IMG/VR virus record: IMGVR_UViG_3300042991_001437 | Span: 1 to 36,061 of that record | Source: a virus | Strand: one strand, 5' to 3' | Length of the DNA stretch: 36,061 nucleotides | In this document: piece by piece, positions 1 to 36,061 of the stretch | Position numbering within the stretch: the first letter of the stretch is position 1 | Layout: every line of letters starts with the position of its first letter | Program-made: the position numbers and the translations under genes | The notes under the pieces: model-generated | Told to the model about the DNA's origin: nothing | The model's input: only the letters and a program-made list of their open reading frames with translations | Database searches by the model: none

Positions 1-537
1 TTAATAGGTCTTGGTCTGGACATTCTGGAAGAACTGGAAGCTGATTTTGTCTTCAAGCCCCGTTCCCCTGGTAATTCCAAGGTCATCTCTCAGCGAAATG
101 CTCCCGCTGCCGGTAATATCAAAAGTGTTTGATAATGAGGTCTTTCGGTTGCTCACGTTAAAGTTGAGGATGATCCGGCTCTGCTGCTCACCGTACATCA
201 ATTCGGTTTCGACTGTAAATTGTTCGTTCAGTGCATCACCGAAAGCAAATCTACCTTCCGGGATAATGCCTGAAAAAGTGATCCTGTCAGTTATGGCAGA
301 ATCCAATAGATTTTTCAGGATCACATCATTTGTTTGCAATGTGTTCAGCAAAAGTTCTCCGGTCATTTGAAGATTGTCATAACCTATGGTCACATTGTCG
401 CTTGTCATCAAAGCCTGCTCACCACCGGGTTTCAAAGCATATACCTGGAGCTTTGAAGGAAAAGTGGCGACAATGTTCTGCGTGAAGGCAGTCATTAAGG
501 ATATGCAAAAGAAAAACAATAATGATATGACTTTCAT
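1..537 (-). CDS. Secreted protein of unknown function (host flank)
   Basis: This is a 178-residue protein, complete, with its stop codon at the window edge. Residues 1-20 form a clear Sec signal peptide: Lys at position 2, a hydrophobic core of Leu, Phe and Ile, then a polar Thr-Gln boundary. The rest has alternating hydrophobic and polar residues with many Gly, Ser and Thr, as in an all-beta exported protein, and the length and pattern vaguely recall small beta-barrel enzymes of the dirigent or allene-oxide-cyclase type. I do not recognise the family. It starts 12 nt after the stop of the upstream leftward propeller gene, so the two are probably one operon. It lies outside the phage and is taken as host DNA. 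Confidence 0.6.
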   Translation of the reverse strand: MKVISLLFFFCISLMTAFTQNIVATFPSKLQVYALKPGGEQALMTSDNVTIGYDNLQMTGELLLNTLQTNDVILKNLLDSAITDRITFSGIIPEGRFAFGDALNEQFTVETELMYGEQQSRIILNFNVSNRKTSLSNTFDITGSGSISLRDDLGITRGTGLEDKISFQFFQNVQTKTY

Positions 538-549
538 AACAGGTTAATT

Positions 550-1614
550 TTACTTGATCAATAATGGTTGCAAGAGTTTCAGCAGCGATTGCGCAGGAAC
601 AACCAGGACTCCCCTGCCGTCAAAAATTTCCGACAAGGGTTGTTGATTCTTTTTAAGTTCCGTAATGTATATCATCTCACGACCATTTTCAGACCTGATG
701 CGGCAGGAAGAGGTCTGGCCGATACCTGCAATAATAAACCGCACCAGCCGGCCGGTTCCTGGATTGTACATTTTTACCGTACTGTGGCCAGGGTCTGTCA
801 TCCAGAGATTTCCGCTGATATCCGTGCAAAGATCATCACAGGCTTCCATGAACCTGAGCTTCAGATATACTGCTTTTAAGACATTTTCCCGTGGTGTGAA
901 TTCAAAAACCCCGTCCATCGTATTGCTGAAGAAGATCTTATCCTGGGAACGGTCATAGAAAAGCCCGTTGGCAAGTCCGGCATCGCGGATAAATGGCTCC
1001 GGCGACTGAAATAAGCCGTTTCCATTATATAACATCCGGTAAATGGTGCCTTCCGGCCGGAAAATATTGAAATTGCTGCTGGTGAAATACAGGTTGCCGG
1101 CCATGTCAACACAAATCCCGTTCATGGAAGGGAAATCTTCTGAAAGCCTCTCCATTGTTACCAGGTCGCGGGAAACCCGGTAAATAGCTGCACCTTTGGT
1201 CCGCCATTCTTTCAGGGAATTATTGCAGACAGCTGCGAGGAGATGACCCTGATTATCGAACGACAATCCCATCACAGCATTGCCAGCTTTGAAGGATTTA
1301 CGGATAACAGGCATCCCGGATGAATCGCAGACCAGGTAATGGATATAGCCATCCAGGCCTGAAACATAGCATCCCGGTTTCTCATCCTCCAGGTAAATAT
1401 TTTCACAGCCGTTCATCCCGGTAATAAATCTGGCGCCGTCGATACTGTCAAGTTTAACGGCAACCCGGTATTCGGCAATACCTTTGCTGAATTCCAGCAA
1501 TTGCGGTGCCCGAAGCCGGATAAAAACATAACCGGCTAGCAGCAGGAATATCACCGCGAATCCGATGATCGCCAGTATTTTAATCAGTAGTCGCACCTCA
1601 ACGTTCTTTTTCAT
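550..1614 (-). CDS. Membrane-anchored SMP-30/strictosidine-synthase-like beta-propeller protein (host flank)
   Basis: I start this at the ATG at 1614, giving 354 residues. The reading frame is open to 1752, but the added residues are Cys-rich and unlike a leader. The protein begins Met-Lys-Lys, then has one hydrophobic segment at about residues 8-31 followed by Arg, so it should be an N-terminal membrane anchor with the bulk in the periplasm. Downstream are repeated blade-like units, for example VMGLSFDNQGHLLAAV, NGICVDMAGNLYFTSS and LCTDISGNLWMTDPG. That repeat pattern is typical of six-bladed SMP-30/gluconolactonase and strictosidine-synthase-like propellers. The substrate cannot be told from sequence. 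It lies upstream of the secreted protein at 1-537 and is treated as chromosomal. Confidence 0.7.
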   Translation of the reverse strand: MKKNVEVRLLIKILAIIGFAVIFLLLAGYVFIRLRAPQLLEFSKGIAEYRVAVKLDSIDGARFITGMNGCENIYLEDEKPGCYVSGLDGYIHYLVCDSSGMPVIRKSFKAGNAVMGLSFDNQGHLLAAVCNNSLKEWRTKGAAIYRVSRDLVTMERLSEDFPSMNGICVDMAGNLYFTSSNFNIFRPEGTIYRMLYNGNGLFQSPEPFIRDAGLANGLFYDRSQDKIFFSNTMDGVFEFTPRENVLKAVYLKLRFMEACDDLCTDISGNLWMTDPGHSTVKMYNPGTGRLVRFIIAGIGQTSSCRIRSENGREMIYITELKKNQQPLSEIFDGRGVLVVPAQSLLKLLQPLLIK

Positions 1615-2308
1615 AGACTCGTTTTCGTGTATGTATGGGGCACAAAACGAAATGTACATAATATTTTTGCCCTTTTTTCCATTTAAACAACTGATAAATA
1701 AATTATTGCCCATTTTTGCGGGTTTCTGCAAATATACAAACGACTTGTACAACCTTTAACTTTACTTTAATTTTTCCCTCCTGGGGGTGCAATCTGTTTA
1801 AACGATATTTAAACACTATTTGTTTAGCTGTCTAAATAGTAAGTGCTGCACCTATAAAATTCAATTAAATAAGGCAAAGCAGAGGATAGATTACCGTGCC
1901 AAATAGTGCTAACTTCATCGGCTCTCCCAGGAATCATTGTGGATGCCTATTACTTTCAATTCAAAATAAGATTAAAAACAAAAATACTCATTGCTTATAC
2001 CAATGCTTATACCAATGCTTATACCTTTCGACGGTTTAAAATGGCCCGTAAATGGGGGTATAGTGTACAAAAATAGCCTTATAAGTGCAAAAAAATGCCT
2101 TTAGAGGGGGGTATAATGCCACATATTTAACACTAAATGCGATGCGTTAATTAATATAAACACCTAAAGTAATGATTGTTACGGGAACTGTGAGAGGTTT
2201 TACTGTGAGAATTTGTGTGCGTGCGTGGCGTAAATGGTACAAAATGCTCGTCCAACCGGAATTAATCCGGAACGGACTCTCATTGCTTTACCATTGAATA
2301 AAACTGGA
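1615..2308. other. Gene-free stretch expected to contain the host/prophage junction (attL)
   Basis: No convincing gene lies in these 694 bases. The part next to 1614 must hold the promoter and leader of the leftward host genes. Further right are a 6-bp inverted pair (GGTGCA 1786-1791, TGCACC 1847-1852), a second inverted pair (ACTATTT and AAATAGT, about 1815-1840), a triple direct repeat at 1992-2025, two GGTATA copies at 2057-2062 and 2110-2115 that match the inverse of the TATACC in those repeats, and a doubled ACTGTGAGA at 2187-2195 and 2202-2210. Mu-type phages end in TG/CA with transposase sites just inside, so the left end probably lies about 1753-2000. I cannot fix the exact base. Confidence 0.5.
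1992..2025 (+). repeat. Triple 12-bp direct repeat, candidate transposase-binding sites
   Basis: Two full copies and one 10-bp copy of TGCTTATACCAA stand head to tail (1992-2003, 2004-2015, 2016-2025). The inverse core GGTATA recurs at 2057-2062 and 2110-2115. Several repeats in direct and inverse orientation, between the last host gene and the repressor, are the arrangement expected of MuA-type end-binding sites at a left end. The function is inferred. A run of short tandem repeats produced by slippage is the alternative. Confidence 0.4.
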
Positions 2309-2716
2309 TTATACGGCCTTTCTTTTTTGCCCACCTGAACTTTCAACATATTTTTCTTCAATGTCTTTTTCGAGGTAGGCTATGAGCTTCTTTAAATAAG
2401 TAATCTGCTCATCTTTTTCCGTGCAATACGGGCACTTATATCCAGGCGGTGACTCTGCCTCCTCCAACACGTCCTCAACTGGCTTTGAAATTTCTTGTTT
2501 ATTTAATGCGACCGAGGCACTCATGTCGCTAAAAAAGTACTCATAAGGGATGCTAAATAATATAGCAATCGACTTGATCATGTCTAACGTTGGATTTTGG
2601 TTACCTAGTTCGATCTGACTAATTACGCCCCGCGAAGACCCTGCCATATCAGCAAATTTCTGCTGAGACAGACCTAACGAAGTTCGTAACTCTTTGATTT
2701 TTAAGTGAAAATCCAT
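2309..2716 (-). CDS. XRE-family repressor with C-terminal CxxC and coiled coil (c-like)
   Basis: I use the ATG at 2716 (135 residues); a TTG at 2734 in the same frame adds six residues. Residues 1-60 form a standard XRE/Cro-C1 helix-turn-helix (LRTSLGLSQQKFADMAGSSRGVISQIELGN read in two halves), consistent with a lysogeny repressor. The C-terminal half differs from typical Mu or lambda repressors: it carries a CPYC pair at about residues 97-100, then a Leu-, Ile- and Lys-rich heptad stretch likely to form a coiled coil for dimerisation. The gene diverges from the transposition operon across a 102-bp region with two palindromes, as expected for a repressor controlling the early promoter. Function is inferred from fold and position. 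Confidence 0.8.
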   Translation of the reverse strand: MDFHLKIKELRTSLGLSQQKFADMAGSSRGVISQIELGNQNPTLDMIKSIAILFSIPYEYFFSDMSASVALNKQEISKPVEDVLEEAESPPGYKCPYCTEKDEQITYLKKLIAYLEKDIEEKYVESSGGQKRKAV

Positions 2717-2731
2717 TGTTAATAAATATGT

Positions 2732-2754
2732 CAATAAATTGCTAGAATTTATTG
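2732..2754. promoter_or_regulatory. Operator-like palindrome (9-bp arms)
   Basis: The sequence CAATAAATT (2732-2740), a 5-base spacer, then AATTTATTG (2746-2754) is a perfect inverted repeat. It sits just upstream of the repressor start and its right arm overlaps the -33 position of the rightward early promoter. This is the natural place for a repressor dimer to bind. Confidence 0.6.
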
Positions 2755-2781
2755 CATTGTTATAATTTATGGCTATATTTG
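2752..2781 (+). promoter_or_regulatory. Rightward early promoter (Bacteroidota-type -33/-7)
   Basis: TATATTTG at 2774-2781 matches the Bacteroidota primary-sigma -7 consensus TAnnTTTG exactly. A TTG at 2752-2754 lies 19 bases upstream, near the spacing expected for the -33 TTTG element. Transcription would begin near 2788 and serve the regulator, transposase and downstream early genes. The core is bracketed by two palindromes, so repression by the XRE protein is likely. Confidence 0.55.
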
Positions 2782-2784
2782 TGC

Positions 2785-2800
2785 CATTGTTTCAACAATG
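2785..2800. promoter_or_regulatory. Second operator-like palindrome at the transcription start
   Basis: CATTGTT and AACAATG (2785-2791 and 2794-2800) are perfect 7-bp arms around a 2-base centre. The site begins 3 bases after the -7 element and so covers the probable transcription start. It differs from the 2732-2754 palindrome, so it could be bound by a second protein such as the small regulator at 2819-3007. Confidence 0.45.
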
Positions 2801-2818
2801 ATACAAACATAATTCAAT

Positions 2819-3007
2819 ATGGATGTAAAGTCAATAAATAATAAAAAAGAAGTTGGTGATTTTAGAGTAGTTTCTAAAATGATTGGCAGGACAACAGAGG
2901 CCTGCAGAATTGCCTGGCGTAGGCAAAAGGGAAAGCCCTTTGAAGAGGTGAAAGTCGCGCTAGAGAAAATAATTGAATCTCGCCAAATATTACTCCGCAA
3001 TAAATAA
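2819..3007 (+). CDS. Small basic regulator, Ner/Cro-like by position
   Basis: This 62-residue protein is the first gene of the early operon. It is rich in Lys and Arg, and the stretch from about residue 12 to 38 (DFRVVSKMIGRTTEACRIAWRR) reads like a helix-turn-helix: a helix, a Gly turn, then a basic recognition helix. In Mu the equivalent position holds ner, a small DNA-binding protein that represses early transcription. The sequence is not clearly a Ner homologue, so only the positional analogy is claimed. The transposase follows 11 nt later. Confidence 0.6.
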   Translation: MDVKSINNKKEVGDFRVVSKMIGRTTEACRIAWRRQKGKPFEEVKVALEKIIESRQILLRNK

Positions 3008-3018
3008 TAGCAAAGACA

Positions 3019-5061
3019 ATGGAATACTATAACAATGTATTATGTGTCACTGGCCCGGAACTTATTAAGTCAGAAGATAATCCGGAAGGCGCAATTTCCT
3101 TAAGCATGTATCGGAAGCTGTCCACCCAGAACCGGATTAGAGTGCTTAAACGTGGTTGCCTTCACTCTGTGGCCCTGATAGAATATGCCAGTATCCCGGA
3201 CAGGTATAAGCAGCTCCTTTTTGAAAAGGGCATCATGCCGCAACCTCGTAAAAACGCAATTGAGGCGACCGTTCAGGTCGACATCAACGCCAGGGATTAT
3301 TTCGCTGACTACGTGCTTACAGATGGCCGCCACCTTCCCCAGGAGAAACAGCTTGAATATTCGGTAAACGCTGAGGTGCTCAACGCCGTTAAGCGGATCA
3401 CCAACGACCGGGTTGCACTTCGCAAAGCCCTGGGTGGATCCACAAAGAATATCTGGCCGAACCTGGCCGAGCATGTCAGCACAATCAAAGCCTCTACCGG
3501 TCACACTCTCCCCGACAATCCCCGCCGCCTCAATAAGAAGCTCCAGGAATACAAGCGGTCAGGCTACGTGGCATTGATCAGCGGCAAATGGCTGAATAAT
3601 AACGCTAAGAAGGTGGCCGAAAAGGAACAGGAAGCGGCCCTTCGCCAGCTACTTCGCCATCATAACAACCTGGACAATGAGCAGATCAAGGATCTGTATA
3701 ATATGGTAGCTAAAAAGGTTCAGTGGGAAACGATTTCAGCCTCGACAGTATCTAACTATAGAAAGAAGTGGAACCTAGAAATATACGGTGGCCAGCACGG
3801 CGAGACCTCCTTTGATAATGCAAGGGCCATGCTTGTAAAACGTAAGGCTCCCGCCCTGCCTCTTGTTTACTGGACTATGGACGGCTGGGAAGTTGAACTT
3901 CTTTACCAAAAGACAGAACTTGACGCAAAGGGCAACTCTAGGACAACTTACCATAACCGGTTAGTCCTTGACGTTGTCTTGGATCCAAGTGCAAACTACC
4001 CGGTTGGTTATGCGATCTCAACCCATGAGACCCCTGGATTAATCAGGCAGGCCCTTCGCAATGCCGTTAACCACACCGCCGAGATATTCGGAAGTCGTCA
4101 CCGCGTTCACCAACTCCAGACCGATAGATACGGCAAGAAGAACCTGAATCCATTCTATGAGGCTGTAGCGGATACCTACACCCCGGCGCGCGCGCATAAT
4201 GCCAAATCAAAAGTCATCGAGCCTTATTTCAAGAGGCTGAATAAAAAGTACTGTCAGCTTATGCCAAACTGGTCGGGCTTCGGGGTGAAGTCGAAGAACC
4301 AGCCCAATGCTGACTACTTGAATAAGATCCGGCACACCTTCCCGGATGAGGCTGGCGTCATTATGCAAATTGAGCGCATCATGGAACTCGAACGGGCTCT
4401 CGCGATTGATAAATTCAGGGCCGCTTATGCTGAGCTACCAGACGCTGACAAAAGGCTTTTAAATGAGGCGGAGTACCTTCACCTGCTTGGTGAAAAGACA
4501 GGCGAGACCAACCGGCTGAGTCACGCTGGAATGATAGTCTCTATTAACGGGGTCAAACGGGAGTATGACAGCTTTGACCCAGGCTTCCGCAAACTTCATT
4601 ATGTGGACTGGACGCTTAAGTTTGACCCATCGCGGCCTGAACAGGTTCTCGCGGAAAATCCTGAAGGTACAATCCGCTATTTGCTACAGGAGAAATATGT
4701 CCAGCCAATGGCTCTGTACGACCGTAAGGATGGAGACTCTGAACAGCTTCAGCTTGTTAAAGGCTTTAATAAAGCCCTTAAGGCAGATATCATGGTCGGC
4801 ATGGACAGTGATCACCAGCTGGTCGGCGACCTGTTTGCCAATAACCCTCAATTAAATGATACACTCACCAAGCTCGTGCTTTGTGACAGCAAGGGCCAGC
4901 ATAAGGATCGCAAAAGCGAACTTCGCCTGGGCCCTACACAAAAATATTTAATCGAAAAGCAGGCGAAAAAGGATCGGGAAGAAAAGGCCGACGACTGGAA
5001 CGCCAGGCAAATGGAATACCTGGAAGGCAAGACTGACTTCAACAAATATCTTAATCAATAA
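3019..5061 (+). CDS. MuA-like DDE transposase
   Basis: The protein has 680 residues, close to the size of MuA (663). The catalytic triad of the RNase-H/rve core can be read: Asp288 in WTMDGW, Asp369 in LQTDRYG, and Glu401 in KSKVIEPYF, preceded by the A-R-A-H-N-A-K-S-K run typical of Mu-type transposases. The N-terminal 260 residues should hold the helical DNA-binding domains for the phage ends. The C-terminal part is charged, ending in a Lys/Glu-rich region where MuA contacts MuB and ClpX. It should cut and join the phage ends during integration and replicative transposition. It starts 11 nt after the small regulator and precedes the MuB-like gene by 16 nt. Confidence 0.95.
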   Translation: MEYYNNVLCVTGPELIKSEDNPEGAISLSMYRKLSTQNRIRVLKRGCLHSVALIEYASIPDRYKQLLFEKGIMPQPRKNAIEATVQVDINARDYFADYVLTDGRHLPQEKQLEYSVNAEVLNAVKRITNDRVALRKALGGSTKNIWPNLAEHVSTIKASTGHTLPDNPRRLNKKLQEYKRSGYVALISGKWLNNNAKKVAEKEQEAALRQLLRHHNNLDNEQIKDLYNMVAKKVQWETISASTVSNYRKKWNLEIYGGQHGETSFDNARAMLVKRKAPALPLVYWTMDGWEVELLYQKTELDAKGNSRTTYHNRLVLDVVLDPSANYPVGYAISTHETPGLIRQALRNAVNHTAEIFGSRHRVHQLQTDRYGKKNLNPFYEAVADTYTPARAHNAKSKVIEPYFKRLNKKYCQLMPNWSGFGVKSKNQPNADYLNKIRHTFPDEAGVIMQIERIMELERALAIDKFRAAYAELPDADKRLLNEAEYLHLLGEKTGETNRLSHAGMIVSINGVKREYDSFDPGFRKLHYVDWTLKFDPSRPEQVLAENPEGTIRYLLQEKYVQPMALYDRKDGDSEQLQLVKGFNKALKADIMVGMDSDHQLVGDLFANNPQLNDTLTKLVLCDSKGQHKDRKSELRLGPTQKYLIEKQAKKDREEKADDWNARQMEYLEGKTDFNKYLNQ

Positions 5062-5077
5062 TTTAATAATTACTAAA

Positions 5078-6016
5078 ATGAAAAATGAAATTAAAGATCA
5101 GATCATTGACGCGCTAAATGCTTTCCTGGAAGAGCATAAAATGAGCGCTAACGACATCGCCCGTAAGACGGAGGTTAACGCCGCATACATCAGCCAGATG
5201 CGCAAAAAGCAGTACTCAACTAATGTATCAGGCAAGGACGTGGAGTTTGCACCAAAGTACTTTGAAAAGATCGCCGAGTTTATCGGCTTCAAGTATGAAA
5301 AGAGTTACTGGAATACCGTGGCTACTGAACAATTCAAGCACGTTATTTCAGTCCTGGAAGATGCCAGACAGTTCGGTTTAACCAACCTGATCATCGGTGA
5401 AACCGGGAGCGGAAAAACTTACTCCGCTCAGATATTTGCCCAGCAGCATCCTCATGATACCTGGATCATCACAGTCGGATCGACCGACAATATCGGAGAC
5501 CTGATCGATAAGGTCTGCGACGCCATCCGCATACCTCCCCGCAAAACCAAGTCAAAGAAGTTAAACGACATCATCCGCGCCCTCAGGGCCATCAAGCAGG
5601 CGGGTAATAAACCGATGCTGATATTCGATGAATCGGAGTACATGAAGATGCCTGCTCTCTGTGCCATGAAAGAACTGTATGATGGCCTTAACGGTGTGGC
5701 CTCCATTATGCTGATCGGTACTGATCAATTAATCAGGAACATTGAAAAGCTCAGGAAAAAGAACCGCGACGGGATCCCGCAATTATACCGCAGAATTAAG
5801 TTCGGCATCCGGGTTTTACCGGCGATCGATAAATCATTTAAACAGTTTTTAAACGGCTTTGACGGGTCGCTCTCGCGCTTTTTGAAGGTGAACTGTGAGA
5901 ACTACGGCGAGCTTCACGATGTGCTGGTACCGGCCATGCGTGAGGCCGACAGGTCAGGCCAGCCCATGACCGAGAATTTCGTAAGGACGGTTTTAAATAT
6001 GCCTCAATCTAACTAA
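5078..6016 (+). CDS. MuB-like AAA+ ATPase (target selection, transposition)
   Basis: This protein of 312 residues matches MuB in length. Residues about 10-60 form a lambda-repressor-like helix-turn-helix (DIARKTEVNAAYISQMRKKQ), as MuB has at its N-terminus. A Walker A motif GETGSGKT lies at 107-114 and a Walker B LIFDESE at 181-187, followed by a sensor-type Gly-Thr-Asp-Gln. MuB forms ATP-dependent filaments on target DNA, delivers target to the transposase and gives target immunity. The gene directly follows the transposase, the usual A-B order. Confidence 0.92.
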   Translation: MKNEIKDQIIDALNAFLEEHKMSANDIARKTEVNAAYISQMRKKQYSTNVSGKDVEFAPKYFEKIAEFIGFKYEKSYWNTVATEQFKHVISVLEDARQFGLTNLIIGETGSGKTYSAQIFAQQHPHDTWIITVGSTDNIGDLIDKVCDAIRIPPRKTKSKKLNDIIRALRAIKQAGNKPMLIFDESEYMKMPALCAMKELYDGLNGVASIMLIGTDQLIRNIEKLRKKNRDGIPQLYRRIKFGIRVLPAIDKSFKQFLNGFDGSLSRFLKVNCENYGELHDVLVPAMREADRSGQPMTENFVRTVLNMPQSN

Positions 6017-6019
6017 TCG

Positions 6020-6649
6020 ATGTTTCTGCAATTTATGGCTAAGGCTCTCTCTTGTTCAGCACTCCTAAGAAAGCATTACAAACTGCTACAATTTAAGGGT
6101 GACTGGTACGATGCTTTCGGTACACCGGAGTCAAATGGGGTGTGGTTTATTTGGGGTGGCTCAGGAAACGGCAAGACAACATTTGTATTAAGCCTGGTCA
6201 AGCAATTAGCCCAATTTGGAAGGGTAGCATTCAACAGCCTGGAGGAGTCATCTGCACACACGATGCAGAACGCTTTCCTGCGGGTTGGTATGGCCGATGT
6301 TGCAAGGCGGGTAATTCTGCTCGAGCGTGAGTCTATCGCCGAGCTGTCTGAGAGGCTCCAAAAACGCCGCTCGCCCGATATCGTGGTGATAGACTCATTC
6401 CAATACGCTGAGCTTAGCTATGGGGCCTATAAACGTCTCAAAGAGGCAAACCCGACTAAGCTGATCATCTTCGTATCACATGCCGATGGGAAAAAGCCCG
6501 CTGGCAGAACTGCAAATTCAGTCATGTACGATGCCTCTCTGAAGGTATGGGTGGAAGGGTACAGGGCTTTTTCAAAAGGGCGCTACATCGGCCCGGTCGG
6601 ATCACTGACCGTTTGGGGCGAAGGTGCTGAAAAATACTGGGGTAAATGA
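6020..6649 (+). CDS. RecA/DnaB-fold P-loop ATPase
   Basis: The protein has 209 residues, with Walker A GGSGNGKTT at 46-54 and Walker B IVVIDSFQ near residues 125-132, followed by an IIFVSHADGKKP segment like the sensor strand of RecA/DnaB-type ATPases. The first 45 residues are short and have no extra domain. It starts 3 nt after the MuB-like stop; an in-frame ATG at 6035 is an alternative start. Single-domain ATPases like this in phages can act in recombination or helicase loading. The exact role is unknown, but a second ATPase directly after MuB suggests a part in transposition or replication. Confidence 0.8.
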   Translation: MFLQFMAKALSCSALLRKHYKLLQFKGDWYDAFGTPESNGVWFIWGGSGNGKTTFVLSLVKQLAQFGRVAFNSLEESSAHTMQNAFLRVGMADVARRVILLERESIAELSERLQKRRSPDIVVIDSFQYAELSYGAYKRLKEANPTKLIIFVSHADGKKPAGRTANSVMYDASLKVWVEGYRAFSKGRYIGPVGSLTVWGEGAEKYWGK

Positions 6650-6822
6650 GCAAAACAAAAACTAAAACCGACAAAGACCTGGATTACATGGTATACGATG
6701 CCACCAGGCAGCAATTGACTTATTACAAACGGGGCCGCATGGTCGGGGGAGTAACCGGCGACATAGCTGAGCGCAATTTTCGCAATCTCCTGGACAAGGG
6801 CAATAACATCAGGCTGAAATGA
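6646..6822 (+). CDS. Small basic protein of unknown function
   Basis: This 58-residue gene has an ATG that overlaps the stop of the upstream ATPase (ATGA) and a stop that overlaps the next ATG. It begins Ser-Lys-Thr repeats and contains a YMVYDATRQQLTYYKRGRM stretch, followed by a likely helix. Coupling on both sides argues it is translated. No family is recognised. A basic N-terminus could indicate nucleic-acid contact, but that is speculation. Confidence 0.6.
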   Translation: MSKTKTKTDKDLDYMVYDATRQQLTYYKRGRMVGGVTGDIAERNFRNLLDKGNNIRLK

Positions 6823-7043
6823 AACAGGAAATTTTCGATCATCTCAACGACCGGCTTAAAGCTTGTCAGAGGCAGATGGAAGGGGTAAAAGGACATGATC
6901 CGCTGGCCATGAGGAAGCGCGCCATATTGAGCGTGAAGATCGCTTCACTGCAGGGCAGAATCAGATATCTGACCTCAGAGGTTAAAGTCTTTTTACCGAA
7001 TTACAGTATCAGTATCACTACTAACCAAATACCACACAAATGA
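6819..7043 (+). CDS. Small helical protein of unknown function
   Basis: The protein has 74 residues. The first 55 or so are strongly helical with Lys, Arg and Leu periodicity (for example DRLKACQRQMEGVK and RAILSVKIASLQGRIRYL), suggesting a short helical hairpin or coiled coil. The tail is polar and Ser/Thr-rich. Its start overlaps the previous stop and its stop overlaps the following ATG, so it is in a tightly coupled early cluster. No function can be assigned. Confidence 0.6.
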   Translation: MKQEIFDHLNDRLKACQRQMEGVKGHDPLAMRKRAILSVKIASLQGRIRYLTSEVKVFLPNYSISITTNQIPHK

Positions 7044-7225
7044 AAACAAGAAAAATTTCTATCAGCGCCGAGGCCCTTTGCAGAAACTGCCGGGGAACAG
7101 GCGAAGCGAACCAGGAGACCTGCGATATCTGCGAGGGTAGCGGGATGGTCACCGTTCAAAAGGACATCAACGTTACCATTACACCACTAAAAAAAGCACA
7201 GTCACAAACAATTAAAAATTATTAG
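7040..7225 (+). CDS. DnaJ-type CxxCxGxG zinc-finger protein
   Basis: This 61-residue protein holds two CxxCxGxG units: CRNCRGTG at about residues 14-21 and CDICEGSG at about 28-35. These are the repeat that binds one zinc ion in the DnaJ cysteine-rich domain. Here the pair stands alone, with no J domain. Small free-standing proteins of this type occur in phages and mobile elements and may be RNA- or protein-binding. It overlaps the upstream gene by 4 nt. Confidence 0.7.
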   Translation: MKTRKISISAEALCRNCRGTGEANQETCDICEGSGMVTVQKDINVTITPLKKAQSQTIKNY

Positions 7226-7226
7226 T

Positions 7227-7892
7227 ATGGAAAGAATTGATCTTAAAAAACTATCAACTGAACAGGTTTCACAATTGATGGACGACCTGAAAAGGGAACT
7301 TGAAGAAAAAGCGGCAAGTAAAAAGAGAGACCGTGAAACCTACGAACAACTCAAGAGTGAGGCCGTTACCGGTGCCTTTGACGTTTTACAAAGGGTCTCC
7401 CAGGAAATCGCTAAGGTTAAGGAAATTGTCTTCAGGGACTTTGAAGATATCCTGACGCTGAAGCAGCAAGTTTTTGACTTAACCGATGAACAGATGGCAC
7501 GTCAGGAAAGTCACACATTCACCACTTCGGATAGTAAGATTTCAATTACCCTGGGATCGAACACAATCGACCGCTGGGATGAGACCGTAGACGTTGGCGT
7601 TAATATGGTTAAGGATTACCTGGCAACCCTGGCCAAGGACCCTGAGTCGGCCAAGCTGGTCGGCTTTATTACTGATCTGTTAAAGCCAAACAAGGACGGC
7701 ATGCTGAAGGCTGGCAGAGTGCTTGACCTGGCTAAAAAAGCCGCTGAGCTTGGAGATGCAAAGCTGATCGAGGCCGTTGGCCTGATCCGGGACGCCTACC
7801 GCCCGAGAAAGACCTCAACTTATATCAAGGTATCCTACAAGGATGCTGAAAATAAGGAAACTTATTTGCCGCTAAGCATATCAAGCATATAG
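7227..7892 (+). CDS. DUF3164 family protein
   Basis: The protein has 221 residues. It shows the layout of DUF3164: a charged, coiled-coil N-terminus, a central beta region (HTFTTSDSKISITLG), then a helical part with VGVNMVKDYLATLAKD and a C-terminal AYRPRKTSTYIKVSYKD strand. DUF3164 genes are regular members of early operons in Mu-like phages. The biochemical role is unknown; a replication or recombination accessory is suspected from its company. It is followed 2 nt later by the DnaA-like gene. Confidence 0.8.
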   Translation: MERIDLKKLSTEQVSQLMDDLKRELEEKAASKKRDRETYEQLKSEAVTGAFDVLQRVSQEIAKVKEIVFRDFEDILTLKQQVFDLTDEQMARQESHTFTTSDSKISITLGSNTIDRWDETVDVGVNMVKDYLATLAKDPESAKLVGFITDLLKPNKDGMLKAGRVLDLAKKAAELGDAKLIEAVGLIRDAYRPRKTSTYIKVSYKDAENKETYLPLSISSI

Positions 7893-7894
7893 CC

Positions 7895-8233
7895 ATGAAT
7901 GCGATTATCCGAGAAATAATGAGGGTTGTATCTAAAGATATTGCAATATCCCGCCATCGACTCCGTGTTGAGTCGAAAAAAAAAGAGCTGGTTCAGGCCA
8001 GGCAGTTAATCTGCCTGGTCGCCGGATATTTAAAGTTCAATGACAAAGTAATAGCCGATGCTATTGATAAGGACAGAAGTACCGCCAATATTTCAATAGA
8101 CAAGATGGCTTTCCTGGTCATGACCTATGAGGTAGATAGAAAGAAAGCATTGAAGGTATGCATTGATCTTGACATCGACCAGGGCCATTTTATGAACTAC
8201 TGTCGGAGCAGATTAATAAAGAATAAGCCATGA
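7895..8233 (+). CDS. DnaA domain-IV-like DNA-binding protein
   Basis: This protein has 112 residues. From about residue 26 to 70 it reads KKELVQARQLICLVAGYL, then IADAIDKDRSTANISIDK. That is the pattern of DnaA domain IV: a basic helix with ARQ, a helix-turn-helix, and a DxSTA(N) version of the DHTTV signature used to contact the DnaA box. There is no ATPase domain. It may bind origin-like or phage sites, or act as a regulator. The stop overlaps the next ATG by 4 nt, coupling it to the loader-like protein. Confidence 0.6.
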   Translation: MNAIIREIMRVVSKDIAISRHRLRVESKKKELVQARQLICLVAGYLKFNDKVIADAIDKDRSTANISIDKMAFLVMTYEVDRKKALKVCIDLDIDQGHFMNYCRSRLIKNKP

Positions 8234-8643
8234 GATACGTAATGACATCCAACTCATTCACCGGGCATGTCGAGTTTGACTATGACGACCACACCGGACT
8301 GATGAATTTATACAGCATATCCAACGCTGCCCTGAGTGAGGCTCAGCAAATATGGATTTTGAAAAACCTCCCCCGGGAGCTTGCCGAGGCACAGGCGCTC
8401 CTGGATAAGCATCCACATATCACGTTTAAGCCCGAAGACGTCAATTTTGACATGTTCTGGCAAACGTATGATGATAAGATTAACTCCTCGCGTAAGCGCG
8501 CTCAAAAGGCCTGGGATCGTATGGGAAAGGAACAGCAGGTGAAGGCCTATCAATTTATCAAGACGTACTTCATGAACGTACCATTCGGGACGAGGAAAAA
8601 GTACGCGGAGACCTACTTGAACGCTGAACTTTGGAATAATTAA
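8230..8643 (+). CDS. Replication/helicase-loader-like protein (C-terminal domain type)
   Basis: This protein has 137 residues. The C-terminal half contains FDMFWQTYDDKINSSRKRAQ, a central AKA(W) stretch, and KKYAETYLNAELW. This FW..Y..K...A...W.....KK.A.TYL....W pattern is seen at the C-terminus of many phage replication initiators and DnaT-like loaders. No ATPase motif is present. A second in-frame ATG five residues in (MTSNSF) could also be the start. It follows the DnaA-like gene with a 4-nt overlap, which supports a joint role at the replication fork. Confidence 0.55.
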   Translation: MRYVMTSNSFTGHVEFDYDDHTGLMNLYSISNAALSEAQQIWILKNLPRELAEAQALLDKHPHITFKPEDVNFDMFWQTYDDKINSSRKRAQKAWDRMGKEQQVKAYQFIKTYFMNVPFGTRKKYAETYLNAELWNN

Positions 8644-8647
8644 GGCC

Positions 8648-9082
8648 ATGAACCTGACAAGAAGCGAACAATTAAGACTGCAGCTATTGCGTAAGTTTCA
8701 CGCTCTCCTCAGGGAGCTTAAGATCGAAAAGCAAAAGGAGTCAATCCTTGAGGGATATGGCGTAGACAGCGCGCGCGATCTTTCCATTGAAAGCCTGCGG
8801 GATGCCGTGTCAAGACTTGAGCAATTCAAGGAGGGCGCAAACGCTGATGTACGCAGGCTCCGCAGTGTTATCCTGACCATCCTTCAGAAGCTCGGAATTT
8901 ACCAGGATAATAGCTCCTGGCCACGGGTAAATGAATACCTGCTCCAGCCAAAGATTGCGGGCAAACTGCTCTATAAAATGAGCGAGGAGGAGCTAGTAGC
9001 CCTCCGGATCAAGCTCAACTCCATCCTGACCAAACAGGAAAAGAAAGTATCAGAAGAGCGATATCTATCTAAAAACAATTAG
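8648..9082 (+). CDS. GemA/gp16-like regulator (DUF1018)
   Basis: This 144-residue protein resembles Mu gp16/GemA: a first helical segment (LLRKFHALLRELKIEKQKESILEGYGVDSARDL in two halves), an LRDAVSRLEQF segment like the conserved L...L..L of the family, and a second part around residues 75-135 ending in an Ile-Leu amphipathic helix. Mu GemA modulates host gene expression and DNA gyrase or supercoiling. Its position late in the early operon agrees with that. The assignment is by pattern and gene order only. Confidence 0.6.
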   Translation: MNLTRSEQLRLQLLRKFHALLRELKIEKQKESILEGYGVDSARDLSIESLRDAVSRLEQFKEGANADVRRLRSVILTILQKLGIYQDNSSWPRVNEYLLQPKIAGKLLYKMSEEELVALRIKLNSILTKQEKKVSEERYLSKNN

Positions 9083-9083
9083 C

Positions 9084-9314
9084 ATGAGAACCCGCACCCT
9101 CCTTCGCATTAAGCAGGTTGTCGACGAGTACAAGAAACGCGAACACCCCGGAGTCAGTTCGGCCTACATCTGGAGGCATTATATCGACCCGGTGTTTCAT
9201 GTGAGCCTGAGCAGCTTGTACGAGTACCTGGCCATCCCTGTTGACAAACTGCTGAAGGAGCGCGGTGCAATCAAAGAAAAAGACGATCCACAACAATTAA
9301 AATTGAAAATCTGA
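9084..9314 (+). CDS. Small phage protein of unknown function
   Basis: The protein has 76 residues and starts 1 nt after the GemA-like stop. It is basic, with a helix at residues 1-20 and a YIWRHYIDPVFHVSLSSLYEYLAIP core. The order of helices could accommodate a winged or plain helix-turn-helix, but no diagnostic motif is seen. It is retained because of frame length, tight spacing and similar codon use to its neighbours. Confidence 0.5.
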   Translation: MRTRTLLRIKQVVDEYKKREHPGVSSAYIWRHYIDPVFHVSLSSLYEYLAIPVDKLLKERGAIKEKDDPQQLKLKI

Positions 9315-9315
9315 G

Positions 9316-9582
9316 ATGCCTGATCTATTTGGAGGGGATATCCCCGTCATCGAACGTAAACCTGGAAAGGAGCCAATCTTGAGCAGGTGGACAAAATTTG
9401 CCACCTACCGCAAAGCCGTTTTAGGAAGTGATGAACGGTGTGCCAATTGCTCCAGGTGTGTTGTGAAAAAGTTCGCTAAACGCTATTATAAATGCTCCCT
9501 GGTTGGATGCTCCAACTGTAGCAGCACAGACATCAGGGTAAATCATGTATGTAATTTTTTTGTAAAGACTGAAATAATATGA
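9316..9582 (+). CDS. Cysteine-rich putative zinc-binding protein
   Basis: The protein has 88 residues with seven cysteines in the second half: CANCSRC, then C-SLVGC-SNC, and a final C before Asn-Phe-Phe. Two close CxxC-type pairs make one or two zinc sites likely. The first 40 residues are Pro-, Lys- and Trp-containing and basic. It is one nucleotide after the previous gene and overlaps the next by 4 nt. The role is unknown. Confidence 0.55.
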   Translation: MPDLFGGDIPVIERKPGKEPILSRWTKFATYRKAVLGSDERCANCSRCVVKKFAKRYYKCSLVGCSNCSSTDIRVNHVCNFFVKTEII

Positions 9583-10088
9583 AAATCACGATTAAAAAAG
9601 GAAAGCATTACGCCTCCGGAATGCACGTGAGGCCATACCTGGGAAAGCGGGCTATATCCTGGAGGGTGAATATGGATATAAGCTGCCTGTACAAGGCCAT
9701 TAACGACGACTCCAACGACTTGAACAAGCTTTGCGGGATTAGCTTAGGCCATCATCACAAGAACAGCCTGCGCTTCGCCTGGAGGCCTGATTTTAATTCA
9801 CCAGGTCAATTCATGATCTATGCCTACTGGTACGCCAAAGGTCAGCGCAGATCACTTTATATTGCTAATATTTCGCATAACGTGGACTATGAATTTGAAA
9901 TCATCCTGGATCACCCAACAGTGGCATTTGTTGTCATGAGGCCAAACCCGGCGTTTAGTGATGAGAAGAGGAGTGTTTTTATCTACATCAAAGTTCCCTG
10001 CCCATCAATCGGTTATTATCTATGGCCCTACTTCGGAGGCAACAACACTGCTCCTCACGAAATGAGCATTAATCTTAAAGTCCTTTAA
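9579..10088 (+). CDS. Beta-rich protein of unknown function
   Basis: The protein has 169 residues. It is rich in aromatic residues and alternating strands (for example FMIYAYWYAKGQRRSLYIANI and VFIYIKVPCPSIGYYLWPYF) with a Gly-His-His-His segment near residue 58. The pattern suggests a beta-sandwich. No membrane segment or signal peptide is seen, and the family is not recognised. It is the last gene before the structured region at 10134-10312. The TTTAAA repeats at 10082-10103 overlap its stop. Confidence 0.5.
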   Translation: MKITIKKGKHYASGMHVRPYLGKRAISWRVNMDISCLYKAINDDSNDLNKLCGISLGHHHKNSLRFAWRPDFNSPGQFMIYAYWYAKGQRRSLYIANISHNVDYEFEIILDHPTVAFVVMRPNPAFSDEKRSVFIYIKVPCPSIGYYLWPYFGGNNTAPHEMSINLKVL

Positions 10089-10103
10089 ACGGGCCTTTAA
10101 ACG
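10082..10103 (+). repeat. Doubled CCTTTAAACG, 12-bp period
   Basis: CCTTTAAACG occurs at 10082-10091 and 10094-10103, with a third related TTCTTTAAA just after. The pair straddles the stop codon of the preceding gene and lies directly upstream of the structured RNA, so it may be part of a promoter or activator site for that RNA. This is inferred from position only. Confidence 0.35.
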
Positions 10104-10133
10104 TTCTTTAAAATAATTCCCAACAACGAGAGA

Positions 10134-10274
10134 GCCTGCGAGTATGCAGAGGATTCGGGCCGGGTGAGTGCGGAGAAACCCGGCATAAAAACTCCGAGTA
10201 AGGGTGGCACCCCAAAGGTTTGAAACGCTAAGCCGCACCGCGAAAGCAGGCAACCATCCGACAGCTGTCGGATG
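10134..10274 (+). ncRNA. Candidate structured RNA with pseudoknot (phage early region)
   Basis: No reading frame fits here, but base-pairing is dense. An outer stem joins GCCTGC 10134-10139 to GCAGGC 10246-10251. Inside is a perfect 7-bp hairpin, GCCGGGT 10159-10165 with ACCCGGC 10178-10184. The loop of that hairpin holds GTGCGG (10168-10173), complementary to CCGCAC at 10233-10238, which would form a pseudoknot; it also holds CGGAG (10171-10175), complementary to CTCCG at 10192-10196, so the two pairings compete. A GGGTG/CACCC pair lies at 10202-10213. A perfect hairpin follows at 10255-10274 and then an intrinsic terminator. I could not match this to a known riboswitch, ribozyme, tmRNA or 6S RNA. 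Confidence 0.6.
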
Positions 10275-10289
10275 CTGACAAGCAAGCCG

Positions 10290-10316
10290 GCCCTCCGGAT
10301 CGTCCGGAGGGCTTTA
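10290..10316 (+). terminator. Intrinsic terminator after the structured RNA
   Basis: A 10-bp perfect GC-rich stem (GCCCTCCGGA 10290-10299 with TCCGGAGGGC 10303-10312) has a 3-base loop and is followed by TTTATT. It would end the RNA at 10134-10274 and may reduce read-through into the next small genes. Confidence 0.75.
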
Positions 10317-10342
10317 TTAACCTCAAAAAATTTAACAACATT

Positions 10343-10576
10343 ATGGGAGACCTTATCAGTTCAGACATACAATTAAAGGTTGAGGAGTATGAACTTATCT
10401 CTGAGGCCCTGAATGCTTACAGGAAGAGATGCATGGCCAACGCTTATAATGCTCTCAATAACGGCTATGGCCCAGGCAATTCAACGGTGACCAGTCAAGC
10501 AAAAGCCGAAAACTGGGTAGAAAAGGCGGAATTTTGCGACGCCATCAATAGCAGACTTGGGGAGGCATTTATATGA
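10343..10576 (+). CDS. Small protein of unknown function
   Basis: The protein has 77 residues, mostly helical, with an NAYNALNNGYGPGNSTV turn in the middle and acidic ends. It is the first gene after the terminator at 10290-10316. It overlaps the following gene by 4 nt. No family was recognised. Confidence 0.5.
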   Translation: MGDLISSDIQLKVEEYELISEALNAYRKRCMANAYNALNNGYGPGNSTVTSQAKAENWVEKAEFCDAINSRLGEAFI

Positions 10577-10803
10577 GAACACTCAGCAACTCACTAAGCA
10601 ACCTTGGAAGTGTGGATGATATCAGGTCATCAATCAGATTTATCGATCCTCAAACTCCTGAGAAAGCAAAACAGGATATTGAGTATCTCGAGTTTAGCCT
10701 TGGCCAGGAGAAAAAAGTTCGGTACCGCACTTCTGTAGTTAAAATGATTCAGGCCAAAATTAATTCTATCAACAAGAAGTTTCAGCCTTATTTACGCAAA
10801 TGA
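10573..10803 (+). CDS. Small helical protein of unknown function
   Basis: The protein has 76 residues; the part after residue 35 is Lys/Gln-rich and helical (QDIEYLEFSLGQEKKVRYR, then MIQAKINSINKKF). Its start and stop overlap those of its neighbours by 4 nt, which argues for coupled translation. No function can be named. Confidence 0.5.
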   Translation: MRTLSNSLSNLGSVDDIRSSIRFIDPQTPEKAKQDIEYLEFSLGQEKKVRYRTSVVKMIQAKINSINKKFQPYLRK

Positions 10804-11015
10804 GCGCTAAACTTTCCTTCGGTTTCATGGGCGGGATCGTTATCCGTGAGGGTGACCCCAGGTTCAGCGACCAGGTGAAAGAAATAATGCTTGGATACTG
10901 TCCCGCCTGCCGGAGGAATAAGCCGGGAGCTTATGACAAAAAGAGTAATCAGTTTTTATGTTTAAAATGCAATTATAAGTTAGATGAGAGTAGTATACAT
11001 CGCACATCCCATTAA
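10800..11015 (+). CDS. Zinc-ribbon-like small protein
   Basis: The protein has 71 residues. The second half has CPACRRNKPG, then FLCLKCNYKL: a CxxC...CxxC pair about 20 residues apart, as in a zinc ribbon. The N-terminal half is a short beta-like segment. It overlaps the following gene by 32 nt in another frame, unusually long for this operon. A nucleic-acid-binding role is possible. Confidence 0.55.
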   Translation: MSAKLSFGFMGGIVIREGDPRFSDQVKEIMLGYCPACRRNKPGAYDKKSNQFLCLKCNYKLDESSIHRTSH

Positions 11016-11361
11016 AGGGGACGTTCAGGGGAACCTGAGGAAGATCGAGGCCATTGGCAGACAGATCAACATGGAAGAGCCTGACACGCTCCCCTTCGCC
11101 CATTATTATTTCGATTGCTCCACCCTGGACGACAATGTTCCGGAGGAGAGGGAACGGGGGATCAGGAACGGACTCGAATTATTACGGAGGGGATTTATTG
11201 ACGAGCTGCGCCTCTATGGAGACCGGATCAGCGAGGGGATGAAAAGAGAGATTCTTACAGCCGTTCACCAGGGAATACCTATTGTGCCAATGAATGAGGA
11301 CGTAATTAAAGACTTGAGATGGCTTGGGCTTGGCTCTTTTATGAAAGGAGGAAAATCATGA
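10984..11361 (+). CDS. DUF4406-like, nucleoside 2-deoxyribosyltransferase-fold protein
   Basis: The protein has 125 residues. It begins VVYIAHPIKGD, has a central PFAHYYFDCSTLDD, a charged ERERGIRNGLELLRRG segment, then LRLYGDRISEGMKREILTA and GIPIVPM. These match the DUF4406 / nucleoside 2-deoxyribosyltransferase-like fold, in which the strand-end AHPI/ASPL loop, the YGD..S.GM segment and the final I-P-I-V strand form the nucleotide pocket. It could process or exchange nucleobases, and so might feed a DNA-modification pathway, though that link is inference. The gene ends in an ATGA overlap with the next gene. Confidence 0.7.
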   Translation: MRVVYIAHPIKGDVQGNLRKIEAIGRQINMEEPDTLPFAHYYFDCSTLDDNVPEERERGIRNGLELLRRGFIDELRLYGDRISEGMKREILTAVHQGIPIVPMNEDVIKDLRWLGLGSFMKGGKS

Positions 11362-11714
11362 GTACCCTGAAGCTGAAATTTACCAAGCTGCAGTACACAT
11401 CGTTTATGAGCAGCCTTAAGGGTTCTATGGTTGAAATCATCAGCGACAAGGATAAAGCCGAGCTGGTAAAAGATATCATTGTTAAGCTGCTCCTGCGCCT
11501 AATGCGGCGATACGACACGCTGAAGTTCAAGAATAATATTGTTACCCTCAACCGCCTTGAAATGGTGGCATACCGGGCCTTAATGACGGTCAATTATGGC
11601 TATATGTGTTCCCTGGATAAAGTGATCATTATGGAGGTATTGACGGCCATCGATAAGAAGGAGATATATTCGATTAAGGCCTTAGCATTGAATAGCGATA
11701 ATAGTATTATTTGA
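11358..11714 (+). CDS. Last early-operon gene, function unknown
   Basis: I start this 118-residue protein at the ATG at 11358. It has an AAAGGAGGA Shine-Dalgarno sequence directly upstream, one of the few strong ones here, and overlaps the previous stop as ATGA. An in-frame start at 11319 would overlap too far. The protein is helical and basic (for example DIIVKLLLRLMRRYDTLKF), with alternating Leu/Ile. No motif is recognised. Its 3' end overlaps the oppositely directed gene at 11707-12246 by 8 bases. Confidence 0.55.
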   Translation: MSTLKLKFTKLQYTSFMSSLKGSMVEIISDKDKAELVKDIIVKLLLRLMRRYDTLKFKNNIVTLNRLEMVAYRALMTVNYGYMCSLDKVIIMEVLTAIDKKEIYSIKALALNSDNSII

Positions 11715-12246
11715 CTTTGATTTTGATTAATTTTCCATCCTCGGTCATCAGTGCCCTGCCATCCTCAGTACCTAAAACTTTATCAATTTCTTGAGTTTTC
11801 ATGATCAAAAAATTGAGGCTGTCATACTTCTGTTTATAATATTCAGCCATTTTCTCAAATTCGCCCATTTTTCTTAAACTTTCGCCCATCTTTTCTACCT
11901 CAATTTTTCTGTACATATTACCAATCATAACATTTTTCAATAACTCTCTGATGTCAGTTAAAGAGTCTTTAGTAAGGGTGAGGATGTAATATATTGAATC
12001 TTTTTCTATCGTAAATTTAGCAATTTCAGAGTTCAGTTTATTCCGTTCAAATTTCAGATTTTCATTTTTTATCTCAAAAATATCAGAGGTGAAGGCCCAA
12101 TAAAGCGTTATAACAACAAATACAGCATAAATTATGTTTTTCCAGAATTCAGCCTTATACCAAGGCCTCCTCAAGTTTCTTAATTCAATTTCAAGTTTGG
12201 AAAGCTCTAATAATTCTCTATTGCCTTGCTCTGGTCTAATTTTCAT
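11707..12246 (-). CDS. Membrane protein with long coiled coil (cargo gene)
   Basis: The protein has 179 residues. A hydrophobic segment at about residues 38-56 (IIYAVFVVITLYWAFTSDI) follows a basic N-terminal helix, so residues 1-35 should be cytoplasmic. Most of the rest is Glu-, Lys- and Leu-rich with heptad spacing, likely a coiled coil. It is leftward, against the flanking early genes, and visibly richer in A and T. It looks like a lysogenic-conversion or defence-type addition. It follows the SHOCT gene by 32 nt and is probably co-transcribed with it. Confidence 0.6.
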   Translation of the reverse strand: MKIRPEQGNRELLELSKLEIELRNLRRPWYKAEFWKNIIYAVFVVITLYWAFTSDIFEIKNENLKFERNKLNSEIAKFTIEKDSIYYILTLTKDSLTDIRELLKNVMIGNMYRKIEVEKMGESLRKMGEFEKMAEYYKQKYDSLNFLIMKTQEIDKVLGTEDGRALMTEDGKLIKIKVK

Positions 12247-12278
12247 GACTTTTATTTTAGCAATAATTTTGAAAAAAA

Positions 12279-12977
12279 TTAGGTCTTTAATAATTTCAAC
12301 TTTTGAGTGTCATATTCTTCACTCGTAATTGCCCCGGCATCAAGTAAATCCTTCCACTTCTTCAATTCATCTGCTAGTGAAAGTGTAGGCTGGTGCATAT
12401 TACTTAGTTCTTCAGCTTTAATATCTTCAGGGCTTTTAAACTTATTCACAAATGCATTTCTGAAGAAGGCGAAAACGTCTTTAATATGCTTGTCTTTACA
12501 GCCAAACAAAATCATGAATTCAAGGTCGCTTTCTTTATATGAGACGGATAAAATATTATCAACATCGGAAAACTTTACTACCTTATCTCCTACTCCGGTC
12601 ATTCCTCCAACGATTGCGCCAATAGGCCCGAGTAACAGGCCTCCAAGCAGGGCTCTTCCAATGATGGATTTCGATTTTTTGTTAAGAATGTCATTCTGCG
12701 GCTCGGCTGACCAAAAGATAACCTTTTCTTTTTCAATGGCCACCCTGCCGAGGTTATTAAAACCTTTGACGATACTTACCTCCAAGCCTTTAGGCCGTAT
12801 TTCAAAATCGACAAAGAGACTCTTGAACTCAATATTTTTACTTTGCAAAAGTTCATCTAAGGCCGGAATGCCTCCCAAGTACTCAACTTTAGCTGCCATT
12901 TGATTATGCGGTGACCTTTTCCAAACGCTCAGCTCACCAATGAGTTCATTGACTTGTTTTTTGTCTAAAATATTCAT
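12279..12977 (-). CDS. SHOCT-domain protein with glycine-rich hydrophobic segment (cargo gene)
   Basis: This protein has 232 residues. The last 30 (LADELKKWKDLLDAGAITSEEYDTQK, in two parts) match the SHOCT short C-terminal oligomerisation motif. A Gly/Leu/Ile segment (ALLGGLLLGPIGAIVGG, about residues 109-125) could insert in a membrane or pack as a helix hairpin. The middle has PH-like alternating strands (VIFWSAEPQ, DVDNILSVSYKE). Proteins of this shape are common as small bacterial regulatory or defence partners. The gene lies in reverse orientation between the early and late blocks and is AT-rich, so I treat it as cargo. Confidence 0.65.
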   Translation of the reverse strand: MNILDKKQVNELIGELSVWKRSPHNQMAAKVEYLGGIPALDELLQSKNIEFKSLFVDFEIRPKGLEVSIVKGFNNLGRVAIEKEKVIFWSAEPQNDILNKKSKSIIGRALLGGLLLGPIGAIVGGMTGVGDKVVKFSDVDNILSVSYKESDLEFMILFGCKDKHIKDVFAFFRNAFVNKFKSPEDIKAEELSNMHQPTLSLADELKKWKDLLDAGAITSEEYDTQKLKLLKT

Positions 12978-13027
12978 TGTTGTATTTTTTGGTTAATTAA
13001 TGCGTAAATATATAAATTAATAGCACA

Positions 13028-13059
13028 AAAAAACCCGGCAGGATCCTGTCGGGTTTTTT
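13028..13059. terminator. Bidirectional intrinsic terminator ending the leftward late block
   Basis: Arms at 13028-13042 and 13045-13059 form a long hairpin with AAAAAA on one side and TTTTTT on the other, so U-tracts occur in both directions. One position is G:U read rightward and a C:A mismatch read leftward. It begins 8 nt after the stop of the gp37-like gene and just upstream of the SHOCT gene, so it should stop leftward late transcription before it reaches the cargo genes. Confidence 0.8.
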
Positions 13060-13066
13060 GTTATCC

Positions 13067-13582
13067 TTAACCTTCTATCTCCGTCAAAATATTAGGCTTT
13101 ATTATCGAAGGCACAAATTCGCTTTTATCTTCGGTAACGATTGCCGCGGCGCTAGCCTTTAAAATTGTCCTGAATAGAATATGATACTCCCGGATTCCGT
13201 CATCACGATGATGTCTTCGGAATCCAACACGGCTAATGGTACCGTAGCTGCTTCCAGCTTTATGCCAGCCATGAAGACGCGCGAATATTACATCAGCGGT
13301 GGCCAGTATCTCGTAGTACTTGTCCTTCTGTGGGCCTGGTGCATTCTTGCTTGAATTGGCTGTGCGAAGATCGGCTATGCGGATAAGAATTGTGCAGTCA
13401 AGCGTCTGGAGGTGTTGCCCAATGTTTTCGGGTTTCGCTTCGATAATATCAACCAGGGCGCAGGGCCACTTAGTCGGAGGGCTGTTCGAATAATCATCGA
13501 GCTGTCCCCAGTCATCATCTATATATCTAAAGCAGCCTGTTTCATCGAGCTGCGCCCGAATATCACCAATTAGAGTTCTCAT
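13067..13582 (-). CDS. gp37-like tail-terminator or head-tail joining protein
   Basis: The protein has 171 residues. After a short helix it has YIDDDWGQLDDYSNSPPTKWPCALVDI, alternating strands in the centre (DCTILIRIADL) and a C-terminal beta part (YHILFRTILKA). Size and strand pattern fit the Mu gp37 or tail-terminator fold. Its place directly after the gpG-like gene, last in the head-tail operon, agrees. It starts 3 nt after the upstream stop and is followed by the terminator at 13028-13059. Confidence 0.55.
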   Translation of the reverse strand: MRTLIGDIRAQLDETGCFRYIDDDWGQLDDYSNSPPTKWPCALVDIIEAKPENIGQHLQTLDCTILIRIADLRTANSSKNAPGPQKDKYYEILATADVIFARLHGWHKAGSSYGTISRVGFRRHHRDDGIREYHILFRTILKASAAAIVTEDKSEFVPSIIKPNILTEIEG

Positions 13583-13585
13583 ACC

Positions 13586-14092
13586 TTATCGCTTTTTAAA
13601 AATAGTGTTCATATAATTTTCAACCTCTGTTAAATTAAGCCCGACCACCCTTTCAACGCTGGCAGTCACCTGAGGATGACTGCCGATGAATTGCCTGGCC
13701 GGTATCTTGATCATGCTCCCCACCGGCTTAAGCGCCATTCCCTTCCACATGTTCGATTCTGCTGTGGGCTTTTTCCCTCCCCGGCTTGCTTTGTAGTACA
13801 TGGCCCAGAAGAAACGCTTCATCTTACCGGTTACCCTGATCTGCCCGCCGCTGTTCTGAATCTCAGCAAAGATGGCCGACGAAGTGAACCGCAGCTCATT
13901 GCCAACAAGACTACTGCGCAGGCTACGCCTCAGGTACCCGCTCCGGATCATGAGGCTCCCCCTGCGGTTATGTATCTTGACCGATGGCCACGGCTGATCA
14001 AAGAATGCCTTCCGCTCAAAATTGCGGTCGAACTCCTCGGAAAGCTCAACCTGCAAGTCTTGCATGATCCTTTTATAAATCAGATCACTCAT
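13586..14092 (-). CDS. Virion morphogenesis protein (gpG/gpS-like tail completion)
   Basis: The protein has 168 residues. It contains a helical start, then LMIRSGYLRRSLRSSLVG, a strand pair IFAEIQNSGGQI, and IPARQFIGSHPQV near the C-terminus. The ARQFIG loop and the early RSG(Y)LRRS segment are hallmarks of the phage virion morphogenesis family (Mu gpG, P2 gpS), which completes the tail and joins it to the head. It overlaps the MuF-like gene by 8 bases and is followed 3 nt later by the gp37-like gene. Confidence 0.85.
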   Translation of the reverse strand: MSDLIYKRIMQDLQVELSEEFDRNFERKAFFDQPWPSVKIHNRRGSLMIRSGYLRRSLRSSLVGNELRFTSSAIFAEIQNSGGQIRVTGKMKRFFWAMYYKASRGGKKPTAESNMWKGMALKPVGSMIKIPARQFIGSHPQVTASVERVVGLNLTEVENYMNTIFKKR

Positions 14093-14939
14093 TCTCCAGG
14101 TCTCCCTTAAATTTATAGTAAGGATGGTTCGGCGGAAAGATCACCTGGTCGCGGCCAGGGTTAAAGCGGAACATGGCCAGCCGGTTGCGGCCATCTTTAT
14201 CGATCTGGGTGGTTGCTTCATCCCCGTAGGTCATGGCCTGATTCTTATCCGTTGGGCCGTACTTGCTTTTCAGTACCCGGGGAGCCTTGCACCGGCAACG
14301 CCATCCATTAGGCGGGTAGTACTCAGCCCAGAAAGGATCGGTGGCCGGTAGAGTGATCCCGTTCATGACCAGATGGGATTCCCTCACCCGGTCGTCATTG
14401 GCTGTGCGGTACTGCATGAGATATCGCTCCGGATCACCCTCGCTGTCCTGGTGCCAACTCGCCGCCATCGTGGCCGACTGTGTGGCGAAATTATGCTCTG
14501 CCTCCAGGTAACTGACATTATAGAGCTGGTGCAGCTTGTTCATTTCAGTCTTGAAATCATTCCAGGAGCGGATTTTCCCATCCTGGTCAACCAGCAGGCT
14601 GGTGGCCTCTCTAAGCTCGGCGATCGACTTGCAACCGGAGAACACAAACACATCATTCCGGAGCTTTGCCAGCATTGCTTCAGGCACTTTTGTTTCGATG
14701 GTTGCCAGGCTGGTCGATAAGCTGGCCCGGATCGACGTAATCAGGCCTCTGACGGCCTCGTCCTCCAGGAGTTGATATGTGTAGCCTCCGGCCTCAAATA
14801 GCCTCTTAATGGCCGCGAAAAAGGCCGCGTCGTCAATAGGCGGTGGAGCGGCCAGGGTGATAAGCCCGCAATCGGGGCATTGAAGATCATAAATAGCTGC
14901 GAGTCCAGCGTGCAGCCCCGACCATGCGGGGCTACTCAG
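14085..14939 (-). CDS. MuF-like minor head protein, predicted -1 frameshift extension of the portal
   Basis: Open in one frame from 14939 to the stop at 14085 (284 codons). Its C-terminal half has YRTANDDRVRESH, then DPFWAEYYPPNGWRCRCK, the signature of Mu gpF / SPP1 gp7 head morphogenesis proteins. The middle AMLAKLRNDVFVFSGCK segment also fits. There is no ATG, GTG or TTG until a GTG at 14687, which would delete 84 residues, so normal initiation is unlikely. The frame is entered from the portal by a -1 step at the heptamer at 14939-14945. The first part after the step is LSSPAWSGLHAGL, then a CPDC pair. A non-standard start, or a one-base error in the A6 run, would be the alternatives. Confidence 0.75.
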   Translation of the reverse strand: MSSPAWSGLHAGLAAIYDLQCPDCGLITLAAPPPIDDAAFFAAIKRLFEAGGYTYQLLEDEAVRGLITSIRASLSTSLATIETKVPEAMLAKLRNDVFVFSGCKSIAELREATSLLVDQDGKIRSWNDFKTEMNKLHQLYNVSYLEAEHNFATQSATMAASWHQDSEGDPERYLMQYRTANDDRVRESHLVMNGITLPATDPFWAEYYPPNGWRCRCKAPRVLKSKYGPTDKNQAMTYGDEATTQIDKDGRNRLAMFRFNPGRDQVIFPPNHPYYKFKGDLENE

Positions 14940-14945
14940 AAAAAA
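14914..14945 (-). promoter_or_regulatory. Predicted -1 ribosomal frameshift signal (slippery site plus stem-loop)
   Basis: Read leftward, the portal gene ends UCU UUU UUC UGA. The heptamer U UUU UUC (14945-14939) has the X XXY YYZ form in the portal frame. After it come UGAGU (5 nt), then AGCCCCG (14933-14927), a 6-nt loop and CGGGGCU (14920-14914), a perfect 7-bp stem. Heptamer, spacing and stem are the standard elements of a -1 programmed frameshift signal. A shifted ribosome would read on into the MuF-like frame, making a product of about 678 residues; an unshifted one makes the 395-residue portal. Confidence 0.75.
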
Positions 14946-16123
14946 GAGTTAAGCTGCGGGCCGGGGGTTTTCTTAGGCCCTAAAACCTGGACACCGAACT
15001 TGGTCTTGATCCACTCCGGATCAACATCGAAATATTGCATCGCGTCTTTCGTATAGACCCAGAGTTGTGCAAGGTCCTCGCTGGGTTCGAACTCCCAGGT
15101 GAGCCCCTCAGGGAGAATTCCCAACTTCACCAGGGCAGGCATGACCATCGAGGCAAAATAGCCCTCCAGTGTTACTTTATCGGCCTGGATCAACCGGTCA
15201 AGCTGCTTACGGCTTTCCTGCTCCTTGGAACGGTTTCCGTTCACCGTATCCTGACCCAGTACTGCTCCGGATATGAGCATCGACATTTCGCTATTGCAAA
15301 GCTGGATCAGGTTTCTATAAACGTCTCCGTTGGTGTCGACACCTTTGGCGAATTCCAACTCCTCGGTATCATCGATAATGAACCAGGCCGCGGAGCCCAT
15401 GTCGCGCATCATCTGCTCTGCCCTGGTGAGCATGACCGGATCCTGCGTGTTGGTCTTGATGTACCTGGGAGGTATGCCGTATATTTCGCATAACTCACTC
15501 CAGCAACTCTGGGCAAACCTTTTGAAAAGGACATGTGGCACGGCCTTATTAAGCAGGCCGAGGTTTTCCCAATCTCCAAACTCCAACACCCACCAGCCAT
15601 ATTCCCGCTGCTCACGATAGCGGATCCCGTCCTGGTTCATCTCGTCGTATAGCAGGATCCCGTCACGCGGCTCGACATTGCGCCGGTTGATCGTCCGGAT
15701 CTTGAGCCCGGCCAACCCATCATTGTAAAACTCGACCAGGGTGTGGCCACGGTAGATCGTGTCGGCCATAGCCTCCAGGAGTGTGGGCATCCAGACGGCT
15801 TTTCTAAGGGCTGCGGTCAGCTCCTCATTGATCTCCCCGTTGGCATCTTTCACCACGTAGGTACCGCCGACTACCTGGCGCTTACGATTTTCAAGCTGCG
15901 AGATAAGTAGCGCGTCCAGCGTGATGTCATCATAGAGCTGCTGGATCCTGCTCCGCCTCGGGTTGTCAACAGCGGTGGCTGACTGAATGGATCCCTTCCA
16001 GGTAGCGATATCTTTGCGCGCCTGGCTTACCGTGCGCAGAATGATCTTGTCGTTCCAGGTGTCCTTTCTTTTGGGTGCATCAGGCAAGCCCTGGGCAGAT
16101 GTTTTTTTTGTGGTTTTAGCCAT
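14936..16123 (-). CDS. DUF935 portal protein (Mu gp29-like)
   Basis: This protein has 395 residues, at the short end for DUF935 portals. Typical elements can be read: a N-terminal ISRARKD-like region (here SQARKDIATWKG), SQLENRKRQVVGG, the WMPTLLEAMADTIYRGHTL core, WWVLEFGDWENLGLL, and a C-terminal SGAVLGQDTVNGNRSKEQESR, where the Thr/Asn-rich loop is conserved in the family. It forms the dodecameric channel at the head-tail vertex. Translation ends at a UGA directly after a slippery heptamer (14939-14945), and the -1 frame continues into the MuF-like protein. It lies 24 nt downstream of the DUF1320 gene. Confidence 0.92.
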   Translation of the reverse strand: MAKTTKKTSAQGLPDAPKRKDTWNDKIILRTVSQARKDIATWKGSIQSATAVDNPRRSRIQQLYDDITLDALLISQLENRKRQVVGGTYVVKDANGEINEELTAALRKAVWMPTLLEAMADTIYRGHTLVEFYNDGLAGLKIRTINRRNVEPRDGILLYDEMNQDGIRYREQREYGWWVLEFGDWENLGLLNKAVPHVLFKRFAQSCWSELCEIYGIPPRYIKTNTQDPVMLTRAEQMMRDMGSAAWFIIDDTEELEFAKGVDTNGDVYRNLIQLCNSEMSMLISGAVLGQDTVNGNRSKEQESRKQLDRLIQADKVTLEGYFASMVMPALVKLGILPEGLTWEFEPSEDLAQLWVYTKDAMQYFDVDPEWIKTKFGVQVLGPKKTPGPQLNSFF

Positions 16124-16147
16124 CTTTAAATGATGTTTAAAAATAAT

Positions 16148-16621
16148 TTACTCATGCGTGAATTTCTCCCTACTTCCAGAGCGGAAGGGTAGCGACTTGT
16201 CAGTTTCAGGATCAGGATCGGGAAGAACCGGCAGGTCGGCATTGAGCGGAACCTTGCCGTCATACTTGCCGGTGGCCGATACTTTTTCGAGCCAGTCGAT
16301 GGCCCGGTCGTAGCGTTTGATAATATCCTCCTGGATAATATCCACATTGGCCAACCTGGTGACCCAGTAAACAGTGACTGACTTTGTAAGTTCGAGCACC
16401 AACGGGTCACGGTCATCTCCGGTCGCCGAAAATATAGCATCTACATCGTAGCGTTTGCGGCCATCTTTAAACTCTGCCTGGCTACCGGGTGCCAGATAAC
16501 TCTTAACCTCCTTAATGGCCGCTTTTATGGCCATCACCGGGATATCGGTATCACTCTCAGTGATCTGGTCGAGCTGATAGGTGTACAGCGCGCTCTTAAG
16601 CTCTTCAACTTCTACAAACAT
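16148..16621 (-). CDS. DUF1320 protein (Mu gp36-like)
   Basis: The protein has 157 residues. It begins FVEVEELKSALYTYQLDQITE, has a basic YLAPGSQAEFKDGRKRYDV in the middle and a helix VTVYWVTRLANVDIIQED then IKRYDRAIDWLEKVSATG, which match the helical core of the DUF1320 family (gp36 of Mu), a head-tail connector or adaptor. It is between the small basic gene and the portal, as in many Mu-like phages of this phylum. An overlapping reading frame on the same strand (16126-16440) was rejected as a shadow. Confidence 0.75.
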   Translation of the reverse strand: MFVEVEELKSALYTYQLDQITESDTDIPVMAIKAAIKEVKSYLAPGSQAEFKDGRKRYDVDAIFSATGDDRDPLVLELTKSVTVYWVTRLANVDIIQEDIIKRYDRAIDWLEKVSATGKYDGKVPLNADLPVLPDPDPETDKSLPFRSGSREKFTHE

Positions 16622-16628
16622 GGCTTTA

Positions 16629-16865
16629 TTAGTTGGTTATGTACAATGCATTTTTGCGGATATCTTCCAGGGTGATCCCTTTCTTGAAACCCTTTCTCCG
16701 CCACTTTTCTTTGATATCGCACCATCGGTAAACACGAGGCCACCCGAACGTTTTCATCACGATCATTTTATAATGCGTGATCTTTCTTTCTTTGTTGGCC
16801 CTGCCAATAGCGCGGAGCAAAGCGCGTTTGAAAAAGTAGAACTTGATATTCTGAAATATGGTCAT
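16629..16865 (-). CDS. Small basic phage protein
   Basis: The protein has 78 residues, highly basic, with many Lys, Arg and aromatic residues (HYKMIVMKTFGWPRVYRWCD) followed by a short EKWRRKGFKKG helix. It lies between the large terminase and DUF1320, 3 nt after one and 7 nt before the other. No family is assigned. A nucleic-acid-binding role is plausible from its charge and its place in the packaging block. Confidence 0.5.
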   Translation of the reverse strand: MTIFQNIKFYFFKRALLRAIGRANKERKITHYKMIVMKTFGWPRVYRWCDIKEKWRRKGFKKGITLEDIRKNALYITN

Positions 16866-16868
16866 TGC

Positions 16869-18425
16869 TTAAAATTTGCGTGATTCTCTGGCTCCCCATG
16901 AAAAGACTCCTTTTGCCTTTCTGGTGGCCACATTCAATTTACTCATGGCGCCTTCTACGGCATCAGGGCCATCAACAGGGGTGCCGCTGCCTTTTTCAAA
17001 CGACAGGTATTGATCTACCAGTTCCACCTGGTCGGCTGAGTCCTTCTCGTCAATATTAAAATAGACATTGCGCCTCTCAAAAAAAGGTTCCGTGGCTTCG
17101 ATCCTTTCGTGCTTGTCTCCTTTAGGCCTTTTATCGGCCACCACCGGGATATAATATCCACGGTCATCACCCTCGGTGTCGAAGTCATTGACAAATTCGT
17201 CCATTGAAAAGAGGCCCTCAATGTAATACCTGATTTTTGGCACTGATTTCAGCTTGTTATACTCATAAAGATCATACAGCCATTTGGCCAGCTTTGCCCG
17301 GCTGGTCTGCCTGAGAAAGCTGTGTATAATATGGACTTCGCGTCCGGTTCTGCCCACTAAAAACAAGCCTTTATGGCAGGCATTATCCTTAAACGAAAGG
17401 TCACCGTAAAAGCAAAGTGCATCATATTCCTTGTACGGCAGCATTTTTTTCCACTGGTGATCCGCAGCCTTAAAAACTTTACCATCCTCAATGTGGGTGT
17501 TCATGTACTCGCGCATGAAGGAGCGGTGAGGAACTCCCTGGTACTTCTTTCTCCAATACTTGGCCGATGTTTTTTCGGGCCACTCCGGTTCAAAAGTATC
17601 AAGGCTTTTAACGGCATTAACTTTGAGGCATTTATGAATTACTTTAGCGCCTTCCTCCCGGGCACGCTGGGCCAGAACTTTAAGCTGCAGCTCCAACCGG
17701 TTGGTGATGGAGTTCTTATGAAAGTTATTATTGCAATAGACAAACCGTTTCACGGCTCCATCCATTTCATCAAAGCATCCCCATAACTCTTCCATGATGT
17801 ACTCGACTCCCTCGCGCATCAGTTCGTTGTTCTTGACATGCTTTTTATTGTCGATATCGTCCACCGCAATGTAATCAGGCCGGTCGGCTTCCTCTCTCAC
17901 GCCCCTTGGGCTTTGTCCGAAGCCCAGGGCCATGAAGCGCACTCCTTTGGTAGTAATGAAGTCGCCATCAGACCAGTCGCCCATCTTGAACTGATAGCCG
18001 TAGTCGTTGATAAAACGCTGGTTAAACTGAAGCTGTGCCTGGATACCTGAAAGGAGCTTTTTAGCCTTTGGATGGGTCTCGCCGATCAAAAGCATAAACC
18101 GCATCTTACCTTTCACCATCAGGAACAGGGGTACTCCAATGTCTGCATGTACGCTTTTTGCTCCCGAGCGGTAAATCTCAAGCATTTCATAGAACTCGTC
18201 GTTATCCTCGATATCCCTGGCAAACTCCTTGTGAAACCAGGCGCATTTAGCCTTAGCATAATTGGGCAGGTAATATTCGAACCACTTGCTGTAATCAGAC
18301 TCGAGCAGCTTTATCCTTTTGTACTTATCCTGCAGCGGCTCGTTGATATTGATCGTAGTGGCCTTGGCCACGCGCTTGCAATGTTCCTCGTATTTCTCCA
18401 GGTATTTTTCGAAGGTTCGGTTCAT
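16869..18425 (-). CDS. terL: Terminase large subunit (Mu gp28-like)
   Basis: This 518-residue protein has a deviant Walker A (YRSGAKSV, around residues 85-92) after an adenine-binding-type region, and Walker B YIAVDD at 185-190. The C-terminal RNase-H-like nuclease is visible: CFYGDLSFKDNACHKG holds the first acidic residue (Asp342), YYIEGLFSMDEF the second, and VDGPDAVEGAM the third. These fit the ATPase-nuclease that packages DNA, which in Mu-type phages also cuts host DNA beyond the ends. Its start overlaps the small terminase stop by 4 bases. Confidence 0.93.
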   Translation of the reverse strand: MNRTFEKYLEKYEEHCKRVAKATTININEPLQDKYKRIKLLESDYSKWFEYYLPNYAKAKCAWFHKEFARDIEDNDEFYEMLEIYRSGAKSVHADIGVPLFLMVKGKMRFMLLIGETHPKAKKLLSGIQAQLQFNQRFINDYGYQFKMGDWSDGDFITTKGVRFMALGFGQSPRGVREEADRPDYIAVDDIDNKKHVKNNELMREGVEYIMEELWGCFDEMDGAVKRFVYCNNNFHKNSITNRLELQLKVLAQRAREEGAKVIHKCLKVNAVKSLDTFEPEWPEKTSAKYWRKKYQGVPHRSFMREYMNTHIEDGKVFKAADHQWKKMLPYKEYDALCFYGDLSFKDNACHKGLFLVGRTGREVHIIHSFLRQTSRAKLAKWLYDLYEYNKLKSVPKIRYYIEGLFSMDEFVNDFDTEGDDRGYYIPVVADKRPKGDKHERIEATEPFFERRNVYFNIDEKDSADQVELVDQYLSFEKGSGTPVDGPDAVEGAMSKLNVATRKAKGVFSWGARESRKF

Positions 18426-18856
18426 TTGCTTTGATCTTGAGCCAGGTGATAGAGGTACTTTTTATGCCATTCCAAAAAATCAATAGCCTGCTTGGGATCC
18501 TGGTCGGCCATCCAGTTATCGAAAGCCTGGAAGACACCCATAGTAATGGGTAAAGAGGTGGCCTGCCTTTCAAAAGACATAAAGACTTTCTGTATCTTGA
18601 TCAATGAATCAGCCTCAATCGTGGGCTTATTCCCATCTGCAATGAGCTTAAGCTCCTTCAACAGGATTTCCCTTATTTTGGCCGGTGAGGCAAGCGACTC
18701 CTCCCGGCGTTTATCCCACTCAAACTTGTTTCTCCAGCTTGAAAGTGTGACCTCAGAGATTTTCAGAGTTTGAGAGATAGCGGTGCAGGTCATGCCCGCA
18801 TCCACAAAGAGACTTTCGGCATCATTATAATGCTTGTGTTTGGGAAATCTGGCCAT
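18422..18856 (-). CDS. Terminase small subunit-like protein
   Basis: The protein has 144 residues. The N-terminal 50 residues form a helix-turn-helix (TCTAISQTLKISEVTLSSWRNKFEW) like the DNA-recognition part of small terminases and DUF1804. A long acidic and Lys-rich helical part follows and could oligomerise. It precedes terL with a 4-bp overlap and is the first gene of the leftward late block, 181 bp from the divergent protease gene. Assignment rests on position plus the helix-turn-helix. Confidence 0.75.
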   Translation of the reverse strand: MARFPKHKHYNDAESLFVDAGMTCTAISQTLKISEVTLSSWRNKFEWDKRREESLASPAKIREILLKELKLIADGNKPTIEADSLIKIQKVFMSFERQATSLPITMGVFQAFDNWMADQDPKQAIDFLEWHKKYLYHLAQDQSK

Positions 18857-19037
18857 TTATTAAATCATTTGGTGCAAAAATTAAGATTTACCTCTAAAAA
18901 ATAATAAAATAAAGGGGAGTCCGGGAAGCTTATCCGGTTTTCGTACAAATCCTTGCAGGTCAGCGCTTACCCTTTTATGTTTGTGGTTTGAAAGCGTTGT
19001 CAAACCAACACATCCTTAACCATGAAAAGCCTGTAAG
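18857..19037. promoter_or_regulatory. Divergent late control region
   Basis: This 181-bp gap separates the leftward packaging block from the rightward capsid-tail block, so it should hold two late promoters. The left part (18862-18912) is very AT-rich. Between them lies a GC-rich segment, and at 18985-19006 an inverted repeat, GGTTTGA and TCAAACC around an 8-base spacer. That site lies 32-53 bp upstream of the protease start and could bind a late activator or repressor. No clear TAnnTTTG core was found. Confidence 0.5.
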
Positions 19038-20015
19038 ATGCCGATGCCGAAGTACTTTGTGCTGAACGATGAAAACAAACGGAACTCCCACGGTTTCCGC
19101 CTGCTCAATGCGGGCGGAAACTTTGACCGTTTCAAGGACAATCCGGTTATGCTCGACACCCACGACCAGCGTGCTGTCGTCGGTCGCTGGGACAATTTGG
19201 AAATTAAAGGCTCGGAGCTGATCGCCGTTCCGGTTTTTGACCATGATGATCCCGACGCTGCTCGCATAGAAGGCAAGGTTGAAAGAGGGTTTATGAAAGC
19301 TGCTTCCCTGGGCATTTATATTGAAGAGGCACAGTACGTATCATTACCTGATGATTCCATTGACCTGGTCGTGACCAAGTGGGAATTACTTGAGGGGAGT
19401 GTTCTGGGCGTACCATCAAACAGCAATGCCCTGGCATTTTATTCAAAAGAAGGAGTGCAACTCTCCGCGGCTGATGTTCTGAAATCAGTCCAGGAACTGG
19501 CTGCAGCCACTGAAACTGTCACTAATCAAGACCCTATACCTATGTCGAAAATTGTTTTAACTGCTGACGCCGCAACGGCGCTCGGCATTGCCGTCGAACA
19601 TGAAGACGGTGCCGCTATTTCTGCCGCAGTTGTGGCCCTGAACGCAAAAGCGAAAAAGGCTGAAACGGCAGAGAATGAACTCAAAACCTTCAAAGAAGCT
19701 CAGGCAAACCAACTGGTTGACCTGGCTGTCCAGGAAGGACGCATTGATGCTACCCGTAAGGAGAGCTTTGTAAAGATGGCCACCATTGACTTTCAGCAGG
19801 CAAAAGACGTCCTGGACGCCATGCCCGCAAAGAAGGAACTTGGAGCCGGTATAAAAACTGGAGGCCAGGGCATCCCCGGCGACCGCACCGACTGGGATTA
19901 CATGAAGTGGGCAAAGGAAGATCCGGAGGGACTCGCGAAACTCCAGGTCAATGATCCGGATGCCTTTAATGTCTTACGGCTTGGCTACAAATCCAAGTAT
20001 TCCAGTGAGGCCTGA
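19038..20015 (+). CDS. Mu gpI-like prohead protease fused to scaffold
   Basis: The protein has 325 residues. The first 150 or so form the protease: VLNDENKRNSHGFRLL, RFKDNPVMLDTHDQRAVVG with the His in a LxxH pattern, then GFMKAASLGIYI, and VTKWELLEGSVLGVPSNSNA, the Ser-containing strand segment of the herpesvirus-type protease fold. From about residue 165 the protein is Ala-, Lys- and Glu-rich and helical, like a scaffold. In Mu a second start inside gene I gives the scaffold Z. Here an in-frame ATG at 19542 opens exactly at the domain border, so the same nesting is possible. It precedes the major head gene. Confidence 0.88.
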   Translation: MPMPKYFVLNDENKRNSHGFRLLNAGGNFDRFKDNPVMLDTHDQRAVVGRWDNLEIKGSELIAVPVFDHDDPDAARIEGKVERGFMKAASLGIYIEEAQYVSLPDDSIDLVVTKWELLEGSVLGVPSNSNALAFYSKEGVQLSAADVLKSVQELAAATETVTNQDPIPMSKIVLTADAATALGIAVEHEDGAAISAAVVALNAKAKKAETAENELKTFKEAQANQLVDLAVQEGRIDATRKESFVKMATIDFQQAKDVLDAMPAKKELGAGIKTGGQGIPGDRTDWDYMKWAKEDPEGLAKLQVNDPDAFNVLRLGYKSKYSSEA

Positions 20016-20056
20016 CAATAACAAATAACGGACTATTCACCTAACACCCATAACTT

Positions 20057-21067
20057 ATGAAAACATTCTCTTTTAAAAATTTTCTGTTCAACTTCTTCAT
20101 TCTGCTGGTTGTTGCCTTGCCTCTTGGGATCGCGGCACCTGCCGTTGCTGCCGGTGGCTCACTGCTCACCGGCTCCCTTATGTCGGCTTTGCCAAAGAAT
20201 ATCACCATGATGGCCATTCAAAAGCAGATATGGACGGATAAGCTCATGGAGGGCTTTTATCCAAAAGATGATTTTCTAATGGCTTCGATCGATATGACAG
20301 AGCTGGTTGATTTTAACACCATAAACCTGGCAGAGGCTGGAGTGGATCCGGCAGTGCTTATCGACAACACAACCTACCCGATCAATGCCGCCACCAGGAG
20401 TGACACTCCTTTGACGTTGGCTCTGAAAACGCTTGACACAGAATCCACCATCGTGCGAAATATCGAAAAGAAAGAGCTATCCTATAATAAGATGGAGAGC
20501 ATAGTAAGATCGCACAGGAACGCCCTGAGGAAGGGCACCGTTCAACTGGCCGCCCACTTCTGGGCACCTCAGTCTGATGGCACTTATACCCCTGTGGCTG
20601 CAGCAACCGGTGCCCTGGTTGGTGGCTATAAACGCCTTAAGTTCGAAGATCTTCTTGCCATCAGGACAAAGCTAATTGCCCTGGATATTGATATCGGTAG
20701 AATGAACATCATGTTAAATCCCAGGCACGAGGAGGACTTGATGATCCAGGACATGGCCTTGTATAAAAATATGATCGCCGCAGGTCGCATTTGGGGGATA
20801 AAGTATTTTGTCAATTCCCAAACCCCACGATTCAATGCAACTACCGGCGCAAAAGTGGCCTTTGGAGCCGCACCTGCAGGAACTGACACCATCACGTCTA
20901 CCTTATGGCATTCTGACGAAGTTATGAAGGCAGACGGAACCGTAGATGTATTTGCGAAATATAACGACCCGGATCAAAAGGGTGACGTGATCAACTTCCA
21001 GAAGCGCTTCATTGCGCTGCCGCTCCGCACCAAATGTTTAGGAGCCATTTATTCACCATTAAGTTAG
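20057..21067 (+). CDS. Major head protein (Mu gpT-like) with hydrophobic N-terminus
   Basis: The protein has 336 residues. It follows the protease-scaffold gene and shares the layout of Mu-type capsids: KQIWTDKLMEGFYPKDDFL near the start, then an acidic central region and a C-terminal LPLRTKCLGAIYSPLS. Oddly, residues 1-31 look like a Sec signal peptide: Lys2 and Lys7, a hydrophobic FFILLVVALPLGIAA core, and an Ala-Val-Ala boundary. Cytoplasmic head proteins do not need this. The segment may be removed by the protease, or the real start may be a later ATG, of which 20180 is a candidate. Confidence 0.85.
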   Translation: MKTFSFKNFLFNFFILLVVALPLGIAAPAVAAGGSLLTGSLMSALPKNITMMAIQKQIWTDKLMEGFYPKDDFLMASIDMTELVDFNTINLAEAGVDPAVLIDNTTYPINAATRSDTPLTLALKTLDTESTIVRNIEKKELSYNKMESIVRSHRNALRKGTVQLAAHFWAPQSDGTYTPVAAATGALVGGYKRLKFEDLLAIRTKLIALDIDIGRMNIMLNPRHEEDLMIQDMALYKNMIAAGRIWGIKYFVNSQTPRFNATTGAKVAFGAAPAGTDTITSTLWHSDEVMKADGTVDVFAKYNDPDQKGDVINFQKRFIALPLRTKCLGAIYSPLS

Positions 21068-21090
21068 ACCCTCAGTTTTCAGTATAATGA

Positions 21091-21146
21091 CTCCCGGAGG
21101 CCAGAGCCAGGCGCAGTAATGCCCCTGGCCGCCTCATGAGGGAGGC
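21091..21146 (+). ncRNA. Structured element downstream of the major head gene
   Basis: Several GC-rich stems can form. GCCAGG 21106-21111 pairs with CCTGGC 21124-21129. GCCTC 21131-21135 pairs with GAGGC 21142-21146. A GGAGGCC at 21096-21102 can pair with the GGCC-GCC-TC segment at 21127-21135. It lies between the head gene and the endolysin, where the Mu-gpT-DE RNA motif (reported downstream of gpT in Mu-like phages) would sit. I cannot verify that this is a member. It could shape mRNA decay or translation. Confidence 0.4.
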
Positions 21147-21160
21147 TAAAAAAACGGCAA

Positions 21161-21658
21161 ATGAAAGCATCGCAAAATTGCATTAACCTGGTCAAGAAGT
21201 TTGAGTCGCTGCACGATGGCGACCTGAACGTGATCGGCCTTCAGCCCAAGATGTGCCCGGCGGGCATATGGACAGAAGGCTACGGCCATGCGATGACTTT
21301 TAAAGGCGCTTTCATTCAGGGGTTATACAATGAAAGATTTGCATTCTCACTCAGAAAGGTCAAGACCGAGGCGGACGCACTACAGCTTTTAAAAGCAGAT
21401 ATAATCGAGTTTGAAAACCATGTCAATGACATTGTGACCAGCTCAATTAATCAGTACCAGTTTGACGCGCTGGTTTCTTTGTGCTTTAATATCGGGCCGC
21501 ATAACATGTCGACCTCGACCATTATCAAGAAGGTAAACGCCAACCCCAACGATCCCACTATCCGCCAGGAATTCAATAAATGGGTTTATGCAGCTGGCCG
21601 CAGGCTTGCAGGCTTGGAAAACAGACGCAACGCTGAAGCTAACTTGTACTTCTCATGA
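21161..21658 (+). CDS. Endolysin, GH24 lysozyme
   Basis: The protein has 165 residues and no signal peptide, so it would need a holin. It has KKFESLHDG with Glu15 as the likely catalytic acid, GIWTEGYGHA matching the family G-x-x-T-x-GYGH pattern, QFDALVSLCFNIGPH, and a C-terminal LAGLENRRNAEANLY, which fits the LxxRRxxE end of phage lysozymes. It should cut peptidoglycan between N-acetylmuramic acid and N-acetylglucosamine. It is the first gene of a lysis cassette and overlaps the next by 4 nt. Confidence 0.9.
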   Translation: MKASQNCINLVKKFESLHDGDLNVIGLQPKMCPAGIWTEGYGHAMTFKGAFIQGLYNERFAFSLRKVKTEADALQLLKADIIEFENHVNDIVTSSINQYQFDALVSLCFNIGPHNMSTSTIIKKVNANPNDPTIRQEFNKWVYAAGRRLAGLENRRNAEANLYFS

Positions 21659-22017
21659 TCGAATTAATATCCATCATATTAAACGCTCTTCTGGGCAGCG
21701 GCCTGATCGTCACCCTGATCACCCTGCGCTCCACAGCCCGAAAGGCCAAAGCCGACACCTATAAGTCGGAGATCGACTTGGTGACCACCTCAGTCACCTC
21801 TATGATCGACAGTCAAAAAACGCTCATGGCCCACAACCAGGAGCTGATCAATCAATTAACAGAAAGTCGTCGGGCTTATGATACCTTAAGCCAGAAATAC
21901 GACGAAATTGAAAAGAAACTGAAAGCCATCATCTGCACGAATCGACAGATCGTAAAAATTCTGATGAAAATGAACGTGGCCGATGATGTTCTGAAAATGC
22001 TCAAGGAAAATGAATAA
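21655..22017 (+). CDS. Holin-like membrane protein with cytoplasmic coiled coil
   Basis: The protein has 120 residues. Residues 3-24 (LISIILNALLGSGLIVTLI) form one membrane segment and the rest is highly charged and heptad-patterned (EIEKKLKAIICTNRQIVKI). A single N-terminal segment plus coiled coil is found in some phage holins and pinholins, and in inner-membrane spanins. Between the lysozyme and the u-spanin-like gene, holin is the best guess. It overlaps the next gene by 8 nt. Confidence 0.55.
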   Translation: MIELISIILNALLGSGLIVTLITLRSTARKAKADTYKSEIDLVTTSVTSMIDSQKTLMAHNQELINQLTESRRAYDTLSQKYDEIEKKLKAIICTNRQIVKILMKMNVADDVLKMLKENE

Positions 22018-22489
22018 AGTGCTTTTAATCATCGGCTTTCTAATCATGCTCTCTTCCTGCAGACCGGTGCAGCACATCGCCACCACCTCAAAAGATAGCA
22101 TTCGCATTGAGCGCGTGACAGAGTATCGCGACACGATGATCCAGGTACCGGCAGACTCATCCTGGTTGCAGGCACTGATCGAGTGCGACTCCAACGGCCA
22201 GGCCTATCTGAGGCAAATTGAGAACTACCAGGTAAGCGGCAGATCAACTCTGCCTAGGGTAAGCCTCCAAAACAATCAACTCCAGGTAAATTGCCGGTGC
22301 GACAGCGCGGCCATTTATGCCAAATATTCCAGGATTTACGACCGATCCAGCCAGTCTAGCACGGTGAAAGAAACGGTGACTATTGAAGTGAATCGCTTGA
22401 CCTGGTGGCAGAAAACCCAGGTTTACGGCTTTCGTGTCCTGACACTCATTATTGCAGCTTATTTTATCATTAAACGTTTCTTGATATGA
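22010..22489 (+). CDS. Unimolecular spanin-like lipoprotein
   Basis: The protein has 159 residues. It starts with a lipoprotein signal peptide ending in the lipobox L-S-S-C at residues 14-17, so Cys17 would be lipidated and held in the outer membrane. Residues about 139-157 (RVLTLIIAAYFIIKRF) form a C-terminal membrane segment. A protein tied to the outer membrane at its N-terminus and the inner membrane at its C-terminus is the u-spanin architecture of phage T1 gp11. The region between them is polar and beta-like. It completes lysis by fusing the membranes. It overlaps the next gene by 4 nt. Confidence 0.75.
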   Translation: MNKVLLIIGFLIMLSSCRPVQHIATTSKDSIRIERVTEYRDTMIQVPADSSWLQALIECDSNGQAYLRQIENYQVSGRSTLPRVSLQNNQLQVNCRCDSAAIYAKYSRIYDRSSQSSTVKETVTIEVNRLTWWQKTQVYGFRVLTLIIAAYFIIKRFLI

Positions 22490-22863
22490 CCCAGAAAAAA
22501 ACAACTGTTAAGGTGCCAGCTGCAAAGCCGCCCGCACCTGCCGCGAAAGCCAAAGCCTCTGAGGCAATGGAACCCGAGGCCAAAGCCCCTGAGGCGAAGG
22601 AACCGGAAGCCAAAGCCCCTGAGGTGAAGGAACCGGAAGCCAAAGCTCCTGAGGTGAAGGAACCGGAAGCCAAAGCCCCTGAGGCGAAGGAGAAACAGGC
22701 GCGCTACAAACGCGCCCGTGAAGTGTTTGCAACACACGATGTGGATGAAGTCTACTTCACCACTGATGAGCAGTGCTTTGTCAATCCACAGCATGCCCGG
22801 ATGAACGCTGATGCGATCAAGTCCGAGGAAGTAATCAAAGTAACCAGGAAGGAGACCAAATAA
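22486..22863 (+). CDS. Protein with Ala/Pro/Glu/Lys decapeptide repeats
   Basis: The protein has 125 residues. The region at about residues 26-65 holds four copies of a ten-residue unit, E(A/V)(K/M)EPEAKAP, encoded by 30-bp repeats at 22561-22680. Ahead of it is a Lys/Ala/Pro tail, and after residue 70 a conserved-looking segment (VFATHDVDEVYFTTDEQCF). A rigid linker plus a small domain seems likely. It lies between lysis genes and the tail sheath, and its stop overlaps the sheath start by 1 nt. Function unknown. Confidence 0.6.
   Translation: MTQKKTTVKVPAAKPPAPAAKAKASEAMEPEAKAPEAKEPEAKAPEVKEPEAKAPEVKEPEAKAPEAKEKQARYKRAREVFATHDVDEVYFTTDEQCFVNPQHARMNADAIKSEEVIKVTRKETK
22561..22680 (+). repeat. 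Four 30-bp tandem repeats inside a coding region
   Basis: Four direct repeats of 30 bases (starts 22561, 22591, 22621, 22651) and a partial fifth encode the decapeptide E(A/V)KEPEAKAP. Units 2-4 differ only at single bases, mainly GCG/GTG, so the array is recent and likely variable in copy number by slippage, without breaking the frame. Confidence 0.9.
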
Positions 22864-24065
22864 TGCTCCCACGCGTAAAAATCGACTTTGCAAACGGCGC
22901 TCTTGGTGCCGTGTCGCCCAGCCCAGACGGAGTGCTGGGCCTGGTCTGCACCGCCGTAGCGGTTGCGTCCACGTTTAACCTGCTTACGGCCTATAAGCTG
23001 ACATCCATCGATGATCTGACAGCGCTGGGCGTGACCGAGGCCAATAATCCTGGCTTGTACAAGCAGGTCAGAGAATTCTATCTTGAAGCCGGAACCGGCT
23101 CCAAGGCTGAACTCTGGATTTTTGGTGTTGCCGACACCGTGACCCTGGCCCAGATGACCGACTCAACCGTCGCCACCTATGCCCGCACATTGCTTCAGGC
23201 AGCCAACGGAGCGATCAGAGGTCTGATCTTCGCGCGTAAACCTGCAGGTGGCTATACGCCCACTGTGACCAACGGACTGGATAGCGATTGTTTCACAGCC
23301 GTTACCAACGCCCAGGCACTGTGCGCTTATTCCCAGGATACCTACCAGGCCCCGATCTTCGCCATCATAGAGGGTCGTGCCTATACCGGTATCCCGGCCA
23401 ACCTTACCGATATGCGTCAGGCCACGACCAACCGCGTTGCCGTGTTGATCGGCGATACTGCAAGTGATTCAACGCATGCCTGTGTGGGCCTGCTTGCTGG
23501 CAGAATTGCAAAGATTGGCGTACAGCGTAATATTGGCAGGATGAAAGATGGAGCGCTGGCTATATCCGCCGCTTACCTGAAGGATAAGAAGGCTGAGCTT
23601 GCCGACGTTGCCGCTGTGCATGATAAAGGCTATATTTCCATCCGCACCTTTACAGGCCGGGTTGGATACTTCTTCTCAGATGATCCCCTTTGCGCAAAAG
23701 TAAGCGATGACTACAGCCAGTTGACGGCCCGCAGGACAGTTGACAAGGCCTACCGCATTGCTTATGACACCCTTTTGGAAGAACTCCTGGACGAGCTTCC
23801 GGTTCTTCCTGATGGCACACTGCAGCCTTCCCTTGTGAAAGCCTGGCAGGCCAAAGTTGAAAAGGCTATCAGCCTGCAAATGACTGCAAACGGCGAACTC
23901 TCCGCCGACCAGACAGACCCGAACGACCGGGGTGTTCAATGCTTCATTGACCATACCCAGAATGTTGTGTCAACTTCCAAAGTGACCGGCACGATCCGCG
24001 TACGTCCTTTTGGCTACGCCAGGTATATCGAGGTTTCCCTCGGATTCGCAACTATAACCGCTTAA
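22863..24065 (+). CDS. Contractile tail sheath protein (DUF2586-like)
   Basis: The protein has 400 residues. The start LPRVKIDFANGALGAVSPSPDGVLGLV, Ala- and Gly-rich, matches the beta-rich opening of DUF2586 sheath proteins found in Mu-like phages of this phylum. The C-terminal part (GVQCFIDHTQNVVSTSKVTGTI, then RPFGYARYIEVSLGF) fits the sheath fold seen in contractile tails. Presence of a sheath followed by a tube protein means the virion is a myovirus. It starts at the ATG overlapping the previous stop. Confidence 0.85.
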   Translation: MLPRVKIDFANGALGAVSPSPDGVLGLVCTAVAVASTFNLLTAYKLTSIDDLTALGVTEANNPGLYKQVREFYLEAGTGSKAELWIFGVADTVTLAQMTDSTVATYARTLLQAANGAIRGLIFARKPAGGYTPTVTNGLDSDCFTAVTNAQALCAYSQDTYQAPIFAIIEGRAYTGIPANLTDMRQATTNRVAVLIGDTASDSTHACVGLLAGRIAKIGVQRNIGRMKDGALAISAAYLKDKKAELADVAAVHDKGYISIRTFTGRVGYFFSDDPLCAKVSDDYSQLTARRTVDKAYRIAYDTLLEELLDELPVLPDGTLQPSLVKAWQAKVEKAISLQMTANGELSADQTDPNDRGVQCFIDHTQNVVSTSKVTGTIRVRPFGYARYIEVSLGFATITA

Positions 24066-24075
24066 TCTGTACATT

Positions 24076-24489
24076 ATGTTCGATAGCAGACAATATGAAT
24101 GGAACGACATTAGCCTAAACTTTGGTGGTGGAGATGTTGTCGAGATTCTCGAGTTTTCATATACCGAGAAGCAGGAAAAAGAGCTTTCTTATGCTAAGGG
24201 GAATCAACCCCACAGCATCCAGAAAGGGAACTTTTCCTATGAGGGAAAACTCAAGGTGACGCAGGCCGGGTACGAAGCATTAGTTGAAAAAGGGAACGGC
24301 AGCGTTCTCAAATTAGAGGCTGATGTCATTTGTGCTTATGGTAATCCGTCAAACGGCGATGTCATTGTTACCGACAGGGCCGTTAATGTTCAATTTACCG
24401 AGGCCGGTAAAGGGATGAAACAGGGTGATAAGAAAATGGAGGTAGAACTTCCGTTTATTTTCCTGAGGCTTCAGAATCACGTAGCTTAA
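24076..24489 (+). CDS. Tail tube protein
   Basis: The protein has 137 residues. It is beta-rich with a WNDISLNFGGGDVVEILEFSY opening and GNFSYEGKLKVTQAGYEALV in the middle, a pattern of tail-tube proteins, and it follows the sheath gene by 10 nt. A tube protein of about this size is expected here. It lies upstream of the chaperone pair. Assignment rests on order and beta-barrel-like composition. Confidence 0.7.
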   Translation: MFDSRQYEWNDISLNFGGGDVVEILEFSYTEKQEKELSYAKGNQPHSIQKGNFSYEGKLKVTQAGYEALVEKGNGSVLKLEADVICAYGNPSNGDVIVTDRAVNVQFTEAGKGMKQGDKKMEVELPFIFLRLQNHVA

Positions 24490-24507
24490 TTCTAATCTTT
24501 ATATTTT

Positions 24508-24831
24508 ATGAGCAAAGTGAAAATCATGACCGCCGCTGAAGTGACCCCGGACATTAAGGCCGGATGGTCAAAGCAGTACGGTGAAGGTAAGTGCGGCATC
24601 CTCAGGGTTGAGGGTAAAGTAGCCTATCTGCGACCGCCAACCCGCACGGAGATGGGAGCCTATTCAGTCGCCTATCGGAACAATCCGGTTAAAGCCAATG
24701 AAATGCTTTTAAAGCAGATCATGCTGGCCGGTGATCCGGAGATCATCGAGGATGATAAGCTGTTCTACGCGGCTGCAAATAAGCTCCCCGAAATGGTTCA
24801 GGCTGGCGAGGCCGAGTTGGAAAATTTTTAA
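24508..24831 (+). CDS. Tail assembly chaperone, short product (gpG-type)
   Basis: The unshifted product has 107 residues. It precedes the tape measure gene and ends in Glu-Asn-Phe-UAA, where the last codons (GAA AAT TTT TAA) form a slippery site at 24822-24828. Acidic and helical at the C-terminus, it fits the short product of the G/GT chaperone pair, which coats the tape measure during tail assembly. The ratio of short to shifted product is usually critical in other phages. Confidence 0.75.
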   Translation: MSKVKIMTAAEVTPDIKAGWSKQYGEGKCGILRVEGKVAYLRPPTRTEMGAYSVAYRNNPVKANEMLLKQIMLAGDPEIIEDDKLFYAAANKLPEMVQAGEAELENF

Positions 24832-24995
24832 CCGCCGCGGAAATAGATGAAGGCAAAGACTATATACGGATCCTGGACGCTCAACTCAGGTATTTTTTTC
24901 ACCTCAACCCGGATGATCTGGATGATCTCACCTGGGCAATGCGTGTAAAAGAACTTCAGCACATCCGTAAACAGGAAGCCGACCGCGGCAAATGA
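24508..24995 (+). CDS. Tail assembly chaperone, -1 frameshifted product (gpGT-type)
   Basis: Slipping by -1 at 24822-24828 bypasses the UAA and continues in the -1 frame to the stop at 24993-24995, adding about 55 residues (beginning LTAAEIDEGKDYIRI and ending KQEADRGK). That frame has no Met before a single internal AMRVK, so a separate start is unlikely. The added part is acidic then basic, helical, as in T domains that bind the tape measure. The arrangement is the widely conserved G/GT frameshift of tailed phages. Confidence 0.7.
24822..24828 (+). promoter_or_regulatory. Slippery heptamer A AAU UUU
   Basis: In the chaperone frame this reads (GA)A AAT TTT then TAA. It meets the X XXY YYZ rule and the stop directly follows. 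Only a weak CCG/CGG stem lies just after (24832-24840), so efficiency may rest on the heptamer and the adjacent stop. Confidence 0.65.
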
Positions 24996-25001
24996 TAAAC
25001 C

Positions 25002-25039
25002 AGGGAGTGGCCGCTCGATCAAGAGACCACTCCCTTTTT
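25002..25039 (+). terminator. Intrinsic terminator or attenuator inside the tail operon
   Basis: AGGGAGTGG (25002-25010) and CCACTCCCT (25027-25035) make a perfect 9-bp stem with a 16-nt loop followed directly by TTTT. It lies between the tail chaperone and the tape measure gene, which would otherwise share one transcript. It could lower expression of the downstream tail genes relative to sheath and tube. Confidence 0.7.
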
Positions 25040-25049
25040 AATTCGAAAA

Positions 25050-27317
25050 ATGGCAAGCGCACTAACCTACATACTTTCCCTGGACGACCGAATGAGCGGA
25101 AAGCTCAAATCGATTGGCGTTAACAGTGATTTCGCCCTCAATAAATTTGCTGGCCTGCAAAAGCAGTCTGTCCAGGTTGGAGCCAACCTGAACGCGATGG
25201 GCCGGTCGGTGTCGACCCTGAGCGATAAACTCAATCTGATGCGCGCAGAGCGTGATCTTATCCCCGCCAAAAATATCCGGGATATCCGCACGTACAATAG
25301 TGAGATTCAGAAACTCGAGCGTGAAATATCCAGGCTGCAAACAACCAACAACGGCTCCAAGCTAAAGTCACTGACCAAAGATGCTATAGCATCCCTGCCA
25401 GGCGGAAATTTTATCACAAACCCGGTTGTGGCCGCAACGGCTGCTATCGGCTTTATGACAAAACAGGCCCTGGACTTTGACGAGGGCATGGCCAAAATCA
25501 ATACCACCGCCCAGCTTTCCGGTGATAAGCTGGCCAGCCTGAGGAGTGACATCCTAGCCGTGGGGAAGAGCCTGAAGATCGACCCAGCACAGCTCACCCC
25601 GACCTTTGAGAAGATCCTCTCGAACGTGGGTGACGTTGACGTTTCGATGAAGATTTTTGAAAGCACTTTGAAAGGTTCTAAAGCGGGCTTTACAGATGCT
25701 TCAATTGTGGCCGATGCACTGGCGCAGTCCGTGTCGGCTATTGGTGCTAAAAATGCCGACGCCCAGCAGGTCCTTGATGTACTTTTTGCCGCAAAGCGAG
25801 TCGGTGCCGGTGAGTTCCGGGATTATGCACAATATGTTCCTGGCCTGATTGCCGACGCCCGTAACCTGGGCATAGCCTTCCAGGATACTGCAGGTATTTT
25901 CGCTTATATGACTTCAAAGGGAAACACGGCTGAGCGGAGCGCGATGCTCATGCAAAATGCATTCACCGCCCTGGGCAAAAGCGATATCCAGAAAGGCCTG
26001 GCCGGTGCCGGTGTGAACGTGTTCGACAAAGCTGGAAATATCCGGGCCATCGATGAGATCATGAGCGATCTGTCGGTGAAGATGAAAGCCCTGGGATCAG
26101 ACGAGGCCAGGAGTAACTTCCTGGAGAAGATCGGCCTGAAGGATGCCCAGGCAAAAAGCACTTTCAGCGTGATGACATCCGAAGTTGATAAGCTTAAGCT
26201 TGCACTTGACGCGACCCGAAACGCCACCGGTGAGACGGATGCCGCGATGAAGTTTGCTAAAAACCCGGCAATGGAGCTTAAGGAGGTGTGGAACGGATTC
26301 AAAACTACGCTCACGGAAGCCGGTACCGGATTCATCGCTATTCTTGAACCTGTTCTAAAGCTCGGTTCATTTCTCTTTGATGTTTTAAGCCCTGTCCTTT
26401 CCGCAGTTGGAAAGGGCTTAAAATGGTTTGTTGATATTCTAGAGAGTGGAAACCCGCTGGTGTGGGGAGCGGTGGTTGCGGTTGGGACTTATGCAGTTGT
26501 CACGAATGGCCTTGCTATCGCTACCGGAGCCTTTTCGCTCGCCACTAAAATAGCTGCAGCGGGACAGTGGCTATTAAATGCCGCGATGTCGGCTAACCCG
26601 ATCGGTCTGGTTGTGGCAGGCATAGCATTACTGGTTGGTGGCATTATGTGGGCCTGGGAACACTTTGAAGGCTTCCGAAAGGTCATCCTGGGCCTGTGGG
26701 ACTCTTTCAAGCAGGTTTTTACAAATATTGGTGATTTCTTCAGGAAGATATTCGAGCCTATTGGGGAGGCGATCAGCGCTTTCAAAGAAGGCCGCTGGGC
26801 TGATGCCGCGAAGGCAGTCGGTAAGATGGCCTTCAACCTTTCTCCGGTGGGCATGGTCACCCAGGCGGTCAGCTTTGCCGCTGATGGCGGATTCACTAAA
26901 GGAGTAAGTGACGCGTTCAAGACTGGGGCAGCAAAAGCTACAAAGGGCGACGAAAAAGCGACCGGGGAGGATAAGCAGCCGGTAAATTCCTTCTCCCCCG
27001 AAATCAATGTCAATCCCGGATTTAATGTCATTGCTCCTCAGGAGTCTCCCTGGGCTAACCTCACTCCGGAGGGAGGAACTAAAGAGGTCGTTAATAAAAC
27101 AACCACTAAAGAAACGACTAAAGAAACCAAGAAGACTGCCGAGGCCATAGCCACCGGTGGCCAGAAGACGCAGAACTTCTCCATCACAATTAAAGAGTTG
27201 ATCGGGATTAAGAGCCTGCAGAATTATTCAGACGCAACCGCTGAGGATATCCGCGAAGCCGTTCTGGACGAATTAATGAGAGCTTTGAATATGACTCAAT
27301 CGGTGGCCAATGGATAG
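25050..27317 (+). CDS. Tape measure protein
   Basis: The protein has 755 residues, setting tail length. It has a TP901-type core (VGKSLKIDPAQLTPTFEKIL, DALAQSVSAIGAKNADAQQV, AGEFRDYAQYVPG), helical N-terminal part, hydrophobic stretches at about residues 460-550 (WGAVVAVGTYAVVTNGLAIA; NPIGLVVAGIALLVGGIMW), then a Lys/Thr-rich tail. Those hydrophobic stretches are typical of tape measures and may act in membrane channel formation at injection. It follows the chaperone pair and overlaps the next gene by 8 nt. Confidence 0.93.
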   Translation: MASALTYILSLDDRMSGKLKSIGVNSDFALNKFAGLQKQSVQVGANLNAMGRSVSTLSDKLNLMRAERDLIPAKNIRDIRTYNSEIQKLEREISRLQTTNNGSKLKSLTKDAIASLPGGNFITNPVVAATAAIGFMTKQALDFDEGMAKINTTAQLSGDKLASLRSDILAVGKSLKIDPAQLTPTFEKILSNVGDVDVSMKIFESTLKGSKAGFTDASIVADALAQSVSAIGAKNADAQQVLDVLFAAKRVGAGEFRDYAQYVPGLIADARNLGIAFQDTAGIFAYMTSKGNTAERSAMLMQNAFTALGKSDIQKGLAGAGVNVFDKAGNIRAIDEIMSDLSVKMKALGSDEARSNFLEKIGLKDAQAKSTFSVMTSEVDKLKLALDATRNATGETDAAMKFAKNPAMELKEVWNGFKTTLTEAGTGFIAILEPVLKLGSFLFDVLSPVLSAVGKGLKWFVDILESGNPLVWGAVVAVGTYAVVTNGLAIATGAFSLATKIAAAGQWLLNAAMSANPIGLVVAGIALLVGGIMWAWEHFEGFRKVILGLWDSFKQVFTNIGDFFRKIFEPIGEAISAFKEGRWADAAKAVGKMAFNLSPVGMVTQAVSFAADGGFTKGVSDAFKTGAAKATKGDEKATGEDKQPVNSFSPEINVNPGFNVIAPQESPWANLTPEGGTKEVVNKTTTKETTKETKKTAEAIATGGQKTQNFSITIKELIGIKSLQNYSDATAEDIREAVLDELMRALNMTQSVANG

Positions 27318-27849
27318 AGTGTTTTTCAACCCCAAAAAAGAGGCCACGGAGTTCGACCAGGCCACCGTATCTGGCGGATCGACCAGGCAGTACAACCAGA
27401 GCTATAAGAATGGCCTGCCGATGGTCATGCCGGTAAGCCTGAAGCTCTCCACCTGGGCTGACTGGTGGACGGTGCCAATCGAACCGCTGGTGAGCGTTTC
27501 AGGAGGCAATATCATCGCCAAAAGAACCGTGGCGAAAGGCAAGCACAGGGGATCGATAAAGGAGCGCTGGGCGCAGGATGATTACCAGGTTACCCTGGAA
27601 GGATCACTGATCAACCGGGACTCTGACTATGAGATGCCCGAAGCCGATATCATGAAGCTGCGCGAAGTATGCGAGGCCAAAGAGGCCGTGCAGATACAGT
27701 GCGATATGCTGAAAGTTTTCGACATCTACAAAATTGTCGTGGAAACTTATGACTTCCCGCATACCTCAGGCGACAACCGGCAAAGCTATTCGATCAAAGC
27801 CGTTTCTGATGATCTTACCGATGCGCTAATGGAGGAGGATCAGCTATAA
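27310..27849 (+). CDS. Tail/baseplate protein, DUF6046-like
   Basis: The protein has 179 residues. It starts MDRVFFNPKKEATEFDQ and has WWTVPIEPLVSVSGGN, IKERWAQDDYQVTLEGSLI, then VYSIKAVSD-like C-terminal strands, reminiscent of a DUF6046 component found next to tape measures in Mu-like phages of this phylum. A role at the tail-tip or as a tube-baseplate adaptor is inferred. It overlaps both neighbours by a few bases. Confidence 0.6.
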   Translation: MDRVFFNPKKEATEFDQATVSGGSTRQYNQSYKNGLPMVMPVSLKLSTWADWWTVPIEPLVSVSGGNIIAKRTVAKGKHRGSIKERWAQDDYQVTLEGSLINRDSDYEMPEADIMKLREVCEAKEAVQIQCDMLKVFDIYKIVVETYDFPHTSGDNRQSYSIKAVSDDLTDALMEEDQL

Positions 27850-28796
27850 TGTACCTTCAGAGCTGGCATATTACCATGGGCGGTTACAAGCTGATGCTGC
27901 TCGACTCGGCGGAGATCCACTCGTCGGTTGACCTTTTGGCCGACACAGCCACAATCAAGCTACCGGCCATGAATCTTAATAAAAGCCTGGAAGTTGAGAG
28001 TAAGCTAAAGATGGGTGACCCGGTGGTGATCCAGGCCGGTTATGATGATCAGTTGGAAACCGAATTCGAAGGATATATCCAGCGCATCGGAACCGATGAT
28101 GGCTCCATTACCCTGCAGTGCGAAGACGGCCTTTATGATTTTAGAAAGCCGGTTAAGGATAAGGCATTCAAGGCCTCGACGGTTAAAGACATTGCCTCCT
28201 ATGTGGCTGGTGAAATTGGAGGCTACCAGGTTAATTGTGATTATAGCTTCACTTATGATAAATTCATCATTAGCCGGGCCACCGCGTATGACGTTTTGAA
28301 AAAGCTCCAGGAAGAGAGCAAAGCTAATATCTACCTGAAAGGCAAGGAGCTTCATATCCACCCGGCATATATGGAAAAGTTTGGCGAAGTTTCTTATGAC
28401 TTCTCCAGGAGCATAGAAAAATCAGACCTAACCTACAAACGTGCCGACGAACGTAAGTTTGAGGTTGAGGTCGAGGGGATCGGTAAGGATGGGAAGCGGG
28501 TTGTAGAGGTGATCGGCACTCCGGGAGGTGATAAGAGATCGATCAAAATTTACGGTGTAAGTGATCCGGCTACCCTTAAGACACGTGGAGAAGAGGAGCT
28601 AAAGCGGATAACTTATGACGGCTATGAGGGATCATTGACCGGCTGGCTTAAGCCGATATGCAGGCCAGGCTTCACGGCCAAAATCAAAGACGGGGAATAT
28701 CCGGAGAAAGATGGCAGCTATTATGTGATTGCCGTCACTACCAAATTAAGCTCGTCCGGAGGAGTAAGAACTGTTCAGCTTGGGAGGCGAGTATAA
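27849..28796 (+). CDS. Baseplate hub protein (Mu gp44/gpP, T4 gp27-like)
   Basis: The protein has 315 residues. Four-part organisation like phage late-control D / hub proteins: an N-terminal beta domain (SADLLADTATIKLPAM-type), a barrel with DGSITLQCEDGLYDFRKPV, a helical insertion DVLKKLQEESKANIYL and a C-terminal YYVIAVTTKLSSSGGVRTVQLG. It should hold the spike at the tail tip. It follows the DUF6046-like gene and its stop overlaps the next start by 1 nt. Confidence 0.85.
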   Translation: MYLQSWHITMGGYKLMLLDSAEIHSSVDLLADTATIKLPAMNLNKSLEVESKLKMGDPVVIQAGYDDQLETEFEGYIQRIGTDDGSITLQCEDGLYDFRKPVKDKAFKASTVKDIASYVAGEIGGYQVNCDYSFTYDKFIISRATAYDVLKKLQEESKANIYLKGKELHIHPAYMEKFGEVSYDFSRSIEKSDLTYKRADERKFEVEVEGIGKDGKRVVEVIGTPGGDKRSIKIYGVSDPATLKTRGEEELKRITYDGYEGSLTGWLKPICRPGFTAKIKDGEYPEKDGSYYVIAVTTKLSSSGGVRTVQLGRRV

Positions 28797-29299
28797 TGGA
28801 TAAATATGCCAGGTTATCGGAATTGCTCAAGCAGGTGGCCGGAACTCCCTCCGGAACTACTCTATTTTATGCTGAAGTGACAGCAGTTGACGGTGACTTT
28901 TGCACCATCATTTACGCTGATCTGGAGCTGGAGGAAGTAAGACTTAACGCCACCGGTGCTGATGTCACCGATAAGCTGATCATCACGCCCAAGGTTGGAA
29001 CGATGGCCCTGGTCGGATCGCTCTCCGGTGATCTCCGCGAGCTGGTCGTTTTGAAGGTCAATGAACCGGAACTAATTACTTACACCTATGGTGGTCTGGA
29101 GGTAGTCATTGACTCAACCGACTCCAAGATATCAATTAAAAACAGTGATCTGTCCCTGGTGGATCTCTTTAGTTCGATCATGGACATTTTCACCAATTTA
29201 ACGGTGTCAACTCCCAACGGCCCTTCAGGCACTCCACTACCTCCGACCATCCAGGCCATTCAGCAGTTCAATCTTGATATGCAGAAACTTTTAAAATAG
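28796..29299 (+). CDS. Baseplate spike protein (gpV/gp45-like)
   Basis: The protein has 167 residues, starting at the ATG at 28796 that overlaps the hub stop and has a GGGAGG upstream; an earlier in-frame start at 28658 lies inside the hub gene and is rejected. Residues 25-95 show an OB-like set of strands (FYAEVTAVDGDFCTIIYAD, VGTMALVGSL). The C-terminal part is a beta-helix-like stretch (LEVVIDSTDSKISIKNSDLS), the membrane-piercing spike in Mu gp45. It acts as the tip of the contractile tail. Confidence 0.8.
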   Translation: MDKYARLSELLKQVAGTPSGTTLFYAEVTAVDGDFCTIIYADLELEEVRLNATGADVTDKLIITPKVGTMALVGSLSGDLRELVVLKVNEPELITYTYGGLEVVIDSTDSKISIKNSDLSLVDLFSSIMDIFTNLTVSTPNGPSGTPLPPTIQAIQQFNLDMQKLLK

Positions 29300-29305
29300 C
29301 TTGAA

Positions 29306-29524
29306 ATGCTCAATAAAGTAGCTTTAAAAGTAGAAATAGAATCTTTGATGACGGACATGCGCAACCGTACAGAAAATGCAGACGGCGAGTATGCTGAGCG
29401 CCTGGCTGATGCGATTGATACGTACGTAAAAGGCGCACAGGTTGACCCTGGGATACCGGTATCCACAACCGGAACCGCCACCGCTCAGAGTGGAGCTACT
29501 ACAGGCCCTGGAACTTTAAGTTAA
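29306..29524 (+). CDS. Small phage protein of unknown function
   Basis: This 72-residue protein is helical in its first 45 residues (MLNKVALKVEIESLMTDMR) and Thr/Gly/Ala-rich at the end. It lies between the spike and the wedge gene, where an unknown small baseplate or assembly protein would fit. Nothing more specific can be said. Confidence 0.5.
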   Translation: MLNKVALKVEIESLMTDMRNRTENADGEYAERLADAIDTYVKGAQVDPGIPVSTTGTATAQSGATTGPGTLS

Positions 29525-29529
29525 AAGCA

Positions 29530-29817
29530 ATGAGAGACATCCAACTTGATAGCGACTATGATCTGTTGATCAGCAACGGCGACCTGGTGATCGATGATGC
29601 CACTTACCAGCACCAGGCTATTTTGCTCAAGGCCTCACCAGGTGAAATAAAGCAATTCCCAACCACAGGGGTTGGCGCTGATGCCTTTCTCCTGGACGAA
29701 GATAAATCGCTATTTCTGCGCGAAATCAGAAGTCAATTCACAAAAGATGGGATGCGGGTGGAGAAAGTCTACCTGGCTCCGGACGGAACATTAACCATAA
29801 ATGCAGACTACCAATGA
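29530..29817 (+). CDS. Baseplate wedge protein (gp46/gp25-like)
   Basis: The protein has 95 residues. It reads RDIQLDSDYDLLISNGDLVIDD then QHQAILLKASPGEIKQFPTTGVG, the typical pattern of gp25/gpW/Mu gp46 wedge proteins, including the conserved short helix and Pro. It should initiate the sheath at the baseplate. It overlaps the following gene by 4 nt. Confidence 0.75.
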   Translation: MRDIQLDSDYDLLISNGDLVIDDATYQHQAILLKASPGEIKQFPTTGVGADAFLLDEDKSLFLREIRSQFTKDGMRVEKVYLAPDGTLTINADYQ

Positions 29818-30047
29818 GAACTATAACCAGCGCTCCTGGACAAACCGTTTGGGATATCGCCCTGCAGGCGATGGGCACATGTGAAGCTACGTTTGAAATC
29901 CTTAGCCTAAATCCGAGTTTAAGGCCCGATACAGAGCTTCAGGAGGGTACAGAGGTGTTAGTGCCCGATCTTCCTACAAAGCCTCTTGTGGTCGCTTATT
30001 ACACTGCAAACAATATTCAACCCGTGAGCGGGATCGCTCAATTATAG
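29814..30047 (+). CDS. LysM-like tail protein (gpX-like)
   Basis: The protein has 77 residues. It begins TITSAPGQTVWDIALQAMGT, then LSLNPSLRPDTELQEGTEVLVP. The initial GQTVWDIA, mid Asn-Pro and final G-x-x-VLVP match a LysM-like fold such as gpX of P2. A place in the tail tip or baseplate is inferred, as it is between the wedge genes. Confidence 0.65.
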   Translation: MRTITSAPGQTVWDIALQAMGTCEATFEILSLNPSLRPDTELQEGTEVLVPDLPTKPLVVAYYTANNIQPVSGIAQL

Positions 30048-30049
30048 CT

Positions 30050-30928
30050 ATGGCAAGGACTATCTCCGAAATATACGACAGCCTCAACCAGGTGAAAAGC
30101 AATATGACCGAGCTGGCCGACCTGGTGACCGAGTCCACCGGCTCCCCGGTTGACAACAGTCAGAACCTGATCCTGGACGCCTCCAGCGGTTCAAAGGTGG
30201 CCAAATGGCGGCTGTGGTTGTGGATCGTGGCCGTAGCATCCTGGGCGATAGAGAATATTTCCGACAATCGGGTTTCAATGATCTCGGCCATAGTCAACGG
30301 TCAGCGTCCGCATACCTTACTTTGGTATGAGGCTCAGACCGCAAACTGGCAATTTGGGTATGACCTGGAATGGATCGACGATGATCACTGGGGATATTCA
30401 TCCGCCGACAACTCCGCAAAGATCGTGGCAGCCGTGAGCGCTCAGGAGAATGATATGGGCGACATTGTGATTAAAGTGGCTAAGCTAGACGGATCAAACC
30501 TGGTGCCCCTGGAAGAAATAGAAGTTGAAGGGCTTGTGCAGTACTGGGCCAAATGGAAAGATGCCGGTGTAAAGGTGATCATCGTGACCGCTTCAGCGGA
30601 TGAAATCCTTCTGGAGGCCACCGTTGTCAGGAACCGGCTGGTGCTTTCTGAAGATGGAACCCTGCTCAGGGACAGCAGCGTCAATTCGCTTTCAATTGCG
30701 CTCCAGGAATATATGGACAGCGTACCGTTTAACCAGGTTATCAGGATCACAGATATTGAAGCTGCGGCCAAATCTGCTGAGGGTATCAACGACTTTGTCG
30801 CTACCCTGGTGCAGATCAAGGCCAGCGGTGAGACGGAGTGGACGACAGTGGATCGGGAGGTGATCCCCTCCAGCGGATTTGCCCAGATCAATTACGACGA
30901 ATCGACATTTACATACATCGATGAATAA
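30050..30928 (+). CDS. Baseplate J-like protein (Mu gp47-like)
   Basis: The protein has 292 residues. N-terminal part has WRLWLWIVAVASWAIENI, and the C-terminal half has EGLVQYWAKWKDAGVKVIIVTASADEI then RLVLSEDGTLLRDSSV and IALQEYMDSVPFNQVIRITDIEAA. This resembles the gp47 / gp6 baseplate J family, shorter than Mu gp47 (about 360 residues). It forms the ring of the wedge. It overlaps the next gene by 8 nt. Confidence 0.8.
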   Translation: MARTISEIYDSLNQVKSNMTELADLVTESTGSPVDNSQNLILDASSGSKVAKWRLWLWIVAVASWAIENISDNRVSMISAIVNGQRPHTLLWYEAQTANWQFGYDLEWIDDDHWGYSSADNSAKIVAAVSAQENDMGDIVIKVAKLDGSNLVPLEEIEVEGLVQYWAKWKDAGVKVIIVTASADEILLEATVVRNRLVLSEDGTLLRDSSVNSLSIALQEYMDSVPFNQVIRITDIEAAAKSAEGINDFVATLVQIKASGETEWTTVDREVIPSSGFAQINYDESTFTYIDE

Positions 30929-31499
30929 TATATCGCTCTACCGGATCCTCTATTACCACCTGCCTCATGCCCTGCGGAAGGTCAAGACGCTCGGTCTGCT
31001 GAAGCTGTCACTGACTTACCTACAGATGATCATGCTGCGCCTGGATGAGGATTACCTCGAGGCCCGACGTCTGGCATATATGACTCCCCAGGTTTGCTAT
31101 ATCGAAAAGTACCTGCAGGTGCATTTCGGGGATAACTCTATCCGGATCATCGACGTGGAAGACGTGGAGCGCTATGAATTCCTCTCAGGTGACGTGAAGG
31201 ATGTCGTGGCTGACTACCTGGTAAGGGTTGAGGCTGATGGTGGCACTGTAGAAACCGGCGCTGATGATACATACACCTACCTGGCCGAGGCTGTGGCTGC
31301 CCTGGGCGGAGATGTCAGCAATGATCTTTTCCTGGACGACGAAGGGACAATCCTTTATACATCCGCCGAGCTTGACACTGCCCGCTTTGTGGTGAAGTGC
31401 TCACTGGCCGCATATACGCAATTTTCGCAATCAATAACAGAAACCGTCAGGAAGTTCAAGCTTCCGGGCATTAAATTCATATTTCAAGTTATAGCATGA
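30921..31499 (+). CDS. gp48-like baseplate protein
   Basis: The protein is 192 residues from the ATG at 30921; an in-frame 30879 start would overlap the J-like gene more. It has a helical first half (YYHLPHALRKVKTLGLLKL) and YIEKYLQVHFGDNSIRIIDV after it. It occupies the position of gp48/DUF2313 directly after the J-like protein, but the sequence does not clearly show that family. A baseplate-fibre adaptor is inferred. Confidence 0.6.
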   Translation: MNNISLYRILYYHLPHALRKVKTLGLLKLSLTYLQMIMLRLDEDYLEARRLAYMTPQVCYIEKYLQVHFGDNSIRIIDVEDVERYEFLSGDVKDVVADYLVRVEADGGTVETGADDTYTYLAEAVAALGGDVSNDLFLDDEGTILYTSAELDTARFVVKCSLAAYTQFSQSITETVRKFKLPGIKFIFQVIA

Positions 31500-32272
31500 A
31501 AAAGATACAGATTTTCCCAGGAGGTCAGCCCGTGAGGCCTGACGATTTTCAGACGGTTCAGCAAGAAGCCATCACAACGGCCTTAGAGTTAATCAGAGGC
31601 CTTGCCGATAATTATACTGCGGCCCTCGTTTCAGGGCTTAAAGTCACAGTCAACGGAAATAATTATAGCGTATCAGCAGGCTATTTTTGGGATGGCACAG
31701 AGCTGTGCTCCGTTGACGCATTTTCCTTTGTCCTGGACGTAACAAAAACGCTATACCTGGTAAAGAGTGAGACCGAGGAAAGCATGCGCCGGTTCCAGGA
31801 TAACACTTACCATAAGGTTATTTTAACCAGGAATTATACGCTCACTTATTCGGCCACCTTGCCAGCTAATTCATTCCGCTATGATGAGCTTGAGCGGCTT
31901 GTAAATCTGCTGAGCATTAACCCAAACACGAATGATTTTCGTATGACCGCAGTGGCAAGTGAGCCCCTTAATCCGGCCTATCACGGCACCGGCGTTTATG
32001 CAAAATGCCATGTGTTGGCAAGTGCATATGGGCAGGTGACGATCCTGGCGCAGTTCACCGCCGATGGAGCGAACGGAACCCTATGCACCATTCCAACTGC
32101 TGTTATTTCCGTAGCGAGCCCCATTTACGGCCAATTTTGGAACGGTGGATCCTGGCAGCGTTTCACCTGGCAGACCAACGGAAACCTTGATCTGGTAGGT
32201 GCCGGACTTTCAAGCACTGTGAATTACATCCAATTCCAGGTAAATATTAATCTAGGTTGGCCAACTGTTTAA
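31496..32272 (+). CDS. Tail fibre-associated structural protein
   Basis: The protein has 258 residues. The start IQIFPGGQPVRPDDFQTVQ is like that of tail-fibre proximal or baseplate-attachment domains. The rest is beta-rich, with YGQVTILAQFTADGANG and QFQVNINLGWPTV at the end, and Asn/Thr/Ser-rich. It lies between the baseplate and receptor-binding genes and overlaps the former by 4 nt. Most likely a fibre or its connector. Confidence 0.6.
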   Translation: MKKIQIFPGGQPVRPDDFQTVQQEAITTALELIRGLADNYTAALVSGLKVTVNGNNYSVSAGYFWDGTELCSVDAFSFVLDVTKTLYLVKSETEESMRRFQDNTYHKVILTRNYTLTYSATLPANSFRYDELERLVNLLSINPNTNDFRMTAVASEPLNPAYHGTGVYAKCHVLASAYGQVTILAQFTADGANGTLCTIPTAVISVASPIYGQFWNGGSWQRFTWQTNGNLDLVGAGLSSTVNYIQFQVNINLGWPTV

Positions 32273-32281
32273 TCCCACGAT

Positions 32282-33937
32282 ATGAACTTATTCGATGAAG
32301 GCCTTGTATTTCTGCCCTCTGGTGTAAAATCAGGAAAGCTCCACAGTATTGCGCCCAATGATGGGAGCGGTGATCTTGCATTTTCAAATGCCTCTGTAAG
32401 GACTAGGGTAAATAAGCAGGGAGTAATGGAGATGGTTCCTGGTGGTATACCGCGGTTGGAGTATAAGGATGGGGCACCTCGGATGATCATGGAGCCAATA
32501 GCGACAAACATGATTCCATATCCAGTTGAATATAGTAACGGGTACATGGATACGTACAATGCGTATGTTTATGGTGACATGGAAACGGCAGGCACTGAAC
32601 TATGTGAAAATGGGACATTTGAAGTTAATTTAAATGGATGGTCAGCATGTATTAGTCCATACGCTCCACAGAGTTTCATTAGAAATGTAACTACACCAAT
32701 TACTGGGGTCGCCGATTGTAAAATTATTGCTTCAACTTCAAACGATTCCGGCATTTCATACCCTATATTTTTTGAAGCAGGCAGGAAGTATTTAGTCACG
32801 CTGAAATATAGAAAAGAGGGCAGTACAAATTGGAGATTGAGATTCACAAAGTTCAATAGTCCCTCATCAGTACTTGTGGCCGGGACTTTAGTCAAGAGCC
32901 TTCAAGCAAGCTCCAATACTTTTGTGTCACTGGTTATTGTTCCTAAGGAAACAATATCTGCATTTATCGTTATTCATTCTAATAGTACGGCAGGTGGAAA
33001 TATTTATTTTGATAATTTCAGCATACGGGAAATAGAGGGATATATAGACCCTTTCAATCACAAAGATGCTTTAAAATTTATAGAATCAGAAACAAACATC
33101 GCACATTATATTTATAAGACACTTCCTCTGACCATTGGGTCTCGATATACGTTCAGTTTTTTTGCTAAAAAAGGTGAACGGCGTTACATATATTTTGCTG
33201 AAGCCCTGGCCAGATTTACATATTTCGATCTTGAAACGGGGACCGTAGGTAGCCGACACGAAGCCCACAAGGCCGAAATACATGAGAAGAATGGCTTTTA
33301 CCATTGTTTTGTTTCTTTTGTTGCCCCTGTTTCAAGCGAAAATGTTGGCTTAGGTATTAGCTTGGCTGATGGCGTATCAAGTTATGCAGGCGATGGAGTT
33401 TCAGGATTTCAGGTATTCGGTATACAATTATGTATGGAGGACGCTATTAGTTCATTCATTTACGACGGCAGCGAGGGTGCCGCAAAGACCAGGGCGCGTG
33501 ATCAGGTGACGCTTGCCGGAACCTGTGATAAGAACATTGTAAGCGGTACATGGAGTATAATCATTGATGTATATTCTTTCGCTACACCCTCCACTTATGC
33601 TTATTGCCTGGCACTGCTAACCAGTGCGGAAAAGCAAGTGTCACTTGGAGTTTCATCAGCCGGGAAATTTGTTGTAAAGGATGAGAAAAACGGCGTCTTC
33701 CCGTGGCCGGATACGAACGGAATTTCCGCACCAGGAAAAATATGCATAATATGGGATGGCGATCAACTCAAGTTAATTACCAATGGAGCCGTAAACGCCA
33801 CACTATACACCCCTTCTGCTCAATTTAATGAAGTAGATAACCTCGAGTGGATCGGTGGTGCGCCTCACCAAGTGAATGCGCTGGTCGTGCTGCCATACGC
33901 TTTATCGGATTCTCAATCAATACAAATAACACAGTAG
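32282..33937 (+). CDS. Putative receptor-binding tail fibre with carbohydrate-binding-like modules
   Basis: The protein has 551 residues. From about residue 105 (ELCENGTFEVNLNGW) there is a CBM4/9-like jelly-roll pattern (YLVTLKYRKEG, INIYFDNFSIREIEG-type end), and a second around residues 260-390 with YTFSFFAKKGERRYIYF. The C-terminal 150 residues (GTWSIIIDVYSF, CIIWDGDQLKLITNGAV) resemble a LamG/concanavalin-like fold. AT-content rises in its 5' and middle part compared with the neighbouring structural genes. It probably binds cell-surface glycan. The N-terminal 100 residues should be the fibre-attachment part. Confidence 0.7.
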   Translation: MNLFDEGLVFLPSGVKSGKLHSIAPNDGSGDLAFSNASVRTRVNKQGVMEMVPGGIPRLEYKDGAPRMIMEPIATNMIPYPVEYSNGYMDTYNAYVYGDMETAGTELCENGTFEVNLNGWSACISPYAPQSFIRNVTTPITGVADCKIIASTSNDSGISYPIFFEAGRKYLVTLKYRKEGSTNWRLRFTKFNSPSSVLVAGTLVKSLQASSNTFVSLVIVPKETISAFIVIHSNSTAGGNIYFDNFSIREIEGYIDPFNHKDALKFIESETNIAHYIYKTLPLTIGSRYTFSFFAKKGERRYIYFAEALARFTYFDLETGTVGSRHEAHKAEIHEKNGFYHCFVSFVAPVSSENVGLGISLADGVSSYAGDGVSGFQVFGIQLCMEDAISSFIYDGSEGAAKTRARDQVTLAGTCDKNIVSGTWSIIIDVYSFATPSTYAYCLALLTSAEKQVSLGVSSAGKFVVKDEKNGVFPWPDTNGISAPGKICIIWDGDQLKLITNGAVNATLYTPSAQFNEVDNLEWIGGAPHQVNALVVLPYALSDSQSIQITQ

Positions 33938-33941
33938 CCTT

Positions 33942-34250
33942 ATGTATGTTTATATATTGAAGTTTGACGATAAAAAGGCCTTCCTGGATATTGAAAAGTT
34001 ACCGGATAATGTCATTATAGTGGCTGAGGAAGGAGGACTGGGCGAAATACCCATTACCCTGGAACTCATAGACATCAAAACAGACATATCTACCATCGAG
34101 ATAACGGGCCATGAAAAGGGCTACTTTGTAAATGTTTTTAGCGTTGAACCACTGCCTCAGCTTGAGAAGTATATTATTAATCCATTACCTGTGGCGTTAA
34201 AAAATAAGCTGTCTGGACAATATGATGAGATGATAGTGGAGCCTCCGTAA
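33942..34250 (+). CDS. Small protein downstream of the tail fibre
   Basis: The protein has 102 residues. It starts YVYILKFDDKKAFLDIEKL and is beta-rich and acidic. It directly follows the receptor-binding protein (4 nt gap), where fibre-assembly chaperones are often found, but no family is recognised. Confidence 0.5.
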   Translation: MYVYILKFDDKKAFLDIEKLPDNVIIVAEEGGLGEIPITLELIDIKTDISTIEITGHEKGYFVNVFSVEPLPQLEKYIINPLPVALKNKLSGQYDEMIVEPP

Positions 34251-34275
34251 AATAGGGAGGGCGCATTGCCTTTTT
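34241..34275 (+). terminator. Possible weak terminator at the end of the late tail block
   Basis: CCTCC (34242-34246) and GGAGG (34256-34260) pair around a 9-base loop, with a T5 tract at 34271-34275 ten bases later. Because the U-run is not adjacent, termination would be weak. It stands between the fibre genes and the right-end cassette, so partial uncoupling is possible. Confidence 0.3.
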
Positions 34276-34333
34276 GAATTCCAGTGGGTTCTTTTTATTA
34301 CAAGTTGTGAGAGACGACAAAAGTACACAAAAA

Positions 34334-34459
34334 ATGAGCAAATACACATACAAAAAACAATTCGGAATTGTCGTGATCTGTTCCGACGAAATAGAGCAGA
34401 GGAAGCTTTATGAAAAGCTTCAGAAATTAGGTTTAACATTAAAAGTGGTTTGCGCATGA
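34334..34459 (+). CDS. 41-residue protein coupled to the ABC-GNAT gene
   Basis: I use the ATG at 34334, as the region before has only a TTG (34274). The protein reads KYTYKKQFGIVVICSDEIEQ then LYEKLQKLGLTLKVV, a beta-alpha-beta type unit. Related short tails occur in mobile elements of Bacteroidota. It overlaps the ABC-GNAT start as ATGA, so translation of the two is coupled. In Mu the small Com protein controls mom translation from the equivalent spot, but Com is a zinc finger and this is not, so only the layout is alike. Confidence 0.6.
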   Translation: MSKYTYKKQFGIVVICSDEIEQRKLYEKLQKLGLTLKVVCA

Positions 34460-35583
34460 TAATTAACATTAACCACACGTGCGAGAATTTCAACAGCTAC
34501 CGCGCTGCTCGTGTGAAGTCATTATTTAACGCGGAAGCTGGGTATCAGTGGACACACCAGGCCGATCTTCCGATCGATGATCTGCCCTGGTCGATCGGTC
34601 TGATAGTCGGGCCATCCGGATCCGGAAAAAGCAGCATAGGGAAGGAAATATTCCCTGCAGGCATTCATGACCTATACGCGGAATGGCCACATGACGTGCC
34701 AATTGTTGATGCTATTGCACCGGCAGGTGAATTCGACCAGGTCACCGGTGCTCTGGCGGCTGTCGGCCTGGGTGACGTGCCGGCATGGCTGAGGCCCTTT
34801 CATGTCCTGAGTAATGGAGAAAAGTTCAGGGCAGGCCTGGCCAGGCTGATCTGTGATAAACCGGCTGAGGTGGTCGTGGATGAATTCACCTCGGTAATTG
34901 ATCGCCAGATTGCCAAAGTTGGAGCCTCGGCCTTCTCCAAGGCCTGGAGGCGCACCGGTGGAAAGGTAGTCTTATTGAGCCCGCACTATGATATTATCGA
35001 GTGGCTTCAACCTGATTGGATATATGATACTAAGGAGGCGCGGTTTTTCAACCGTGACTGCCTTCGGCGTCCGGAGATCACTCTCGACATTTACAGAGTT
35101 CCGGGAACGCAGTGGCGTTATTTTAAGCCGCATTATTATCTAGACCTGCCTTACCCGGTGGCCGCTCAATACTTCATCGGGTTTGTCGGAGAGGAGCCGG
35201 TCGCTCACCTGGCCGTTTGCCCAATGTTCCAAGGTGGCCACTACCGGGCCACCCGACTAGTAGTTATGCCTGAGTGGCAGGGCGTAGGAGTTGGAACAGC
35301 CTTCCTGAATGAGATATGCAGGCTGCACCTGGATGGACAGGGCCGACTTGGTCGTCACTATACCACCATGTTTCATACCAGCCATCCACAGCTTTGTCAT
35401 GCCCTCAGGAAATCAAAAGCTTGGGAGCAGAGGAGCGGTAAGCTAATAGGAGATAACAAGGCGAAGAGTATAAAAACAATGAGTGCCTCGGCAGTAAAAA
35501 AAGGGGAAAAGCCGAGGGCGGGAGGTTTTGGAGGTCATTTTAGAGCAGTACAAGGATTTGAGTATGTCGGAATTAATCATTGA
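34456..35583 (+). CDS. ABC-ATPase fused to GNAT acetyltransferase (COG2401-like)
   Basis: The protein is 375 residues from the ATG at 34456. The N-terminal half is a soluble ABC ATPase without transmembrane segments: Walker A GPSGSGKSS (52-60), a signature-like LSNGEKFRAG (118-127), Walker B VVVDEF (139-144), D-loop region SVID, and switch His177 in PHYD. The C-terminal half (about 210-320) is a GNAT domain with RLVVMPEWQGVGVGTAFL at 267-284, the acetyl-CoA pyrophosphate-binding loop. ABC-GNAT fusions are recorded as COG2401. Mu Mom is also GNAT-related and sits at the same genome position, so DNA or RNA modification is my leading guess. Confidence 0.85.
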   Translation: MIININHTCENFNSYRAARVKSLFNAEAGYQWTHQADLPIDDLPWSIGLIVGPSGSGKSSIGKEIFPAGIHDLYAEWPHDVPIVDAIAPAGEFDQVTGALAAVGLGDVPAWLRPFHVLSNGEKFRAGLARLICDKPAEVVVDEFTSVIDRQIAKVGASAFSKAWRRTGGKVVLLSPHYDIIEWLQPDWIYDTKEARFFNRDCLRRPEITLDIYRVPGTQWRYFKPHYYLDLPYPVAAQYFIGFVGEEPVAHLAVCPMFQGGHYRATRLVVMPEWQGVGVGTAFLNEICRLHLDGQGRLGRHYTTMFHTSHPQLCHALRKSKAWEQRSGKLIGDNKAKSIKTMSASAVKKGEKPRAGGFGGHFRAVQGFEYVGINH

Positions 35584-36061
35584 TGTTTTAGGAAATAAGG
35601 ACACGGCTGCCTATGGGGTGGCTGTGTCCGTAATCAATAGGTTGGGCATGAAGGTGGCCATTGATCCAAGTGAAACTATTGATCTGGCCATTGCGCCATT
35701 GTTAACCTTCAAGCTAAGCCCTGAGGAACTTAATAAGCCGCGTTTAGGCACGCTTATCTTTCATCCGAGCCCGTTGCCTCATGGCAGAGGCGCGAGCGCG
35801 TTAAAATGGGCCTATCGGCGTTCTGAGCCAATAACAGCCGCTACGTGGCTGTGGGCAGTGGATAAAATGGACGCTGGGGATATTTGTGAAATGGAGATAG
35901 TCAAAATAGATTACTCCATGAGTCCAAGGGCCTTCTATGAGGCTCATATACTCCCGGCCCTTGAAAGAACCTTAGAACGGCGTTTAAACAACCTACAAAG
36001 AGGCTTTATAAGAAGGATGCCCCAGGTTGAGGCGTATGCGAGCTTTGATTTAAAAATATGA
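35564..36061 (+). CDS. Formyltransferase-like protein with a changed active site
   Basis: I choose the ATG at 35564 (165 residues); a TTG at 35528 lies further inside the preceding gene. The segment IFHPSPLPHGRGASAL then AATWLWAVDKMDAGDI matches the formyltetrahydrofolate-dependent transferase signature (N-x-H-P-S...LP...RG and MD-x-GD). The catalytic His67 and Asp103 are present, but Ile65 replaces the usual Asn, and the N-terminal Rossmann part is short (about 60 residues). It overlaps the ABC-GNAT gene by 20 nt, so they form a pair. It may transfer formyl or a related one-carbon group to a modified base or amine, or be catalytically altered. Confidence 0.7.
   Translation: MSELIIDVLGNKDTAAYGVAVSVINRLGMKVAIDPSETIDLAIAPLLTFKLSPEELNKPRLGTLIFHPSPLPHGRGASALKWAYRRSEPITAATWLWAVDKMDAGDICEMEIVKIDYSMSPRAFYEAHILPALERTLERRLNNLQRGFIRRMPQVEAYASFDLKI

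Follow-up and report, generated by a model that had tools for sequence, protein, structure and literature searches.

A conserved pseudoknotted RNA family in phages of Bacteroidota

The 36,061-nucleotide stretch of DNA analysed here (the window), taken from IMG/VR virus record IMGVR_UViG_3300042991_001437, contains a structured RNA with a core of approximately 118 nt (10134 to 10251, positive strand) that is followed by a hairpin and then by an intrinsic terminator. The RNA belongs to a real, conserved family of phage RNAs with a pseudoknot, of which three members are known and in which shape is kept more than sequence. The recurrence of this shape in two unrelated phages, twice beside structures that look like tRNAs, identifies it as a real and undescribed phage RNA. 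We give about an even chance to its being a discrete, trans-acting RNA released from the transcript of an early or replication operon.

In gene content the window is consistent with a transposable, Mu-like phage of Bacteroidota, as judged from a transposase-like protein of 680 aa (3019-5061), whose genome relatives all lie within Bacteroidota, together with an ATPase-like and a DUF3164 protein (Table 1). Approximately 250 bases without a likely gene separate a gene encoding a 169-aa protein (ending at 10088) from a 77-aa gene starting at 10343. The first-pass annotation of this DNA had described about 180 gene-free bases here, and indeed no ORF of at least 50 aa crosses 10134-10316 on the positive strand, while the two that cross it on the negative strand encode 62 and 77 aa. 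The GC content of the core is 0.59 vs 0.48 for the window, and the RNA exceeds its surroundings in GC at all three loci. The 169-aa protein (9579-10088) has no Pfam or PHROG match; its relatives, 34-40% identical, are found on three viral contigs of 49-137 kb (L003-L005). Elsewhere in the window, the protein encoded at 34450-35583 combines a GNAT acetyltransferase domain with ABC-type ATPase motifs, which we take to recall Mom-like DNA modification modules; it is followed by an ORF that appears by eye to be formyltransferase-like (35528-36061).

Every structural element that had been read from the letters of this region was located: the outer 6-bp closing stem (P1), the inner 7-bp hairpin (P2) with its 12-nt loop, the loop pseudoknot with strands 59 nt apart, a competing pairing of GGGCCGG with CCGGCCC, a 10-nt inverted repeat that as RNA forms 8 bp and a 4-nt loop, and a 10-bp terminator (arms 10290-10299/10303-10312, then TTTATT). 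The annotation had considered such complementarity to be beyond chance, which shuffling bears out; the predicted fold of −77.3 kcal/mol, compared with a shuffle mean of −63.5 (z = −3.2), is equalled by none of 200 shuffles, and a comparable combination of hairpin, loop pseudoknot and enclosing 6-bp stem was seen in 3 of 3000 dinucleotide shuffles. The internal loop above P1 (GAGUA opposite GAAA) presumably resembles a bulged-G or loop-E motif, for which a literature search returned no match. A lower stem under P2 was predicted when only the window was folded; the alignment lends it no support.

Table 1. Features of the window and tRNA-like elements of related loci. Window coordinates carry no locus prefix; A4 is the alignment of the three RNAs.
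Feature	Position	Strand	Remarks
ATPase-like protein	6020-6649		
DUF3164 protein	7227-7892		
Two CCTTTAAACG repeats	10082-10103	+	Starts at 10082 and 10094; the first overlaps the end of the upstream gene
P1, 5′ strand GCCTGC	10134-10139	+	Pairs with 10246-10251; kept in 3/3 homologues
Internal loop GAGTAT	10140-10145	+	Opposite GAAA 10242-10245; GAGTA and GAAA identical in 3/3 (A4)
P1b, 5′ strand	10146-10148	+	Pairs with 10239-10241; compensatory changes in 3/3 pairs
Alternative pairing	10157-10163	+	With terminator base 10287-10293; not found in L061
P2, 5′ strand GCCGGGT	10159-10165	+	Pairs with 10178-10184; 4/6 aligned pairs changed on both sides
Pseudoknot strand GTGCGG, P2 loop	10168-10173	+	Pairs with 10233-10238
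P2, 3′ strand ACCCGGC	10178-10184	+	Partner of 10159-10165
Second GAGTA	10196-10200	+	GAGTA in 2/3; CGGTA in L044
P3 hairpin GGGT/ACCC	10202-10212	+	Weakest consensus helix; both sides changed in 2/3 of the pairs counted
Conserved single strand GAAACGCTAAG	10222-10232	+	GAAACGYYAAG in 3/3
Pseudoknot strand CCGCAC	10233-10238	+	Partner of 10168-10173
P1b 3′ strand CGC, GAAA, P1 3′ strand GCAGGC	10239-10251	+	A4
Hairpin 3′ of core, 8 bp, 4-nt loop	10255-10274	+	Both homologues likewise have a hairpin after the core
Intrinsic terminator	10289-10318	+	11 pairs including one G-U; tail TTTATT
tRNA-like element	L005:4076-4158		
tRNA-like element	L018:6927-7020		
tRNA-like element	L024:4819-4913		
tRNA-like element	L025:496-569		
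tRNA-like element	L025:5834-5875		
tRNA-like element	L026:1357-1421		
tRNA-like element	L034:1662-1701		
tRNA-like element	L038:15822-15865		
tRNA-like element	L042:13342-13436		
tRNA-like element	L045:10061-10122		
tRNA-like element	L061:7670-7825	-	

Homologues were sought with a covariance model (R1) built from the window sequence alone using the nested stems, with the pseudoknot left out. Over the 16 genomes and records behind the related loci this model gave a single match, L044 (42.7 bits, E 4.7e-7 in that genome), a prophage in the genome of locus L042, the MAG Prevotellaceae bacterium isolate Hs463_bin142; the 20 kb surrounding it are referred to as L045. The third member, L061, is an IMG/VR prophage record picked up with a DNA pattern drawn from the window and L044, and it scores 81.3 bits with the two-sequence model of window and L044 (R2) and 63.6 bits (E 2.5e-14 in 33 kb) with the window-only model. 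At aligned positions of A4 the window is identical to L044 at 64/118 and to L061 at 90/123, and L044 to L061 at 79/118; 60 of the 139 columns are invariant across the three members. Window proteins share no similarity with those of L045 (20 kb) or L061 (13.4 kb), and the proteins of these two loci resemble each other weakly, in regulator and HNH proteins only, indicating that the RNA travels as a unit. Copies were absent from relatives of the upstream gene (L003-L005), from the 26 loci related by the transposase and from the region ahead of the gene in L006, a relative of the window's downstream gene (77% identical), and seven of these protein-neighbour loci rescanned with filters off still gave none.

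BLAST of the three RNAs against phages and plasmids, not every RNA against both, returned nothing or short pieces of tRNA, terminator or chance similarity. Other matches to the DNA patterns in viral_contigs were chance on reading, including L062, which one pattern had found along with L061, and one pattern gave none. In overlapping genome screens with three models (16, 395, 200, 393, 11, 16, 395, 277 and 266 genomes or records) only G012 was a true match. Weak screen matches at L059, L060 and L068 lie inside genes, and L053 and L069 (20.1 and 22.9 bits) are without the conserved P2-loop block or a pseudoknot partner. Screens of more than 40 genomes used strict filters, several were run without a positive control, and the genomes came from Bacteroidota groups, therefore the family may be wider.

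With the window and L044 alone, standard pairs fill 45 of 45 cells and both partners have changed in 9 of 23 pairs. Across the three sequences 71 of 72 cells are standard pairs, the sole exception being an A-C at the third P1b pair of the window, and compensatory changes are seen in 11 of 24 pairs, a count that none of 500 shuffles reaches, while partners slid out of register leave at most four such pairs. Not counted among these 24 are column 31 of P2, which is gapped in two sequences, the fourth P3 pair at column 74, which is C-A in L061, and a putative helix of two pairs at columns 64-65 to which L044 gives no support. By helix, the compensatory pairs number 3/3 in P1b, 4/6 in P2, 2/6 in the pseudoknot, 2/3 in P3 and 0/6 in P1, where one pair varies on one side only. 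The pseudoknot occurs as GUGCGG/CCGCAC, GUGCAA/UUGCAU and GUGCGA/UCGCAC; it was absent from all of the models used for finding and aligning the homologues, so its compensation is independent support. RNAalifold recovered P1, P1b, P2 and P3 from the same alignment. The first-pass annotation had set an absence of covariation in homologues beforehand as grounds for abandoning the structure, and compensatory changes across three homologues are the opposite outcome.

All three copies lie in regions resembling early or replication regions, with genes downstream on the same strand. The window copy follows transposase and replication-type genes, the L045 copy follows a repressor/cro-like pair (by position and size) and precedes an HNH endonuclease and a resolvase/invertase gene, and the L061 copy follows a large putative primase/helicase and a regulator. 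A scan for Bacteroidota-type promoters, which carry -7/-33 motifs, placed none directly before the RNA at any of the three loci. The nearest were two loose matches 270-350 nt ahead of the RNA in L045 and a single loose match approximately 640 nt before the tRNA-like element in L061; in the window there was none within 700 nt upstream. This lack of a promoter just upstream suggests that the RNA probably either is processed out of an early operon transcript or acts as part of it. The CCTTTAAACG repeats, put forward as a possible promoter, did not hold up in that role: no sigma-70-like site is present there, no such repeats were seen on reading upstream of the L044 and L061 RNAs, and similar strings elsewhere looked like chance AT-rich DNA, arguing equally against a shared phage site.

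A tRNA-like element is present within about 70 nt of the RNA at two of the three loci, on the 5′ side in L061 and on the 3′ side in L044; the window copy has none. The L061 element is a 156-nt tRNA-Leu-like structure (about 7666-7825, negative strand) that lies upstream of P1 and ends approximately 20 nt short of its first base; it has an acceptor of 7 bp, a D-like arm, a long extra arm and a T arm. A long helix seems to take the place of the anticodon arm, comparable to the P2 helix of tmRNA. The L044 element starts about 55-60 nt after the core and combines an acceptor stem, a GAAA hairpin of 7 bp and a T arm. ARAGORN calls neither of them a tRNA, and neither reaches the gathering score of the Rfam tRNA model. 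A scan of 33 loci (487,547 bases) for acceptor stem and T arm, with a motif shaped after L044 and L061 had been seen, gave 17 matches, six of them ARAGORN tRNAs and 11 others, compared with one match in three block-shuffled sets (0.33 per set). These 11 come from phage loci of Bacteroidota and from one larger viral contig, and an ATG follows most of them at a distance of 17-90 nt. The element at L005:4076 has ordinary tRNA genes around it and could itself be a degenerate tRNA; L025:5834, L034:1662 and L038:15822, and by inspection L042, are near-bare acceptor/T-arm helices with a 12-13-nt connector. At the density scanned, we judge it unlikely that chance placed such an element near the RNA at two of three loci. 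Related prophage loci also hold Rfam matches in or near them, at L045:183-250 (negative strand), L045:19662-19743 and L038:848-925, to DUF805, RT-17 and Flavo-1 RNA.

The discrete RNA would consist of the core closed by P1, with its GAGUA/GAAA loop and the 6-bp pseudoknot between the P2 loop and the strand before P1b, transcribed as part of the early or replication operon. Its 3′ end may be set in the window and L061 by the intrinsic terminator, and the tRNA-like elements, if cut by RNase P or RNase Z, would define the 5′ side in L061 and the 3′ side in L044. The RNA would then act in trans early in infection, most likely through contact of the pseudoknotted core with a protein or ribonucleoprotein of host or phage. 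Downstream of the core there is a hairpin at all three loci, and a terminator comes after the RNA at two, in L061 with seven T; the presence of a likely 3′-end former in all three, together with the 5′ tRNA-like element of L061, argues for a discrete RNA. Against it, the window copy is without a tRNA-like element and the T tract of its terminator (TTTATT) is weak; this terminator is missing from the list of an automated scan, presumably because the G-T-extended stem leaves too few T. Among the small RNA, attenuator and ribozyme that had been suggested for this element, a phage small RNA with covariation in homologues fits best. All 11 tRNA-like elements share the strand of their reference phage gene, suggesting tRNA-style punctuation of phage mRNA. 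It is possible, though rather doubtful, that Bacteroidota phages punctuate their early transcripts with tRNA-mimic cutting sites, reduced down to a bare acceptor/T-arm helix, and that the pseudoknotted RNA, released by such a site or by the terminator, is a trans-acting product acting on the host.

A terminator in mid-operon also weighs against a discrete trans-acting RNA, as it would stop downstream genes unless read through, and it suits a cis role too. As the chief alternative, the RNA could be a cis-acting processive antiterminator, the nascent transcript binding RNA polymerase and causing read-through of the adjacent downstream terminator and of later ones in the manner of HK022 put, which we regard as unlikely. 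Its position inside early operons, with no promoter of its own, same-strand genes downstream and a terminator directly after it at two of three loci, would suit this role, as would the arrangement in L045, where a good promoter match (TTG...TATTTTTG, 9231-9264) precedes the cro-like gene and its operon and the RNA lies approximately 600 nt later, a nutR/putR-like place. However, no terminator was seen by inspection after the L044 RNA, and the window RNA lies late in its operon, approximately 5 kb past the transposase gene. Were the 3′ tRNA-like element of L044 to be cleaved, the RNA would come free of the transcript still being elongated, which speaks against cis antitermination at that locus. 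The put RNA, likewise a structured RNA of a phage early operon, acts on downstream terminators and is approximately 70 nt with two stem-loops (PMC9378689), whereas the present core, at 118 nt, has five helices, one of them a pseudoknot; the available part of that source describes no pseudoknotted core or flanking tRNA-like element (PMC9378689).

The perfect 7-nt alternative pairing in the window, together with conserved unpaired segments and junctions, would be consistent with an attenuator or riboswitch in which a ligand or protein chooses between P2 with the pseudoknot and the pairing of 10157-10163 with the terminator base. The claim is weakened by L061, where no pairing of at least 6 joins core and terminator arm, as well as by L044, where no terminator is apparent. 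Moreover, none of the genes downstream at the three loci matches a Pfam family, they do not resemble each other, and the L006 homologue of the window's downstream gene does without the RNA; control of this kind is therefore considered quite improbable. T-box identity was rejected, since GGGUGGCACC occurs in the window alone and is absent from L044 and L061, as was c-di-GMP riboswitch identity. Compact size, a pseudoknot and many invariant bases might also suggest a self-cleaving ribozyme, a reading we hold very improbable, as none of the three members matches an Rfam ribozyme family. HDV-like ribozymes, also rejected as an identity, have a P3 element and a layout with P1 at the 5′ end that are lacking in the present arrangement. 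Least credible of all is the antitoxin RNA of a type III or AbiF-like toxin-antitoxin pair, which shares the order of structured RNA, terminator and gene with type III systems and the AbiF ncRNA RCd22 (PMC12373285), while the present RNA shows no tandem or repeated motif in the window, the neighbouring genes scanned gave no match to Pfam Abi_2 or to a toxin, no adjacent toxin gene was found, and the downstream genes differ among the three loci.

The RNA matches no Rfam family. The Rfam search that had been proposed for it (Rfam 15) gave no family at the gathering threshold over the whole window, with three chance-level matches up to E 10 in a permissive search near the RNA, and none above threshold for the L044 and L061 RNAs. 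A tmRNA was rejected, as ARAGORN found none in the window, L044, L045 or L061 and the matches of the Rfam tmRNA model are confined to the adjacent tRNA-like parts (17.0 and, in L061, 13.5 bits vs 47). A literature search of titles and starts of abstracts found no description of the RNA. In MALAT1/mascRNA and the t-elements of plant mitochondria, a tRNA-like fold at the edge of an RNA sets its end by RNase P; these systems are eukaryotic, and similar cleavage at the phage tRNA-like elements is presumed. A close comparison may be drawn with GOLLD and ROOL, structured RNAs of phages and prophages that, in the available part of the source, have no known protein partner and are often near tRNA islands (PMC12286853). 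Like them, the present RNA is a phage-encoded complex fold. It has tRNA-like elements nearby at two of three loci and none in the window, and these neighbours are structures rejected by ARAGORN and the Rfam tRNA model. GOLLD and ROOL are much larger, many GOLLD exceeding 800 nt, and have Rfam models (PMC12286853); the covariance models of both gave no match to the present RNA, with its core of approximately 118 nt. The RNA described here adds a covariation-supported family beyond the 4,227 of Rfam, found across unrelated Bacteroidota phages, and the question raised by GOLLD and ROOL of why phages carry such ornate RNAs recurs in a much smaller molecule.

What the first reader, a model, noticed from the sequence alone, without database searches (positions are those of the whole stretch)
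14085..16123. Portal and MuF-like proteins predicted to be joined by a -1 programmed ribosomal frameshift
Seen: the DUF935 portal ends UCU UUU UUC UGA, and U UUU UUC is a slippery heptamer in frame. It is followed after 5 nt by a perfect 7-bp stem (AGCCCCG/CGGGGCU) with a 6-nt loop. The -1 frame is open from the heptamer to the MuF stop (284 codons) and has no ATG, GTG or TTG over its first 84 codons, so MuF has no ordinary start. Known: this heptamer, spacing and stem pattern is standard for -1 frameshifts. Inferred: a 395-residue portal and a minority fusion of about 678 residues place one or a few MuF copies on the portal ring. Frameshifting is best documented in tail chaperones, so its use here would be notable.
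Basis: partly seen in the sequence, partly recalled or inferred. Interest (0 to 1): 0.85.

Follow-up and report, generated by a model that had tools for sequence, protein, structure and literature searches.

The report
Frameshift joins portal to MuF
In a large group of transposable Mu-like viruses of Bacteroidota, the ribosome appears to slip back one letter at the end of the gene for the DNA-gate (portal) protein, so that some copies carry an extra head protein (MuF), sometimes with a toxin-like tip; this site on the portal gene seems to be undescribed.

Summary

The reading as a programmed -1 frameshift is strongly supported by comparison. In 134 portal clusters (<90% identical), fetched by core peptides away from the junction, 122 have a canonical in-frame heptamer near the portal end (control gene ends: 1/295). 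It switches between U_UUU_UUY, A_AAU_UUU and C_CCU_UUC. A stem follows at 3-7 nt with compensatory changes. MuF lies in the -1 frame without a start codon.

Beyond the finding: (1) relatives that encode a direct portal-MuF fusion mostly keep the heptamer and stem (24/31 clusters), so there slippage would yield the short product, as in dnaX; (2) many frameshift-accessed MuF frames end in toxin-like domains (CdiA_C, ADP-ribosyltransferase, PBECR2).

No description was found in the papers searched. Frameshifting efficiency and the number of MuF copies on the portal ring are untested. Verdict: a real, deeply conserved new use of a known mechanism.

The parts
14936..16123 (-). Mu-type portal gene (DUF935/Portal_Mu), 395 aa, 0 frame
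   Evidence: PF06074 9.8e-69; PHROG 113 portal; profile hits solved portal chains 9khx (7.8e-11) and 8rka (2e-8)
14939..14945 (-). slippery heptamer U_UUU_UUC in phase X_XXY_YYZ
   Evidence: canonical heptamer in 122/134 portal clusters, with independent U, A and C types
14936..14938 (-). 0-frame stop UGA, directly after the heptamer
   Evidence: in relatives the stop is 0-24 nt (rarely 60) after the heptamer while the stem spacing stays constant
14914..14933 (-). stimulatory stem-loop: AGCCCCG / CGGGGCU, loop CAUGGU (9 pairs with flanking pairs)
   Evidence: z=-3.3; comparative stems and covariation
14085..14945 (-). MuF (SPP1 gp7-like) coding frame reached by -1 slippage, 286 codons with FF, no start before 14687
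   Evidence: AlphaFold model mean pLDDT 87.9, helices 7-19, 39-52, 57-61, 63-83 all lie before the first possible start
14085..16123 (-). predicted trans-frame product portal-MuF, about 679 aa (...LNSFF-LSSPAWSGLH...)
   Evidence: inferred from the above; equivalent in-frame fusions exist in nature
13586..14092 (-). downstream head/tail-completion gene (Phage_tail_S weak match 3.4e-4), starts within the MuF end
16148..16621 (-). upstream adaptor-like gene (Phage_Mu_Gp36)
   Evidence: 1e-5

Best explanation
The end of the portal gene carries a programmed -1 ribosomal frameshift site. Most ribosomes stop at the UGA and make the 395-residue portal. Some, held up by the stem-loop 5 nt downstream, slip back one base when the two Phe tRNAs sit on UUU UUC and continue in the MuF frame, giving a portal-MuF fusion of about 679 residues. 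Because MuF has no start codon of its own, this is its only evident route of expression. The fusion would co-assemble with plain portal subunits in the 12-subunit ring, which fixes MuF to the portal vertex at a copy number set by the slippage rate. Shown by comparison: the conserved heptamer, stem, frame relation and lack of starts. Inferred: that slippage occurs, its rate, mixed rings, and the role of MuF (DNA-end binding and ejection, as in SPP1 gp7, or delivery of attached effector domains).
For: Heptamer in 122/134 clusters against 1/295 control ends; the terminal Phe-Phe is written T_TTT_TTY in 95/96 cases against 28/274 elsewhere, and the base before is T across 11 different amino acids. 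Types interchange on the portal tree (T, A, C). A stem at 3-7 nt scores >=16 in 93% against 7.6% of shuffles and 8.3% of a control region. Compensatory pairs: A4 92% paired, 9 double-change cells, 0/500 shuffles; A5 100% paired, 14 cells, 0/500. In the A_AAU_UUU group the stop lies in the loop and the stem keeps its distance from the heptamer, not from the stop. MuF frames are open >=285 codons in all 113 complete cases. Natural in-frame fusions join at the same residues (LDFFRLSP, LSFFPQAPW). Fused relatives keep heptamer and stem in 24/31 clusters.
Against: No experiment: no mass-spectrometric peptide or reporter. Shared descent inflates the simple counts (though 80 clusters remain at 70% identity). 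Some members of the clade lack a T/A/C heptamer with stem: a few plain fusions (L027, L207, L249, L259), and at least L019, L020 and L095 with a separate MuF. Four of 122 sites have a weak or no stem. Direct fusions show that a full set of fused subunits can be tolerated, so a low copy number is not always needed, unless those proteins slip or are cleaved.
Confidence: 0.92

Rival explanations
1. RNA polymerase, not the ribosome, slips on the T run and makes mRNAs with an extra base, so the fusion is translated from edited mRNA.
For: T6-T8 runs at most sites; a small distant group (L217, L218, L220) has A9, where transcriptional slippage is plausible.
Against: The A_AAU_UUU and C_CCU_UUC versions have runs of only 3-4 identical bases yet fit tandem tRNA slippage exactly. 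The phase is always X_XXY_YYZ, and a covarying downstream stem at fixed spacing is a ribosomal, not a polymerase, stimulator.
Confidence: 0.04
2. MuF is an ordinary separate gene started at a non-standard codon (CTG overlapping the stop as CTGA) or at an internal start such as GTG 14687.
For: The window has CTG overlapping the stop; GenBank records of relatives start MuF at internal codons (Peternella_1, TCUEAP3, BS-TP1). Some clade members (L019, L020) do have a normal ATG.
Against: CTG is not conserved (TTA, GTA, CTA, TTA AAT in relatives). An internal start would cut off four helices of the confident MuF model and the conserved LHxxLxxLY motif. It does not explain the conserved heptamer and stem.
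Confidence: 0.03
3. Sequencing error in the T6 run: really a plain fusion or two normal genes.
For: Metagenome contig; homopolymer.
Against: The same frame relation in 156 loci from independent assemblies, many from isolates, with three heptamer types.
Confidence: 0.005
4. The stem is a transcription terminator or a decoration of the stop codon, and the slippery run is chance.
For: G+C-rich stem after a stop codon.
Against: No terminator-like site found and no U tract follows; the MuF coding frame runs through the stem; the stem tracks the heptamer when the stop moves 18-24 nt away and in the fused family where there is no stop.
Confidence: 0.005

Closest known systems
Tail-assembly chaperone G/GT -1 frameshift (lambda and most long-tailed phages)
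   Same: Phage late structural gene, X_XXY_YYZ heptamer near the gene end, a C-terminal extension in minority, balance of two products
   Different: Here the gene is the portal, the extension is MuF, and the pair lies in the packaging module; a downstream hairpin is nearly universal
-1/+1 frameshift extensions of capsid and tail proteins (Lactobacillus phage A2, T3/T7 gene 10, Listeria A118/PSA)
   Same: Structural protein plus a frameshift-extended form in the same particle
   Different: Those add short or Ig-like decorations; here a whole 285-540-residue protein of another family that in other phages is a separate gene
dnaX (tau/gamma) frameshift
   Same: For the fused portal-MuF clade: the long product is default and -1 slippage plus hairpin ends in an early stop, giving the short product
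   Different: Phage structural gene; two opposite arrangements of the same site occur in one family; truncation not demonstrated
MuF / SPP1 gp7 minor head proteins and MuF polymorphic toxins (PMC5576092, PMC11699363)
   Same: Pfam MuF domain directly after the portal gene, optional C-terminal toxin-like domain; SPP1 gp7 at 1-3 copies bound to the portal (PMC5576092, PMC4493119)
   Different: Here MuF has no start codon and is covalently joined to the portal by frameshifting
Portal-MuF-PBECR fusions (PMC5512222; PHROG 35074)
   Same: Single-ORF relatives of the same pair, domain order portal, MuF, PBECR2
   Different: In the cited work they are treated as plain fusions; the retained frameshift site was not mentioned in the passages read

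Membership tests
-1 programmed ribosomal frameshift site | X_XXY_YYZ heptamer in the zero-frame phase | tested here: met
   14945-14939; 122/134 clusters
-1 programmed ribosomal frameshift site | downstream RNA structure at about 5-9 nt, supported by covariation | tested here: met
   3-7 nt, compensatory changes
-1 programmed ribosomal frameshift site | -1 frame open past the 0-frame stop, coding, and conserved | tested here: met
-1 programmed ribosomal frameshift site | measured frameshifting and trans-frame protein | not testable with these tools
   needs a reporter or mass spectrometry
Mu-type portal (PF06074) | profile match above curated cut-off over the whole domain | tested here: met
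   232.7 bits against 23.9, positions 1-336/336
MuF / SPP1 gp7 (PF04233, TIGR01641) | profile match above curated cut-off, downstream of portal | tested here: met
   50.4 against 29.6; 43.1 against 39.65
Tail-assembly chaperone G/GT | lies just before the tape-measure gene; products are tail chaperones | tested here: not met
   gene is the portal; tape measure (PhageMin_Tail) is at 25050-27317 on the other strand
dnaX-type frameshift (fused relatives only) | 0 frame gives the long product, -1 frame stops soon after the site | tested here: inconclusive
   stops 18-32 codons on in 23/23 clusters counted, but 86% of positions in these genes would have one by chance; heptamer and stem retained in 24/31

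The most novel reading that the evidence does not exclude
A whole lineage of Bacteroidota Mu-like phages sets the number of MuF proteins, and of the toxin-like domains many of them carry, by frameshifting on the portal gene. Lineages have flipped which product is the default (extension by frameshift, or fusion by default and truncation by frameshift) while selection kept the same heptamer and stem, so what is conserved is the mixed portal ring itself.
Probability: 0.6. Interest if true: 0.88.

Novelty: new variant of a known kind. Interest (0 to 1): 0.78.

Why it matters
It adds the portal to the short list of phage structural genes with conserved programmed frameshifting. It suggests how a 12-subunit ring can receive a limited number of MuF copies, which bears on the long-open question of how SPP1 gp7 / Mu F proteins reach 1-3 copies per head. 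Many MuF-linked toxin-like domains of Bacteroidota prophages would be made only as portal extensions, so their annotated N-termini would be wrong and their dose set by slippage. It also gives a natural set of opposite arrangements (extension against truncation) for testing why both products are needed.

Tried and rejected
CTG or internal start for MuF: not conserved and cuts the fold. Terminator reading of the stem: no U tract, none found. Known RNA family: no Rfam match in the window. Solved MuF relative: none by sequence or fold (all E > 1). AlphaFold of a natural fusion (L230, residues 1-630): low confidence (pTM 0.44); it only suggests a disordered linker around the junction. Early -1 stop in fused relatives as evidence for selection: not significant by itself (baseline 0.86). 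One MAFFT alignment of 42 sites mixed two stem registers, so pairs were counted on the two clean groups instead. Published description: full-text searches found none; the 2016 recoding review shows no occurrence of 'portal' in the search count. bioRxiv and most subscription papers were not searchable.

Full report
WHAT IS IN THE WINDOW. On the minus strand a Mu-type portal gene (16123-14936; Portal_Mu 9.8e-69) ends TCT TTT TTC TGA. T_TTT_TTC is a tandem slippery heptamer in phase. Five bases later comes AGCCCCG-CATGGT-CGGGGCT, which folds as a 9-pair hairpin (-23.7 kcal/mol, z = -3.3, 0/200 shuffles). The -1 frame from the heptamer is open for 286 codons and encodes a MuF protein (TIGR01641 above cut-off). 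Its first ATG/GTG/TTG is at codon 87. Neighbours are a Gp36-like adaptor upstream and, overlapping the MuF end, a Phage_tail_S-like gene. The contig also has an AAA transposition-helper-like gene and a DUF2586 gene of the kind seen in contractile tails (the tail reading is from general knowledge). The window has no near DNA relative among the annotated phages.

IS IT CONSERVED? Portal relatives were fetched by peptides of the portal core (such as FAQSCWS and RAEQMMR), far from the junction, so the search did not select for the site. Of 178 loci plus the window, 156 have MuF in the -1 frame. The seven first scored as lacking MuF were looked at by distinct sequence (L047, L051, L118, L133): all have the heptamer, and the -1 frame continues. 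After clustering at 90% identity, 122 of 134 portals carry a canonical in-frame heptamer within 12 codons of the end: 89 T_TTT_TTC, 6 T_TTT_TTT, 19 A_AAT_TTT, 8 C_CCT_TTC. Only 1 of 295 control ends of upstream ORFs does. Two further portals have the same site, with the 0-frame stop 24 or 60 nt away (L193, L122).

NUCLEOTIDES, NOT AMINO ACIDS. The terminal Phe-Phe is written T_TTT_TTY in 95 of 96 clusters, against 28 of 274 Phe-Phe pairs elsewhere in the same loci. The base before is always T although the codon before encodes 11 different amino acids. When Phe-Phe is lost, it is replaced by Asn-Phe (A_AAT_TTT) or Pro-Phe (C_CCT_TTC), the other ways to keep X_XXY_YYZ. These switches recur on the portal tree (FastTree, so approximate).

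THE STEM. A stem whose 5' arm starts 3-7 nt after the heptamer scores at least 16 in 93% of 122 sites, against 7.6% of dinucleotide shuffles and 8.3% of a region 150 nt downstream. Two groups that align cleanly show compensatory change. In the A_AAT_TTT group with distal stops, AGCTCCG/CGGAGCT, AGCCCCG/CGGGGCT, AGACCCG/CGGGTCT and AGCCTCG/CGAGGCT alternate: 92% of cells paired, 9 double-change cells, 0/500 shuffles. In a mainly flavobacterial group 100% of cells pair, with 14 double-change cells, 0/500. In the first group the 0-frame stop lies inside the loop: the stem keeps its distance from the heptamer, not from the stop.

NO START FOR MUF. Only 14 of 122 clusters have any ATG in the MuF frame from the heptamer to about +60; the median first ATG is 198 nt downstream. 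The conserved N-terminal segment (FFRLSP...LHxxLxxLYxCxCxxC) lies before it. In the AlphaFold model of the window's MuF (mean pLDDT 87.9) four helices precede the first possible start. GenBank annotations of relatives start MuF inside this region (Peternella_1, TCUEAP3, BS-TP1), so the feature has been missed there.

NATURAL FUSIONS AND AN INVERTED VERSION. Some relatives encode the same product without frameshifting, joined at the same residues: F. covae LDFFRLSP, Pedobacter arcticus LSFFPQAPW. A larger family, including P. gingivalis prophages, has single ORFs of about 830-900 residues with portal, MuF and PBECR2 domains. Of 31 fused clusters, 23 by the automatic screen, plus L251 by eye, keep the in-phase T_TTT_TTY and a stem, nearly always after exactly 6 nt. 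GCCCCG/CGGGGC and GCCCCC/GGGGGC alternate, partly at synonymous sites. In those ORFs 23 of the 27 in-frame T_TTT_TTY heptamers in 25,603 codons are at this junction. There the fusion is the default and -1 slippage would end 18-32 codons on, giving a short portal, as in dnaX. The early stop alone is not significant (86% expected); the retained heptamer and stem are the evidence. This suggests that both products are selected for, but it is not proved.

WHERE IT IS NOT. In an unselected sample of 395 Bacteroidota genomes, 44 have a Mu-type portal. The site is found in one well-supported clade (141 portals, support 99). Portals outside it, many with MuF as a separate gene with an ATG, have none of these heptamers. 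E. coli phage D108 has an ordinary separate gene 30. A few members have other heptamers: L202 G_GGA_AAG, and L206, L217, L218, L220 A_AAA_AAG (in the last three within A9, where transcriptional slippage is also possible).

CARGO. The frameshift-accessed frames fall into two sizes: 285-310 codons (MuF alone, as in the window) and 355-542. Among 75 long ones Pfam finds, beside MuF, CdiA_C (9), LPD3 (8), ADP-ribosyltransferase exoenzyme (4), PBECR2 (4), ART (3) and glutamine deamidase (2). MuF polymorphic toxins are known (PMC5576092, PMC11699363) and portal-MuF-PBECR fusions are known (PMC5512222); frameshifting was not mentioned in the passages of these papers that were read.

MECHANISM AND LIMITS. 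Best reading: canonical -1 programmed frameshifting, making portal plus a portal-MuF fusion that would co-assemble in the ring. That MuF sits at low copy on the portal follows from SPP1 gp7 (1-3 copies; PMC5576092, PMC4493119) and is inference here. Rate, mixed ring and function are untested.

NOVELTY. The mechanism class is old; I found no description for a portal gene in the open-access library. bioRxiv and most subscription papers were out of reach, so priority is not proved.

Noticed in passing
L230-L260, L017, L023, L097/L167, L124: Single-ORF portal-MuF(-PBECR2) proteins that keep the slippery heptamer and a 6-nt-spaced stem at the junction: a possible inverted, dnaX-like arrangement.
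   Followed up: yes
75 loci with long MuF frames (alignment A7): C-terminal toxin-like domains (CdiA_C, ADPrib_exo_Tox, ART, PBECR2, Gln_amidase, LPD3) lie in the frame reached only by the frameshift.
   Followed up: partly
L217, L218, L220, L206 (distant DUF935 portals): A_AAA_AAG, in three of them within a run of nine A, with MuF in the -1 frame and no start for over 300 nt; ribosomal or transcriptional slippage possible.
   Followed up: no
L202: G_GGA_AAG, the lambda G/GT type of heptamer, at a portal-MuF junction.
   Followed up: no
L016 (MT732475), L021 (PQ571274), L022 (OK632026): GenBank MuF genes are annotated from internal starts; the true N-termini are probably missing.
   Followed up: partly
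L153 and L146: L153 has the site, but its MuF frame is broken further downstream; L146 has a stop inside the portal: decayed prophages or assembly errors.
   Followed up: no
PHROG 35074: Family of unknown function that matches both the window's portal and its MuF: it is the portal-MuF fusion family.
   Followed up: partly
window 24420-24560: The gene end at 24489, two genes before the tape measure, shows no obvious slippery site; only this place was looked at, so a tail-chaperone frameshift elsewhere is not excluded.
   Followed up: no
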